In this document: positions 1 through 64,000 of the stretch, one piece after another
Numbering within the stretch: position 1 is the first letter of the stretch
How the letters are laid out: every line of letters begins with the position of its first letter
From: Betaproteobacteria bacterium
GTDB taxonomy: Bacteria; Pseudomonadota; Gammaproteobacteria; Burkholderiales; Burkholderiaceae
Length of the DNA stretch: 64,000 bases
Direction: 5' to 3'
NCBI GenBank assembly: GCA_947453825.1
Contig: CANGHN010000001.1
Location: 85,629-149,628, forward strand
Program-made: the position numbers and the translations under genes
Notes under the pieces: generated by a model
Database searches by the model: none
What the model was told of the DNA's origin: nothing
The model's input: only the letters and a program-made list of their open reading frames with translations

Positions 1-3000
1 CCAGTTGAGCGTATGGAGTGTCAGAAACAAACTTCGGGTAAATCAAGCCCTGAACTTGGGTTTGCATATCAGCATGAGCTGCTAAGGAAGCTGCTTTTGC
101 GCTAGCAATTTTCTTTTGTAAATCTGCGTAAGACTGCAGGGCATTTAAAGTATGTCGAGAAATTTCTTGAGCAATCAAAGCAAGTCTTGGTTTTCCAGCT
201 TGCATGCGCTCTGCAAATTGCTCGGAATTGACTGGCAGAGGTTCAGCCATAAAAGCGCGCTCTATTGCCAAATTTAAAATTTGTTCCACCAGGGCCTCGA
301 CTGACCCCACATTAATAAATAACAACCCCAGTTCACGAATTCCAGGTAATTGTTTCTGTAAGGCCTTTAAAGTATCTTTATTGCTTAAAGCAAAGAGGCG
401 ACGCAATCCTTGCAGATGCTGTTTTCTGGCTTCAAGCAAATCATCAAAAACTTCTAGATCACAAAACTCACCTCGATCTACTAATGCTGGATAACCAAAT
501 AAGGTTTTATTACCTTTTTGAATTTCTAGAGTTTCGGGGAGTTCACCAAATTCCCAGGATCGATAACCTCCTTGCGCTACTGTGCGGGCCTTGTCATCAG
601 CTTGATTCACAACCACCCTTGGAGGCTCAGCGCCCAATTCAAGCTGCGCAGTTTCTTGTGCAATAGCCTGAAAAGCACTCCTGGCAGTTTCACCATACTC
701 AGAACGTAGGCGAGATAGATTTCTCTCTACCTCCAATTGACGCCCATGCTCATCAATTAAACGAAAATTCATTGAAGAATGTAATGGTAAAGATTCCGGT
801 CTAAAGTCGGTGCGTTTGATTTCTAGGCCACGCTCTTTACGAATATCTCCGATGAGGGCGTCCAAAAAATCCCCAACACCAAATTGCTTTTCCTCAAGCT
901 TGCGCTCCAAGAAGGACTTTGCATAATCAGGTAAAGGTACACAGTGACGTCGTAATTTTTGCGGCAATGACTTGAGAAGTAGCAAGACCTTCTCTTCACA
1001 CATACCGGGCACTAGCCATTCGCAACGACGACCATCCACCTGATTGAGCTGGGTCAAAGGCACCACTAAAGTCACGCCATCTTTTGGGCTACCAGGCTCA
1101 AAGTGATAAGTCAGATTTAGTTCAGCACCTCCGGCTACCATCGTTTTTGGATAACGATCTACGGTGATACCAGCAGCTTCATGCCTCATTAAATCTGCTT
1201 TTTCTAAACGGAGCTGAGCATCTAGGCTCTCGTTTTTCTTAAACCAAGATTTCAGATCATCCCGACTGCAAACCTCTTTCGGAATACGCGCTTCATAAAA
1301 TGCAAACAGCAAATCATCATCGACCAAGACATCTGGACGGCGCGAACGATGCTCAAGTGCCTCGATCTCTTTAATAAGACGTCGGTTATGCCAAAAGAAT
1401 CCAAATAGGCCAGGATATTTTTTCTTGGCCTCAAGTTCGGTCTCACGCTGGAGTGCTGGGGTATCCATGCGTCCAAACATCTCCTCTTGAACCAAGGCCT
1501 GACGAATAAATAGCTCACGCGCTTCTTCAGGGTTATAAGGCTCATATCGAACTCGGCGCCCATGATAGATAGGCAAACCATATAAAGTACCCCGCTCAAA
1601 GGCCATGACCTCGCCCTGACGGTTATCCCAAAAGGGGTCACTTAATGACTTCACTAGGCGATGGGCGGCAACTCGCTCAACCCATTGAGGCTCGATCTTG
1701 GCAATCGTACGAGCATACATCCGGCTGGTTTCTTGTAACTCACCAGCTAAAATCCAGGCGCCTGCTTTTTTGCCAATAGTTGAGCCTGGCCAGATGAACG
1801 GTCGAATACCACGCGCCCCTATATATCCGCCCGTTTTACTATTACGATCTTGGGATTTTTCATCCTCTTCTTTTTTTGCAACATAACCTAATAGACCTGT
1901 TAGCAAAGATAGATGCACTTGCTCATAAGTAGCAGCCAGGCTATTTTCCTTCCAAGCTTTTTCACCAAGCATGGTGTGTAATTGACCATGAACATCTCGC
2001 CATTCACGTAAGCGACGTGGCGATAAAAATTTACTGCGACATAAGTTTTCTAGCTGACGATTGCTGTGTTTGTGTTCTAGGGCATCTTGATACCAATTCC
2101 AGAGCTTTACAAAACTCAAGAACTCTGAGCGCTCATCTGCAAACTGTAAGTGTGCTTGATCTGCTGCAGCTGCTTGGTCCATAGGCCTATCCCGTGGGTC
2201 TTGGGTTGCCAGTGCAGAAGCAATGATGGTTACCTCTTTTAATGCATTCTGCTCTTTAGCCGCTAATAGCATCCTGCCAATTCGAGGGTCTAAAGGTAAG
2301 TCAGCGAGCTGCTTACCAATTGCGGTGAGCTTAAAGCTACTGTTGATGTCTTTACCGTCAGCAAGCTGGCTTTCATCAAATTCAATTGCACCCAATTCAT
2401 CTAATAACTGGACGCCATCTGCAATCGCTCTGCCCAAAGGTTTATCAATGAAAGGAAAGTGTTGAATCTTAGGCAATCGCAGTGAGCTCATGCGCAATAA
2501 AACTGCTGCTAATGAACTTCGTAATATTTCTGGGTCCGTAAATTGAGGGCGGCTTTGATAGTCAAGCTCACTATAGAGCCTGACACAGATACCATCAGAG
2601 ACGCGACCACAACGACCTGCCCTTTGATTAGCTGCAGCCTGGGAGATAGGCTCTATTTGTAACTGTTCGACTTTATTACGATAGGAGTAACGCTTTACTC
2701 TGGCTAAGCCGCTATCAATCACATAACGAATATTTGGTACGGTTAATGAAGTCTCGGCAACGTTCGTAGTCAAAATAATGCGTCTACCGTTAGCAGGACT
2801 AAATACTCTTTCTTGCTCGGCTACCGATTGACGGGCAAATAAACTCAGAATCTCTGGATGAAAGCGCTGTTGCAAGACATGATCCTTGCGAAGCACTTCG
2901 GCACAATCTCGTATTTCTCGTTCGCCAGGTAAAAAGACAAGGACATCACCCGCGCCAGCTGCCCCCTCACGCCAAACATGATTAATTTCTTCAGCAACCG

Positions 3001-3706
3001 CATCAGGAATTTCTTTTGCAGCCTTTGATTCTTTTTTACCATCTGGCTTAGTATCCGGCTCAAGCGGCACATAACGTTGCTCTACCGGAAATAATCTACC
3101 GCTGACTTCAATCACTGGGGCTAGCTTGCCCTCAAGAGAAAAATGTTCGGCAAAGCGCTGAGCATCAATAGTGGCTGAGGTAATGATTAGCTTTAGATCA
3201 GGCCTTTTAGGCAGCAACTGCCTTAAGTAGCCCAAAAGGAAATCAATGTTTAGACTGCGCTCGTGTGCCTCATCAATAATGATCGTGTCATATGCCTGTA
3301 ATTGAGGGTCGCGCTGGGTCTCTGCCAATAAGATGCCATCTGTCATGAGTTTGATTGAGGCGGTATTGCTCGTCTTATCCGCAAATCGAACCTGGTAACC
3401 CACATCCTGACCAATTGGAGAGCCTAGCTCTTGAGCAATTCTCTTCGCTGTGGCTGTCGCTGCTATTCGTCGGGGTTGGGTATGTCCAATCAATTTACCG
3501 CCGTTGATGGTACCCCTACCTAGATCCAAACAGATTTTGGGTAGCTGGGTTGTCTTACCTGAACCGGTCTCACCACAGACAATGATTACCTGGCTACTCT
3601 GCAGGGCATCCTGAATCAGCTGCCTTTGAGCTGAGACTGGCAATTCCTCTGGAAAGCGGATTTCCAGCCTGCGTGAGGTGTTGGAAGCAGGCACAGGCTG
3701 AGACAT
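1..3706 (-). CDS. hrpA: ATP-dependent RNA helicase HrpA (DEAH box), partial, 3' end beyond window
   Basis: Minus-strand translation from ATG at 3706: MSQPVPASNTSRRLEIRFPEELPVSAQRQLIQDALQSSQVIIVCGETGSGKTTQLPKICLDLGRGTI... with Walker A GETGSGKT and DEAH. Frame checked at both ends (TQVQGLIYPKFVSDTPYAQL at the window edge). Absent from the ORF track because it runs off the window. Confidence 0.93.
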   Translation of the reverse strand, partial: MSQPVPASNTSRRLEIRFPEELPVSAQRQLIQDALQSSQVIIVCGETGSGKTTQLPKICLDLGRGTINGGKLIGHTQPRRIAATATAKRIAQELGSPIGQDVGYQVRFADKTSNTASIKLMTDGILLAETQRDPQLQAYDTIIIDEAHERSLNIDFLLGYLRQLLPKRPDLKLIITSATIDAQRFAEHFSLEGKLAPVIEVSGRLFPVEQRYVPLEPDTKPDGKKESKAAKEIPDAVAEEINHVWREGAAGAGDVLVFLPGEREIRDCAEVLRKDHVLQQRFHPEILSLFARQSVAEQERVFSPANGRRIILTTNVAETSLTVPNIRYVIDSGLARVKRYSYRNKVEQLQIEPISQAAANQRAGRCGRVSDGICVRLYSELDYQSRPQFTDPEILRSSLAAVLLRMSSLRLPKIQHFPFIDKPLGRAIADGVQLLDELGAIEFDESQLADGKDINSSFKLTAIGKQLADLPLDPRIGRMLLAAKEQNALKEVTIIASALATQDPRDRPMDQAAAADQAHLQFADERSEFLSFVKLWNWYQDALEHKHSNRQLENLCRSKFLSPRRLREWRDVHGQLHTMLGEKAWKENSLAATYEQVHLSLLTGLLGYVAKKEEDEKSQDRNSKTGGYIGARGIRPFIWPGSTIGKKAGAWILAGELQETSRMYARTIAKIEPQWVERVAAHRLVKSLSDPFWDNRQGEVMAFERGTLYGLPIYHGRRVRYEPYNPEEARELFIRQALVQEEMFGRMDTPALQRETELEAKKKYPGLFGFFWHNRRLIKEIEALEHRSRRPDVLVDDDLLFAFYEARIPKEVCSRDDLKSWFKKNESLDAQLRLEKADLMRHEAAGITVDRYPKTMVAGGAELNLTYHFEPGSPKDGVTLVVPLTQLNQVDGRRCEWLVPGMCEEKVLLLLKSLPQKLRRHCVPLPDYAKSFLERKLEEKQFGVGDFLDALIGDIRKERGLEIKRTDFRPESLPLHSSMNFRLIDEHGRQLEVERNLSRLRSEYGETARSAFQAIAQETAQLELGAEPPRVVVNQADDKARTVAQGGYRSWEFGELPETLEIQKGNKTLFGYPALVDRGEFCDLEVFDDLLEARKQHLQGLRRLFALSNKDTLKALQKQLPGIRELGLLFINVGSVEALVEQILNLAIERAFMAEPLPVNSEQFAERMQAGKPRLALIAQEISRHTLNALQSYADLQKKIASAKAASLAAHADMQTQVQGLIYPKFVSDTPYAQL

Positions 3707-3759
3707 TGCTTTGGGTTTTTGTTGGTTTATAGGCTCTTGCACCCTATAATTTTCTCACT

Positions 3760-5124
3760 ATGCCGACAAATGCACCGAACCTGGCCTCCAGCGCCGAAGA
3801 ATCTACCTCAAACTTCCCTTTTGTGGGCTGGTTACGCGATGTTGCACCCTATATTCATAGCTTCCGTGAAAAGACCTTTGTCATCGCCTTTGCTGGTGAA
3901 CTAGTTCAAGAAATCGGCCTTGAGAATCTGATTGAAGATATCGCCATGCTGCATGCTATGGGCATGAGAATTGTTTTGGTTCATGGTATTCGTCCGCAAA
4001 TTGAAGAACAGCTGATGTTGCGTAAGATTAAAAGTAAATTTGGTAAGAGCGCACTGCACAGCTATCGCATTACGGATGCCGCTGCACTTGAGTGTGTCAA
4101 AGAAGCTGCCGGTGAATTACGTCTAGATATTGAGGCTGCATTCAGTCGTGGTCTACCCAATACACCAATGGCAGGCTCGCGTATTTCAGTCATCTCCGGA
4201 AACTTTATTACAGCGATGCCAGTTGGTGTAGTAGAAGGTATCGATTACGTTCATACTGGCTTAGTTCGCAAGGTCGACTCCACTTCCATTAAATTATCTT
4301 TGGACAGCAACAAAATTGTTTTACTTTCGCCGCTCGGTTTTTCGCCAACAGGACAAGCGTTTAATTTGGCTTATGAAGATGTAGCCGCATCCACTGCTGC
4401 CGCGCTGAAAGCCGATAAGTTAATTTTCTTGAGTCCCTATGCGGGTCTAAAAGATGCTGAAGGCGACTTGATTACTGAGCTTTCCTTGCCACAGCTGCAA
4501 GACTATGTGACTAGCAGCAAGGATCTGGAAATCGGGATGAAGAGCTTACTCAATATCTCCAGTAGAGCAATTCGGGCAGGCGTTAGCCGTGTGCACTTCC
4601 TACCCTGCAATCAGGATGGCGCTCTTCTTGAGGAGTTATTTACCCATGACGGCATCGGCATGATGCTGGCCTCTTCTGATATTGAGAATCTACGTGAAGC
4701 TAATCAGGATGATGTGGGCGGTATTTTGCAATTAACGATGCCGCTCGAGGAAGAAGGTATTTTGGCCGCTCGTGGTCAAGACGTTATTGAGCGTGATATT
4801 CAACGCTTCTCTGTCATTGAGCACGATCGCGTACTCTTTGGCTGCGCCGCCCTTTTCCCATTCCCTAATGGCGTTGGTGAGCTCGCCTGTATTGCAGTAG
4901 ATCCTGATGTTCAAGGTGCTGGCGATGGTGAACGCCTTCTCAAGCATGTTGAAATACGAGCCAAACAAGAGGGGATTAAAAAGTTATTTGTTCTCACCAC
5001 TAGAACCGAGCACTGGTTCCTCAAGCGCGGCTTTAAACGAGCAACGGTGGACGATCTTCCTGAAGAGAGAAAACAAATTTACAACTGGGACCGCAAGTCC
5101 ATGGTTTTGACAAAAGATTTATAA
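3760..5124 (+). CDS. argA: Amino-acid N-acetyltransferase (N-acetylglutamate synthase)
   Basis: 454-aa ORF with N-terminal amino-acid-kinase fold and C-terminal GNAT domain ([22 protein letters not shown]). Confidence 0.93.
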
Positions 5125-5138
5125 GAAAGGTATTACAG

Positions 5139-5411
5139 ATGGCACGCATGGTTCAATGCATCAAACTCAATAAAGAGGCAGAAGGTATGGATTTCGCCCC
5201 GCTTCCTGGCGAGCTGGGAAAAAAGGTTTGGAATCAAGTATCCAAAGAAGCTTGGGCAGCCTGGCTAAAACATCAAACTATGCTGATTAACGAGAATCGT
5301 CTCAATATGGCTGACCCACGTGCTCGCCAGTATCTCTTAAAGCAAGTAGAAAAATATTTCTTTGAAGGCGGTGCCGATATGGCACAAGGTTATGTCCCGC
5401 CAGCAGAATAA
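5139..5411 (+). CDS. yggX: Fe(2+)-trafficking / oxidative damage protection protein YggX
   Basis: 90-aa [31 protein letters not shown]... matches the YggX family. Confidence 0.95.
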
Positions 5412-5459
5412 GTATTGCAATACAGCAAAAATATATTTCAATAAAAGATGTTTTTATTG

Positions 5460-5488
5460 TTGACACAATAAAAACACAGGCATAGGAT
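5460..5488 (+). promoter_or_regulatory. Sigma70-type promoter: TTGACA (5460-5465), 17-nt spacer, TAGGAT (5483-5488)
   Basis: Perfect -35, optimal spacer, 4/6 -10 match. Predicted start about 5495 coincides with the first base of a hairpin. Confidence 0.75.
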
Positions 5489-5494
5489 GAAATC

Positions 5495-5652
5495 GTAGCG
5501 GAACAGATATTGTGTTTTGCTACATTGGCGAAAGCCACTAAAGAATGAGTACATCTATGCACTCATAGGCTAAGGAACTAAATACCTTCCGAGCGCCTGC
5601 GCCATGCAAACCATGGCAAACAACCCGATGGGGGTGCCCCGTCGGGTTTTTT
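5495..5652 (+). ncRNA. Putative independently transcribed structured small RNA of unknown family
   Basis: Consensus promoter upstream; serial hairpins GTAGCGGAACA/TGTTTTGCTAC, TGGC-GAAA-GCCA, ATGAGT/ACTCAT, GCCATG/CATGGC; ends in an intrinsic terminator; no convincing ORF. Confidence 0.65.
5622..5652 (+). terminator. Intrinsic terminator AACCCGAtGGGGgtgCCCCgTCGGGTT + T-tract
   Basis: GC-rich stem immediately followed by TTTTTT. Confidence 0.88.
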
Positions 5653-5657
5653 ATTAC

Positions 5658-6368
5658 TCAGAAAGTAAGTCTTTGAACACCAGAAGCATTACTCACAAGC
5701 AAAATATTCGCCTTCTCTTTAGCGAAGAGCCCTACTGTAATGACGCCTGCAATTTGATTGATGTGCGATTCCATCTTGATAGGGTCGGAAATCTTCAGGC
5801 CCGCCACATCTAAAATCCAAGCACCATTGTCAGTCACGAAAGGCTCACTGTTAGTTTGCTGAAGATCGGCTCGAGTGCTCTTGGCTGCGCGCAGTGTGAC
5901 CTTGCCACCCATTTTTTCCAACTCCCGAGTAACAACGCCTTGAGCTAGTGGAATGATTTCTACTGGTAGCGCAAAATTACCAAGTACCGAAACTTGCTTT
6001 GAAGAATCACAAATGCAAATAAATTGTTTGGCCATTGAGGCAATAATCTTCTCGCGTGTGAGCGCACCACCTCCGCCCTTAATCATGTGGCCAGCAGGGT
6101 CGATCTCATCAGCACCATCAACATAAGCAGGCAGACTCAAAACGTCATTTGGGTCTAGCACCTTAAAGCCGTGTTTCAGAAGACGCTCTGTTGTGGCATT
6201 CGAGCTAGAGACGGTTCCTGAAAAATGATCTTTGTATGCTGCCAGGGCGTCAATAAAGCAGTTCGCCGTAGAACCAGTACCAACGCCCAAGATTTGCCCT
6301 GCAGGCAGCTTCAATACCTCATCCCGGGCAGCTTCACCCACCATTTGCTTGAGTTGATCCTGATTCAT
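5658..6368 (-). CDS. rpiA: Ribose-5-phosphate isomerase A
   Basis: GVGTGSTANCFIDALA..., GADEIDPAGHMIKGGGGALTREKI signatures. Confidence 0.96.
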   Translation of the reverse strand: MNQDQLKQMVGEAARDEVLKLPAGQILGVGTGSTANCFIDALAAYKDHFSGTVSSSNATTERLLKHGFKVLDPNDVLSLPAYVDGADEIDPAGHMIKGGGGALTREKIIASMAKQFICICDSSKQVSVLGNFALPVEIIPLAQGVVTRELEKMGGKVTLRAAKSTRADLQQTNSEPFVTDNGAWILDVAGLKISDPIKMESHINQIAGVITVGLFAKEKANILLVSNASGVQRLTF

Positions 6369-6470
6369 ATATCTGCCAAATGCCTTTACTGGAACTGAGT
6401 AATTAATGCATCTATCATATGATATTCAAAATAATACTGATACAGAACTCTCATTTAGACCAATCTAATC

Positions 6471-7448
6471 ATGAATAGCCCCTCTTCCCCTCTAAACCAA
6501 CTCGAGCAACTCAAAAAATTGACGACCGTAGTTGCCGATACGGGAGATTTTGAGCGCATGAAAGAGTTCCAACCTCAAGATGCCACTACCAACCCTTCTT
6601 TAATCCTGAAAGCCGCCCAGCAAAGTAACTATCAGGCCTTGGTAAATTCAGTAAAGTCAGCCCATCCTGACCTAAGCCCCACGGATTTAGTGGACTACAT
6701 TCTGGTTGCTTTTGGTCTTGAAATCCTCAAGATCGTTCCAGGCAGAGTATCTACCGAAGTAGATGCCCGGCTTTCTTTTGACACTAAAGCTACCGTAGCT
6801 AAAGCGAAGCACCTCATTGCGCTTTATGAGTCTCATGGTATTGATCGTAAGCGTATCTTGATTAAACTTGCCGGCACCTGGGAAGGTATTGCAGCTGCAA
6901 AAGAATTAGAAGCTGCAGGCATTCATTGCAATATGACCTTACTCTTCTCTTTGATTCAGGCTGCTGCGTGTGGCGCAGCTAATGCCAAACTGATTTCCCC
7001 ATTCGTGGGTCGTATTACTGATTGGCATAAGGCAAAGTTAGGTAGCAACTGGAGTGAGGCTACCCATGGTGGAGCCCATGATCCTGGAGTGACTTCAGTA
7101 AAACGAATATTCCACTATTACAAACACTTTGCTATCGCTACAGAGATCATGGGGGCTAGCTTTAGAAGCACCAGTCAGATTCTGGAGCTTGCTGGCTGCG
7201 ATCTATTAACTATCAGCCCCGAGTTATTAGCTGAACTGCAGGCGAGCAATGCTGTAGTGAGTAAGAAACTAGATCTAGCCAATGCTCAGAGCGCTTTGAG
7301 AGCTGAAAACATCGCACCATTAAAGCTAGACGAATCCAATTTTCGTTTGCAATTAAATAATGATGCGATGGCTAGTGAAAAATTAGCTGAAGGCATTCGA
7401 AACTTCTGTATTGATACAGAAAAACTTGAGTCCTTATTAGCTAAATAA
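6471..7448 (+). CDS. tal: Transaldolase
   Basis: [28 protein letters not shown] and [13 protein letters not shown] motifs. Confidence 0.96.
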
Positions 7449-7453
7449 AATAC

Positions 7454-7639
7454 TTACTTCTTGATGGTATTGAAACCTAAGATACCGTAAGCAGCGCAAT
7501 TACCAAGCATACCAGTGGCTAGGGGAACTACACCAATCCAACCCCAAAGACCCACAATACCAAATGCCGCTAGGCCTATTAAGGTAACACCAACAGTCAT
7601 GCGCAAAACACGGTCAGTATGACCAATATTGCATTTCAT
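7454..7639 (-). CDS. DUF2892 (YgaP-like) inner membrane protein
   Basis: 61 aa, MKCNIGHTDRVLRMTVGVTLIGLAAFGI... typical DUF2892 pattern. Confidence 0.85.
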   Translation of the reverse strand: MKCNIGHTDRVLRMTVGVTLIGLAAFGIVGLWGWIGVVPLATGMLGNCAAYGILGFNTIKK

Positions 7640-7657
7640 AAAAACCTTTCAGGATAC

Positions 7658-8425
7658 TTACTTGGCAGCTTTATTGCTTGCTTTAGTTAGGCGCTGTCTT
7701 AATGCCTCATACAAGCATACGCCACTTGCAACTGAAACATTCAAACTTTCGACTACACCCTGCATTGGGATGCGTACAAGCTCATCACAGGTTTCACGGG
7801 TCAGGCGACGCATGCCCTCACCCTCAGCACCCATCACTATTGCAATAGAGCCAGTAAGGTCAAGATCATAAATTGACTTCTCTGCTTCATCATCTGTTCC
7901 AACAAGCCAGACACCCGCTTCTTGCAATTCTTTCATGCTACGAACAAGATTGGTAACAGTAATTACAGGCATCACTTCTGATGCACCGCTCGATACTTTA
8001 CTCACAGTTGCATTAATGGAGGCTGAACGATCTTTTGGAATCACTACCGCATCGACTCCAGCACCATCTGCCACTCGTAAACAGGCACCAAAGTTATGGG
8101 GATCAGTCACACCATCTAACACTAGAAACAAAGGCTTCGCTTGAGCACCCTCTACATCCTCAACCACTTCAGTAATAGTGCGTGCGATAGTCATTTTTTC
8201 TGCTAAAGCAACAACGCCTTGATGACGATCATGGCCAGTCAACTTGTGTAAGCGCTCAGCATCTGCAGCATGCAAACGTTCACCCAGAATTTCTTCAGCT
8301 TGCTTTAAAAAATCGCCCATACGTCTATCACGGCGACTTGGATCAAAGTAAACCGACTTTAAGCTATCGGGATCTACGCGCAAACGTGCTTGAACTGCAT
8401 GAAAGCCAATCAATATTTGTTTCAT
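7658..8425 (-). CDS. rlmB: 23S rRNA (guanosine(2251)-2'-O)-methyltransferase RlmB
   Basis: SpoU motifs: [58 protein letters not shown]. Confidence 0.94.
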
Positions 8426-8435
8426 TTTTTACTCT

Positions 8436-10820
8436 TTATTTACGCCGAGCATTGGTACTGCGAACAGGAGGCTTGCTTCCCGCTGGCTTTCCTAAGGATC
8501 TTCCAGGTTTATTTGACTTACCATTCTTGCGAGCGGCTTTGCTTTTAGACTGGTTAGCATTTAGGGAGCCAGCCGACTTGGCTGCATTCACATTGATACC
8601 GCTTGGTTTTTGAGGCGTTTTATTAGATGGTCTACTCTTTTTGGAAGCCGCTTTCTTGTTTGGTCTACCAGTATCACTAGCTAACATCAATTGACGGCGA
8701 TTGGATGCTCCACCCACTTCGGCACCCATCGACTTAACCAGGCTAAATTCAATCTTACGAGCGTCTAAATCTACGCGACTCACTAATACATGTAAACGGT
8801 CCCCTAATCGATAACGAATTCCAGTGCGCTCACCACGTAATTCCTGGCGTGCTTCGTCATACTGAAAATAATCACCACCCAACTCTGTTACATGGACCAT
8901 GCCTTCAACAAAAAGATTCTCAAGCTGAATGAATAATCCAAAGTTTGCAACACCTGTGACGGCGCCTGCGTATTCCTGACCTAGGTGATCTCGCATGTAG
9001 TAGCACTTTAACCAAGCCTCAACATCTCGCGAGGCTTCATCAGCTCGGCGCTCATTGGATGAGCAATGTACGCCTAACTGGCCCCAGATTGGCAGAGCAG
9101 CGTTTGCACCCTTGGGAGTTTTAGCCCCTTTAGCTGGCCCTGCTTTTGCATCACTCTGTGATTTTTTGGCATTCACTGCATTTTCACGTCCCTTGCCTTT
9201 GCGAGGCAAAGTGAGATTAAGGGGGACTTTTGGAGGCAAGACTGGGACGTAAGGCTTTTTCTGCAAAATCGACTTAATCACGCGATGGGTTAATAAGTCG
9301 GGGTAGCGCCGAATGGGGCTTGTGAAATGCGAATACGCTGGATAAGCTAAGCCAAAGTGGCCTTCATTATCGGGCTGATACATCGCCTGCTGCATTGAAC
9401 GCAACACAACCGACTGCAGCATATTGGCATCAGGGCGATCTTTAATCTCACGCATCAATTTTGCATAATCGCGTGGCCTTGGTTTTTCGCCACCATCCAA
9501 AGATAAGCCTGAGGTTCTTAAAACTTGGCGCAGGGTTACTAGCTTTTCTTCTGAAGGCTCACCATGCACACGATAGAGGCTAAGATGCTTATTCTTTTCA
9601 ATAAAGTCTGCAGCACAAACGTTTGCTGTCAACATGCACTCTTCAATTAAGCGGTGAGCATCATTACGAAGACGTGGCTCAATACGCAGAATTTTTCCAA
9701 GCTCATTACTAATGATTTGGGTTTCGGTTGTCTCAAACTCAATTGCCCCGCGCTTTTCTCTAGCCGAGAGCAAAATTTTAAATAAAGAATAGAGATTGCC
9801 AAGTAGAGGGCTGAATTGAGCAAAACGTGCAGCCTCAGGCCCTTTGCTATTAGACAGAATTTCCCAAACCGTATCATAGGTAAAGCGCTGAGCAGAGTGC
9901 ATTACAGCAGGATAGAACTGGTAGGCCAAGACAATGCCGTTGTTATCCACTACGGAGTCACAGACCATACAAAGACGGTCTACACCAGGATTGAGAGAGC
10001 AAAGACCATTTGAGATCTTTTCTGGAAGCATGGGTATAACGCGTCTTGGGAAATAGACTGAGGTTGCTCGCAGCAAACCTTCGTCATCTAATGGCTGTCC
10101 TGGCTTCACATAATGCGAGACATCTGCAATACCTACGATGAGACGCCAGGCCTTGGTCTTGCCGTACATGATGGGTTCGCAATACACGGCATCATCAAAG
10201 TCTCTGGCATCAGCACCATCAATCGTTACCAGGGGAATATCGCGTAAATCCACGCGCCCCTCAAGATCTGATTGCTGAACACTATCAGGTAAGGCTGCGG
10301 CCTCTTTCATGGCAGCAGCAGAGAACTCATGGGGTACGCCGTACTTACGCACAGCAATTTCGATTTCCATCCCGGGATCATCAATTTCGCCCAGGACCTC
10401 GACTACACGGCCAACCGCTTGGCGATAGCTATCAGGGTAGTCGATTATTTCAACACTCACTACTTGTCCTAATTTAGCTACGCCCTGACCTTTAGGGGGT
10501 ATCAAAATATCATGGCCAATACGCTTGTCTTCTGGTGCAACAATTAATACACCATTCTCATTTAGCAGGCGACCAATCACGACTTTATTTGCGTGGAGAA
10601 CCACTTCGACAATCTGCCCCTCGGGGCGACCGCGTCGATCTGTTCCCAGAACTCTGACGTTGACCCTATCCCCATGCATAACGCGAGACATCTCTCGTTC
10701 AGAGAGAAAAATATCCTCACCGCCATCGTCAGGAATGACAAATCCAAATCCATCTCGATGTCCTTGGACTGTTCCTAAACGGTCAGCCTCACGTGGCACC
10801 AAGTCTTTTGCTTTACGCAT
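8436..10820 (-). CDS. rnr: Ribonuclease R
   Basis: RNB catalytic motifs (TIDGADARDFDDAVYCE), S1 domain, Lys-rich C-terminal tail. Confidence 0.95.
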   Translation of the reverse strand: MRKAKDLVPREADRLGTVQGHRDGFGFVIPDDGGEDIFLSEREMSRVMHGDRVNVRVLGTDRRGRPEGQIVEVVLHANKVVIGRLLNENGVLIVAPEDKRIGHDILIPPKGQGVAKLGQVVSVEIIDYPDSYRQAVGRVVEVLGEIDDPGMEIEIAVRKYGVPHEFSAAAMKEAAALPDSVQQSDLEGRVDLRDIPLVTIDGADARDFDDAVYCEPIMYGKTKAWRLIVGIADVSHYVKPGQPLDDEGLLRATSVYFPRRVIPMLPEKISNGLCSLNPGVDRLCMVCDSVVDNNGIVLAYQFYPAVMHSAQRFTYDTVWEILSNSKGPEAARFAQFSPLLGNLYSLFKILLSAREKRGAIEFETTETQIISNELGKILRIEPRLRNDAHRLIEECMLTANVCAADFIEKNKHLSLYRVHGEPSEEKLVTLRQVLRTSGLSLDGGEKPRPRDYAKLMREIKDRPDANMLQSVVLRSMQQAMYQPDNEGHFGLAYPAYSHFTSPIRRYPDLLTHRVIKSILQKKPYVPVLPPKVPLNLTLPRKGKGRENAVNAKKSQSDAKAGPAKGAKTPKGANAALPIWGQLGVHCSSNERRADEASRDVEAWLKCYYMRDHLGQEYAGAVTGVANFGLFIQLENLFVEGMVHVTELGGDYFQYDEARQELRGERTGIRYRLGDRLHVLVSRVDLDARKIEFSLVKSMGAEVGGASNRRQLMLASDTGRPNKKAASKKSRPSNKTPQKPSGINVNAAKSAGSLNANQSKSKAARKNGKSNKPGRSLGKPAGSKPPVRSTNARRK

Positions 10821-10967
10821 TTAATTCCTTCGGCAATACATGCCCTATCTATATATCTACTGATATCTATTTTTGTTGTAATTAAGGCTACTGTATCAAA
10901 CCACCAAGTCTGAAGGAAAAAAGCCAAATTGGGTCATTAATCGCCCATCCCCCTATAATAGAGCCAT

Positions 10968-11054
10968 GCCCAGGTGGCGAAATTGGTAGACGCACCAGCT
11001 TCAGGTGCTGGCGATCGTAAGGTTGTGGGGGTTCGAGTCCCTTCCTGGGCACCA
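10968..11054 (+). tRNA. tRNA-Leu (anticodon CAG), CCA encoded
   Basis: Acceptor GCCCAGG/CCTGGGC, anticodon stem CCAGC/GCTGG with loop TTCAGGT, variable arm, T-loop GGTTCGAGTCC, encoded CCA; TATAAT at about 10954 upstream. Confidence 0.95.
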
Positions 11055-11117
11055 AACTCTCTTACTAGAGCTTATATGGGGATAAAAGACCTCTTTTCAA
11101 CCCCGAAGACCACCTTC

Positions 11118-11456
11118 CTAGTAAAACCAGAATCTAGCCAACGTAAATACTGCCATTCCAACGATCAGAGTCGGAATCATTTTTTTACTGAAATGAAAGG
11201 CAATCATGGCAGCAATTCCACCCCAAATATTTGGCAAGCTGAGATTAAATTCAGCCACACTGGAAGCGCCAGCTGGCAAGAAGATCTCCGGCGCCAAAAT
11301 AGCGATCATGGCAGCCAAGGGAGCAAAACGAATTGCCTCGAGCACCCAGTCAGAGACTTTAACGCGCTCTCCTAGTATTAGAAAGAAGCTCCGTGAAATA
11401 GTTGTCACGAGCGCCATACCAATTAGCAATAAAGCGATATTGATATCAGACTGCAT
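11118..11456 (-). CDS. azlD: AzlD family branched-chain amino acid exporter small subunit
   Basis: 112-aa hydrophobic protein adjacent to AzlC. Confidence 0.87.
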   Translation of the reverse strand: MQSDINIALLLIGMALVTTISRSFFLILGERVKVSDWVLEAIRFAPLAAMIAILAPEIFLPAGASSVAEFNLSLPNIWGGIAAMIAFHFSKKMIPTLIVGMAVFTLARFWFY

Positions 11457-12190
11457 TAAGGCGCCCTCTCTCGCGGCGATTTATCAGCCATCATGCCTAC
11501 CATTAGAGCGGCCACAATAGCCAAAACAATATTCAGCCTAAAGGGTATGCCGTGCGTTGCAACAGCAACAATAGCTGCAGTCAGCGCTGCCCAGCGCGCC
11601 GAAGCTCGATCCAGCATAGGGAAGATCACCACAAGCAAGGCAATTGCACCTGCAAATTCAAGGCCCCAGTTATTGGGAATTTGGCTCGCTAACAAAATAC
11701 CAGCGATTGAACCGAGTTGCCACATGGTCCAATTAGAAAGCTGCATACCCATTAACCAGTACAAACGCAGATGCTCTGAGTCCGCCTCAAGCTCTGTCAC
11801 TGACTGCGGCTTTGGATAACGCCTAATGAAAAAAAGATAGCTGAAATCAGCTGTGAAATAACCTAACAGGACTCTGCGCCAAGTAGATAGATAAGAAAAA
11901 TGGGCTTGCAAGCCTAAACTAAAGATGACGAATCGTAGGTTCACCATAAAAGAGGTGGCCAAAATCATCCAGATGGGAAGACCTACTGCAATCAAGGGAA
12001 GAGCAGCCAATTGTGAAGAGCCTGCAAAAACTAAAAGGCTCATTGCTAACGCTTGGTGCAGCGTTAAAGTAGACTTGGCCATGGCAATACCCGTGACAAA
12101 TCCCCAGGTCAAAATAGTCACACCGGAGTTTGACATCTCCTTGATGCCATCGATAAAAAATCGACGCTGTTGCGCAGTCATTCCAAGCAA
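11456..12190 (-). CDS. azlC: AzlC family ABC-independent branched-chain amino acid permease
   Basis: AzlC-type FVTGIAMAKSTLTLHQALAMSLLVFAGSSQLAALPL. Confidence 0.88.
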   Translation of the reverse strand: MLGMTAQQRRFFIDGIKEMSNSGVTILTWGFVTGIAMAKSTLTLHQALAMSLLVFAGSSQLAALPLIAVGLPIWMILATSFMVNLRFVIFSLGLQAHFSYLSTWRRVLLGYFTADFSYLFFIRRYPKPQSVTELEADSEHLRLYWLMGMQLSNWTMWQLGSIAGILLASQIPNNWGLEFAGAIALLVVIFPMLDRASARWAALTAAIVAVATHGIPFRLNIVLAIVAALMVGMMADKSPRERAP

Positions 12191-12688
12191 CTAGATACCC
12201 ATTGTTCTATGCAAGATCTTCGACTTCATTTCATCCCAAAGGGCTTCAAAGTCTTCCGTCTTAGCTTCTGATAGTTGCATTGGCTCAAAAAGTCCGCCAA
12301 AAATGATTGAACCCTTCTTGACCAGAGTTTTGTCAAACTCGCTTAGACCAATCGGTTTATCGTCCATATCCCGCGTTAACTCTGCTGAACAGACGATTGC
12401 ATCGTCATCATCTTGGTCAACAACAGCAAACTCGATATATTGCTGACCCTTCTCCACAATTACCAAGGTACCCCGGGCATATGAGACCGCCTCATGCTCT
12501 CGGACTATGAAAGCTAAGAACTGATTTTCTTGTTCTTTTTCCATATTGAGGTCATCAATAAAGAAGAGAAACTGATCCCCCCCTCCATTAACTAAGGTAA
12601 ATACTTTAGGAACCACGCCATGCCCTAAGGCCAGGTTACGGTAATAGGAAGCAATTTCTACAGCAAGGTTTTCAGAGAACAGATGCAT
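12191..12688 (-). CDS. Hypothetical protein
   Basis: 165-aa ORF tightly packed upstream of azlC; no family recognised. Confidence 0.7.
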   Translation of the reverse strand: MHLFSENLAVEIASYYRNLALGHGVVPKVFTLVNGGGDQFLFFIDDLNMEKEQENQFLAFIVREHEAVSYARGTLVIVEKGQQYIEFAVVDQDDDDAIVCSAELTRDMDDKPIGLSEFDKTLVKKGSIIFGGLFEPMQLSEAKTEDFEALWDEMKSKILHRTMGI

Positions 12689-12707
12689 AAAATTGGATTA
12701 ATTGAAA

Positions 12708-13517
12708 TCACTCGGTACGGGTTTTAATAGATTCAATGATCTTATAGAACGCATCTGGCTGAACTGAGCTCTGACCTTTGAATGGTTGATCTGTGATTAC
12801 TAGAAGAGAAATGAGAGCGCCCATCGTGATAGGAAGTATCTTTAGTCCGAAAAAAAATGAGTCTGACGGTAAAAATAAGGTGTTAATAGCCATCAGTGCA
12901 AGCATGCAAATTAGAATCACAACCCAGAATAAGCCTGGTAAACGGACAGCAGAACGCTCAATACGAGCCTCCCTACTTTCGGCAACTTCTTCTGATTTCT
13001 TAATGATGTCCGTATACATCGCTGTTTGACGATTAGTTATAGGCTCCAATGACATAATCTTGCGAGAAATACCACGCCAAAGCATATGGGTTTTTGTGCT
13101 CCCACTTCCGTTTACCAGCATTGGCCATTCATCGTTAACGATTGAATTCATATAATCAAATAATTCTTTGCGGATTTGCGAAATCGCAGGATCGCCATAG
13201 CGAGTGAGTAAACGATCTAGGTTATTGATGCGGCCCGATTCTTGCGAAACCAGCGACTGTACCTCACGAAAATTACTTTGGGCTTGATTTAATAGAAAAC
13301 CAATTAATAGGCCACTGAGAGTAATAATTGACCCAAATAAGCCCAAGCCCAAACGAGTACTATCTTGAGTAGGCGTCAAGGCAGGAATTGACTGCAATAA
13401 TCTTGGCAAAATATCCAGCATCACTACAAAAAATAAGACCAATAAGATCAAAATTTGGATATTGCTTCTTTTATAGACCCAATTAAAAAACATGAATTGC
13501 CTATCTTTCTTTTGCAA
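12708..13517 (-). CDS. DUF4239/bestrophin-like domain membrane protein (tentative)
   Basis: 269 aa; two N-terminal TMs, coiled middle, two C-terminal TMs. Confidence 0.6.
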   Translation of the reverse strand: MQKKDRQFMFFNWVYKRSNIQILILLVLFFVVMLDILPRLLQSIPALTPTQDSTRLGLGLFGSIITLSGLLIGFLLNQAQSNFREVQSLVSQESGRINNLDRLLTRYGDPAISQIRKELFDYMNSIVNDEWPMLVNGSGSTKTHMLWRGISRKIMSLEPITNRQTAMYTDIIKKSEEVAESREARIERSAVRLPGLFWVVILICMLALMAINTLFLPSDSFFFGLKILPITMGALISLLVITDQPFKGQSSVQPDAFYKIIESIKTRTE

Positions 13518-14196
13518 TTAAATTCTTTTCCAAAAATTCTAAGGTGCGATCCCAGGCCAACTTAGCAGCCTGTTCATCGTATTTTAATGGCGGCAATCCA
13601 CGGGAGTCAGCCTTTGGGTTAGCAAAGGCATGCTTGGTATCGTATCGATAGAACTCATAATTGGTGCCGGCTGCCTTTAACTTCTCCTCCAGCTGATCTA
13701 CACCCGAAATCGCAAAGAATTCATCATGACTAGCCCAATGCGCCATCATCGGCTTAGTAATCTTCTGTACATCAACATACTCGAGGGGTGGATATCCATA
13801 CCAAACAATAGTCCCATCAAGTTCTGGGACATTACAAGCAGATAGCACAGTCAAAGCACCTCCCATGCAAAAGCCAGTCACAGCAACCTTTCGACTACCT
13901 GTTGCTTTCAAATACTGAACGGCACCACGAATATCCTGACTAGCGGCATCACCAAAGTTTAATCCGCCCATTAAGTGTTGGGCTTCATTGGCTTCAAGCG
14001 CCAATTTACCGCGGTATAAATCAGGTACCAAAGCACGGTAGCCTGCTTTAGCTAAGCGATCAGCAACAGCCTTGACTTCTGCATCCAACCCCCACCACTC
14101 CTGAATAACAACCACCCCGGGGGCATTTGCTTTATCGGTAGGCTCAGCTAAGTAGCCTTCTACAGAATTACCATCAGGCCTTTTATATTGAATCAT
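13501..14196 (-). CDS. Dienelactone hydrolase family protein
   Basis: VVVIQEWWGL..., AVTGFCMGGAL nucleophile elbow, HAFANP. Confidence 0.93.
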   Translation of the reverse strand: MIQYKRPDGNSVEGYLAEPTDKANAPGVVVIQEWWGLDAEVKAVADRLAKAGYRALVPDLYRGKLALEANEAQHLMGGLNFGDAASQDIRGAVQYLKATGSRKVAVTGFCMGGALTVLSACNVPELDGTIVWYGYPPLEYVDVQKITKPMMAHWASHDEFFAISGVDQLEEKLKAAGTNYEFYRYDTKHAFANPKADSRGLPPLKYDEQAAKLAWDRTLEFLEKNLIAKER

Positions 14197-14213
14197 GATG
14201 TCTCCAGTCTTTT

Positions 14214-15446
14214 CTATTGCGTTTTGATATCAGAATGAATATATCCTACCAGCCAAAAAGTCAGCAAGCCACAAACTGCTGCGCCGTAACCGACCAAGTT
14301 ATAGTGGGCCATCATCCCATCGGGTTTAATTGTGACAACCATACCGGCCACTACTGAGGCAATTCCAGAGGCAAGCATTTGTACTGAGCCAATCAGACTC
14401 ATAAAAGTCCCACGAATATTCCCACCCACTACTTGACTCACCATAGCCATTGCTGGAATCATGCGTCCCGATACCAAAATAAAGAAGGCTGTGGAATTAA
14501 TCAGAACTACCCACAGAGGAACGGGCACTAAATTGGTAGTTACCAGCAAAGGCACTAGACTCACGATCGCTAATACTCGAAACATCTTCAGCTTGCCATA
14601 TTGATCAGCCAGATGACCGATCAATCTTGAGCTCATCAGCGTTGCCACGCCGCCACAAAGATAAATTAATGAGATGTAGGAATTATCTATGCCAACGTTA
14701 GTTGTGAGGTAGAGGGCAATATAAGGAATCACAGAAAAACCAGTGAACATGATTAGGCCCATGAATAAGAAGGCACGCAGGTGGTGATGTGCAATTAAGA
14801 CTTCATAGATTTGCCTAAATCGACTACCTTCGTGCGCATGACTTAAGTGACCCGAAATTTTAGGGATATTGCAATATCCGATGTATAGAATCAAAGTGGA
14901 GATAGCGCCAATAAACATAAATGGCGCACGCCAACCCAAGTAAGTTATGTGGTTCGCTAGAAATAAACTCAGTGGCACCCCCGCAACTGTTGCCACTGAA
15001 AATGCAGCCATTACTGTTCCTAATGCCTTGCCACGTCGCTCAAATGGAATCGAATCAGCTACGATCGTTTGGACTAAGGAGCCCAGTATTCCACCAAAGG
15101 CACCCGCGAAGGCTCTAGCAATAAAAAGTATTTCATAATTAGGAGCCAAACCACATGCAACGGTTGCAATAATAAAAAATGCATACAGGCCTAAAAGTAG
15201 TTGCCTACGCTCAAATCGATCCACATAGTAAGTGGTAAGAATTCCTGCTATGGCAGCGGCAAAAGTATATGAAGAGAGTAGTAATCCAAACTGATGGGTG
15301 TTGATATTCAGAACCCGGATAAACTCAGGCCCCAAAGGCATCATGATCATGAAATCGAGGATATGGGTGAACTGAATGCCCGCCAAAGAAAACAAAAAGA
15401 AGCGTTCTTTCTTCTTCGACTCAAAGAGATTGGAATGTTGTTTCAA
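14214..15446 (-). CDS. MFS transporter
   Basis: 12-TM-type hydrophobic ORF with YYVDRFERRQLLLG loop motif. Confidence 0.9.
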   Translation of the reverse strand: MKQHSNLFESKKKERFFLFSLAGIQFTHILDFMIMMPLGPEFIRVLNINTHQFGLLLSSYTFAAAIAGILTTYYVDRFERRQLLLGLYAFFIIATVACGLAPNYEILFIARAFAGAFGGILGSLVQTIVADSIPFERRGKALGTVMAAFSVATVAGVPLSLFLANHITYLGWRAPFMFIGAISTLILYIGYCNIPKISGHLSHAHEGSRFRQIYEVLIAHHHLRAFLFMGLIMFTGFSVIPYIALYLTTNVGIDNSYISLIYLCGGVATLMSSRLIGHLADQYGKLKMFRVLAIVSLVPLLVTTNLVPVPLWVVLINSTAFFILVSGRMIPAMAMVSQVVGGNIRGTFMSLIGSVQMLASGIASVVAGMVVTIKPDGMMAHYNLVGYGAAVCGLLTFWLVGYIHSDIKTQ

Positions 15447-15463
15447 AGTCTGCTTTACACCTA

Positions 15464-16036
15464 GTGATCAATATGACATTATCACCCCTGAACCCCATTC
15501 TTGCTGACCCAAATACTCCAATGACAACTCTTACTGATCCCATTATGCAAACAGCAGTTTTGGGTATCCCAGTAGTGCCGCTGGTAACAGACATCTTCTT
15601 TGGCATCTTAGGTCTGACGATTATCTTAATATTCCATGGTATTGGCATCAACCATGTGATCATGAAATTTGATCGAAGAACTAAACTGAATTTGAATCAA
15701 GGTCAGTACAACCGCGTATTCTTTCATTTTTATTCGGCATTTATTTTTATTGCCCTGATTCACATTTGTGAAATTGTTCTTTGGACCCTTTATCTGTTTT
15801 GTCTACAGCTAATGGATAATGGTGTTCAGGCCTTAATTTTTGCGGGCAGTTGTTACACCACTGTTGGCTTTGCTGCCGATACCTTGCCGGATGGATGGAA
15901 AAGTCTCGCTTTCTTCATTGCATTCTCGGGATTATTTTCTCTGGCCTGGACTACATCAGCTATGATCGGAATGACCAATGCCTACAAGGCTGCATGGAAT
16001 CTGAAGTACGTCAGGGATGAGTCGAGTTCTTCTTGA
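15464..16036 (+). CDS. Ion channel (two-TM/K+ channel pore-like) family membrane protein
   Basis: Pore-like FAGSCYTTVGFAADTLPDGWK between TM helices. Confidence 0.65.
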   Translation: MINMTLSPLNPILADPNTPMTTLTDPIMQTAVLGIPVVPLVTDIFFGILGLTIILIFHGIGINHVIMKFDRRTKLNLNQGQYNRVFFHFYSAFIFIALIHICEIVLWTLYLFCLQLMDNGVQALIFAGSCYTTVGFAADTLPDGWKSLAFFIAFSGLFSLAWTTSAMIGMTNAYKAAWNLKYVRDESSSS

Positions 16037-16517
16037 TGTAATAGCCGTAAACACAGCGGCTACCACCCCTCGAAGGGTTATGTGTATCCTGGATCACACC
16101 ATCAATAATTGCTGTTAGGTGTTTAGAAACTTTAACGATCAGAACATCCTGCGGAAGCTCATTGGGTCTTAAGTGAACTTGACAACCTGCCCCAATCTTC
16201 ATTGTGGGGACCCAATCAAAACCAAGATCAATGATGTAGTCATGGAAGACATTGCGATGATTACCGTTGCGAGGCGATGATCCCTTATCGTTTAATCGCT
16301 TAGCGAGTCGATCATTCTTCAACTCAGCATAGCTAGCATTGGCTTTTCTTAAATCCTCATAGACCTTGATATAGGGCAACCCAGCGGCGATAGCGATTGA
16401 ACGCACTACGCAGTCACCCGCCCCACCCTTAAAACCAGCATCCCTCCTACCACCATCATTCATAGCAAATGAAAAGGTCTGTGAAGAGCGAGAAAAAAGA
16501 TTGAGAAAGTTAAACAT
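16011..16517 (-). CDS. Hypothetical protein resembling phage/plasmid-type papain-like cysteine-protease-fold proteins
   Basis: GGAGDCVVRSIAIAAGLPY (Cys motif) and LIVKVSKHLTAIIDGVIQDTHNPS (His/Asp region). Confidence 0.6.
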   Translation of the reverse strand: MFNFLNLFSRSSQTFSFAMNDGGRRDAGFKGGAGDCVVRSIAIAAGLPYIKVYEDLRKANASYAELKNDRLAKRLNDKGSSPRNGNHRNVFHDYIIDLGFDWVPTMKIGAGCQVHLRPNELPQDVLIVKVSKHLTAIIDGVIQDTHNPSRGGSRCVYGYYIKKNSTHP

Positions 16518-16530
16518 GGTGGTTAAATAA

Positions 16531-16566
16531 AAAATGGATTTGCCTTACGACAAATCCATTTAAGTT
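16531..16566 (-). terminator. Intrinsic terminator downstream of glcB
   Basis: AAATGGATTTG-ccttacga-CAAATCCATTT, 11-bp perfect stem; T-run follows on the minus strand. Confidence 0.8.
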
Positions 16567-16583
16567 TTGGCATTGCATTTATA

Positions 16584-18800
16584 TTACTTTGCTTGCGCCT
16601 CTTTCACCTTCAAGCGCCAAGCATGTAGCAATGGTTCTGTATAGCCATTTGGCTGCTCAAGGCCCTTAAAGATCAGATCACTTGCTGCTTGATAGGCAAA
16701 TGAACCTTTGTAGTTTGGCATCATTGGCTGATAGAGGGGATCCCCTGCGTTTTGCATGTCAACAATACTAGCCATACGTTGCATAGCTTCCTCAACTTCA
16801 GCCTTAGTTATATATTTATGGAGTAACCAGTTAGCAATATGCTGACTAGAGATACGCAAAGTAGCGCGATCTTCCATTAATCCAACGTTATAGATATCGG
16901 GAACCTTAGAGCAACCAACACCCTGGTCAATCCAGCGCACCACATAACCCAAGATGCCTTGGCAATTATTATTAAGCGCTTCTCGAATCTCTTCTTTAGT
17001 CCAATCAGGATATAGCGCAATGGGTACAGTCAATAAATCGTCCGTTAAGGCTTCATACTCAGCTTTAGTATCCTGTTTTTCCATATCCTCTTGGATTTTT
17101 GCAACATTCACCTGGTGATAGTGAATTGCATGCAAAGTAGCTGCTGTTGGCGATGGTACCCAAGCAGTGTTAGCACCGGCTTGAGGATGTGCGCCTTTTT
17201 GCTCTACCATTTCTTTCATGAGATCTGGTGCAGGCCACATACCCTTACCAATCTGTGCACGACCACGTAGTCCGCAATCTAAACCTGCCAATACGTTGCG
17301 GCGCTCATATGCACCAAACCATTTAGCGATCTTCATTCTTCCTTTGCGAACCATGGCGCCGCCATACATACCTGTATGCATTTCATCGCCAGTACGATCT
17401 AAGAATCCTGTATTAATGAAGGCCACCCGTCCACCAGCTGCAGCAATAGCAGCTTTAATATTGACGCTCATGCGACGCTCTTCGTCCATGATGCCTAATT
17501 TGACTGTGTTCTCAGGCAAGCCTAGTAATTTTTCAACCCGCCCAAAGAGCTCGCTAGCAAACGCCACTTCTTCGGCGCTATGCATTTTTGGCTTAACAAT
17601 GTAGACAGAACCTTTGCGTGTGTTACCAATCGCTTGAGTTGCAGGACGATGAATATCGTACAAAGCAATTAAGACTGTTACTACGGCATCTAAGATGCCT
17701 TCGTAAATTTCTTTACCTTCCCCAGTGATGATGGCAGGGTTAGTCATTAGGTGGCCAACGTTACGCAGGAATAAAAGTGAGCGGCCATGTAATGTCACAA
17801 CCCCATCTTTTACATCAACCGCACCAATGCCAGCCGTGTATTTACGATCTGGGTTGAGTCTGCGGGTAAAAGTTTTGCCCCCTTTGCTCACTTCCTCGAC
17901 CAGAGTACCTTTTAGAATGCCTAACCAGTTCTCATAAGCGAGTACTTTGTCATCACCATCCACCACTGCTACTGAATCCTCTAAATCCAGAATTGTTGAG
18001 AGTGCAGATTCAAGTACCACATCATTGACACCGGCAGCATCAGTAGCGCCAATGGTTTTGGTCTTATCAATCTGGATATCAATATGAATACCATGATTGC
18101 GCAGCAAAACAGATGATGGTGCAGTGGCATCGCCTTGATAACCTACAAACTGCTTTTCATCAACCAAGCCAGTGGTACCACCATCTTTTAATTTTACTGA
18201 CAGCTTTTTGTCTACAACGCTATATGCCACCACATCTTGATACAAAGCTTTGGCTAAAGGAGCGGCTTGATCTAAAAACTGACGTGCATAGGCAACTACC
18301 CTTGCTCCTCGAACCGGGTTATAAGCAGCGCCTTTATCTGCCCCATCTTCTGTGGAGATAACGTCTGTGCCATACAGGGCATCATATAAAGAACCCCAAC
18401 GAGCATTAGCGGCATTTAAGGCATAACGTGCATTTAGGACAGGAACAACCAGCTGAGGGCCGGCCTGAAGAGCTAGCTCATCATCCACATTCTGCGTACT
18501 AGCAGAGATGTTGGCAGGCTCCTCATCTATGTAACCAATTTCTTTTAGATACTGACGATAGGCAGGCATATTTTTGATTGGACCTGGATTGGCTTTATGC
18601 CATTTATCCAAATCTGCCTGCAGGCGGTCGCGCTTAGCTAACAATGCTTCATTTTTTGGAGTTAAGTCTTTAACGATCGCATCAAAACCTTTCCAAAAAT
18701 CAGCACTCTTAATGCCAGTTCCTGGAAGTACTTTATCTTCAATAAAACGATAGAGGGGGGTTGCTACTTTGAGGCTATTACAGGTAGTGCGGGCAGTCAT
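16584..18800 (-). CDS. glcB: Malate synthase G
   Basis: 738 aa, [36 protein letters not shown]. Confidence 0.97.
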
Positions 18801-18855
18801 GTTCTTAATTTCTTATGCAAAAAGTTTAAAAATAGGGGTAATGAATTATTTTCTA

Positions 18856-20217
<1,362 letters not shown>

Positions 20218-20243
20218 TTACAAAATAGGTTGATTGCTTCGCT

Positions 20244-21404
20244 TTATTTCTTCTTCACTTCCCAAGAGCTACCCTGCTTTACCAGCTCACGGTCGCACTC
20301 ATACTCAGCAGCTTGGGCTTTTTCCCCAGCCATCAACTGAATAACAACCTCGCCAGAGTCGCGAAGACTTGCAATGACTTGATTCAACTTAGCATCATCG
20401 ATCCAAGGAGCAAGAATCGCTAACTTGCGAACTTTTAATGGCGATAAGCCTGACAAAGTTAAAAGATCTAATGAGAAACCGGTTGCTGGACGTGAGCGAC
20501 CAAAAGCTTGACCAACATGGTCATAACGACCACCCCTGGCAATAGGTTGCGGCAACTTATCTACATAGGCAGCAAACATCACACCGCTGTGATATTGATA
20601 ACCGCGCAGATCTGCCAAATCAATACTCAGCTCTAGGTCGCTTGATGAACCCATCGCTGTAACCAGACGCTCTAAATCAGCTAATGCTTGATCAATGTGA
20701 GCATGCTTTGGTAATACCTTTTTAGCATTTTCCAATACTTGCGCACAAGGGCCATTCAAGTCAGTTAAAGCCATTAAGGCATCGCCCACCTTAGCAGGCA
20801 AGCAGCTGGCCCATTTAGCCAAACGAGGACGATCCTTGGTTTGCAATAGGCCATACAAGGTTTCAACGGTTTCTTTATCCAAATCTTGGTCAGCCAAAAT
20901 ACCAGACAAGATGCCAGCGTGTGACAAATCTAGATACACCTGATTCAAACCCGCAATTGAGATTGTTTTGAGGAGCAAAGTAATAGCCTCAAAATCAGCT
21001 TCCCATGTTGCGCAGCCATAAATTTCTGCCCCTAACTGAAGATCTTCGCGTGCTGAGCTACCTACCGGAGTACGAGCATGCGCAACTGACCCTGCATAAC
21101 AAAGGCGAGTTATACCGGGACGATTTAATAAATGCGCATCAATACGCGCTACTTGCGGAGTAATGTCAGCACGTAAACCTAAGGTACGACCAGATAGCTG
21201 ATCAACCAATTTGAAGGTTTGCAAATTCAGATCTGAGCCAGTACCAGTTAATAAAGAGTCTAGAAATTCTAAGATTGGAGGAGCAACTAACTCATAGCCA
21301 TACGATTGATAGAGATCCAAGATAGCGCGACGCAAAGCCTCTACCTTGCGAGCCTCAGCTGGCAAAACGTCTGCAATATCTTCAGGAAGTAACCAACGAT
21401 TCAT
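20244..21404 (-). CDS. hisZ: ATP phosphoribosyltransferase regulatory subunit HisZ
   Basis: HisRS-like core (LRADITPQVARIDAH), no anticodon-binding domain, next to purA. Confidence 0.92.
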   Translation of the reverse strand: MNRWLLPEDIADVLPAEARKVEALRRAILDLYQSYGYELVAPPILEFLDSLLTGTGSDLNLQTFKLVDQLSGRTLGLRADITPQVARIDAHLLNRPGITRLCYAGSVAHARTPVGSSAREDLQLGAEIYGCATWEADFEAITLLLKTISIAGLNQVYLDLSHAGILSGILADQDLDKETVETLYGLLQTKDRPRLAKWASCLPAKVGDALMALTDLNGPCAQVLENAKKVLPKHAHIDQALADLERLVTAMGSSSDLELSIDLADLRGYQYHSGVMFAAYVDKLPQPIARGGRYDHVGQAFGRSRPATGFSLDLLTLSGLSPLKVRKLAILAPWIDDAKLNQVIASLRDSGEVVIQLMAGEKAQAAEYECDRELVKQGSSWEVKKK

Positions 21405-21424
21405 GATGTGAATGATTCACTTTC

Positions 21425-22294
21425 TTATTTTTTGTGCAAGAACTTGAAGAACTCGCCATTAGGCTCAACCACCATAACGTCTTTCTTATCCTTAAAAGAG
21501 CTACGATAAGCCTCTAAGCTTTGATAAAACTGTGCGAACTGGGGATCGCGTCCAAATGCTTCAGCATATAAAGCTGTAGCCTTGGCATCCCCTGCCCCTT
21601 TAATTTTTTGAGCATCGCGATACGCTTCAGCCAGAATGGTATCGCGCTGACGTTCAGCATTTGCACGAATCTTGTCTGACTCCGCCGCCCCTGTAGAGCG
21701 CAATTCATTTGCTACACGCTTACGTTCGGCTTCCATACGGCGATAAACCGAATCACTAATTTCAGCCAAGAGATCAACACGCTTTAAACGGACATCCACA
21801 ATCTCGACGCCGATATCAGAGGCATCATCTGCAACTTTTTTACGAATACCCTGCATCACTTGTTCGCGCTGATCAGAAATTAACTCACGTACAGTGCGCT
21901 TCGTGAATTCTTCGTTTAAAGCTGAACGTACCAACTGCGTCAAACGATCTTGCGCCAGACGCTCATCACCTTTAAAACTAATAAAGAATTTACGCGGATC
22001 AACAATGCGCCATTTCACATAAGAATCAACCAGCAGATTCTTCTTCTCAGCAGTAATAAAACGCTCAGCCTCTGGGTTATCGATCGTTAAGATACGACGA
22101 TCGAAGAAGCGCACACTTTCAAAAGGTCCTGGGTATTTAACGCGCAAGCCTGGCTCTTCAATTACCCGAACAATCTGACCAAAAGAAAATACAACTGCAA
22201 ATTTACGTTGGTCAACAATAAAAATACTGGAAGAGAGTACATAAATGACTGCGATAAACGCAATCACAGCAACAATCAAGCGGTTTGCATTCAT
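21425..22294 (-). CDS. hflC: Protease modulator HflC
   Basis: SPFH/band-7 protein downstream of hflK. Confidence 0.95.
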   Translation of the reverse strand: MNANRLIVAVIAFIAVIYVLSSSIFIVDQRKFAVVFSFGQIVRVIEEPGLRVKYPGPFESVRFFDRRILTIDNPEAERFITAEKKNLLVDSYVKWRIVDPRKFFISFKGDERLAQDRLTQLVRSALNEEFTKRTVRELISDQREQVMQGIRKKVADDASDIGVEIVDVRLKRVDLLAEISDSVYRRMEAERKRVANELRSTGAAESDKIRANAERQRDTILAEAYRDAQKIKGAGDAKATALYAEAFGRDPQFAQFYQSLEAYRSSFKDKKDVMVVEPNGEFFKFLHKK

Positions 22295-23817
22295 TGTCTG
22301 GACTCCCGATCACGACTACGGAGGCCATCGCGCTTATCCAGCGAACGCTCATTAGTGTTACCCACTGAAGCAGGCATTGCAGGCGGGTTATTTGTGGCAG
22401 GCGTTGGATTATTAACACCAGTTGCACCGCCCACTGTTACTGAACCCGTAGGAGTAGCGACGTTACCTTGATTGACAGTTGAGTTTGCTACTTGCGCACT
22501 TTCTGCGCTAACTTGGGCAATGATTTTATCGAGCGGTAGATACAAAAGGCTATTGCTCTTAGTCGTATCTACTAAGATCTTCGTAACGTTGTTGTACATC
22601 TCGCGCATGCTATCGATATACATACGATCTCGCGTTACTTGAGGCGCTTTGGAATACTCAACCAAAATTTGCTTGAAACGTGTGGCATCACCCTCAGCAG
22701 TGGCAACCACCCGTGCCTTATAGCCCTCAGCCTCCTGGATTAAACGAGCTGCAGTTCCCTTGGCGCGAGGAATGATGTCATTGGCGTAGGCTTGACCCTC
22801 GCTCTTGAGGCGCTCCTGATCTTGTCCGGCCTTCACAGCATCATCAAATGCTGCTTGAACTTGCTCAGGGGGTTGCACATTTTGCACAGTCACACTAGTG
22901 ACGTATATACCGCTCTTGTAGCTATCCAATATCTTTTGAATTGAGTTTGCTAAATCAATTCCGATTTTTTCCCGCCCTTCATAGAGCACGGTATCCATCT
23001 TGCTACGCGCAACAATTTCGCGTACAGCCGTTTCGGCCGCCTGTATTACTGAGGCATCAGGATCGCGATTATTAAACAAATAATCTGTTGAATCTTTAAG
23101 ACGGTATTGCACAGCAAAGCGCACGTCGATGATATTTTCATCTTCGGTGAGCATTGAAGAATCCTTCTGATTGGTTGCCTTAATCAATATCGGACGACCC
23201 ACTTCAACTGAGCGAACGGCAGATAAGTTCACTGTCTCGGCAGACTGAATCGGCCAAGGCATATGCCAATTAATGCCTGGCTTAGCGGTGTAATCATATT
23301 TACCGAAAGTCAGAATCACACCAGCCTGACCTTCTTGAATAATAAAAAAACCACTGCAGATCCAAATTAAAAAGGCGGCGGCGGCACCAATTAAAACGCT
23401 CGCTTTCGATCCAAATGGATTACTAAAGTTAAAGTTAAAGTTTGGCGTGCCATTGCCACCACCGTTACCGCCACGCTGTGATGGCGGAGGAATATCAGTG
23501 CTACTTGGCTTGTTAGCGGACCTACTAGGTGGGGTGCTTGTCTTACCAGGCGTTTTCTTACCGCCAAAAATACCTGCAATACGGTCGTTGAAGTCCCGCC
23601 ATAGCTCATCCAAATCCGGAGGACCATCGGGCTTATTAACGGGATTGGCTGGCTGTTTGCTTGGCTGAGTCTCTGTGGGCTTATTGGAATCCGGATCTAC
23701 TTTTGGAGCTTGATCGCTTCCCTGCCCATCTTTAGCATCCTTAGAGCCCGCAGAATTGTGGCTGTTACCCCACCCCGGATCGTTCACCGAAAAAAGGTCT
23801 AGAAATTTACGCATCAT
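22291..23817 (-). CDS. hflK: FtsH protease activity modulator HflK
   Basis: Gly/Pro/Asn-rich N-terminus, TM, SPFH domain. Confidence 0.95.
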   Translation of the reverse strand: MMRKFLDLFSVNDPGWGNSHNSAGSKDAKDGQGSDQAPKVDPDSNKPTETQPSKQPANPVNKPDGPPDLDELWRDFNDRIAGIFGGKKTPGKTSTPPSRSANKPSSTDIPPPSQRGGNGGGNGTPNFNFNFSNPFGSKASVLIGAAAAFLIWICSGFFIIQEGQAGVILTFGKYDYTAKPGINWHMPWPIQSAETVNLSAVRSVEVGRPILIKATNQKDSSMLTEDENIIDVRFAVQYRLKDSTDYLFNNRDPDASVIQAAETAVREIVARSKMDTVLYEGREKIGIDLANSIQKILDSYKSGIYVTSVTVQNVQPPEQVQAAFDDAVKAGQDQERLKSEGQAYANDIIPRAKGTAARLIQEAEGYKARVVATAEGDATRFKQILVEYSKAPQVTRDRMYIDSMREMYNNVTKILVDTTKSNSLLYLPLDKIIAQVSAESAQVANSTVNQGNVATPTGSVTVGGATGVNNPTPATNNPPAMPASVGNTNERSLDKRDGLRSRDRESRQ

Positions 23818-25048
23818 TAGAAAAATAGCTTCGGTTGGGAATCGGATTAAATTCAGAAGATTCTGGTCGTTCAGGTAATGGCTCTAAAAACTCATCCGGG
23901 GCCAATTGCTTCTTGGCACGGTTGTGCTCGACCCTTATTCTATCAGTCATTTGGGAGCATTCAGTCAGAGCTAGACGCAGTAAATCGAGCCCCATACCCG
24001 TCTGGGCGGAGAGGAAAATTTTGCTTGGAAAGCCCTGTCCATCACGCTCTAAAAGCGCCCCACGGGTAAAGGTTTGAGGCATTTGGTCAATTTTGTTCAT
24101 GACTTCTATCCGGGGGGTATCTTGGGCCCCAATTTCCTCCAAAACCGCCTCAACCTCTGCTTTTTGCTCTTTGGCTACAGGGCTACAGGCATCAATCACA
24201 TGCAAAATGAGGTCCGCGTGAATGGTTTCATCTAGGGTGGCTCTAAAAGCCTCTACTAGTTGGTGTGGCAAATCCCGAATAAATCCCACCGTATCTGAGA
24301 CAACAATCGACCCTACCCCCTCCAAATGTACTTTTCTAGAGGTGGTGTCCAGAGTGGCAAACAATTGATCTGCAGCATAAGTACCTGCTTTAGTTAGGGC
24401 ATTAAATAGGGTGGATTTACCAGCATTGGTATATCCCACCAAAGACACTGAAAAGACATCCTTGCGGTTGCGGGCTCTTCTTTGAGTTCTTTGTTGGCGC
24501 TGTAGCTTCTCGAGCTCATTTTCTAGGCGCTTCGCTTTAGTAGCCAGCATCCGGCGATCCAACTCCATCTGAGTTTCTCCAGGACCTCCGCGCACGCCAA
24601 TACCACCACGTTGACGTTCCAAGTGACTCCAAGCGCGCACCAAACGTGACATGCGATAACGCACTTGCGCTAGCTCAACCTGTGTCTTACCAATATGACT
24701 TTGGGCCCTTTGACTAAAGATATCCAAAATCAAACCCGTGCGATCCATCACATGGCGACCGAGGTGGCGCTCTAAATTACGTTGCTGGGTTGGTGAAAGT
24801 GGATGATTAAATATTGCTAACTCAGCGTCATGCTCTTCCATTACGCGCTTGAGTTCATTTACCTTACCGGAACCAATAAATAAAGCAGGATCAGTTCTGC
24901 CTTTACGGCCTATCACACTAGCTGCGGGTATAGAGCCAGCGCTGTCAGCCAAGAGGCTGAGCTCGGCCATGCTGTCTGCAAAATCTTCGCGTCCTGTATC
25001 AACACCAACTAGGACGGCGCGTGCCGCATCTACTCCGGTTTTATACAG
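23807..25048 (-). CDS. hflX: GTPase HflX (start probably CTG at 25048, upstream of the ORF-track ATG at 24970)
   Basis: GTPase domain [18 protein letters not shown]. Open frame upstream of 24970 reads [26 protein letters not shown], resembling the canonical HflX N-terminus; only CTG is available as a start. Confidence 0.85.
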
Positions 25049-25283
25049 GGCTGCCTTCTTCTATACGGAAGTCAATCGCACGAGCGGGAACGATCGTGGA
25101 AATTGCATGTTTGTAAACCATCTGTGTAACAGTATTACGCAGTAGGACAACATATTGATCAAAGGATTCAATATTGCCTTGTAACTTAATACCGTTCACA
25201 AGATAGATCGAGACAGGAATATGCTCTTTGCGCAAAGCGTTGAGGAATGGATCCTGTAGTAATTGAATTTTATTGTTATTCAT
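25041..25283 (-). CDS. hfq: RNA chaperone Hfq
   Basis: [43 protein letters not shown]. Confidence 0.98.
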
Positions 25284-25447
25284 ACTGCTCCTTATCGATC
25301 TTTTACTGATTAGCTTTTTTGGGAGTCTTGCTTTTTTAATGACATCAAATTTGAACTACAAATAACTATTGCCGAGCTTTTTATATTGGCTCAATTCAAC
25401 AAAATCAAGCCCTTAATTGAATCCGGGAAGATAAGCTTAGCGCAAAA

Positions 25448-26812
25448 TTACCGCTTTTTGCCTTTTTTACCCTTATCAGCATCTACATAAGGGTTTTTAG
25501 CTGTATTCATCTGGATGCGCAAAGGCGTACCGCGTAACTTAAAGACGTCCCTAAAACGACCTTCTAAGTATCGTTTATAGCTATCGGTCACTCCGCTTAA
25601 AGAGGTTCCATGAATCACCACAATGGGTGGGTTCATGCCCCCTTGGTGTGCATAGCGCAATTTGGGACGACCCATGCCGACACGTTTTGGTTGTTGATGC
25701 TCAATCGCCTCTTGCAAAATTCGGGTCAATCTTGGGGTTGGCAATTTAGCCATCGCTGCAGCATATGCAGAATCAACATCCTTGAAGAGCTCTTTTAGAC
25801 CGGTACCTTTCTTTGCAGAGATCGGGTGCACATTCGCAAAATCTAAGAAACGAAGCTTTTGCGCAATCTCTAGACGTGCACGCTCTTTAACGTAAGAATC
25901 GATGCCATCCCACTTATTCACAGCAACCACTAGAGCGCGCCCTGCTTCTACGATGAATCCTGCAATATGTGCATCTTGTTCCGAAATATCTTGTTGTGCA
26001 TCTAGCATTAGGATCACTACATTACAGTCCGCAATCGCTTGCAATGTTTTTACAACTGAAAATTTTTCAATCGCTTCAAATACCTTACCGCGACGACGTA
26101 AACCTGCAGTATCTACCAAGATATAGGGCTTACCGTTACGCTCAAACGGCACTTCAATTGCATCACGCGTTGTTCCGGGCATATCAAATGCAATCACCCG
26201 CTCTTCACCAATTAACTTATTGATCAGGGTAGATTTACCAACGTTTGGTCGACCCACTACTGCAATCTTCATTGGACGATTGGGATCGCTCGCTAATTCA
26301 TCCTCTTCTGGCTCTGCAATACCCAAGGAGTCCAGAGCGTCATCAATTAAGCCGCGTACACCATCGCCATGGGCAGAAGAAATTGGGAAAGGCTCACCTA
26401 AGCCAAGTTCGTGAAAGTCTGCGGTTACTACACCAGCCTGCATACCTTCGGTCTTATTGACCGCAAGAATGATTGGTCGTCCAGTCTTGCGTAAGAAATC
26501 GGCAATTACACGGTCTTGTGGAGCCATACCCAAGCGACCATCTACCAAGAAAATCACAATGTCAGATTCGGCTACTGCTTGCTTGGTCTGCTTAGCCATC
26601 TCGGCCACAATCCCGGTCTTAGCAACCGGCTCAAATCCACCGGTATCCACACAAATAAAGGCACGCTCACCAATGCGACCTTTGCCGTAGTGACGATCCC
26701 TTGTTAGCCCTGAAAAATCTGCAACTAAGGCATCACGTGAACGCGTTAAGCGATTAAAAAGCGTCGACTTTCCAACATTAGGACGGCCGACGATAGTGAT
26801 GACTGGATTCAT
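25448..26812 (-). CDS. der: Ribosome biogenesis GTPase Der (EngA)
   Basis: Two tandem GTPase domains ([24 protein letters not shown]). Confidence 0.97.
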
Positions 26813-27966
26813 TTGGGACTGTACGCCGCTATTTTTCCACCCTGAGATTGAATCAAGATGAGGCCGCCAACCGCAATCGGGGCAGCAGAGATTGGACTGC
26901 TGTCGTGACGAATGCGCGCAAGCATCTCACCACTCGCTTGAGAAAATGCATGAACATAACCTTGAGCGTCGCCCATGAGTAGAACCTTTCCAACCGCTAA
27001 AGATTCACCAACATCGCGATACGTTAGCTGGGTGTTCTCCCAGATTTGATTACCGTCTTTAGTAGCAAATGCAGTGACATAGGATTTCTCATTTGCTGAA
27101 AAAACCATCGTCGGGCTTTGAGAGGTGCCGGTGTAACTTGAATAATCTTTAAACCACAAGAGATTACCGGTACGCGCCTGACCACAACCAATGCGCCCCT
27201 GATATGATACAGCGCACAGAATCTCGCCTTCCATGCTGGGCTTAGCAGTCACATCATTTAGACGTTCAATCTCAGAAAATCCTTTGGGAAACGACACTGG
27301 TGTTTCCCAAACCAAACCACCATTCGCAATCGCGATCATGCCAAAGCGACCGCCAGCAAATCCTGTCACGATCACTTCGTTGCCAATCGCTAACATGCCG
27401 TAGCCAACACGCAATGACAAGGCAGATTGTTGCCGCTGATAAACCCATTTACGTGTACCGGTGAGCGCATCTAATCCAATAAAGCGGTTATCTAGGGCGC
27501 GGACAATCACAACACCACCAGCTACTATTGGCTCACTTAACACTTCACTGCCAATACTGACATTCCAAAGTGGCTTACCAGCGTCGTCATAGGCGTAGAC
27601 CATACCTTTGATGCTGACTGCGACGGTTGTGCGACCGTCAGAACCTGGACCAATTGCGAGGCGCTCTGGGACTGAAGCTTCCCAGAGTTTTTTACCTGTG
27701 AGCAAATCAATTTTGACTAAATTGCCACCGTGGGAAGCAGCATATACAGCATCACCTGCAACTACCGGATGAAAATTAAACGATTCAGATGAACCAACAC
27801 TAGTTGACCAAACTGGCTGCATATCGAACTGGTTTATGACAGCAACCAAATCCGCTGGTTTGCGAACTCGCGAATTACCGGAGCATGCAATAAGAGTAAC
27901 CACCAGCGAAGCCAGCAAGACAGTGGCGGCAAAACGTCCAAACAACCGCTTCACGGTAGTCGTCAC
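26809..27966 (-). CDS. bamB: Outer membrane assembly lipoprotein BamB
   Basis: Lipobox (LIACSG) and PQQ-like beta-propeller repeats, next to der. Confidence 0.94.
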
Positions 27967-28622
27967 TGTGCGACTCCTCCGACTGCATCCAATTTCACTT
28001 TCAGAAGTCGACGCGCCTCTTCAGGAAACTCCTTGGCCTGATCTAGCTTTTTCCAAGCGTCTTGATAACTAGTCTTCGCTTGATCATTCTTCTTTTGAGC
28101 CAAATACCAATCTCCTCGGCGCTCTAACCATAGGGCCTCAAAACCAATAATCGGTTTCTCATTCAAAATCTGATCAGCTTCTGCAAAATCTTTTTCACTA
28201 CCCAGTTCAATTAACTGAGCTACTAACCGTAACTTAGCTAAAGCTAGGTAACCGTCATTGGCTGCATTCTTAGCGGCCCAACGCAAATATTCCATTGCTT
28301 TAGCGCTATCGCCGGCGTCTGATGCAATTCGCGCTGCAACCAAACTCGACATGGCTGCATAAGGAGTCCGAGCAAAATCTTTTTGTAAGTCCTCAGTAGC
28401 TCGCTGAGTTTGATCTTTATCGCCTTTAGCAATTGCACTAACCATGGTCTCATAAAGCTTAGAGGCTTCCATTGCCTGATTGTTGCGCCACCACTGATAG
28501 CCGCTATAGGCAGCATATGCAAACAAAGCTGCAGTAGCAATACCAGTAATGAGGTTGCGATACTTCTGCCAAAATGCTTTGAATTGGTCTAATTGTTCTT
28601 GTTCTTCGAGATCTAAAGGCAT
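27963..28622 (-). CDS. yfgM: YfgM-like tetratricopeptide protein (ancillary SecYEG translocon subunit)
   Basis: MPLDLEEQEQLDQFKAFWQKYRN..., TM plus TPR-like helices, between bamB and hisS. Confidence 0.9.
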   Translation of the reverse strand: MPLDLEEQEQLDQFKAFWQKYRNLITGIATAALFAYAAYSGYQWWRNNQAMEASKLYETMVSAIAKGDKDQTQRATEDLQKDFARTPYAAMSSLVAARIASDAGDSAKAMEYLRWAAKNAANDGYLALAKLRLVAQLIELGSEKDFAEADQILNEKPIIGFEALWLERRGDWYLAQKKNDQAKTSYQDAWKKLDQAKEFPEEARRLLKVKLDAVGGVAQ

Positions 28623-28660
28623 GTCAATCCAGGCTTATTAAAAGTAATGTATTGCTAATT

Positions 28661-29989
28661 CTATTCGGAGGCGCCAACTAGGGCATCAATTACCGCTTCT
28701 AGCAACTCATCCAAGGGTACGGCTTTTTGCTCGCCAGTGCCCCGCAGGTCTTTGAGTTGGGCTTCATTCTTACTGAATTCATCAGGTCCAATAATGACTG
28801 CAAAGGCAGCCCCAGTGCTGTCAGCCTTCTTCATTTGAGACTTAAAGCTCGCCGATTGGCCATCTGGTGGACAGAAAAGGATGGTGTCGATACCAGCGCT
28901 TCGTAGACGCTCAGCAATGATCATGGCAGCAGTCAAGGTCTCGCCACCCTGATGCAGTACAAAGATGTCACATTGGGCCTGGACTTCAGGAAGCGATCCA
29001 GATACCTTCATTAAATCTAGAACGCGCTCCATGCCCATGGCCCATCCACATGCAGGAGCAGCCTTGCCACCCATACGCTCGATCAAAGGATCATAGCGAC
29101 CGCCGCCAGCAATCGTGCCTTGTGCGCCCAACTCATCGGTAATCCACTCAAATACAGTGAGGTTGTAGTAATCCAAGCCGCGCACTAAGCGGGGATTAAT
29201 CTTGCAAGGAATATTGTTCGCTTTAATTAAAGCTTGCACAGCATTGAAATGCGCTAAAGACTCTGCACCTAAAAAATCCAATAACTTAGGTGCGCCCTCA
29301 ATCAGTGTCTGCATTTCTGGATTCTTAGAATCCAGAATACGCAAAGGATTGGTAAGTAAGCGGCGTTGTGAATCTTCGTCTAATTGAGGTTGATTTTTCT
29401 CAAAGTAGGTAACTAAAGCGGCTCGGTGCTCAGCACGCTCATTAGCCTGCCCTAATGAATTGATCTCTAAGCGAACGCCCTTTAAACCCAGCTCATCCCA
29501 AAGTCGTTGACCCATGAGAATAATCTCCGCATCAATGTCTGGACCAGCAAAACCTAGCGCCTCGATACCAAATTGATGGAACTGGCGATAGCGACCACGC
29601 TGTGGGCGCTCATGACGAAACATGGGGCCGGTATACCAAAGACGCTTAGGCCCTTCGTAGAGCAAATTGTTTTCAATAACGGAACGTACTAAAGCAGCAG
29701 TACCTTCAGGACGTAAGGTCAGTTGCTCGCCATTCAAGCGATCCTCAAAGGAATACATTTCTTTTTCAACAATATCGGTTACTTCACCAATGCCGCGTTG
29801 GAAAACCGCGGTCGCCTCTACAATCGGCGTCCGTAAAAATTCATAGCCATAAGCGCGAGTCAAATCGCGCAAGACATGTTCAAGATGAGCCCACTGCGCA
29901 GCATCCGCTGGCAATAAGTCATTCATACCGCGCACGCCATTGATTTTCTGAATCTTTTGTGCCTTAGCGTTGTTGTTCTGGTCAGTCAT
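28661..29989 (-). CDS. hisS: Histidyl-tRNA synthetase
   Basis: [40 protein letters not shown] motifs. Confidence 0.97.
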
Positions 29990-30012
29990 TTTTATTGATC
30001 TTCTACTTAAAC

Positions 30013-31284
30013 CTATTCAAGCTTAGCTGCGTAGTTTTGCTTGACATAGTCATCGACGATGACCTGAAACTCCTGGGCAATATTTTCACCACGCAATGTC
30101 TTTACTTTAACGCCATCCACAAATACTGGAGCTGCTGGAGTTTCACCAGTGCCAGGTAAGGAAATACCAATATTGGCATGCTTACTCTCACCAGGCCCAT
30201 TCACAATACACCCCATTACAGCCACATTCATATCTTCTACCCCTGGGTGAGTTTTCTTCCAAATAGGCATCTGTTGACGTAAATAAGACTGGATATTGGC
30301 AGCCAACTCTTGGAAGGTAGTACTGGTCGTTCTACCGCAACCTGGACAAGCAATGACCATCGGTGTGAAATTTCGTAAACCCATGGTTTGTAAAATTTCT
30401 TGGGCAACAATCACCTCATTCTCGCGGGGTGCACCAGGGTCGGGCGTTAAAGAAACACGAATCGTGTCGCCAATACCTTCTTGCAACAAAATACCCATTG
30501 CTGCAGTAGAAGAAACGATTCCTTTGCTGCCCATACCAGCCTCTGTCAAGCCTAAGTGCAATGGATAATCAGAACGGCTTGCAAGATCGCGATAGACAGC
30601 TACTAAGTCTTGCACATTACTCACTTTGCAAGAAAGCAAAATTTGATTAGGGTTCATGCCCAGCTCAACCGCTTTTTCCGCTGATTGTAAAGCCGACTGA
30701 ATCAAGGCCTCAATCATCACCTCTTGTGCAGTTTTAGGATTAGGCAGGGCAGCATTGGCATCCATAATCGATGCCAAGAGATCTTGATCCAAGCTGCCCC
30801 AGTTCACACCGATGCGGATAGGCTTATCGTATTTGCAGGCTGCTTCAATCATCTGCGCAAATTGAGGGTCACGCTTAGCACCCTTACCCACATTACCTGG
30901 ATTGATACGGTACTTCGAGAGTGCTTTAGCGCACTCGGGATAATCATTTAATAAAGTATGTCCGTTGTAATGAAAGTCACCAATCAATGGGACTAAAACA
31001 TCCATCTTATCCAACTGCTCACGAATATAGGGAACGGCTGCGGCCGCTTCTGGTGTGTTGACAGTAATACGAACCATCTCTGAACCAGCACGTGCCAATT
31101 CTTTTACCTGGATCGCTGTACCCACTGCATCAGCAGTATCGGTATTCGTCATGGACTGCACACGGACAGGTGCATCTCCACCCACGGTGATGATGTTCGT
31201 CTTCCAAGCAACCGTGGCTTGACGCGTTGCTCTCTTGGGAGATGGCCCCAAAGGTAATTTAGGCAATGAAGTATTAGAGCTCAT
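30013..31284 (-). CDS. ispG: 4-hydroxy-3-methylbut-2-en-1-yl diphosphate synthase
   Basis: [30 protein letters not shown]; Fe-S Cys motif CPGCGRTT. Confidence 0.97.
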
Positions 31285-31297
31285 GAGGATCCAATCT

Positions 31298-32494
31298 TTA
31301 ATTTAACTTTTTAAGCCACTCTATTGGCTGTTCATTTGATTCGACTTCAGTCACTTCAATCTCGGCTCGGTGAACGGCACGCTCACGCACTTTGGTGCGA
31401 TCTACAACATCCCCAGCCAATTGACCACAAGCGGCAGCAATATCATCGCCACGGGTCTTGCGCACTGTAGCAACCATGCCAGCATCAAGCAAAATACTAG
31501 CAAAAGTGTTAATTCGCTGATTACTTGAACGCTTGAGGCCAGATTCTGGGAATGGATTAAATGGAATCAAGTTGATCTTGCACTTGATGTTTTTAAGTAA
31601 ACGGACTAATTCTTTTGCTTGGATATCAGAATCATTCACACCATCAAGCATGCAGTATTCGAAGGTCAGAAAGTCTCTTGGGGCGAATGGTAAATAACGC
31701 TCACAAGCATCTAGCAATTCACGTAATGGGTATTTTTGATTAAGTGGCACCAACTGATCACGCAAGGTGTCGTTTGGTGCATGCAATGAAACTGCTAAAG
31801 CAACCGGGCAATCTTGCGCCAAACGATCAATCATTGGCACCACGCCTGAAGTAGAAACAGTCACGCGACGACGCGATAATCCATAAGCGCGATCATCTAA
31901 CATTAAGCGTAATGCCGATACTACATTGTCATAGTTGAGCAAGGGCTCACCCATTCCCATCATGACGACATTAGAGATTACTCGACCGGTGTGTTCCCAG
32001 CCTGGTGTTGGGTATTTTTCAATTCTGCGAACAGCTTCTGGGTCGTTACGCAGTAAGTGCTCAGCAAACCATAGCTGGCCGATGATTTCACCAGAAGTCA
32101 GATTGCGTGAGAAGCCCTGATGCCCAGTTGAGCAAAAACGGCAATTCACGGCACACCCTGCCTGAGAAGATATGCACAAAGTGCCTCGATCATCCTCGGG
32201 AATGTAAACAGACTCGACCGCGTTGCCAGCACCCACATCCAGCAACCACTTGCGGGTTCCATCGGTAGCATGCTCATCTTTAATGATGGGAAGAGATAGT
32301 ACTTCTGCTTTATCTAGCAAACTGGCTCTGAAGCTTTTTGCTAAATCACTCATCTCGTTGATATCGGATACACCGCGTTGGTGTATCCACTGCATGAGTT
32401 GTTTAGCCCTGAAGGGCTTTTCATTCAACCCCGCGACATACGCTGCCATTTGGTCAGCGTCAAAATCTAAGAGATTTACGCGCGGGGAGGTCAA
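31298..32494 (-). CDS. rlmN: Dual-specificity RNA methyltransferase RlmN
   Basis: Radical [27 protein letters not shown]. Confidence 0.97.
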
Positions 32495-32521
32495 TACGCC
32501 TACTTATAAAAGAATAGGTTA

Positions 32522-32947
32522 TTAACGATTGAAAACATTCATGGCTGGGAAGAAGAATGCAACTTCCACAGCAGCTGTTTCAGGAGCGTCAGAACCATGA
32601 ACAGCATTTGCATCAATGCTATCTGCAAAATCAGCACGAATTGTGCCTTTTTCTGCCTTCTTCGGATCAGTCGCACCCATCAAATCACGGTTCTTGGCAA
32701 TTGCGCCTTCGCCCTGTAATACCTGGATCATGACCGGGCCAGAAATCATAAAGCTCACCAAGTCTTTAAAGAAAGGACGATCTTTGTGAACGCCATAGAA
32801 CTGCTCAGCCTCAGCTTGTGAGAGATGGGCCATTCTGGAAGCAACAATCTTCAAACCAGCGGATTCGAAACGGTCATAGATTTTACCGATGACGTTTTTA
32901 GCGACAGCATCAGGTTTGATAATAGAAAGGGTGCGTTCAATTGCCAT
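32522..32947 (-). CDS. ndk: Nucleoside diphosphate kinase (start moved to the internal Met of the ORF-track entry)
   Basis: [28 protein letters not shown]...[20 protein letters not shown]. Confidence 0.97.
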
Positions 32948-33217
32948 GCAAGACTCCAATAGTGATTTCAAAGGTTATTTGTTGAGAAGGGTCAAAATGG
33001 GCCAAATGACCCGCCCTGCTTCAACGACCCCCAAATTATACATTGCCTGACCGTATTTACCCCTATGGAAGTAGGGCTAAGCCTTTGAATTTACAGGGCA
33101 TAACCCCTTGATTTGTAGTCCTATTACTGAGGGGCTTGAAATTGGTGCATTTTGTCTATACTTAATGGCAACAGCCCTTGATGGGCTCATGAATCAACCA
33201 TAAAAGAAGGAGTCAAT

Positions 33218-33919
33218 ATGAGTGATCTGAACTCTTACGGCTTTGGCCAAACCGGCTCAATTAGCAGCGTTCAGGTACGCAACCGCGTACTACGTAATAC
33301 CTATGCTCTTTTAGCGCTATCGATGGTACCCACAGTCATTGGCGCTTGGCTTGGCGTTGCTATGGGACTCAGTCTATTTGCTAGCAGTCCATTCATAGGT
33401 TTTATCGTCTTCATGGCGGTTGCTTTTGGCTTTTTCTGGGCAATCGAAAAGAATAAAGATACTGGCGTAGGTGTTTTACTACTCCTGGGCTTCACCTTCT
33501 TTATGGGCATCATGATGTCCCGCTTAATTGGCTTTACTTTAAACAGTTATAGCAATGGCGCGACCCTAATCATGCTGTCATTTGGCGGTACAGCAGCAAT
33601 CTTTGCCACCATGGCAACCATTGCCACCGTAAGCAAGAGTGATTTTGCTGGTATGGGCAAATGGCTCATGGTTGGTGTATTGCTCTTGATCGTTGCTTCT
33701 TTGGCAAACATCTGGCTTCAGTTGCCTGCACTGATGTTGACTGTGATGGTTCTAGCTATCGCGATCTTCTCCGCCTTTATCCTAGTTGATGTACAGCGCG
33801 TCATCAATGGTGGTGAGACGAACTACATCATGGCTACTCTAGCTATTTACTTGGATGTATATAACGTATTCACCAACTTACTCGCCCTCTTGGGTATTGT
33901 TGGGGGTAATCGAGATTAA
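33218..33919 (+). CDS. Bax inhibitor-1/YccA family membrane protein
   Basis: Seven-TM-type protein, C-terminal FILVDVQRVINGGETNYIMATLAIYLDVYNVFTNLLALLG. Confidence 0.94.
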   Translation: MSDLNSYGFGQTGSISSVQVRNRVLRNTYALLALSMVPTVIGAWLGVAMGLSLFASSPFIGFIVFMAVAFGFFWAIEKNKDTGVGVLLLLGFTFFMGIMMSRLIGFTLNSYSNGATLIMLSFGGTAAIFATMATIATVSKSDFAGMGKWLMVGVLLLIVASLANIWLQLPALMLTVMVLAIAIFSAFILVDVQRVINGGETNYIMATLAIYLDVYNVFTNLLALLGIVGGNRD

Positions 33920-33962
33920 GAGTGATTGATCCACACTAGAATCTTTAGTGTGTTGTTCACTT

Positions 33963-33987
33963 AAGGCGCCTACGGGCGCCTTTTTAT
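33963..33987 (+). terminator. Intrinsic terminator after the YccA-family gene
   Basis: AAGGCGCC-tacg-GGCGCCTT followed by TTT. Confidence 0.85.
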
Positions 33988-34019
33988 TTTCTGTCTTTGC
34001 TCTTTTGCTAAACGAATGA

Positions 34020-34100
34020 TTAGTTCGCTACAAACATGCTTACCGCATAAGACAGTGCAATCAAAATCAAAAGAATTGCAAAACTATCTGAGGCTCTCAT
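34020..34100 (-). CDS. Putative 26-aa single-transmembrane small protein
   Basis: MRASDSFAILLILIALSYAVSMFVAN*, preceded by GGGAG-N6-ATG on the minus strand; below ORF-track cutoff. Confidence 0.5.
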   Translation of the reverse strand: MRASDSFAILLILIALSYAVSMFVAN

Positions 34101-34264
34101 GACACACTCCCAGTGGTTGATGAAATTGTTGGCAGCGCTAGATCCGCCGCACAATTTCAATCTACCCCTCTATGAAATGGCTCACTGAGTATATTGCACC
34201 GCATAAATGCTTTATGCACCAAATTGGCACTAGAAAAGCACCTTAAATCAATGATTTAGCCAGA

Positions 34265-35692
34265 TCAAGGCCGTTCAAAGACAGCAATCGACTCTACGTG
34301 GGATGTATGCGGGAACATATTGATAATCCCTGCGCTGCTGAGGATATAGCCCGCGTGATGACACAAAATCTCCACATCCCGGGCTAAGGTTTTGGGATTG
34401 CAAGATACATACACGATTCGCTGTGGCAATAAATCACTGAGTTGATGATGTAACTCTACAAGCGCTTTGCAAATCTCCATCGCACCTTCACGAGGTGGAT
34501 CCATCAGCCAGCGCTCTGCTTTTTTCCAAGACGCAATTGTTTCCGTAGTCACCTCAAACAAATCGCTTTGCATAAAGCTTGCTTTGTCAGCGAGCTGATT
34601 ATGATGTGCATTTTCTTTTGCTCTAGACGTTAAGCTAGCCAAGCCCTCAATACCTAATACTTGTTTTACTTTAGTAGCCAGTGGTAATGTGAAATTACCG
34701 ATGCCACAAAATAGATCTAATACACGATCGCTGGGTTTAGGCTCTAGCAGGCGAATTGCCCTACTGACAAGGGCGCGATTCATCAAGTGATTAACCTGTG
34801 TGAAATCAGCCGGTTTGAATGGCATCTCGATACCAAATTCAGGCAATCGATAACAAAGCTTACCGGCCTCAGGATAGAAAGGGGCTACCGTTTCAATACC
34901 TTTAGGCTGCAGCCAGATCCAGACCTGGTGTTGATCAGCAAATTCTCGTAGTAATTGCTCGTCGGCAGCTGTTAAAGGCTTGAGATTTCGGAGCACCAAA
35001 GCAGTAACTGGTTTTGCTTTTTTAGGATCATCAGAATTGGGGTCTTCTGGCTCCCCTACTGCAATCTCTATTTGCGGCATGCGATCCACAATGGATAAAC
35101 CCATCACTAATTTACGCATCTCGGGCAATAGATTAGAAACATGCTTTGGCAAAATCTCACAAGCCAACATATCAGCCACATAGCCACTCTTACCTTCATG
35201 AAAACCGATCAACACTGTGCCCTTTTTAATTGAGCGATTAACCGCACTTAAGCGCGCACGATGTCGATATTCCCATGCAGGACCACCCATGGGTCGTAGA
35301 ATTTCTTCTGGTTTAGTCTTGGCAATATGTTGCAAGTCATCCTCGAGGACACGCTGCTTCATCGCTACTTGCGCACGAATATCCAAATGCTGCATAGTGC
35401 AGCCACCACAGACTCCAAAAGCTTTACATTGGGGTTCGGCCCTGAAAACAGCAGGCCTTAGGATCTCACGTACCTTCGCCTTGCTAAAGCGAACTTTGTC
35501 ACTGGTAATGGTGTATGTGACTAATTCTGTTGGTAGCGCCCCTTTAATGAAAATCACTTTACCGCTTTGACCTTGGGCAAGCTCTTCTGGATTTGGCGTT
35601 AAACGAGCAATACCTTGAGCATCTAGATCAAGTGCTTCAACTCTTACTGGCTCAGTCACTTCAATATTGACTGGCTTATCCCCTCTACGCAT
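34265..35692 (-). CDS. rlmD: 23S rRNA (uracil(1939)-C(5))-methyltransferase
   Basis: CGGCTMQHL Fe-S motif, DLFCGIGNFTLPLA, DPPREGA, YVSCNPKTLARD. Confidence 0.95.
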   Translation of the reverse strand: MRRGDKPVNIEVTEPVRVEALDLDAQGIARLTPNPEELAQGQSGKVIFIKGALPTELVTYTITSDKVRFSKAKVREILRPAVFRAEPQCKAFGVCGGCTMQHLDIRAQVAMKQRVLEDDLQHIAKTKPEEILRPMGGPAWEYRHRARLSAVNRSIKKGTVLIGFHEGKSGYVADMLACEILPKHVSNLLPEMRKLVMGLSIVDRMPQIEIAVGEPEDPNSDDPKKAKPVTALVLRNLKPLTAADEQLLREFADQHQVWIWLQPKGIETVAPFYPEAGKLCYRLPEFGIEMPFKPADFTQVNHLMNRALVSRAIRLLEPKPSDRVLDLFCGIGNFTLPLATKVKQVLGIEGLASLTSRAKENAHHNQLADKASFMQSDLFEVTTETIASWKKAERWLMDPPREGAMEICKALVELHHQLSDLLPQRIVYVSCNPKTLARDVEILCHHAGYILSSAGIINMFPHTSHVESIAVFERP

Positions 35693-36506
35693 CCGCAGAA
35701 AAACCTTGGAGGTATTCTTGCCATTGACCGCCGTTTGGTTCTTTGGCTTCTTTTTCTAAATAGGCTTTTACAAAGCATATCTCTTCTTTGTACTCATCTA
35801 GAGAGAAACCGCCACGTAGCAATTGAAAGCGGCAATACATGAGATAGGTATTGACCACATCGGTTTCACAGTAACGTCGAATATCATTGATCTTGCCGTC
35901 TTGATAAGCAGGCCAAACTTGACTGCCATCCATACCCATCTTGCCTGGGAAGCCACATAGCTTTGCTAAGCCATCTAATGGCGCATTGGCTCTACCATTG
36001 AATTTCGCCAAGAGATCCATCATGTCTAAATGACGCATGTGATAACGGCTAATGTAGTTATTCCACTTAAAGTCACGACTATCAACTTCTTGACTCTCTC
36101 CCATCTCCCAATATCGTGGTGCCTGGATATGATTTGCGAGCGCGCGATAGTGCAATACCGGTAAATCAAAACCACTACCGTTCCAGGAAACCAACTGGGG
36201 GGTATATTTTTCGATCAGATCAAAGAAAGCCTGAACCAATACCTTCTCATCATCTTGAGGTGTACCCAAGGTACCAACTTTGATTTGCGGAGTACCCTCT
36301 TTTGTCGTTCTGCGAATCACACAAGAAATCGCGACGATCTTTTGTAGATACAAAGGTAAAAATTCACTGCCTGTTTTACTCGCGCGATCAGCCATTGCTT
36401 TTGCTGCAACTTCTGCATTACTCATAGAGCCTGGAAAATCCTCCAGACGGCGCAAACCTGCTATGTCTGGAATAGTTTCGATGTCAAACACCAGAACTGT
36501 GGCCAT
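35685..36506 (-). CDS. PolB-like 3'-5' exonuclease domain protein
   Basis: LVFDIETIPD, LVSWNGSGFDLPVLHYRAL, YCETDVVNTYLMYCRF. Confidence 0.9.
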   Translation of the reverse strand: MATVLVFDIETIPDIAGLRRLEDFPGSMSNAEVAAKAMADRASKTGSEFLPLYLQKIVAISCVIRRTTKEGTPQIKVGTLGTPQDDEKVLVQAFFDLIEKYTPQLVSWNGSGFDLPVLHYRALANHIQAPRYWEMGESQEVDSRDFKWNNYISRYHMRHLDMMDLLAKFNGRANAPLDGLAKLCGFPGKMGMDGSQVWPAYQDGKINDIRRYCETDVVNTYLMYCRFQLLRGGFSLDEYKEEICFVKAYLEKEAKEPNGGQWQEYLQGFSADA

Positions 36507-36528
36507 AGCCCTTACCCTTACCGCTTCA

Positions 36529-37308
36529 TTACTGTAAATACGGCGTTGGATTTACTGGTTTGCCGTTAACACGCAATTCAAAGTGGAGTTTTGGAGAATT
36601 AGTATCTGTATCACCCATCTCGGCAATCTTTTGACCCTTGCGTACCGCATCACCCTCTTTAACCAAAAGTTTGCTGTTGTGCGCATAGGCAGTGAGATAG
36701 TTATTGTCATGTTTAACGATGACTAAATTGCCGTAGCCACGCAGGCTATTACCGGCATAGACCACTTTGCCGTCTGCTGCTGCTTGCACTGGCTCGCCAA
36801 CCTTACCTGCAATATCAATGCCTTTATTGGTTTCATTAAATTCACCAGTAACTTTGCCTTTAGCGGGCCAAGAAAGACGAATGCCTGGCTCTGCAACCAC
36901 TTCTGGTTTGGTAGGCTCTGCTGCTGCTGGAGTTTCTGCTTTATCGGTGGTCGGCTTCTTTTCAGCAGCCTTCACTGGCTTAGCGCTAGCAGGCGCCTTA
37001 ATTAAAAGCAAATCACCGACCTCAATTAAATTGGGGTTAGCTAAATTATTCCATTGCGCTAAATCACGTGGTGCCTGCCCATGATCCAAAGCAATCCGCG
37101 CCAAGGTATCGCCTTTTTTGACGCGATAGTAGCCAGGCGGGGTTGGCTCAACAGCACTACTGGTGCGATCAGTGATGTTCGCTGGCTTGGTGCGCGGTGT
37201 AGAGCAACCTACCGCCAGGACCAATGACGCAGCAAGCAGTAAAAATAGGCAGCTTTTAGAAAAAGTTTTTAACATTCCGTTTACTATCAATTTGGGTGAG
37301 TAAGTCAT
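36529..37308 (-). CDS. nlpD: LysM + M23 peptidase-fold lipoprotein (NlpD/EnvC family); start may be 37275
   Basis: Lipobox VGCS, Lys[16 protein letters not shown]23 domain [28 protein letters not shown]. Confidence 0.9.
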
Positions 37309-37961
37309 ACTACCCCTGATTGTAAGGGTACAAAAAAGACCTCGTCCAGCACAGTTCTTTGATAACGCTGAGAGCTCATCCTTTCCACCATGATGAGTTG
37401 TTGTTCTTTCTCATTTTTAGCTACTGGGGCAACTAGACGCCCCCCAATGGCCAATTGATCTAATAAGGCATCCGGTATGCCCAAACCCGCCGCAGCAAGA
37501 ATGATTCCATCAAAGGGGGCCGCTTGGGGCAAGCCCAAGATTCCATCACCATAGATGAGGCGCAAATTATTAATGCGAAATGGTCGTAACTTAGCCCTAG
37601 CCATGTCATGCAAAGGACGAATCCGCTCAATGGAGTAAACCTCGTCAGCCAGCAAACTCAAAACTGCCGCTTGATAACCACAGCCCGTACCAATCTCTAA
37701 TACTTTGCCAAGCTTTTGTCTGGGCTTATGCAACAACTCAATCATGCGAGCTACTACCGATGGTTTAGAGATCGTTTGTTGATGTCCGATTGGCAATGCA
37801 GAGTCTTCGTAAGCCTGCGCATGTAGACCGGCATCCATAAAGGCATGACGCGGAACTGTCGCAATTGCTTCCAATGTCTTGCCATGCTTGACACCACCAG
37901 CATGTACCTTAGCCGCCAGTGCTTGACGATAAGCCGCGAAACGTTCAGTGGGAGCCTTCAA
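37305..37961 (-). CDS. pcm: Protein-L-isoaspartate O-methyltransferase
   Basis: [38 protein letters not shown]. Confidence 0.95.
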
Positions 37962-38746
37962 CCGCGATCCCAGCCCTTAGCTCGCATTGCCGCAATACGG
38001 GCATGATGACTTAAATCTAATTGCATTGGGGTAATTGAGATACAACCATCATCAATTGCATGAAAGTCAGTACCTTCAGAACCTTCTTTGACATCCCCAG
38101 CGGCGCCAATCCAATATATTTTCTCGCCACGAGGGCTATCCTGCACCACAACGGGTTGTGAGTGATGGCGATTACCCAATCGAGTCACGCGCCAACGGTA
38201 TAGGTCTGCATAGGGACGATTGGGGATATTTACATTGAGTAGAGTCGCAGTGCCCTCTGTCCGCGCCAAAGCTGAAACTAGCATTTGCGCCACAATATCA
38301 TGCGCTGCCTTAGCTGCATCTTCAATCCGATTCCAGCCGCGATCAATTTGGGAGAATGCAATACCTGGAACACCAAACATGACGCCCTCAACAGCTGCAG
38401 CAACCGTACCTGAATATAGAACATCTTCACCCATGTTCTCGCCTTGATTGATACCAGAAATCACCAGGTCAGGCTTTTCATCAAGAAAACCCGTCATAGC
38501 CACGTGCACACAATCCGTTGGTGTACCGTTAATAAAAACGAAGCCATCTCGCTCACCGCCAGCTACGCGATGAATCGAGAGTGGTCTTGATAAAGTTAAT
38601 GAATTCGAAGCACCACTGTGATTTTGCTCTGGGGCAATCACCGTGATTCGCCCAAGAGGACGCACTGCATTGACTAAGGCTAGCAAGCCAGGGGCAAGAT
38701 AGCCATCATCATTAGATACCAAGATATGTGGCTGACGATTACTCAT
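37958..38746 (-). CDS. surE: 5'/3'-nucleotidase SurE
   Basis: [40 protein letters not shown]. Confidence 0.97.
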
Positions 38747-38767
38747 AAATTGGCATACCTTCTTTAC

Positions 38768-41700
38768 TTAAATATTGCTTGCCGGCGTTAAAGAGCGACC
38801 TCTAAACCAGCCATAAATTACTGGCAATACCAAGAGCGTTAAGACGGTAGTTGTCACCATGCCTCCAACAATAACCAAAGCAAGTGGTCGCTGGGCTTCT
38901 GATCCAATAGAGTGTGACAAAGCGGCTGGCAAAAGCCCTAAACCGGAAAGCATAGCGGTCATCAGCACTGGCCGCACCCGCAGTGCAGCGCCTTCAACCA
39001 TGATGTCTTTCATTTCACCATGTTCAGTAGCGGCTGTTTTATTAATAAAGGAGATCAAAATGACGCCATCCTGAATTGCAATACCAAAAAGAGATAGGAA
39101 TCCAAAGAAGGCCGAGATACTCAAAGTCTCGCCCGCCAAATGCAAGGCAACAACCCCACCAATCGCAGCAAACGGCACATTAATCATCACAATAAAGGCA
39201 TCACGGAAGTTACCAAATGCACTAACCAGTAATAGGAAAATGCCCATCAAAGCCAAAGGCACGATCAACATGAGCTTCTTTTGTGCCTGTTTCATCTGAT
39301 TGAATTGACCATCCCAGCTAATCGAATAATTAGGTGGCAAAGTAATATTCTTCTCCACCAAATACTGGGCGTCTTCAACCGCACTACCTAAGTCGCGATT
39401 ACGCACGCTAAATTTAATCGCAATGTAACGCTTACCTGCCTCACGATAGATAAAGAATGGTCCGTCAGTTAACTGCACGGTTGCAACCATAGACAGCGGA
39501 ATTTTCATACCATCAGGAGAGTCAACCAATAAACGGCCGATATCAGCTACGTCATTACGGCTGCCTTCATTGAGGCGAATCGCAATACCAAAGGTCTTTT
39601 CATCTTCAAGTAAATTGGTGACCGCTGCACCACCAATGGCATTAGCAACCACTGTTTGAATGTCATTTACATTGATGCCGTAACGGGCTGCACGCTCACG
39701 ATCAATTTGAATATTCAGAGTGGGTTGGCCCAACTCTTTCAAGATACCTTCATCGGCTACGCCATGGACTTTTTTCAGCTGCTCAATCACTTCTCGCGCC
39801 TTTTGATCGAGAACCTCAAGATCAGTTCCATAAATCTTGACAGAGTTCTCACCCTTTACGCCGGATAAAGCCTCATTCACGTTATCCTGAATATATTGAG
39901 AAAAACTGTAGGTAATGCCAGGAATTTTATTGAGCTCAGTCTCAAGATGGGCAATCAAATCTTTCTTGGTGGACCCGCTAGGCATCTTTTCTGGACTTTT
40001 CAGATAAAGGCCATACTCCTGGTTAAATACGCCAGTTGAATCAGTACCATCATCAGGGCGACCAATTTGAGCTGCTACCTTATCGATCTCTGGTTGCTTC
40101 ATGAAAGTCTCACGCAACTGATCAGCAACCTTGACTGAGTAATCTAAATCTACCGTATTAGGAAGGGTCACCCGCAGCCAAATATTATTCTCTTCCAATG
40201 TTGGCAAGAAGGCGGTTCCCAAACGGGTCATGCTCAAGAGTGTCAAACCAAGAACAAATACTGCAACTGAGAATACAGTGAGCGGCCGATCCATCCATTT
40301 GCGCAATAGTGGTCTGTAGCTATCCAGAATTTTTGTAATAAATGATGGTGGCTTATGCTGCAGGTTCTCGCCAAACACCAGGGAGATCATGGCAGGTAGG
40401 AATGTCAGACTCAAAACCATAGCGGCAATTAAAGCGAAACCCATAGTAAATGCCATTGGCTTAAAGATGATGCCTTCTACGCCGCCCATAAAAAACAATG
40501 GCGAATAAGCCACAATAATGATGCCCGTGGAATAAATCATCGCACGCTGTACTTGGCTAGTAGCCTGAATGATGCTTTGATTCAAACGCTTGCCACCCTC
40601 TTCTAAATGGCGCATTACGTTCTCAGTCAAAATCACAGCAGAGTCCACAATGACACCAAAGTCGATGGCACCTAGAGAAATTAGATTAGCTGGTACGCTC
40701 CATAAATGCATTTGAATAAAAGAAACGCATAAGGCAAGCGGAATAACGGCAGCAACTACTGCAGCCGCGCGAATATTACCTAAGAAGAAAAACAGTACCG
40801 CTAAAACTAAAGAGATGCCAAAGAACAAAGTGTGCTTAACAGTACCAATCGTTATATCTAAAAGTACCTGGCGATCATAAAAGGGCTTTACCTCAATGCC
40901 TGGCGGCAATACATGCTTATTGATATTGTCGACAGTGCTTCGTACACGCGCCAATACTTCTGTAGCATTCTCACCCCGACGTAAATACACAATACCCTCA
41001 ACAGAATCTGGATTATCGTTGAACTGGAACATCCCTAAGCGCGGCGCATTACCAATCTCTACTCGAGCTACATCACCAATTCGGATGGGCACGCCATTAT
41101 TAATCGTGATGACCACTTGCTTGATGTCGTCGATATTTTTAAGTAGGCCCACACCACGTACTACAAACTGTTGCTCACCACTTGGTAACAAACCGCCGCC
41201 GGTATTACTATTTGCATTAGTCAAGGCCAAGATCAACTGATTTACAGATACGCCTTTAGATTGCAAGCTCTCAGGACTAACAATCACTTGATACTGGCGC
41301 ACCTTGCCACCGAAAGATGAAACATCAGCGACCCCGGGTGTTTGTTTGAGCTCTTTGTAGATCTCATAGTTCTGCAAAGTTTTCAGAAGTGTCGAAGTTG
41401 CATACTCTGAGCGCACTTCATAGCGCATGATCTCGCCAGTAGCATCAGAATCCGGACTGACGCTAGAGGTCACCCCCGGAGGGAAGGTCACGTTCGATAG
41501 ATTACTAATGAATACTTGACGCGCCTTGAATGGATCAGCAGTGTCATTAAATTTCAGCGTAACAACGGATAAACCAAATAGTGATACAGAACGGAATGCC
41601 TGCAATCCCGGAATGCCTGCCAGGGCATTCTCAACAGGAATGGTTACCTGTTGCTCCACTTCGGTTGTACTTCTGCCAGGCCATTGTGAGATTGCCTGAA

Positions 41701-41845
41701 TAGTTAGAGGCGCAACACCTGGATATGGTTGAATCGGCAACTTGCTAAGACTGAGCATGCCCAGTCCAAGTAATACGATAGAAGCGAAAATGACAAGCAC
41801 TCGCTTCTCGACCACCCCCCGAATAAAGGAGCTAAAAATACTCAA
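38768..41845 (-). CDS. CzcA/CusA-family heavy-metal efflux RND permease
   Basis: 1025 aa, HME-RND pattern (QPYPGVAPLTIQAISQWPGRSTTEVEQQVTIPVE...). Confidence 0.92.
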   Translation of the reverse strand: MSIFSSFIRGVVEKRVLVIFASIVLLGLGMLSLSKLPIQPYPGVAPLTIQAISQWPGRSTTEVEQQVTIPVENALAGIPGLQAFRSVSLFGLSVVTLKFNDTADPFKARQVFISNLSNVTFPPGVTSSVSPDSDATGEIMRYEVRSEYATSTLLKTLQNYEIYKELKQTPGVADVSSFGGKVRQYQVIVSPESLQSKGVSVNQLILALTNANSNTGGGLLPSGEQQFVVRGVGLLKNIDDIKQVVITINNGVPIRIGDVARVEIGNAPRLGMFQFNDNPDSVEGIVYLRRGENATEVLARVRSTVDNINKHVLPPGIEVKPFYDRQVLLDITIGTVKHTLFFGISLVLAVLFFFLGNIRAAAVVAAVIPLALCVSFIQMHLWSVPANLISLGAIDFGVIVDSAVILTENVMRHLEEGGKRLNQSIIQATSQVQRAMIYSTGIIIVAYSPLFFMGGVEGIIFKPMAFTMGFALIAAMVLSLTFLPAMISLVFGENLQHKPPSFITKILDSYRPLLRKWMDRPLTVFSVAVFVLGLTLLSMTRLGTAFLPTLEENNIWLRVTLPNTVDLDYSVKVADQLRETFMKQPEIDKVAAQIGRPDDGTDSTGVFNQEYGLYLKSPEKMPSGSTKKDLIAHLETELNKIPGITYSFSQYIQDNVNEALSGVKGENSVKIYGTDLEVLDQKAREVIEQLKKVHGVADEGILKELGQPTLNIQIDRERAARYGINVNDIQTVVANAIGGAAVTNLLEDEKTFGIAIRLNEGSRNDVADIGRLLVDSPDGMKIPLSMVATVQLTDGPFFIYREAGKRYIAIKFSVRNRDLGSAVEDAQYLVEKNITLPPNYSISWDGQFNQMKQAQKKLMLIVPLALMGIFLLLVSAFGNFRDAFIVMINVPFAAIGGVVALHLAGETLSISAFFGFLSLFGIAIQDGVILISFINKTAATEHGEMKDIMVEGAALRVRPVLMTAMLSGLGLLPAALSHSIGSEAQRPLALVIVGGMVTTTVLTLLVLPVIYGWFRGRSLTPASNI

Positions 41846-43117
41846 TTAGTCCTCCTGCTTGGCAAAGCGGTCATTCAACAAGACGGCGCCTTCAGTCAAC
41901 ACTTGCCAACCACGCTCTACTCCTTCAGTAATAGCAAAGCTCTTACTATTTAAATCGTAGCCCTTGACTGGTACGCGACGGAAAGTTTCTTCGCCAACTT
42001 TAATGATCGCGAAGCGCTGCTCGCGGATACGGACAATAGCGGACTGAGGAACAACAATGGCATCAGCCATACCAGTAGTCAATGAACCAGAAACAAACAT
42101 ATCTGGACGTAATAAATTTTCAGAGTTATCTACATCAGCACGAATCAGCAAGGCACGTGTTTGCGGATCAATCGTTGGCGCAATATAGTTAGCATATGCA
42201 ACAAAATCCTTATCGGGATAGGCTTCAAGGTGTAAAACAATCTTCTGACCCTGCTTAATCATGCGGAAATCTTGTTCAAATACATTGCCTAAGAACCAAA
42301 GTTGCTTAGGATCAGCCAAGGTTGCAATGATATCCCCAGAATTAAGGGCGGAACCAGGCTCAACATTACGCTTGACTACCACTCCTTTTAGAGGGGAGCG
42401 CATGATCAAATTACTTTGCGTTTTGCCGGTACTCTCAATGCTCTTGATATCGCCATCACTAGCACCTAGATTACGCATACGATTCGCAGCTGCTTGTTGG
42501 GTAATACGCGCATCGCCCAATAGATCACTCATTGTTTTACTTGTTTCAAGCACTTGAGCAGTCTTGGAAGAAAGCAAATACTCTTGCTGCGCAGAAAGAA
42601 ACTCTGGGCTATACAGCTCAACAATTGGAGAGCCAACATCAACAAGTGCGCCATCAAATGCATAAATGCGCTCTACTCTGCCCGGAGCACGCGCAGAGAG
42701 TACTTTTGATTTTTCTGCATTAAATGCCAAGCGGCCTGGTAATTTAATATTGACAGGCACTTCTACTTTTTCAGCGGCCTTAAATACATAGATCTCTGGA
42801 TTGAGCTTGATGCCAGGTAGCTTCAGCTCTAAAACACCGCTATTCTCTACTTTGAGTGCTTTACCGGAACTTTCAATCTTAACTGTGCGATTCACGTTCG
42901 TGAGACGTCCCACCACGATCCCAACCGACAAAATAGCAAAGGCAAACGCAGCCAAACGAACACGGTAACGATTATGCGGAGAAAGATTCCAATACAAACC
43001 GGCTAGACCAGAAAAAGCGGCCTTAGCATGGTGCGCGCCATGATGTGCGCCCTTATTCAAAATCGGCTTAGTTTTTTCCGATAGTTGCTTTAGAAACGAA
43101 AGAATTTTGTCTTTCAA
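41846..43117 (-). CDS. RND efflux periplasmic adaptor (CzcB/HlyD family)
   Basis: RAPGRVERIYAFDGALVDVGSPIVELYSPE lipoyl-like motif; upstream of the RND gene. Confidence 0.9.
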   Translation of the reverse strand: MKDKILSFLKQLSEKTKPILNKGAHHGAHHAKAAFSGLAGLYWNLSPHNRYRVRLAAFAFAILSVGIVVGRLTNVNRTVKIESSGKALKVENSGVLELKLPGIKLNPEIYVFKAAEKVEVPVNIKLPGRLAFNAEKSKVLSARAPGRVERIYAFDGALVDVGSPIVELYSPEFLSAQQEYLLSSKTAQVLETSKTMSDLLGDARITQQAAANRMRNLGASDGDIKSIESTGKTQSNLIMRSPLKGVVVKRNVEPGSALNSGDIIATLADPKQLWFLGNVFEQDFRMIKQGQKIVLHLEAYPDKDFVAYANYIAPTIDPQTRALLIRADVDNSENLLRPDMFVSGSLTTGMADAIVVPQSAIVRIREQRFAIIKVGEETFRRVPVKGYDLNSKSFAITEGVERGWQVLTEGAVLLNDRFAKQED

Positions 43118-43126
43118 AACTACTCC

Positions 43127-44683
43127 TTAAAAAGGTTCTTTGCCAGCCGAGACCAGCAGTACTGCTTGCGCTTGCAATAGATTACTCTCTGCCTGGGCGA
43201 GTGCAATCTCTAAATTACGTAATTGGGTTTGGGCTGTCAACAAATCATTAAATCCCTGGCCGTTATTCGAATACTGAGTAAGGCCAACCTTATAGGCAGC
43301 ATCTGCCTGGGGTACCTGACGCTCTTTGAGAAACTGAGTCTGATTCATAGCTTGTTCATAAGTTGCATAGGCAGAATTCACGGCCAGCACCACTTGTTGG
43401 CGATTAGAAATATTACCCGCTTCAGCAGAGGCTTGATTACGCTGAGCCTGCTCTACCCCGTACTTTTCTTTTGTGAAGAAATATAGAGGGATGACTAAAT
43501 CTAATTCCAGCTGATAAAACAATGCGCCATTATTGGCAGAGAATGGTCCACGCGGAGTATAGGATGAACCAATTACTTGGAAGTCAGGCAAATAAGCCTT
43601 CTTCGCTAAGTCAACTCCTTTGCGAGCCGCCTCTAATTGCAGAGCAGAACTCTTCAATGAGGGATGACTACTCTCTGCATAATCCTCAAGCTCTACTAAG
43701 GTAGGTACGCCCGTTAAAGCACGACGGATATCGCCACGCAACACTAATTTTTCACGAGAGTGACGTCCTACTAAGGTGTTGATATTATTGAGCGCTACCT
43801 GTAGCTGACGCTCGACATTGAATTGATCGGCCTGTGCCGCACTTTGGGCAACTTGAGCATTTAGATACTCAACATAGGCAGCAGCGTTATTCGCATAGCG
43901 CGCTTTAGCAACATTCTTAATCATCTCTAAACGAACAACAGATTCTTTAAGAACCTGCAATTGCTTCTGGGAAGACAAGGCGCTGTAGTACAAGGTGGAT
44001 AACTGAGCGCCCAACTGCAAATAAGTCGATTCAGCCTGGGCTAGAAGCGCCTCTGCATTGGTATCGGCAATGTCTGCAGCCAAACTCTTTTTACCCGGAA
44101 ACTGAAAAGGCTGCGCTATAGAAATAGCATTGTTGCTGCTAATACCACCGCCACCCGGATTGTTTGGAGATGGCGCATTTGCACCACCCAATGCCAATGG
44201 AGAATTGACGGGCATACCTGACCAGACTAAACCCACTTGAGGATTCGCTGGCGCCGCAATTTGCGGAACTGTTGCTTTAGCAGACAAATAAGATTCTCGT
44301 AAAGAGGACAGTTGTGGATTGTTGATTTTTAATTCACTCCACAGCTGGCGCAAATCCATTTCAGCAGGACCAGATGAAACAGGCTTAGCATAAATTTTGG
44401 GTGTGTTTGATTTGGTAACAGGAGCAAAGAGTTCAGCCGCTTTAGAATTCGGATCCTTCTTTTGGTCCTGCGTAGCCATTTGCGAACCAATCGACGGTGG
44501 CACAGATAAAGAGCCATCACCAGATTGCACGGTAACACTTGCAGGGACGACATCTGTCGATGTTTGCGAAAAGATTGCAGGAGAAAAAGAGGAAAGGCCG
44601 AGAACACCAGAAGCCATTGCATATGGTGCAATGCTTTTGAGTAGATTAACTATGCTCGTTTTACGTGTGCCGAGAATCAACAA
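43127..44683 (-). CDS. TolC-family outer membrane efflux protein (CzcC-like)
   Basis: Coiled-coil TolC repeats; first gene of the efflux operon. Confidence 0.9.
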   Translation of the reverse strand: MLILGTRKTSIVNLLKSIAPYAMASGVLGLSSFSPAIFSQTSTDVVPASVTVQSGDGSLSVPPSIGSQMATQDQKKDPNSKAAELFAPVTKSNTPKIYAKPVSSGPAEMDLRQLWSELKINNPQLSSLRESYLSAKATVPQIAAPANPQVGLVWSGMPVNSPLALGGANAPSPNNPGGGGISSNNAISIAQPFQFPGKKSLAADIADTNAEALLAQAESTYLQLGAQLSTLYYSALSSQKQLQVLKESVVRLEMIKNVAKARYANNAAAYVEYLNAQVAQSAAQADQFNVERQLQVALNNINTLVGRHSREKLVLRGDIRRALTGVPTLVELEDYAESSHPSLKSSALQLEAARKGVDLAKKAYLPDFQVIGSSYTPRGPFSANNGALFYQLELDLVIPLYFFTKEKYGVEQAQRNQASAEAGNISNRQQVVLAVNSAYATYEQAMNQTQFLKERQVPQADAAYKVGLTQYSNNGQGFNDLLTAQTQLRNLEIALAQAESNLLQAQAVLLVSAGKEPF

Positions 44684-44870
44684 ATGCGGCCGCCTCTAAA
44701 TCAATAAAAATGCTGTTTTTATAGCCTCTAGTGCAGGTTTGTAAATTACCAATACCTATCTCAAGGGGGTTTTAAGGATTATAGGTGACAAAAGTCAAAA
44801 GTCTACTTATTAACAAAGTCTATGTTATTGATTTTAAAGATAATAATGAATATTACGGTTGGTAAAACTC

Positions 44871-46286
44871 TTAAAACTCGGCATGAATCCTAAAAGAAAC
44901 GATATTCACTGGGCCTCGAGCTGCGTTATAGGCGGGATTATTGATATGTTGAAAGTTCAAACCCGCTAGGATATTTTTAACCAACATGGCGTTGTAGTAG
45001 ACCTCACCAATTCGCTCTGGACGATAAGAAAGAGATTGACCTGGACCAGCATAGTCGCCAATAAAGTAGGAGACACCGCCTGCCTGCAAATAATTTTTGC
45101 GATAACTCGATAAACCATTTTGCATTACGGAGACGCCGATACTGTCATGTGGTCTAGTCCAACTTGTGCCATTCATACCCATGCCTACTGAGATAGAGTT
45201 ATCTGCCTCGGTGAAAGCCATCGTCTCAGTATGACCATCTGATGTAAATGCACGACCATAAATACCTAAGTCATTGCTTAGCGCTTGTTCCCCATGAATA
45301 CCAATACCGGTTTTGTATTGGTAATTATTGCGAACATTATTAATGGCTTGAGTACCTTGTGCATTATTAGCAATCACATAATTGGTGGCATCAGAAAAAC
45401 GCGCCAATATCATTCTATTACGATAAGCAAGTACGCTGACTTTGCCAGGCAAGTCAGCAATGTAATGTTGACGCTCAATCTCCATTTGATCTCCGTAGGC
45501 ATTGAAGACCTGCCAATTGAGATCGCGGCCATTTGGGTTCTTAGGCGCCAACATACGGGAAGCTCTCAAGACCCAGTTATTCACGTACCACTCTCCTGCC
45601 AAGCCAGTGCTATAGCCGCGGGCATCAGCAGAATAATCATAAGCCAGATACGTCATATTGCCCCAGTTCATGAACTGAACACGAGGATCTTTGGCATAGC
45701 GACTGTCATCAAAAATATCTAATGTAGAAAACTGGCCTGCCGTCACCACTACACGATTACTGCTAACAGTTTGTGTAATTTGATTGGCTTCGTTTTCGAG
45801 AACTTCTTTATTACCCTCTTGATTAATCGTGTGACGTACGAACGCTCTAGCAGAATAAAATTTCGCTTGTGCACCAACCGCCTTGCTACCTTCTCCATTG
45901 GTAAAACCACCTAAACCAGTTAGCCCTGAGAATGCAACTCCAGAAATCACTTCAGGATTGAAGTACACGTCAGTATTGGGTGCTAGACGAGCGCCAAAGA
46001 AAAGCGTACCGGACCACGTATAACTCATAGCCCTTTCTGCGCTCATACTATTCATGCCAGAATAGCTTGATGTGAAATTGTTATAACGCTGATTGATATA
46101 CGTAGTTTGACCGTGAAGGTTGACCGGTAAATCAAAGAGCTCACCTTCAGTTGGTAGGTCCCGAATAGAAGATGCAAAGGTCGCAATTTGGTCAGCGCCT
46201 GACCCTGCCCTCTGCGCAAATGCAGAAGCCCCAAGAAAAGTGCACAAAATGCTCAACAGGAGAAGTAGATAAAACTTGCGGGTCAT
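44871..46286 (-). CDS. Carbohydrate porin (OprB-like) family outer membrane protein
   Basis: Signal peptide; beta-barrel pattern; DARGYSTGLAGEWYVNNWVLRASRM; terminal Phe. Confidence 0.82.
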   Translation of the reverse strand: MTRKFYLLLLLSILCTFLGASAFAQRAGSGADQIATFASSIRDLPTEGELFDLPVNLHGQTTYINQRYNNFTSSYSGMNSMSAERAMSYTWSGTLFFGARLAPNTDVYFNPEVISGVAFSGLTGLGGFTNGEGSKAVGAQAKFYSARAFVRHTINQEGNKEVLENEANQITQTVSSNRVVVTAGQFSTLDIFDDSRYAKDPRVQFMNWGNMTYLAYDYSADARGYSTGLAGEWYVNNWVLRASRMLAPKNPNGRDLNWQVFNAYGDQMEIERQHYIADLPGKVSVLAYRNRMILARFSDATNYVIANNAQGTQAINNVRNNYQYKTGIGIHGEQALSNDLGIYGRAFTSDGHTETMAFTEADNSISVGMGMNGTSWTRPHDSIGVSVMQNGLSSYRKNYLQAGGVSYFIGDYAGPGQSLSYRPERIGEVYYNAMLVKNILAGLNFQHINNPAYNAARGPVNIVSFRIHAEF

Positions 46287-46528
46287 TCACAATTTCTCAT
46301 TGGGATGCCAGTGCAATGCAAAAGCAACATGCCGATAGGAAAGACTAGGCAGACACAACTTGAGATTGATGCCCAAGGTGGCGCAGCCCAAATTATCCCC
46401 AAAAAAGAGTAATTTACCTAGTCTTTATGGCAATGGGATGACAGATTAGCGATTGGGGCTTGATGCACAGGGGATGGCACTGTGCTCTGAAAACAACTTA
46501 CTGGGTACTCAAGGGATATTTAGACAGG

Positions 46529-46747
46529 CTACCCAAAACGAAATTGGCTTAACTTATTGAGATTCATCTCTGCTCTACTTGCCAAAACATCTTGGATCAT
46601 ATTGACTTGTAGATCAGGATTGTCTTCACATGCCTTGCCTAGACGGGCCCAATACTCAATCTGCTTAGAGATGGTTCTTTTTGTAATACCCGAGGCAGAA
46701 TTTGCATCATCAATTAATGACTCTGACAACTCGATAGAAACCAGCAT
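46529..46747 (-). CDS. ParD-like antitoxin family protein (orphan)
   Basis: MLVSIELSESLIDDANSASGITKRTISKQIEYWARLGKACEDNPDL..., ParD_like family pattern. Confidence 0.78.
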   Translation of the reverse strand: MLVSIELSESLIDDANSASGITKRTISKQIEYWARLGKACEDNPDLQVNMIQDVLASRAEMNLNKLSQFRFG

Positions 46748-46748
46748 A

Positions 46749-47363
46749 TTAGCGGCGATCCATTAAAGCTCTAGCCAAGGTTCCAGCATCAACATACTCA
46801 AGCTCACCGCCTACTGGAATACCGCGTGCAATACGGGTGACCTTAATACCTTTCGCTTTGAGGACCTCGCCAATGTAGTGGGCAGTGGCCTCCCCTTCAC
46901 TCGTGAAGTTAGTTGCTAGTACTACTTCCCGAATCGGGACACCAGTATCAGGATTTTCAATCCGAGTCAGCAGGCGATCAAAATGAATTTCATTCGGACC
47001 CATGCCATCAAGCGGAGAGAGGCGACCCATCAATACGAAGTAATTACCTTTAAAGCTCAAAGTCTGCTCCACCATCACTTGGTCGGCAGGCGTTTCCACA
47101 ATACATAACAAGGAAGGATCACGACGCTCATCAGAGCAAGTGCTACAGATTTGAGTTTCAGAAAAAGTATTGCAACGGGCACAGTGACCAACCGTCTCCA
47201 CTGCCTCACCCAATGATTGCGCCAGTACCGCGGCACCATTGCGATCGTGCTGCAATAAATAAAATGCCATACGTTGAGCAGACTTGGGACCCACTCCTGG
47301 GAGCACACGTAATGCCTCAATCAAACGACCGAGTGCATCTTGAGGTGCTTCTATGCGCGCCAT
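46749..47363 (-). CDS. recR: Recombination protein RecR
   Basis: [17 protein letters not shown], CxxC zinc motif, Toprim. Confidence 0.96.
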
Positions 47364-47386
47364 TTAATAATGAACTGTTGATTAAG

Positions 47387-47710
47387 TTAAAAGGGTAACT
47401 TAAAGCCAGGAGGCATTGGCATACCTGCAGTAGCGCCAGACATCATTTGCGCACTAGCAGCTTCTACTTGCTTAAATGCTTCTGTATAGGCAGTAACGAT
47501 TAAGTCTTCGAGCATCTCGCGATCATCCATCGCGCCTGGATCAATTTGCACACGCTTAAGCTCGTACTTACCAGAGATGGTCACTTTTACCAAGCCTCCA
47601 GCTGCTTGGCCAGTTACTTCCAAGGCAGCTAACTGCTCTTGGGCTAGTTTCATCTTCTCTTGCATCTGCTGGGCCTGTTTCATGAGGCCAGCAAGTCCAC
47701 CTTTCATCAT
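47387..47710 (-). CDS. ybaB: YbaB/EbfC nucleoid-associated protein
   Basis: [34 protein letters not shown], between dnaX and recR. Confidence 0.95.
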
Positions 47711-47781
47711 CGCTTTATTTCCTTAAGAGCTTATATAGTGAAAATTCGATTCTTCTTTACTTGTGGAGTGACGAGCTTACT

Positions 47782-49470
47782 TTAGAGTGGTTTCACTGAA
47801 CCACCAACCACTTTGGCTCCAAACTCTTTTTCTAATTGCTGAATGAAGGGATCAGCTGCAATCATTTGCTCCGCATTCATTCTTTTCTCTTGATGAATCT
47901 GGGCATCTACCTTGGCAACCGTCTTGCCCTCTACTTCACCCTTTTCAATGACGATCTTCACTGGCTTACCAAAATGCGCTGTCAGCGCCTCAGCCAAGCG
48001 AGCAATAGAAGATTCTGAGGCTAATTGCGGCATTGGTGTGACGATGGTTGCGCGCACGCCAGCCGCAGAATCAGTCCAATCTTGTAGCTCTGTCTGAAAT
48101 GCGAGCTGCTGCACCAAACCTTTTACTGGTAATTGACGTATCAAGCCATGCCAATCTGGACGATCTACTGAATTGCCCACTGGAGTGGCTGCGGCAGCAG
48201 GCGCCGGAGCAGAGGCAACAGCTTTGCTAGCAGTGGGTGTCGCTGATTTAGCTGCAGGCGCAGACGCCCTAGCGGCTGGAGCTGGTACGCTTGCTGGACG
48301 TGCTGTATTTACTGGCGGGGCCGATGGGGCTGGAGCTGAGCCGCCCCCGCCGCCTCCACCACTTCCTGGACGAAAGGCCAACATGCGCAGTAGCGTCATG
48401 GCAAAGCCGGTCTGCTCATCAGGTGCAAGTGATAAATCAGGACGGCTTATAATCGTGATTTGATAAAAGAGTTGCGCTTCTTCTTTAGTAAGCTGGGTAG
48501 CTAAGCGACGAATCTCACCCGCCTCTGGCCAATCATCTAGTACAGACTCTGGAACAACTTGTGCTGCCGCAATCTTTTGCAAAAGACTTGATAAGTCTTG
48601 TAGTGCTAATGAGAAGGACATACTACGCTCACCCATTTCATTTGCTACCGCTAAGAGACTTGCACCATCTTTTGCAATTAAACAATCCAGAATGCGAATG
48701 AGATAAGCATCATCTAATGTACCAAGCATGCCGCGCACAGACTCTTCGGTCACCTTGCCGGCGGCATAGGCAATTGCTTGATCAGTAAGTGATAAGGCAT
48801 CGCGCATAGAGCCTTGAGCGGCCTTAGCCAACACTCGCAATGCGTTGACTTCATATTCCACTTTTTCTGCAGCGAGTACTTTTTCTAAATGCTCAACGAT
48901 TAGTGCTACCGGCATCTGCTTGAGATTGAACTGCAAGCAACGAGACAAAATGGTGACAGGAATCTTTTGGGGATCCGTAGTTGCCAAAATAAATTTAACG
49001 TGCTCTGGCGGCTCTTCCAATGTTTTGAGCATGGCATTAAAAGCATGATTGGTGAGCATGTGCACCTCGTCAATCATATAAACCTTATAACGACCATTAC
49101 TAGGAGCGTAGGCTGCTTTTTCTAAGAGGGCAGCAATATCATCAACTCCTCGATTACTTGCAGCATCCATCTCGATATAGTCAACAAAACGACCAGCATC
49201 GATTTCCATACAAGCTGGGCATTTTCCACAGGGTTCTGAAGTCATCTTGCCTGAACCATCAGCTCCTGTGCAATTTAGAGCTTTGGCCATAATGCGAGCA
49301 ATCGTGGTCTTACCTACGCCACGAGTACCCGTAAAGAGCCATGCATGATGTAATCGACCTTGATCCAAAGCATGGGTTAAGGCCTTGACCACATGGTCTT
49401 GTCCCACCAATTGCGAGAATGTCTTAGGGCGCCACGAACGGGCTAAAGCCAATGCTGTCATGTTCTCCAT
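47782..49470 (-). CDS. dnaX: DNA polymerase III subunits tau/gamma
   Basis: ALARSWRPKTFSQLVGQDHVVKAL, GTRGVGKTTIARI; start may be 49461. Confidence 0.95.
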   Translation of the reverse strand: MENMTALALARSWRPKTFSQLVGQDHVVKALTHALDQGRLHHAWLFTGTRGVGKTTIARIMAKALNCTGADGSGKMTSEPCGKCPACMEIDAGRFVDYIEMDAASNRGVDDIAALLEKAAYAPSNGRYKVYMIDEVHMLTNHAFNAMLKTLEEPPEHVKFILATTDPQKIPVTILSRCLQFNLKQMPVALIVEHLEKVLAAEKVEYEVNALRVLAKAAQGSMRDALSLTDQAIAYAAGKVTEESVRGMLGTLDDAYLIRILDCLIAKDGASLLAVANEMGERSMSFSLALQDLSSLLQKIAAAQVVPESVLDDWPEAGEIRRLATQLTKEEAQLFYQITIISRPDLSLAPDEQTGFAMTLLRMLAFRPGSGGGGGGGSAPAPSAPPVNTARPASVPAPAARASAPAAKSATPTASKAVASAPAPAAAATPVGNSVDRPDWHGLIRQLPVKGLVQQLAFQTELQDWTDSAAGVRATIVTPMPQLASESSIARLAEALTAHFGKPVKIVIEKGEVEGKTVAKVDAQIHQEKRMNAEQMIAADPFIQQLEKEFGAKVVGGSVKPL

Positions 49471-49491
49471 TCTAACAAGCTAAAATGGAAT

Positions 49492-49595
49492 TGGATGGGC
49501 CTCCCCGCATGGCGGGTTGGATAACCTGGTCAGGTCGGGAACGAAGCAGCCAAACCCAATTTCTGCCAGTGCCGGGGGTTTGGCTCATCCACCCC
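49492..49595 (+). ncRNA. ffs: Bacterial small SRP RNA (4.5S RNA)
   Basis: Conserved core GGTCAGGTCGGGAACGAAGCAGCC; outer stem GGATGGGCC/GGCTCATCC; TAAAAT -10 at 49481. Confidence 0.93.
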
Positions 49596-49632
49596 TACAT
49601 CCTACGAAGGCCTTACTTGTTATGAGCCGAGG

Positions 49633-50619
49633 CTATTCATCCTTCATATTGGCATTCTTGACAATCGGCTGCAGACGCTTTCTTTCCTCCGCCAAGAATT
49701 TTATGAAGTCTACTTGCGACCCTGGTGCAGGCTCAATACCCTGTGGAATCAGTCTTGCTTTAATTGCATTGGTATCTAAAGCCGCCTGAATTGCCAGATT
49801 CATTTTCTGAATAATGTCGACAGGCGTACCTTTCGGAGCAAAGATTCCGGACCAATGGCCAATAAAAATATTGGGATAACCCAATTCTTTCGTAGTGGGA
49901 ACATTTGGCAAACGGGTAATGCGTTTATTCCAGGTGGAAGCAATAGGTCTGAGTTTGCCACCTTCAATTTGAGGCAAGACGACCACACTAGCTTCTGAAG
50001 TAGCATCGACTTGTTTAGAAACGACTGCAAAGACGCCTTCTGAGCCACTCTTATAAGGAATAATTTCGTAATTGCCACCGCCTGCATACAACTTGAGCAT
50101 TTCGGCAACAAAGTGCGGCGTACTACCAGAGCCTGCCGTAGAAAAAGTGAGTCCTGGTTTAGTTTGGGCCTTCCCAATCAGCTCTTTAAAGTTTTGCACT
50201 GGTGATTCAGCATTCACCACAATAATGGAGGGGCTCACAGCCATCATGCCCACTGGCACTAAATCATCATTCTTATAAGGCATATTGCTGCGTAACATGG
50301 GAATTGTCACAATGCCGCCCGCTGCTCCAGCATAAAAGGTATAGCCATCAGGGGCGCTTTTAGCAACGTAATCTCCACCAACTACAGAACCAGCACCGGG
50401 CTTGTTCTCCACAATAATTGGCTGTCCTAATTGCTTGCTGACACCCTCAGCAACAGCACGTGCCACTAAATCATTTGCGCCACCAGGACCAAAGCCCACA
50501 ATAAATTTAATGGGGCGATTTGGCCAAGCATCTGCGGCAAACGCAACATTGCTTGTCATGTAAATGTAAGTAGCTAAGAGGAGTTTGAGTATTTTCATGA
50601 AGAGACTGATGAGTGTCAT
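49633..50619 (-). CDS. TctC/Bug family tripartite tricarboxylate transporter substrate-binding protein; start may be 50598
   Basis: WPNRPIKFIVGFGPGGANDLVARAVAEG..., ENKPGAGSVVGGDYVAKSAPDGYT. Confidence 0.94.
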   Translation of the reverse strand: MTLISLFMKILKLLLATYIYMTSNVAFAADAWPNRPIKFIVGFGPGGANDLVARAVAEGVSKQLGQPIIVENKPGAGSVVGGDYVAKSAPDGYTFYAGAAGGIVTIPMLRSNMPYKNDDLVPVGMMAVSPSIIVVNAESPVQNFKELIGKAQTKPGLTFSTAGSGSTPHFVAEMLKLYAGGGNYEIIPYKSGSEGVFAVVSKQVDATSEASVVVLPQIEGGKLRPIASTWNKRITRLPNVPTTKELGYPNIFIGHWSGIFAPKGTPVDIIQKMNLAIQAALDTNAIKARLIPQGIEPAPGSQVDFIKFLAEERKRLQPIVKNANMKDE

Positions 50620-50630
50620 TAATAAACGGC

Positions 50631-51497
50631 TTAGGAGAACTTCTTCTCTAGGGCGTCGAAGTCTTCTTTTTTGACGGCGCTTTGTCGCTCTGCAAAAGTC
50701 GCTACTAAAGCAGGATCCTCCTTTAACTCGCCCGTTTGCTTTAAATGGTTTAAAGCGTTGGTCATACCCCGTACTGCGCCCTGCAATGCTGCGTTGGCAT
50801 ACAACACAATCCCAAAGCCCATTTCTGAGAGATCTTTGAGCGGCAAAGAAGGTGTTTTCCCACCAATGACAATATTAATGAGTTGGGGGCAATACGATTG
50901 CGAGGCGATGATGCGCATTTCTTCTACGCTTTCAGGCGCCTCAATAAAAGTCATATCAGCCCCAGCTGCTGCATAGCTAGCAGCCCTCTCTAGAGCATCA
51001 TCAAAACCATAAATTGAGCGCGCGTCAGTTCTAGCAATAATTAAAAAATCTTCATGCATTCTGGCATCAGCTGCAGCTTTGATTTTTCCGCACATCTCTT
51101 CCTTACTAATAATGCGCTTACCGTCGAAATGACCACAACGTTTAGGCATCGCTTGATCTTCAATCTGCACAGCATTAGCGCCGGATCGTTCAAGCACTTT
51201 AATGGTGTGATGCACATTCACAGCATTACCAAAACCCACATCAATATCGACTATCAAGGGAAGTTGAATCACATCTCGAATAGCTGCAGTATGGGCCGCA
51301 ATATCATTGAGACCAATGAAACCCAAATCCGGAATTCCATAAAACTGATTCGTCAGGCCTGCCCCACTCAAATAGACCACTTCAAAACCAGCATCCTCAA
51401 TCACTCGTGCTGCGAGCGCATTGCCGGCTCCGGGCACCAACAAGCCACGTCTTTCATTGATGAGTTTGCGCAATCTCGTGCCTAAGTGCATGGACAT
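50631..51497 (-). CDS. Isocitrate lyase/PEP mutase superfamily protein
   Basis: PGAGNALAARVIEDAGFEVVYLSGAG, IEDQAMPKRCGHFDGKRIIS. Confidence 0.93.
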   Translation of the reverse strand: MSMHLGTRLRKLINERRGLLVPGAGNALAARVIEDAGFEVVYLSGAGLTNQFYGIPDLGFIGLNDIAAHTAAIRDVIQLPLIVDIDVGFGNAVNVHHTIKVLERSGANAVQIEDQAMPKRCGHFDGKRIISKEEMCGKIKAAADARMHEDFLIIARTDARSIYGFDDALERAASYAAAGADMTFIEAPESVEEMRIIASQSYCPQLINIVIGGKTPSLPLKDLSEMGFGIVLYANAALQGAVRGMTNALNHLKQTGELKEDPALVATFAERQSAVKKEDFDALEKKFS

Positions 51498-51536
51498 GGT
51501 AGTCTCCTTTTTACGGAATTATAAAGACGATCTGGA

Positions 51537-52361
51537 ATGGAGATAAAAGAAAAAAGTGGGATTACCGGGGTTGATTGTCATGCTCACATCATGGCTGTTG
51601 ATTTTCCATTGGCCCCTGAAATTCATTCTCGCCCCGTGCGCGATGTCAGCGTTCAAGAGTATCTCGCTGTTTTGGGTGAGCATGGTTTGTCACATGGTGT
51701 ATTAACAGCCCCTAGCTTTTATGGCGCAGACAATACCCTATTACTAGATGCGCTACGTAGTCATCCTCATCATTTAAGGGGTACGGTCATTATTGATCCA
51801 AAGATGGATTCTGCATCTCTAGAGCGCGGCCTGCAATCCATGCGAGAAATCGGCGTTGTCGGCATTCGCTTCAATTGGACCAAAAAACGCTCGATACCCG
51901 ACATTGATAGCCCTCAATATCAGCAACTCCTTCGCTTAGCCAAAGATCTAGATCTGCATATTGAATTGTTTTTAGAGGGCCACTTACAAGAAAATGTTGT
52001 TCCTAAAATTCTGGCTAGTGGTGCAACTCTAGTTCTAGATCACTTTGGCCATCCCGATCCCGACAAAGGTATGCACAGCGTAGCATTTCAAAACATGCTC
52101 AGAGGACTTGCTGATGGAAAGATTTGGGTCAAGCTATCAGCACCCTACCGACTGGGTGGCGCGAATATCCAACCTTATATTCAAAAACTCATTACAACGA
52201 ATCCTAAACAGCTGGTATGGGCCAGTGATTGGCCATGGCTTAGCCATGAAAACCAATTTAACTATGCTGACTGTATTGACTGGGTGAAGTCCGCTATTGA
52301 CGATCCGCAGATTTGGGAAGATATTTTGATCCATAACCCAAAATCCTTGTTTCATTTTTAA
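51537..52361 (+). CDS. Amidohydrolase family protein (PDC/lactonase-like metal-dependent hydrolase)
   Basis: GVDCHAHIM, LVLDHFGHPD, LVWASDWPWLSHE. Confidence 0.92.
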   Translation: MEIKEKSGITGVDCHAHIMAVDFPLAPEIHSRPVRDVSVQEYLAVLGEHGLSHGVLTAPSFYGADNTLLLDALRSHPHHLRGTVIIDPKMDSASLERGLQSMREIGVVGIRFNWTKKRSIPDIDSPQYQQLLRLAKDLDLHIELFLEGHLQENVVPKILASGATLVLDHFGHPDPDKGMHSVAFQNMLRGLADGKIWVKLSAPYRLGGANIQPYIQKLITTNPKQLVWASDWPWLSHENQFNYADCIDWVKSAIDDPQIWEDILIHNPKSLFHF

Positions 52362-52374
52362 CCACTATTGAGAG

Positions 52375-53349
52375 ATGCTCCCCATGTCTATTGCATTCAT
52401 GCAAATAATTCAACGCAGCATTCAAGCCTTGCTTGGACTTAGTCTTTGCTGGGCATTACAAAGCCATGCTCAAACAGTCACTAAGCTCATTGTTCCTACC
52501 GCGCCTGGCGGCGGTACTGATGCGCTATTTAGAGTGGCATCAAAAGATGCCCAACGTTTTATTGGTGGCCCCATCAGCGTTCAAAACGTTGCTGGGGCCG
52601 GCGGCACAATTGGACTGGCTCAAGTGATTAATTCAGTGCCAGACGGATTCACATTGGCTGGAGTCTGGCCTTCACCAGTAACCGTTGTCCCCCAAACTAG
52701 CAAAGTACCTTACACACCGAATGACTATATTCCGGTAATTCAACTTTCTACTGCACCTTATATCTTTTGCGTCTCCCCCGATTTTCCGGCTACTGACGGC
52801 AAATCCTTTATTGAAGAACTACGTAAAAATCCGAAAAAATATACCTACGGTACTGATGGCTTAGGTGGTCCTGCTCAGTTAGCAGCGGAACGGATTTTCA
52901 GAACTCAAAATATCCAGGCTGTTGATGTTCCCTATAAAGGGGCTGGCGAAACTATTATTGGCTTCTTATCCAATCAAATTGATATTTATGTGGGCTCTAT
53001 TCCACCTGTCCTGCAGCATGCCAATATCGGTAAAGCCAAATGCCTCTTATTGTCATCCGCCAATAAAAATGCGCAGTTTCCTAATGCGACTTCTTTAAAA
53101 GAAATTGGGATTGCCAAGGAAGAAACTTTGCTCTGGCGTATCATCCTCGCCCCCAAGGGCACCAAGCCTGAGCGCATCAACCAAATTATAAAAGCTTATA
53201 GCCAAGCAATGAAGGAGCCCGATACCTTGCGCTATTTAGACGAGGTGGGTGAATCTTCTGCTGTACTCACTGGTAAAGAATTACAAGAGAAGTTGAATCA
53301 AGAATATGCAGCTTTTAGTCAGATTGTGAAGACTTTGAATCTGCGCTAA
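52375..53349 (+). CDS. TctC/Bug family substrate-binding protein
   Basis: TKLIVPTAPGGGTDALFRVASKDA..., signal peptide. Confidence 0.93.
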   Translation: MLPMSIAFMQIIQRSIQALLGLSLCWALQSHAQTVTKLIVPTAPGGGTDALFRVASKDAQRFIGGPISVQNVAGAGGTIGLAQVINSVPDGFTLAGVWPSPVTVVPQTSKVPYTPNDYIPVIQLSTAPYIFCVSPDFPATDGKSFIEELRKNPKKYTYGTDGLGGPAQLAAERIFRTQNIQAVDVPYKGAGETIIGFLSNQIDIYVGSIPPVLQHANIGKAKCLLLSSANKNAQFPNATSLKEIGIAKEETLLWRIILAPKGTKPERINQIIKAYSQAMKEPDTLRYLDEVGESSAVLTGKELQEKLNQEYAAFSQIVKTLNLR

Positions 53350-53719
53350 TTGCTGATTGATTAGCTGTCCGCTTTTTATCAGAGGCTACCTTTTGCAATC
53401 TCTGACAATCTTCATTCAGTGTTCCATCATCATTGATGATATTAAATTCTCTACATGGGCTGGGGCGCTCTTCATAGATTGAGCAGCGCCAACCTGCATC
53501 TTCGGTATGTCTTAGGGCTATGCAGGGTGCACCGCCCTTCTCAGTGCCTTTCATGCAGGCTAAGTGCTCTGTGAGCTTCGTTGTCAGCTCGCCCGGAACC
53601 ACTCCAGTGCCATTGCCCGCAATTTCTCCGTGATAAAAGCTCACCCGAAAATGCTGACAACACTGACCGCATTCAAAACAAGGATTTTCCATCGCATCAA
53701 TATATGCGTGAGCTCTCAA
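53315..53719 (-). CDS. YkgJ family cysteine cluster protein
   Basis: NPCFECGQCCQHFRVSF...CSIYEERPSPCREF. Confidence 0.92.
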   Translation of the reverse strand: MRAHAYIDAMENPCFECGQCCQHFRVSFYHGEIAGNGTGVVPGELTTKLTEHLACMKGTEKGGAPCIALRHTEDAGWRCSIYEERPSPCREFNIINDDGTLNEDCQRLQKVASDKKRTANQSAISADSKSSQSD

Positions 53720-53727
53720 AAGAGCAA

Positions 53728-53759
53728 GGGAATAAGGAATCCGTGATTTCCTTATTCCC
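53728..53759 (-). terminator. Strong hairpin, probable terminator of the umuD-umuC-sORF unit
   Basis: GGGAATAAGGAA-tccgtgat-TTCCTTATTCCC, perfect 12-bp arms; minus-strand sequence after it reads TTGCTCTTTTG. Confidence 0.65.
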
Positions 53760-53784
53760 CCTCTGCCTACTGCTATTTCTTTGC

Positions 53785-53916
53785 TTACTGATAATGCCGA
53801 TTAAATACCTGCTTTGTTGCGCCTTCATGACGCTTAGTATTTTTCAAAACTGCGCAATAAGATAGAACCATAATGACTGCGAGTGAGATTCCGTTGAAGT
53901 TATTTAGAAATTCCAT
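53785..53916 (-). CDS. Putative 43-aa single-TM small protein downstream of umuC
   Basis: MEFLNNFNGISLAVIMVLSYCAVLKNTKRHEGATKQVFNRHYQ*, SD AAAGGAG-N6-ATG, 35 bp after the umuC stop. Confidence 0.65.
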   Translation of the reverse strand: MEFLNNFNGISLAVIMVLSYCAVLKNTKRHEGATKQVFNRHYQ

Positions 53917-53951
53917 GTGCTTCTCCTTTATATATTGACTTCGTTAATCAT

Positions 53952-55253
53952 TTATCTAGCTACCGGTAATTCATCCCAACGTGTGGTGTAGTTGGGTGAT
54001 TTATTGCCTGATCGCATTTGCCATGCCTGTGTAGTGCCCGTTGCGGCCGACCTAATCACCGCATTACCAAAGCGGCTGTTGATGTCATCCATCGCTCTCA
54101 TGAGATGCGCAGACTTCCCCTTGGATGCAACATCTTCAAATAGTGATTGCTGTACGCTGGGTTTATCACTAATAAGATTGAGAATGACGCCAGCCTTCTT
54201 ATAGCGAAAATTCGCTTGATAGATTTGCTTGAGACCTGCAAGTGCTGCATTCGTTAGCGTGAGCGTGTTATCTGTTGCATCAGCTAAGGGGATCGTAATG
54301 CTTTGGTGATGCTGGGGCTCGTTCTGCTTGAATGGATTTGTCTGAATAAATACTGTCAGCGCACCCGTAACGCCATTTTGACTCCGCAATTTCTCTGCAG
54401 CCCTACACGCATGCGTAGCAACGGATTCAGCAAGCTCTACTTGACTGGTAACTAACTTACCAAAACTACGTGAAGCAATAATTTGCTGTTTAGCCGGCGC
54501 GACTTCTTCAAGTTGCAGGCAAGAAGTCCCGCGCAGCTCATAACAAAGCCGCTCCATCACCACACCAAACTGCTGGCGCATTGCCTGTGGTGATGCTTGC
54601 AAGAGATCAAATACGCTATGAATGTTTTGGGCTTTGAGTTTTTTAGCGATTTGTCTGCCAACGCCCCATACCTCACCAACTTCAGTCTCACTCATCCATT
54701 GATAGAGCTCTGGTTTAGCCATCGCATTCACATCACATACCCCGGCAAACTGTGACTGCTTTTTAGCTAAGTGATTAGCGAGCTTCGCTAGAGTCTTGCT
54801 AGCACCAATACCAACACAAACTGGTAAGCCAGTGGTATCTTTCACTTGCTGCTTGATCTTTTGACCCAGCTCAATCGTATTCTGATATTGCTTTAAGACG
54901 GTCTCAATTTGCAGAAAACTTTCATCGATACTGTAAACCTCCAGGTTCGGTGTAAAGCTTCTTAAGACTTGCACAACGCGACTACTCATATCGCCATATA
55001 GTGTGTAGTTTGAGGAGTAGGCCTCAATACCATGCTTCTTAGCGAGCTCTTGCATCTGAAACCATGGTGTGCCCATCTTCACGCCCAGAGCCTTGACCTC
55101 AGCACTGCGCGCTACTGCACAGCCATCGTTATTCGAGAGCACTACCATCGGAACATCTTCTAGTTTGGGCTGGAACACGCGCTCACAAGATACATAGAAA
55201 TTGTTCACATCAACTAAAGCAAAGAGTGGACTTGATAAGTTTTGCGTACTCAT
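53952..55253 (-). CDS. umuC: DNA polymerase V subunit UmuC (Y-family); start refined from 55304
   Basis: [48 protein letters not shown]. Confidence 0.94.
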
Positions 55254-55254
55254 A

Positions 55255-55746
55255 TCACTTCCCATTTCTAGCGCTGGCATTGCTGTACTTACGCACCACC
55301 CCAACTACAACTCCCCAAATTTGCAGCTCACTACCTTCACTAAAGGTGATGGGTTGATAACTTGGATTTTCTGGTTGGAGCTCGATACGGCCACGCAGTT
55401 GATAGAGGCGCTTGATGGTGTATTCACCATCAACGACCGCCACCACAATATCCCGATGTTTTGGCTTGAGGGCCTTATCAACCACTACCTTATCGCCATC
55501 ACAAATACCCGCGTCCAACATGGAGTCCCCTTTCACACTGAACATAAAGGTGGCTGGCTTGTTCTGGACCAGATACTGGTTCAAATCAAGGCCATCTTCG
55601 GTGTAATCTGCCGCTGGACTTGGGAATCCAGCGGAAATCCGGTGGCTCAGGAGCCTCATCTCATCGGGGGCAAAATAGACCGCTAAGGCTTGCGGCGCTT
55701 GGCTTAGGGTTGCTTTTGAGGGCTTCATTTGCTGGGTCATAGCCAT
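55255..55746 (-). CDS. umuD: UmuD translesion error-prone polymerase V autoproteolytic subunit
   Basis: Cleavage region [16 protein letters not shown] Ser, TIKRL Lys; followed by umuC. Confidence 0.94.
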
Positions 55747-55748
55747 TA

Positions 55749-55774
55749 ATATACTGTATGTTTATACAGTATAT
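55749..55774 (-). promoter_or_regulatory. LexA/SOS box controlling umuDC
   Basis: ATATACTGTATGTTTATACAGTATAT; core CTGTAT-GTTT-ATACAG (55754-55769), 7 bp from the umuD ATG. Confidence 0.92.
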
Positions 55775-55943
55775 GTAAAAACCTCAAAAATGAGCCTATT
55801 TTTGTTGTTTTGATACCTTTGGCTAGGCTTTTCTACCCATAAACCCCAAGCGCCTGAGCCCTGATTTAGCAAAAAGCGACCCCATAATGGACTCTAGTAA
55901 TTAACCCAATTCCAATACAAACCGATCAAGGTGGGGGAGACAA

Positions 55944-56918
55944 ATGAAGATGCATCACTTAGCGCGTCAGACACTACGTTACTTAATGTGTGGTTTTTGC
56001 TGCTGGTTTGGTTTTCTCTCTCTGACCTATGCGCAACCATTTCCAGATAAAACAATTCAGTACATCATCCCCTTCCCTGCAGCAGGTGAATCGGATTTAG
56101 TTGCCCGCTATCAAGCAGATATCTCCGCTAAAAAGTTCAAGCAACCAATGGTAGTGATCAATCGCGCTGGTGCTGGTGGTGCATTGGTATGGAGTGCGCT
56201 CAATACTTACCCAGCTGATGGCAGCACAGTAGTCGGTGTCAATATTCCGCATACGATCTTGCAACCACTACAAGAAGGCATTCAGTACAAGACTGAAGAT
56301 ATCAATGCCATCTATTACTACCACTTCACTCCAGATGCCTTGATGGTCTCGGCCGATAGCCCTTATAAGACCTATCAAGAATTTATTGCGGCAGCCAAGA
56401 AGGAGCCAGGCAAGATATCTTTAGCGGGTTCAGCCCAGTTCTCGGCTAACCATATGGCGGTAGAACGTTTAAATAAATTAGCTGGCGTCAAAATTAATTA
56501 CGTTCCCTTTAAGGGCACGGGCGATTTAATTACTGCATTGATTGGTATGCACGTTGATGGCGCAATGGGTTACCTGCCGCTGGCGATTCAGCAAAAAGGT
56601 AAAGTGCGCACTCTGGCTATCGCGACTGAAAAACGCAACCCTGCGCTTCCAGATGTGCCCACCTTTAAAGAGCTGGGCTTGAACTGGGTAGATGGCGCCT
56701 ATCGTGGTGTTGCCGTACCTAAAGCTACCCCAGTGGTACTGCAACAAAAACTATCTGACTACTTCGCACAACTCAATGCCGACCTAGAGACCAAGAAGAA
56801 GTTAGAAGACTCTGGATTTGTGATCGTGGATGTACCTTTGGCAAAAATGCCGGCATTCATGAAAGAGAAAACAGCACAAGCTATGGAAGATGCTAAGAAC
56901 GCGGGGATGATCAAGTAA
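55944..56918 (+). CDS. TctC/Bug family substrate-binding protein
   Basis: FPDKTIQYIIPFPAAGESDLVARYQADI..., signal peptide. Confidence 0.93.
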   Translation: MKMHHLARQTLRYLMCGFCCWFGFLSLTYAQPFPDKTIQYIIPFPAAGESDLVARYQADISAKKFKQPMVVINRAGAGGALVWSALNTYPADGSTVVGVNIPHTILQPLQEGIQYKTEDINAIYYYHFTPDALMVSADSPYKTYQEFIAAAKKEPGKISLAGSAQFSANHMAVERLNKLAGVKINYVPFKGTGDLITALIGMHVDGAMGYLPLAIQQKGKVRTLAIATEKRNPALPDVPTFKELGLNWVDGAYRGVAVPKATPVVLQQKLSDYFAQLNADLETKKKLEDSGFVIVDVPLAKMPAFMKEKTAQAMEDAKNAGMIK

Positions 56919-57078
56919 AAAGCTTGGTTTTTTATTTAGCAGAACACAAATGCAAGTATTGCAGGGTCATCCATAAAAGTATTCGATAAATAAATACTGA
57001 CCCGGTAGAGCCAAGGCTGCACGGCTTCTACAAGCTCAATGGTGATAGGGAAACGTTCCATATCACCATGATAGAGCT

Positions 57079-60000
57079 TTATTTAACCTCTACCATTTCA
57101 CCCTTAGAAGAAATCAAATAAGCCTTATTCGGCTTGTCTTTCCTAATACGCGTGAGTTCATTTTGATAAGTCTGCAGCTGTTTGCGATAGGCTTCATGCT
57201 TCTCGCTACCTAATTCTGGGATAGTCAGCTTGTAGTCAAGGATAGCCAGGTGATCGCTAAACTCCACCAAGCGGTCCATGCGATAGCTCTTCCCCGCTGC
57301 ACTGGCAATATCGAGCTCATTCCAAGCCTGGATCCATTGCCCTGATATCAGATAGGGCTTGAGTACTGGGGTTTCTAAAACTGTCTTAACGTGCGTCATT
57401 AAATTTTTGGCTTGTTCCCCATCTACACCGAGCCAATTCATCACCTCTTGCTCACTTGGCATAGTCGATGTTGCTATATTTTTAGAGTCTACCGTTAAGC
57501 ACTCAAGTAACTTATGAAAGTTTATGCCCTCTTCTAAAATTTCTGGGTCAGGCTCTTCTGTAACTTGCTCCAAAGAGGTGGCTGCAGATTCTTGCGCCAG
57601 CAGACCACTTTCAATTTTAGAAAGATGCTCTTGGTAAGTTTTCTTAGCTTGATCCCATTCAATCTGAAAGTGATCCATCTTAAATCGCATACTACCCTGC
57701 TCTAACTTGACCTTATCTTCTATGACAGGACCCTCTTGAAGCTCAAGGGCACTAAGATCACAAACTGAAATCCCAGCAGCCAAGGCCCTGCCATACCAAG
57801 AGCGCTCATGAATGCCGGCTTTCGTACTGCCTGCAACGCCGCTAAGCCATAAACCCTGCTTGGCTCTAGTCATCGCAACATACAGTAGGTTCCAATTTTC
57901 ATTTTGGCTTACCTCATTCTCTTTTTGATAAATAGTAGCGCGCTGACCCGTTAATGACTTGGCGGTGTAAAGAGAAAGATGTGCTGGGCTAGTATCTTCC
58001 GGAGACCAATCTAGTAGAACGCCACGATGCGGTGCACGCCACTCCGTATGATTAGCATCGAGCATGATTACAAAAGGCGCCTCTAATCCTTTGGCGCCAT
58101 GAATAGTCATTAAACGCACGCGCTGATGGCGATCTTCTTCAGACATTTCGCTTTGCTCATCAACTATGCCAATGTCTTCATGAGACTCCGATTCTGCTTC
58201 TATATCCCCTTCATCAGGTGTCTCATCGTCATCGCCACGACGCATCATATTAATCTCGTCAATAAAGCGACTCAAACTTGGATAGCGACCACCATCTTGG
58301 TTCAGCGCTAACTCTAGAAATGCATCTAAATTTGCAAGGATCTGGGCACGCGCAAGATTTTGAGCAGCAATGGCGTATTTAGCCCGCAAGTTACTCTCGT
58401 GATAAACCAGGTCAAGTAAGTCATGTACCGGCAAAGCCTCGCCCAGGGCACGCCAATGCTCTAAATACCTTGCTGTTACCTGAATCTCTGGATGCTGGTT
58501 GGCCTGTAAAGCATCCCACCAAGAAGAATAGCCCTGGGTCATGCTCATACTCAGTATCTGCATCTGCTCTTCGGTAAAGCCAAAGATTGGGCTACGTAAA
58601 ACCTGAGCCAATGGCAAATCATGTCTAGGCGACACTAGCACTGTGAGTAAAGCAATCAAGTCATCAATCTCTAAGGTGTTTAATAAACCTCCTAAGCGCG
58701 AGCTATCGTAGGCTAAATTTGCTTCACGCAAAGCCCGTTCAAATTGCGGCAAATATTTACGGCGCTTAACTAATAAAATAAAATCACTTGCTCTGGCCGG
58801 ACGCCAATAATCTTTACCATCTTTTTTATCAATTACTTGGCGTGTCGCCATGACGTGATGAATCAAGCGACTAATCTGCCTACCTTCTTCATAGCGTTGT
58901 TGCACATCTGCTGTTTGGCTGATATCTCTAATTGCATCCTCAAATGCTGTACCAGCTCGCTCTGCCTGCACATTCTCAATGCGCTCAATGAGCGGCAGTA
59001 ATTGCGCCTCACCTGCCGCTGCATAGTCGTGAGCTGGAAGACTATCTAGCAAAGGCTTCCAGGCGGTTTTTTGTTTCGTATATTGATAGCTCTCTGGCAA
59101 ATCGCCTGCCAAAAACACATCATTTACTGCAGCATTAATAGCCGGCGCATTTCTGCGAGTTGTGTTTTGTGATAAAGGACTAGCTTTGAGTTTTTCTACT
59201 AGAAAATCTCTTGCACTATCAAATAGTCTTGGGTCTGCGCGACGGAAACGATAAATCGATTGTTTAGGGTCGCCCACAATGAAGACGCTGGGCATTGAAC
59301 CATCATCACCATAGCCATCTAACCATGAACGCAATATCTGCCACTGCAATGGATTGGTATCCTGAAACTCATCAATCAATATATGTTTGTATTTAGCATC
59401 TAAGCGAGCCTGCAAATAGGAGGCATTAGCAGTGTTAGCCATTAATTGACTTACACCGATTTCTAAATCATCAAAGTCGCGCACACGCATTGACTCTTTT
59501 GCTCTTTCCATATGACTGAGCATCGCTTGACTCATGGCAAACCAAGCTGCATTCAGAGCATGAATCAGATGTTCGTTTTGCCAAGTAAAAAAAGTTTCAT
59601 AAGCCTGCACCCATTCATTACGAATCGCAGCAATTTCTGCAGGGTCACCGCCTATTTTGCTTAGGTAGTTCAGCATGGGCGCAGAAGTCTTGGCAATATC
59701 AGCCAAAGGTGTACGAGCTTGCGTCAAAAAGTAGGCTTCAAACTGATCGGCAATATCCATTACGGGTCTACCTGCAGCACGATGAGCTATAACTTCCTCA
59801 AGATAAGGAGCCTTACCTATCTGAGTGGGTGTGCCATTACTAAAGCACCGATAGAGTATTTCGAGATTCGCCTGTGTTTGGGGTTGCCGCCAAAATACTT
59901 CCAGTGGATTTTCCCTCTCTAGAGACGGCAGGACTTGATCTAAATCTTCAATTGGACTTATGCCCTTGGCACTACAAGCATCTTGAAAGAATGTCCATGC

Positions 60001-60609
60001 GCCTCTTTGCTTAAAGAGGCTATAACTCCCCATCAAGAACTTTTGCGCTTCACTAGCACCAAATGCAGCTAACAACACGTCATAGTGTTGCTTGAGATGT
60101 TCAGGCAAATCTCCCCACCAGTCTGCCATGCAATCCTCTTGCAAACGCTTGGCATCTTCTCGCAAACTAAAGCCTGGTTGCACTTCTGCTGATACTGGTG
60201 CTGCACCGAGCAAGCGGCCAAACCAACCATGGAAGGTATCAATTACGATTGCCTGTGGACTTGCTAAAACCTTTAAGTACAAACCTCGAGCTTGCGGCAG
60301 CAGTTGGATGGCCTCTTCTTTACTGAGGCCTCTTTTTTCTAATTCTTCGGTAAGCTTTACATCATCGCTAGTGGAGAACTCCTCTAAAATGCCATAGAGA
60401 CGGTCACGCATCTCTTGCGCCGCCTTACGGGTAAAGGTGAGGGCTAAGATTTCTTGAGGCTTTGCACCAGCCAACAATAGCCTGATCATTCGCGCTACCA
60501 ATAACCAAGTCTTACCACTACCTGCACAGGCAGAGACAATCACTGATCTTTCAGGGTTGCAGGCTAATGGATAGTCAAATTCTTCGCTCACCACATCCCC
60601 TTCCTGCAA
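57079..60609 (-). CDS. addA: AddA/UvrD-like helicase-nuclease (RecB-like)
   Basis: VSACAGSGKTWLLVARMIRLLLAG, ALTFTRKAAQEMRDRL, DEFQDTNPLQWQIL, RLMTIHGAKGLEAPFV, LAILDYKLT nuclease. Confidence 0.92.
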   Translation of the reverse strand: MQEGDVVSEEFDYPLACNPERSVIVSACAGSGKTWLLVARMIRLLLAGAKPQEILALTFTRKAAQEMRDRLYGILEEFSTSDDVKLTEELEKRGLSKEEAIQLLPQARGLYLKVLASPQAIVIDTFHGWFGRLLGAAPVSAEVQPGFSLREDAKRLQEDCMADWWGDLPEHLKQHYDVLLAAFGASEAQKFLMGSYSLFKQRGAWTFFQDACSAKGISPIEDLDQVLPSLERENPLEVFWRQPQTQANLEILYRCFSNGTPTQIGKAPYLEEVIAHRAAGRPVMDIADQFEAYFLTQARTPLADIAKTSAPMLNYLSKIGGDPAEIAAIRNEWVQAYETFFTWQNEHLIHALNAAWFAMSQAMLSHMERAKESMRVRDFDDLEIGVSQLMANTANASYLQARLDAKYKHILIDEFQDTNPLQWQILRSWLDGYGDDGSMPSVFIVGDPKQSIYRFRRADPRLFDSARDFLVEKLKASPLSQNTTRRNAPAINAAVNDVFLAGDLPESYQYTKQKTAWKPLLDSLPAHDYAAAGEAQLLPLIERIENVQAERAGTAFEDAIRDISQTADVQQRYEEGRQISRLIHHVMATRQVIDKKDGKDYWRPARASDFILLVKRRKYLPQFERALREANLAYDSSRLGGLLNTLEIDDLIALLTVLVSPRHDLPLAQVLRSPIFGFTEEQMQILSMSMTQGYSSWWDALQANQHPEIQVTARYLEHWRALGEALPVHDLLDLVYHESNLRAKYAIAAQNLARAQILANLDAFLELALNQDGGRYPSLSRFIDEINMMRRGDDDETPDEGDIEAESESHEDIGIVDEQSEMSEEDRHQRVRLMTIHGAKGLEAPFVIMLDANHTEWRAPHRGVLLDWSPEDTSPAHLSLYTAKSLTGQRATIYQKENEVSQNENWNLLYVAMTRAKQGLWLSGVAGSTKAGIHERSWYGRALAAGISVCDLSALELQEGPVIEDKVKLEQGSMRFKMDHFQIEWDQAKKTYQEHLSKIESGLLAQESAATSLEQVTEEPDPEILEEGINFHKLLECLTVDSKNIATSTMPSEQEVMNWLGVDGEQAKNLMTHVKTVLETPVLKPYLISGQWIQAWNELDIASAAGKSYRMDRLVEFSDHLAILDYKLTIPELGSEKHEAYRKQLQTYQNELTRIRKDKPNKAYLISSKGEMVEVK

Positions 60610-63593
60610 ATGCCCCGAGCTTCACAGTACTGACACACGCTATCTGGAGCAAATGCCTGCATCGGCTTGCGCGCCCACAAACCATTCAAATCTTTGACAA
60701 TTTGCTCAGAAAACTGTGCCATGATTTCTGGCATCTCTTGAACGGCATGCGCCCGGATATTCTTGCTCTCGCCTTTATCAAGCTCCGCCTTAAGAGTGAC
60801 CCACTCTGCCTGCTCTACCGTTCGCCCTGGGAGATGGGCTGCACCAGGATTTTCATTGGCGGCACGAGCATAGATTAAGAGCTGCGGATCATCCAAGATG
60901 TTGGCAGAGCGCTCTACTATTTTTTTCATCTTCTGGTTTTTATAGTCGATCACTGCTGCTGCAGTGTCATCAGACTGGTGAATATCAAATCGGTCAGCGC
61001 GCCCTGCAATGCGGATATCTCTTTGCACGCCATCTGGATCAAGCAAGCTCAATGTAAATCCAATAGGAAGTTCAGCATCGTGATAGCGCCATCCCTCATA
61101 CTCTCTCTGAATCTGCCAATCTACAAAACTTGGAATTTGTTTTTGCCAATCTCGTAATGTTCCTAAAACCCTAGCATCACCAGCAATTAAGCGTTCAAAC
61201 TCTTTTTCTGAACATAGTGTTAAGTATTCAGTCATCCACTGACGTCGTGCTTCATTGCTTTGATGTATCGGTGAATGGGATTTTTCTTCCTCAGTCTTTA
61301 GCGCCTGGAAAAAGGTTTTCAAGAGTGCATGCAAAGTCTGGCCTGCTAAAGAGGCATCAAAGCCTTCTTCAAATTCTTTTGCTTTATGCAAACCCAATAA
61401 ACTGCTAACGTAGTATCGGTATGGGCAATCGCGCAAAGCCTTATAGGCACTTGGCGACACCGTGACTGGAATCGCCATATCTCGATCTGGTGTGCTGACC
61501 GACATTTGTAGCGGTTGAGATTGACCCTCATAAGTCTCTGGCTTTGCTTCAATTGCACGCCAATCTTTTAGCGTGATCTGTAAACGCTGTATCCACGCTG
61601 ATGGCCTAAGCGGCTCACCACTTTTACTCTTACTCTGCCAGAGTAAATCAACATTCCTGCAAGATACTAACAACGCAGAAAGGTCTCTTGCTTGCTGTAC
61701 GTATTGCGCGGCAATAGTGGATGACTTGAGATAACGATTCAGAGTATCTGAGAAAAATAATGGGGGCTCAGAAAAAGCAGGTAACTGTTGCTCATCGCAG
61801 CCTATTAACACTACTGCATCAAACTCACGTAATCGCATTGAGCTAAGCGGCAAAATACTGAGAGTTGCTTGCGCATCCTTACCGGTTTCCTCATAAGAAG
61901 CTTCTTCAATCACCGTCTTCAGAAGACTTAACCATTCGGGCAGACGCATCTTGATGTCTTGATAGGTGCCGCCACTCAAATCAAAATTCTGAATTACTTC
62001 GAGCAGTTGCTTGCCCGCCGCATCCCTCTCCAAGCGCTTGAGCATGCCGGTTTCTTGGAGGTTATCTTGCAGCAGCGTATAAGCGCTGGAGCAAGCTACC
62101 ATAGGCTGTTGCCAAGCTGCATGGAGAGCTCTAAGGAATCGGATGAGCTTGATTAAATGCTCATTAGGCGATCCACCATTGCTAGCTACATAGTAATTAG
62201 CACGCTCTATAGCCATGGTGAATGTTTCCCACCCAGACTTTGCCTGACTAGCCAGCAAAATATCTTCGAGTTGGGCGACAAGGCCAGTACATAGTTCTGG
62301 AGATTGATGAAGACTATGTGCTAAATCAAAATATGGGTTTTGCAAGAACTCCAATAATGCACTTGCGCTAGGGCCTTCCTTTGGCGCACGAATAATTTCT
62401 AGCCAACTATTAAAAGCTGCTGCTGCCCTAGTGGTAGATAACTTCCAACCGGTCTCATCACGAATGCGCAATCCATTACCCAAGCGACTGAGTAAAGCAC
62501 GCGTTCTCCGCGCAGCTAAACGATCTTGAGCAACTAAGGCAATATTTTTCTTACCATCAATCAGGTGAGTCTCAATCGATTTGGTTGCAGCCCAAGCCAA
62601 CTCTTCAAAACGTCGTGCTGCCAGCAAGCGCCAACCATCATGTTTATTCGCTTGAATATTATGGTTAATCTGTGATTCTGCTTGCGTATTGGCTACTGCA
62701 ATATGGCCTTCAGAATCCAACCCACATAGCGCTTCAGGCCATAAAGCAACAGAGCGCCAGTCTAGGTCTACACGAAGCACTGGTGTAAATTGAGCATGAT
62801 CGCGCAAATATTGATCCATCAACTCTTGATCAATCGGCTTGGGATCTGCGGTCTGCACCCAGATAAATGGGCGAACGAGAGATCCCGCTGTGTCACTATT
62901 CGCTTTTGCTATTTGTAAGTGCGCAGCCATTGCTAGGTGCTTGCGTATTACGGGATTACCAACATTAGTCAAATAACGCCAAAATGTTAAGAGCACTGCA
63001 GACTCTTCGTCAGCGATATTTCGGGCAAGTCCTACATACGCTTTAGCAATTGCTTGATCTAAGACCAACTCTACTTTTTTAAGCCACACGTCAGAATCTA
63101 ATGAATGAGTTTTGAGCAATGCATTAAGTTCACTTTGTAATTGCGGTACAACTACCTCTGATAATGAGTCGCACGCATCAATCACCGCTTGCGCCAATCC
63201 CCACGCCCCTGCTTCACTCTCTGCTTTAAACCATCTTTGCAAAACCGGATGCTTTCGCAAATTGACAAATACTGATAACCATCTCTCTAAATCGGTTTGC
63301 CTCTTGGGAAATTTCCATGCGCCTGGTGCCGCTTCCAACCAATCAGTAAAACTAATCACTTGCGGCAAGAAGGCAATATTGTTTGGCAGACCCGTTGGGC
63401 GGTTTTGCTCTAAAGCCGCCCTAAGCCCAATTAATGGTCCAGCAGTGCTAAGCACCACTAGAGGACGCTGCTTGGTTTGCACTGCACAATCCCAGATGCC
63501 CTTTGCTAACTGCTCAAGCACCAAAGCATCAGGTGCAAGCGCCCATGATTGCACTTGGCCTTGATGAGAAATAGTGGGAAATGGCTGGGGCAT
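60588..63593 (-). CDS. addB: AddB-like PD-(D/E)XK nuclease family protein; start refined from 63683
   Basis: GRADRFDIHQ...AVIDYKNQK nuclease motif; DCPYRYY plus C-terminal CQYCEARGIC; next to addA. Confidence 0.88.
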   Translation of the reverse strand: MPQPFPTISHQGQVQSWALAPDALVLEQLAKGIWDCAVQTKQRPLVVLSTAGPLIGLRAALEQNRPTGLPNNIAFLPQVISFTDWLEAAPGAWKFPKRQTDLERWLSVFVNLRKHPVLQRWFKAESEAGAWGLAQAVIDACDSLSEVVVPQLQSELNALLKTHSLDSDVWLKKVELVLDQAIAKAYVGLARNIADEESAVLLTFWRYLTNVGNPVIRKHLAMAAHLQIAKANSDTAGSLVRPFIWVQTADPKPIDQELMDQYLRDHAQFTPVLRVDLDWRSVALWPEALCGLDSEGHIAVANTQAESQINHNIQANKHDGWRLLAARRFEELAWAATKSIETHLIDGKKNIALVAQDRLAARRTRALLSRLGNGLRIRDETGWKLSTTRAAAAFNSWLEIIRAPKEGPSASALLEFLQNPYFDLAHSLHQSPELCTGLVAQLEDILLASQAKSGWETFTMAIERANYYVASNGGSPNEHLIKLIRFLRALHAAWQQPMVACSSAYTLLQDNLQETGMLKRLERDAAGKQLLEVIQNFDLSGGTYQDIKMRLPEWLSLLKTVIEEASYEETGKDAQATLSILPLSSMRLREFDAVVLIGCDEQQLPAFSEPPLFFSDTLNRYLKSSTIAAQYVQQARDLSALLVSCRNVDLLWQSKSKSGEPLRPSAWIQRLQITLKDWRAIEAKPETYEGQSQPLQMSVSTPDRDMAIPVTVSPSAYKALRDCPYRYYVSSLLGLHKAKEFEEGFDASLAGQTLHALLKTFFQALKTEEEKSHSPIHQSNEARRQWMTEYLTLCSEKEFERLIAGDARVLGTLRDWQKQIPSFVDWQIQREYEGWRYHDAELPIGFTLSLLDPDGVQRDIRIAGRADRFDIHQSDDTAAAVIDYKNQKMKKIVERSANILDDPQLLIYARAANENPGAAHLPGRTVEQAEWVTLKAELDKGESKNIRAHAVQEMPEIMAQFSEQIVKDLNGLWARKPMQAFAPDSVCQYCEARGICRKGMW

Positions 63594-63713
63594 TAAAAAG
63601 AGTGCTTGATGGGTCTTTGAGGGCTTATTTTGAACTTTAGGCAGAATGTTTCGCTTATTGCTAATATAAGCGTTGTAACGCAATAACTAAATAAGCCTAA
63701 ATAAGGAATTTTC

Positions 63714-64000
63714 ATGAGTGCCAGCATTAAATATGTAACTGACGCTTCTTTTGAACAAGACGTCCTCAAATCCGATAAACCTGTCCTGCTCGACTTCTGG
63801 GCTGAGTGGTGTGGTCCTTGTAAAATGATTGGCCCAATCCTGGAAGAGCTTTCTGGTGAGTATGGCGATAAATTGCAAATCGCCAAAATGAATGTGGATG
63901 AGAACCAAGGTGTTCCTGCCCAATTCAACATTCGTGGCATTCCTACCCTGATCCTCTTCAAAAATGGCACCGTGGCTGCTCAAAAAGTAGGCGCTTTGGC
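63714..64000 (+). CDS. trxA: Thioredoxin 1, partial (runs off window)
   Basis: [46 protein letters not shown]... Confidence 0.96.

Follow-up and report, generated by a model that had tools for sequence, protein, structure and literature searches.

The SidA protein of Caulobacter is induced through LexA and acts on FtsW/I/N (PMC4211646), and YneA of Bacillus docks on FtsW via its membrane helix (PMC13396833). In E. coli, LexA controls the single-helix peptide DinQ (PMC3567139), and UmuC is retained at the inner membrane, for which other damage-induced proteins may help according to the authors (PMC4552617). Here, we describe a small gene in a stretch of 64,000 nucleotides (the window, meaning the whole stretch of DNA that was analysed), whose genome, a 1.87 Mb assembly, was placed in Polynucleobacter via its umuC relatives. 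This genus is abundant in freshwater. On the minus strand of the window, umuD and umuC are followed by a 35-bp gap, an ORF of 43 aa and a hairpin, and the features of the locus are as follows:

53315–53692, minus strand: gene of the CxxCxxCC family (PF03692), the downstream neighbour (Pfam)
53726–53761, minus strand: hairpin with loop ATCACGGA at 53740–53747, terminator-like in the window (fold and relatives)
53785–53916, minus strand: small-protein ORF, 43 aa, one predicted membrane helix (sequence, genus comparison and helix model)
53923–53929, minus strand: Shine-Dalgarno sequence AAAGGAG, kept in relatives, where it shifts with the start codon
53952–55253, minus strand: umuC, catalytic subunit of Pol V (Pfam IMS, IMS_C and DUF4113)
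55255–55746, minus strand: umuD (Pfam Peptidase_S24)
55754–55769, no strand assigned: LexA box CTGTATAAACATACAG, ahead of umuD (motif scan)

An earlier note on this DNA had placed a 43-aa ORF with an AAAGGAG Shine-Dalgarno sequence 35 bp past the umuC stop, and these coordinates were confirmed. The CxxCxxCC gene is a neighbour outside the umuDC-ORF unit, because its distance varies and because in two lineages that lack the small ORF it lies directly behind umuC. At the other end, the LexA box ends just 7 bp ahead of the first umuD ATG (window 55744–55769), which leaves no space for a Shine-Dalgarno sequence, and umuD therefore likely starts at a downstream ATG or is leaderless.

A conserved small gene behind umuC

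Orthologues of the small ORF with E < 1e-10 (E-values for single short matches being per genome) were found in 92 of 151 Polynucleobacter genomes, 138 of which contain umuC. Almost every species of the main Polynucleobacter lineage carries it, and in all 88 loci read, which were drawn from overlapping genome sets and do not represent 88 independent species, the ORF lies behind umuC on the same strand. The genomes without it are essentially those with a more distant umuC (approximately 74% identity or less), the exceptions being a masked spot in genome G148 (locus L033 looks conspecific) and genomes in which umuC was cut off or lost; behind the umuC of the lineages without the small ORF, no divergent version of it was seen. 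Two divergent copies lie apart from umuC (minus strand, 1635–1757 of locus L160 and 1563–1661 of locus L161), the latter adjoining a MerR-like regulator and a C5 DNA methyltransferase.

The ORF occurs in two start forms, of 43 aa and 47 aa, and the position of the Shine-Dalgarno sequence tracks the start codon. Column entropy is near zero over most of residues 5–29 and high over residues 30–43, with a near-invariant N-terminal and membrane segment (NNFNGISLxxIMxLSYCxVLKNTKR), and dN/dS was 0.058 for this core (residues 5–29; 69 distinct core sequences) and 0.15 for the tail (39-codon set). Judged from these substitution patterns, the reading frame is under strong purifying selection. Given its presence in 92 of the 151 genomes, its synteny with umuC, the Shine-Dalgarno sequence moving with the start codon and the dN/dS of 0.058, the ORF is more than a product of chance, and we are practically certain that it is a genuine gene that had not been named before. 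The proposal of the earlier note thus survives, since the frame is kept downstream of umuC across the genus and bears a synonymous-substitution signature. A chance or decaying ORF lacking function, as its short length and its disruption in a few genomes (G105, L029) might suggest, is contradicted by the dN/dS of 0.06, the kept Shine-Dalgarno sequence and the genus-wide synteny, and is exceedingly improbable.

In these disrupted cases umuC and the small ORF decay together: L029 has a broken umuC and a small ORF without its ATG, and in G105 umuC is gone and a stop codon lies inside the small ORF. The loci with a broken or lost umuC and a decaying small ORF (L029 and L163; G102 and G105) belong to single-contig genomes of approximately 1.7 Mb. 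In one clade (L054, L055, L056, L057 and L059), the C-terminal tail differs (SLLSF type) and the downstream hairpin is absent, as if the 3′ end had been replaced.

Searches beyond the genus returned little. The small protein had no match in NCBIfam or PHROGs and none above the cut-off in Pfam, where DUF4811 (0.07) was the sole family at E up to 1, and among 399 genomes of the family, no convincing relative turned up in other genera, where the matches were weak and had in-frame stops. A phage or plasmid origin was rejected, as neither the phage nor the plasmid collection contained a match to the small ORF. The sole IMG/VR match (L250; IMGVR_UViG_3300025395_000432) carries both umuC and the small ORF and looks like host chromosome. 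The other Burkholderiales umuDC loci read contain no small membrane gene of this family as a third member, no mention of such a gene in umuDC operons was found in the literature, and the third umuDC gene was apparently undescribed before.

Probable LexA control, the downstream hairpin and a putative second promoter in relatives

The LexA box CTGTATAAACATACAG before umuD is a perfect match, every other site in the window having at least two mismatches, and it is also the best LexA site in the window's own genome. The runner-up lies 70 bp before recA, which validates the motif. A box of the same type precedes umuD in every locus that reaches that far, with a single mismatch in L029 and L071. Since a LexA box is present and the window has no terminator-like site between umuC and the ORF, the two are likely co-transcribed. 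SOS control of the umuD-umuC-ORF unit is well supported at the sequence level, and the small ORF very probably belongs to this SOS unit. The earlier statement that a LexA box heads the operon was thus right, the box at 55754–55769 being perfect and of the type found before recA, and the view of the ORF as a third gene of the umuDC unit is well supported by the synteny across the genus, the 35-bp gap, the lack of an intervening terminator-like site and the validation of the LexA motif at recA. As for the suggested SOS-induced membrane effector, the LexA box supports the SOS control, and the effector role is plausible on indirect evidence.

Elsewhere in the window's genome (contig C16, 19888–19920; L280/L281), two overlapping weak LexA-like sites lie approximately 200 bp before mraZ, which opens the cluster of division and cell-wall genes; each has three mismatches, which is about the control rate.

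The hairpin at 53726–53761 comprises 14 pairs and an 8-nt loop (fold z-score −3.3). In a search anchored on the loop ATCACGGA, 82 of the 88 loci had a stem of 12–13 bp with this loop 3′ of the ORF, and the stem was paired with any other loop in none, the loop being unvarying; the remaining six loci either lack the whole hairpin or end too early (L080). Compensatory changes occur in the stem (pairs 6, 7 and 8 among others, counted in an anchored ungapped alignment). The hairpin is single-copy per genome, genome G021 having the locus on two contigs, and a dispersed repeat was rejected on these grounds. A T-rich stretch follows the hairpin in the window. Because many relatives lack a U tract and the loop is invariant, termination alone does not account for the conserved loop; the earlier idea that the hairpin could end the unit holds in so far as hairpin and T-rich stretch are present in the window, but the element is more than a simple terminator. 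Rfam gave no credible match for the region, and the ATCACGGA hairpin possibly adds control at the RNA level.

In relatives, umuC and the ORF are separated by gaps of 31–227 bp. Long gaps hold the palindrome GCTCA-N5-TGAGC, followed after a fixed spacer by a −10 element TATTCT or TAATCT, and this combination lies between umuC and the ORF in approximately half of the relatives and is absent from the window. The strict pattern occurred approximately 95 times in 62 of the 151 genomes, versus 0 for the reversed control. Its fixed geometry and its position before genes suggest that it acts as a promoter. Other genes that lie behind it with short leaders encode a 61-aa membrane protein and a 104-aa exported-looking protein, in one lineage it precedes a WYL-domain regulator, and both divergent ORF copies away from umuC (L160, L161) also sit behind it. 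Patchy islands behind GCTCA-N5-TGAGC-N11-TANTCT (L197–L216, e.g. L198, L203, L205 and L208) contain a WYL regulator, a 61-aa membrane protein, a 118-aa partner gene and 104-aa exported repeat proteins.

Control by a WYL protein was tested because WYL genes adjoin the same promoter and its layout resembles that of DriD promoters. A strict site was found within 200 bp upstream in 17 of 64 WYL loci, and a site not at umuC within 5 kb in 34 of 64. WYL/DriD control of the ORF palindrome was nevertheless rejected: the WYL gene showed no association with the palindrome at the ORF (19/36 vs 21/56; Fisher p 0.2), and of 19 tested genomes that carry the palindrome at the ORF, 18 encode no WYL protein. 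In WYL-less genomes, a relaxed search for further palindrome targets returned mostly just the ORF site.

Close sister species differ in having the palindromic promoter, which is also the promoter type of the mobile-looking WYL-regulator islands. On the umuC tree, the palindrome state requires 20 changes versus 22 for shuffled labels, 41 of 94 umuC pairs with more than 95.5% identity differ in its presence, and the ORF tail, too, often fails to follow umuC. The likely explanation is interspecies recombination over this short segment or repeated loss and reacquisition. In the window, where the gap is of the short form, the umuDC promoter is probably the only one that drives the ORF. One peptide gene might serve two damage or stress circuits, LexA via umuDC in all species and the regulator of the palindromic promoter in approximately half of them, although we consider this rather doubtful. 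Caulobacter divides such roles over two genes, sidA and didA. The presence or absence of the promoter among sister species offers a natural experiment on the rewiring of damage responses.

Candidate functions of the small protein

AlphaFold predicts a single helix over residues 2–40 at modest confidence (pLDDT 70), and the hydrophobic core and the charge distribution, which suggests an N-out, C-in orientation, are consistent with a single-pass inner-membrane peptide. The helix and the short segment on its outer side are constrained and the cytoplasmic tail varies more freely, a pattern that favours a specific membrane partner over a tether for cytosolic UmuC or a pore-forming peptide. We therefore find action through such a partner rather probable, and the divisome is its tentative identity, at well below even probability. 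The small protein probably has a role in the response to DNA damage, which might consist in holding back cell division. Upon DNA damage, LexA would be cleaved and the peptide produced together with Pol V; its near-invariant N-terminal and membrane segment would dock, helix to helix, on one particular membrane protein, for which a late-divisome component (FtsW/I/N type) is the most likely candidate, and septation would be held up while Pol V copies the damaged DNA. LexA-induced SidA and helix-docking YneA are the best precedents for such an SOS-induced delay of septation, a model that, taken as a whole, falls somewhat short of an even chance. Against it, no relationship to division inhibitors was found in the family searches (Pfam, NCBIfam and PHROGs), the further promoter in approximately half of the relatives leaves room for a role independent of Pol V, and TisB and DinQ are other small one-helix SOS peptides with a different action.

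A peptide of this latter kind would lower the proton motive force or alter nucleoid compaction and thereby slow the damaged cell, with the hairpin as a possible regulatory RNA target. SOS control, size and the single helix fit, as does the downstream hairpin with its unvarying loop, but the protein has no Pfam match to toxin families, the Shine-Dalgarno sequence is strong and exposed behind a leader that is short and unconserved in short-gap loci, these loci have no conserved antisense element upstream, and a near-invariant helix that includes polar N, S, Y and K suggests a specific partner rather than a pore, so that we consider this reading unlikely. The tight linkage to umuC across the genus and the joint decay of both genes (L029, G105) would instead suit a Pol V tether or brake, which would limit mutagenesis by confining UmuC (or UmuD2C) to the inner membrane up to the point of UmuD cleavage, in keeping with the inner-membrane retention of E. 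coli UmuC (PMC4552617). Yet conservation is lowest in the cytoplasmic tail, which should be the region that points towards UmuC, two divergent copies lie apart from umuC, and the umuC of related lineages manages without the small ORF, all of which makes a brake improbable. The protein might also assist a membrane process that involves neither division nor Pol V (e.g. envelope stress or phage defence) and ride on SOS induction via umuDC. The second promoter, shared with islands of a WYL regulator, small exported proteins and the 61-aa membrane protein, and the divergent copy beside the MerR-like regulator and the C5 DNA methyltransferase point this way, but nearly all copies remain behind umuC, and we give this possibility a similarly low probability. 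Compared with these alternatives, docking on the late divisome remains our preferred, if tentative, reading.

Comparison with known damage-response systems

The umuDC operons elsewhere likewise consist of a LexA box, umuD and umuC but, in the other Burkholderiales loci read, lack this third small membrane gene, which is thus a conserved addition to the operon in Polynucleobacter and points to a specific protein that could serve this genus as an SOS checkpoint or as a regulator of Pol V. With the functional class of SidA and YneA, it shares a promoter predicted to be LexA-controlled (box before umuD and recA) and a predicted single transmembrane helix. Like SidA, it would be a small LexA-controlled membrane protein of the DNA-damage response (PMC4211646), but it has no family match (Pfam and NCBIfam), its gene lies within the umuDC unit of a betaproteobacterium, and its effect on division is putative. 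YneA is also SOS-induced, and the mode of action proposed for the small protein follows its helix-mediated contact with FtsW (PMC13396833), but YneA requires an extracellular peptidoglycan-binding LysM domain that the small protein lacks. DidA, the SOS-independent division inhibitor of Caulobacter, is controlled by DriD, and in long-gap relatives the palindrome covers the −35 region at a fixed distance to the −10 element, as in DriD promoters (PMC12340889); however, the half-sites differ (ATACGAC-N7-GTCGTAT for DriD vs GCTCA-N5-TGAGC at the small ORF), the promoter is absent from the window, and a WYL activator is missing from 18 of the 19 palindrome genomes tested. TisB and DinQ of E. coli are SOS-induced single-helix inner-membrane peptides as well, but they are paired with antisense RNAs in type I toxin-antitoxin systems (TisB/istR, DinQ/agrB), whereas none is evident at the small ORF, and the protein matches neither their sequences nor a toxin family. 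The analogy that the earlier note drew with SidA, DidA and TisB is thus plausible as a functional parallel and, as far as family searches show, does not extend to sequence kinship. Overall, the small protein appears to belong to a new family whose functional type is known but whose genomic location and regulation are unusual.
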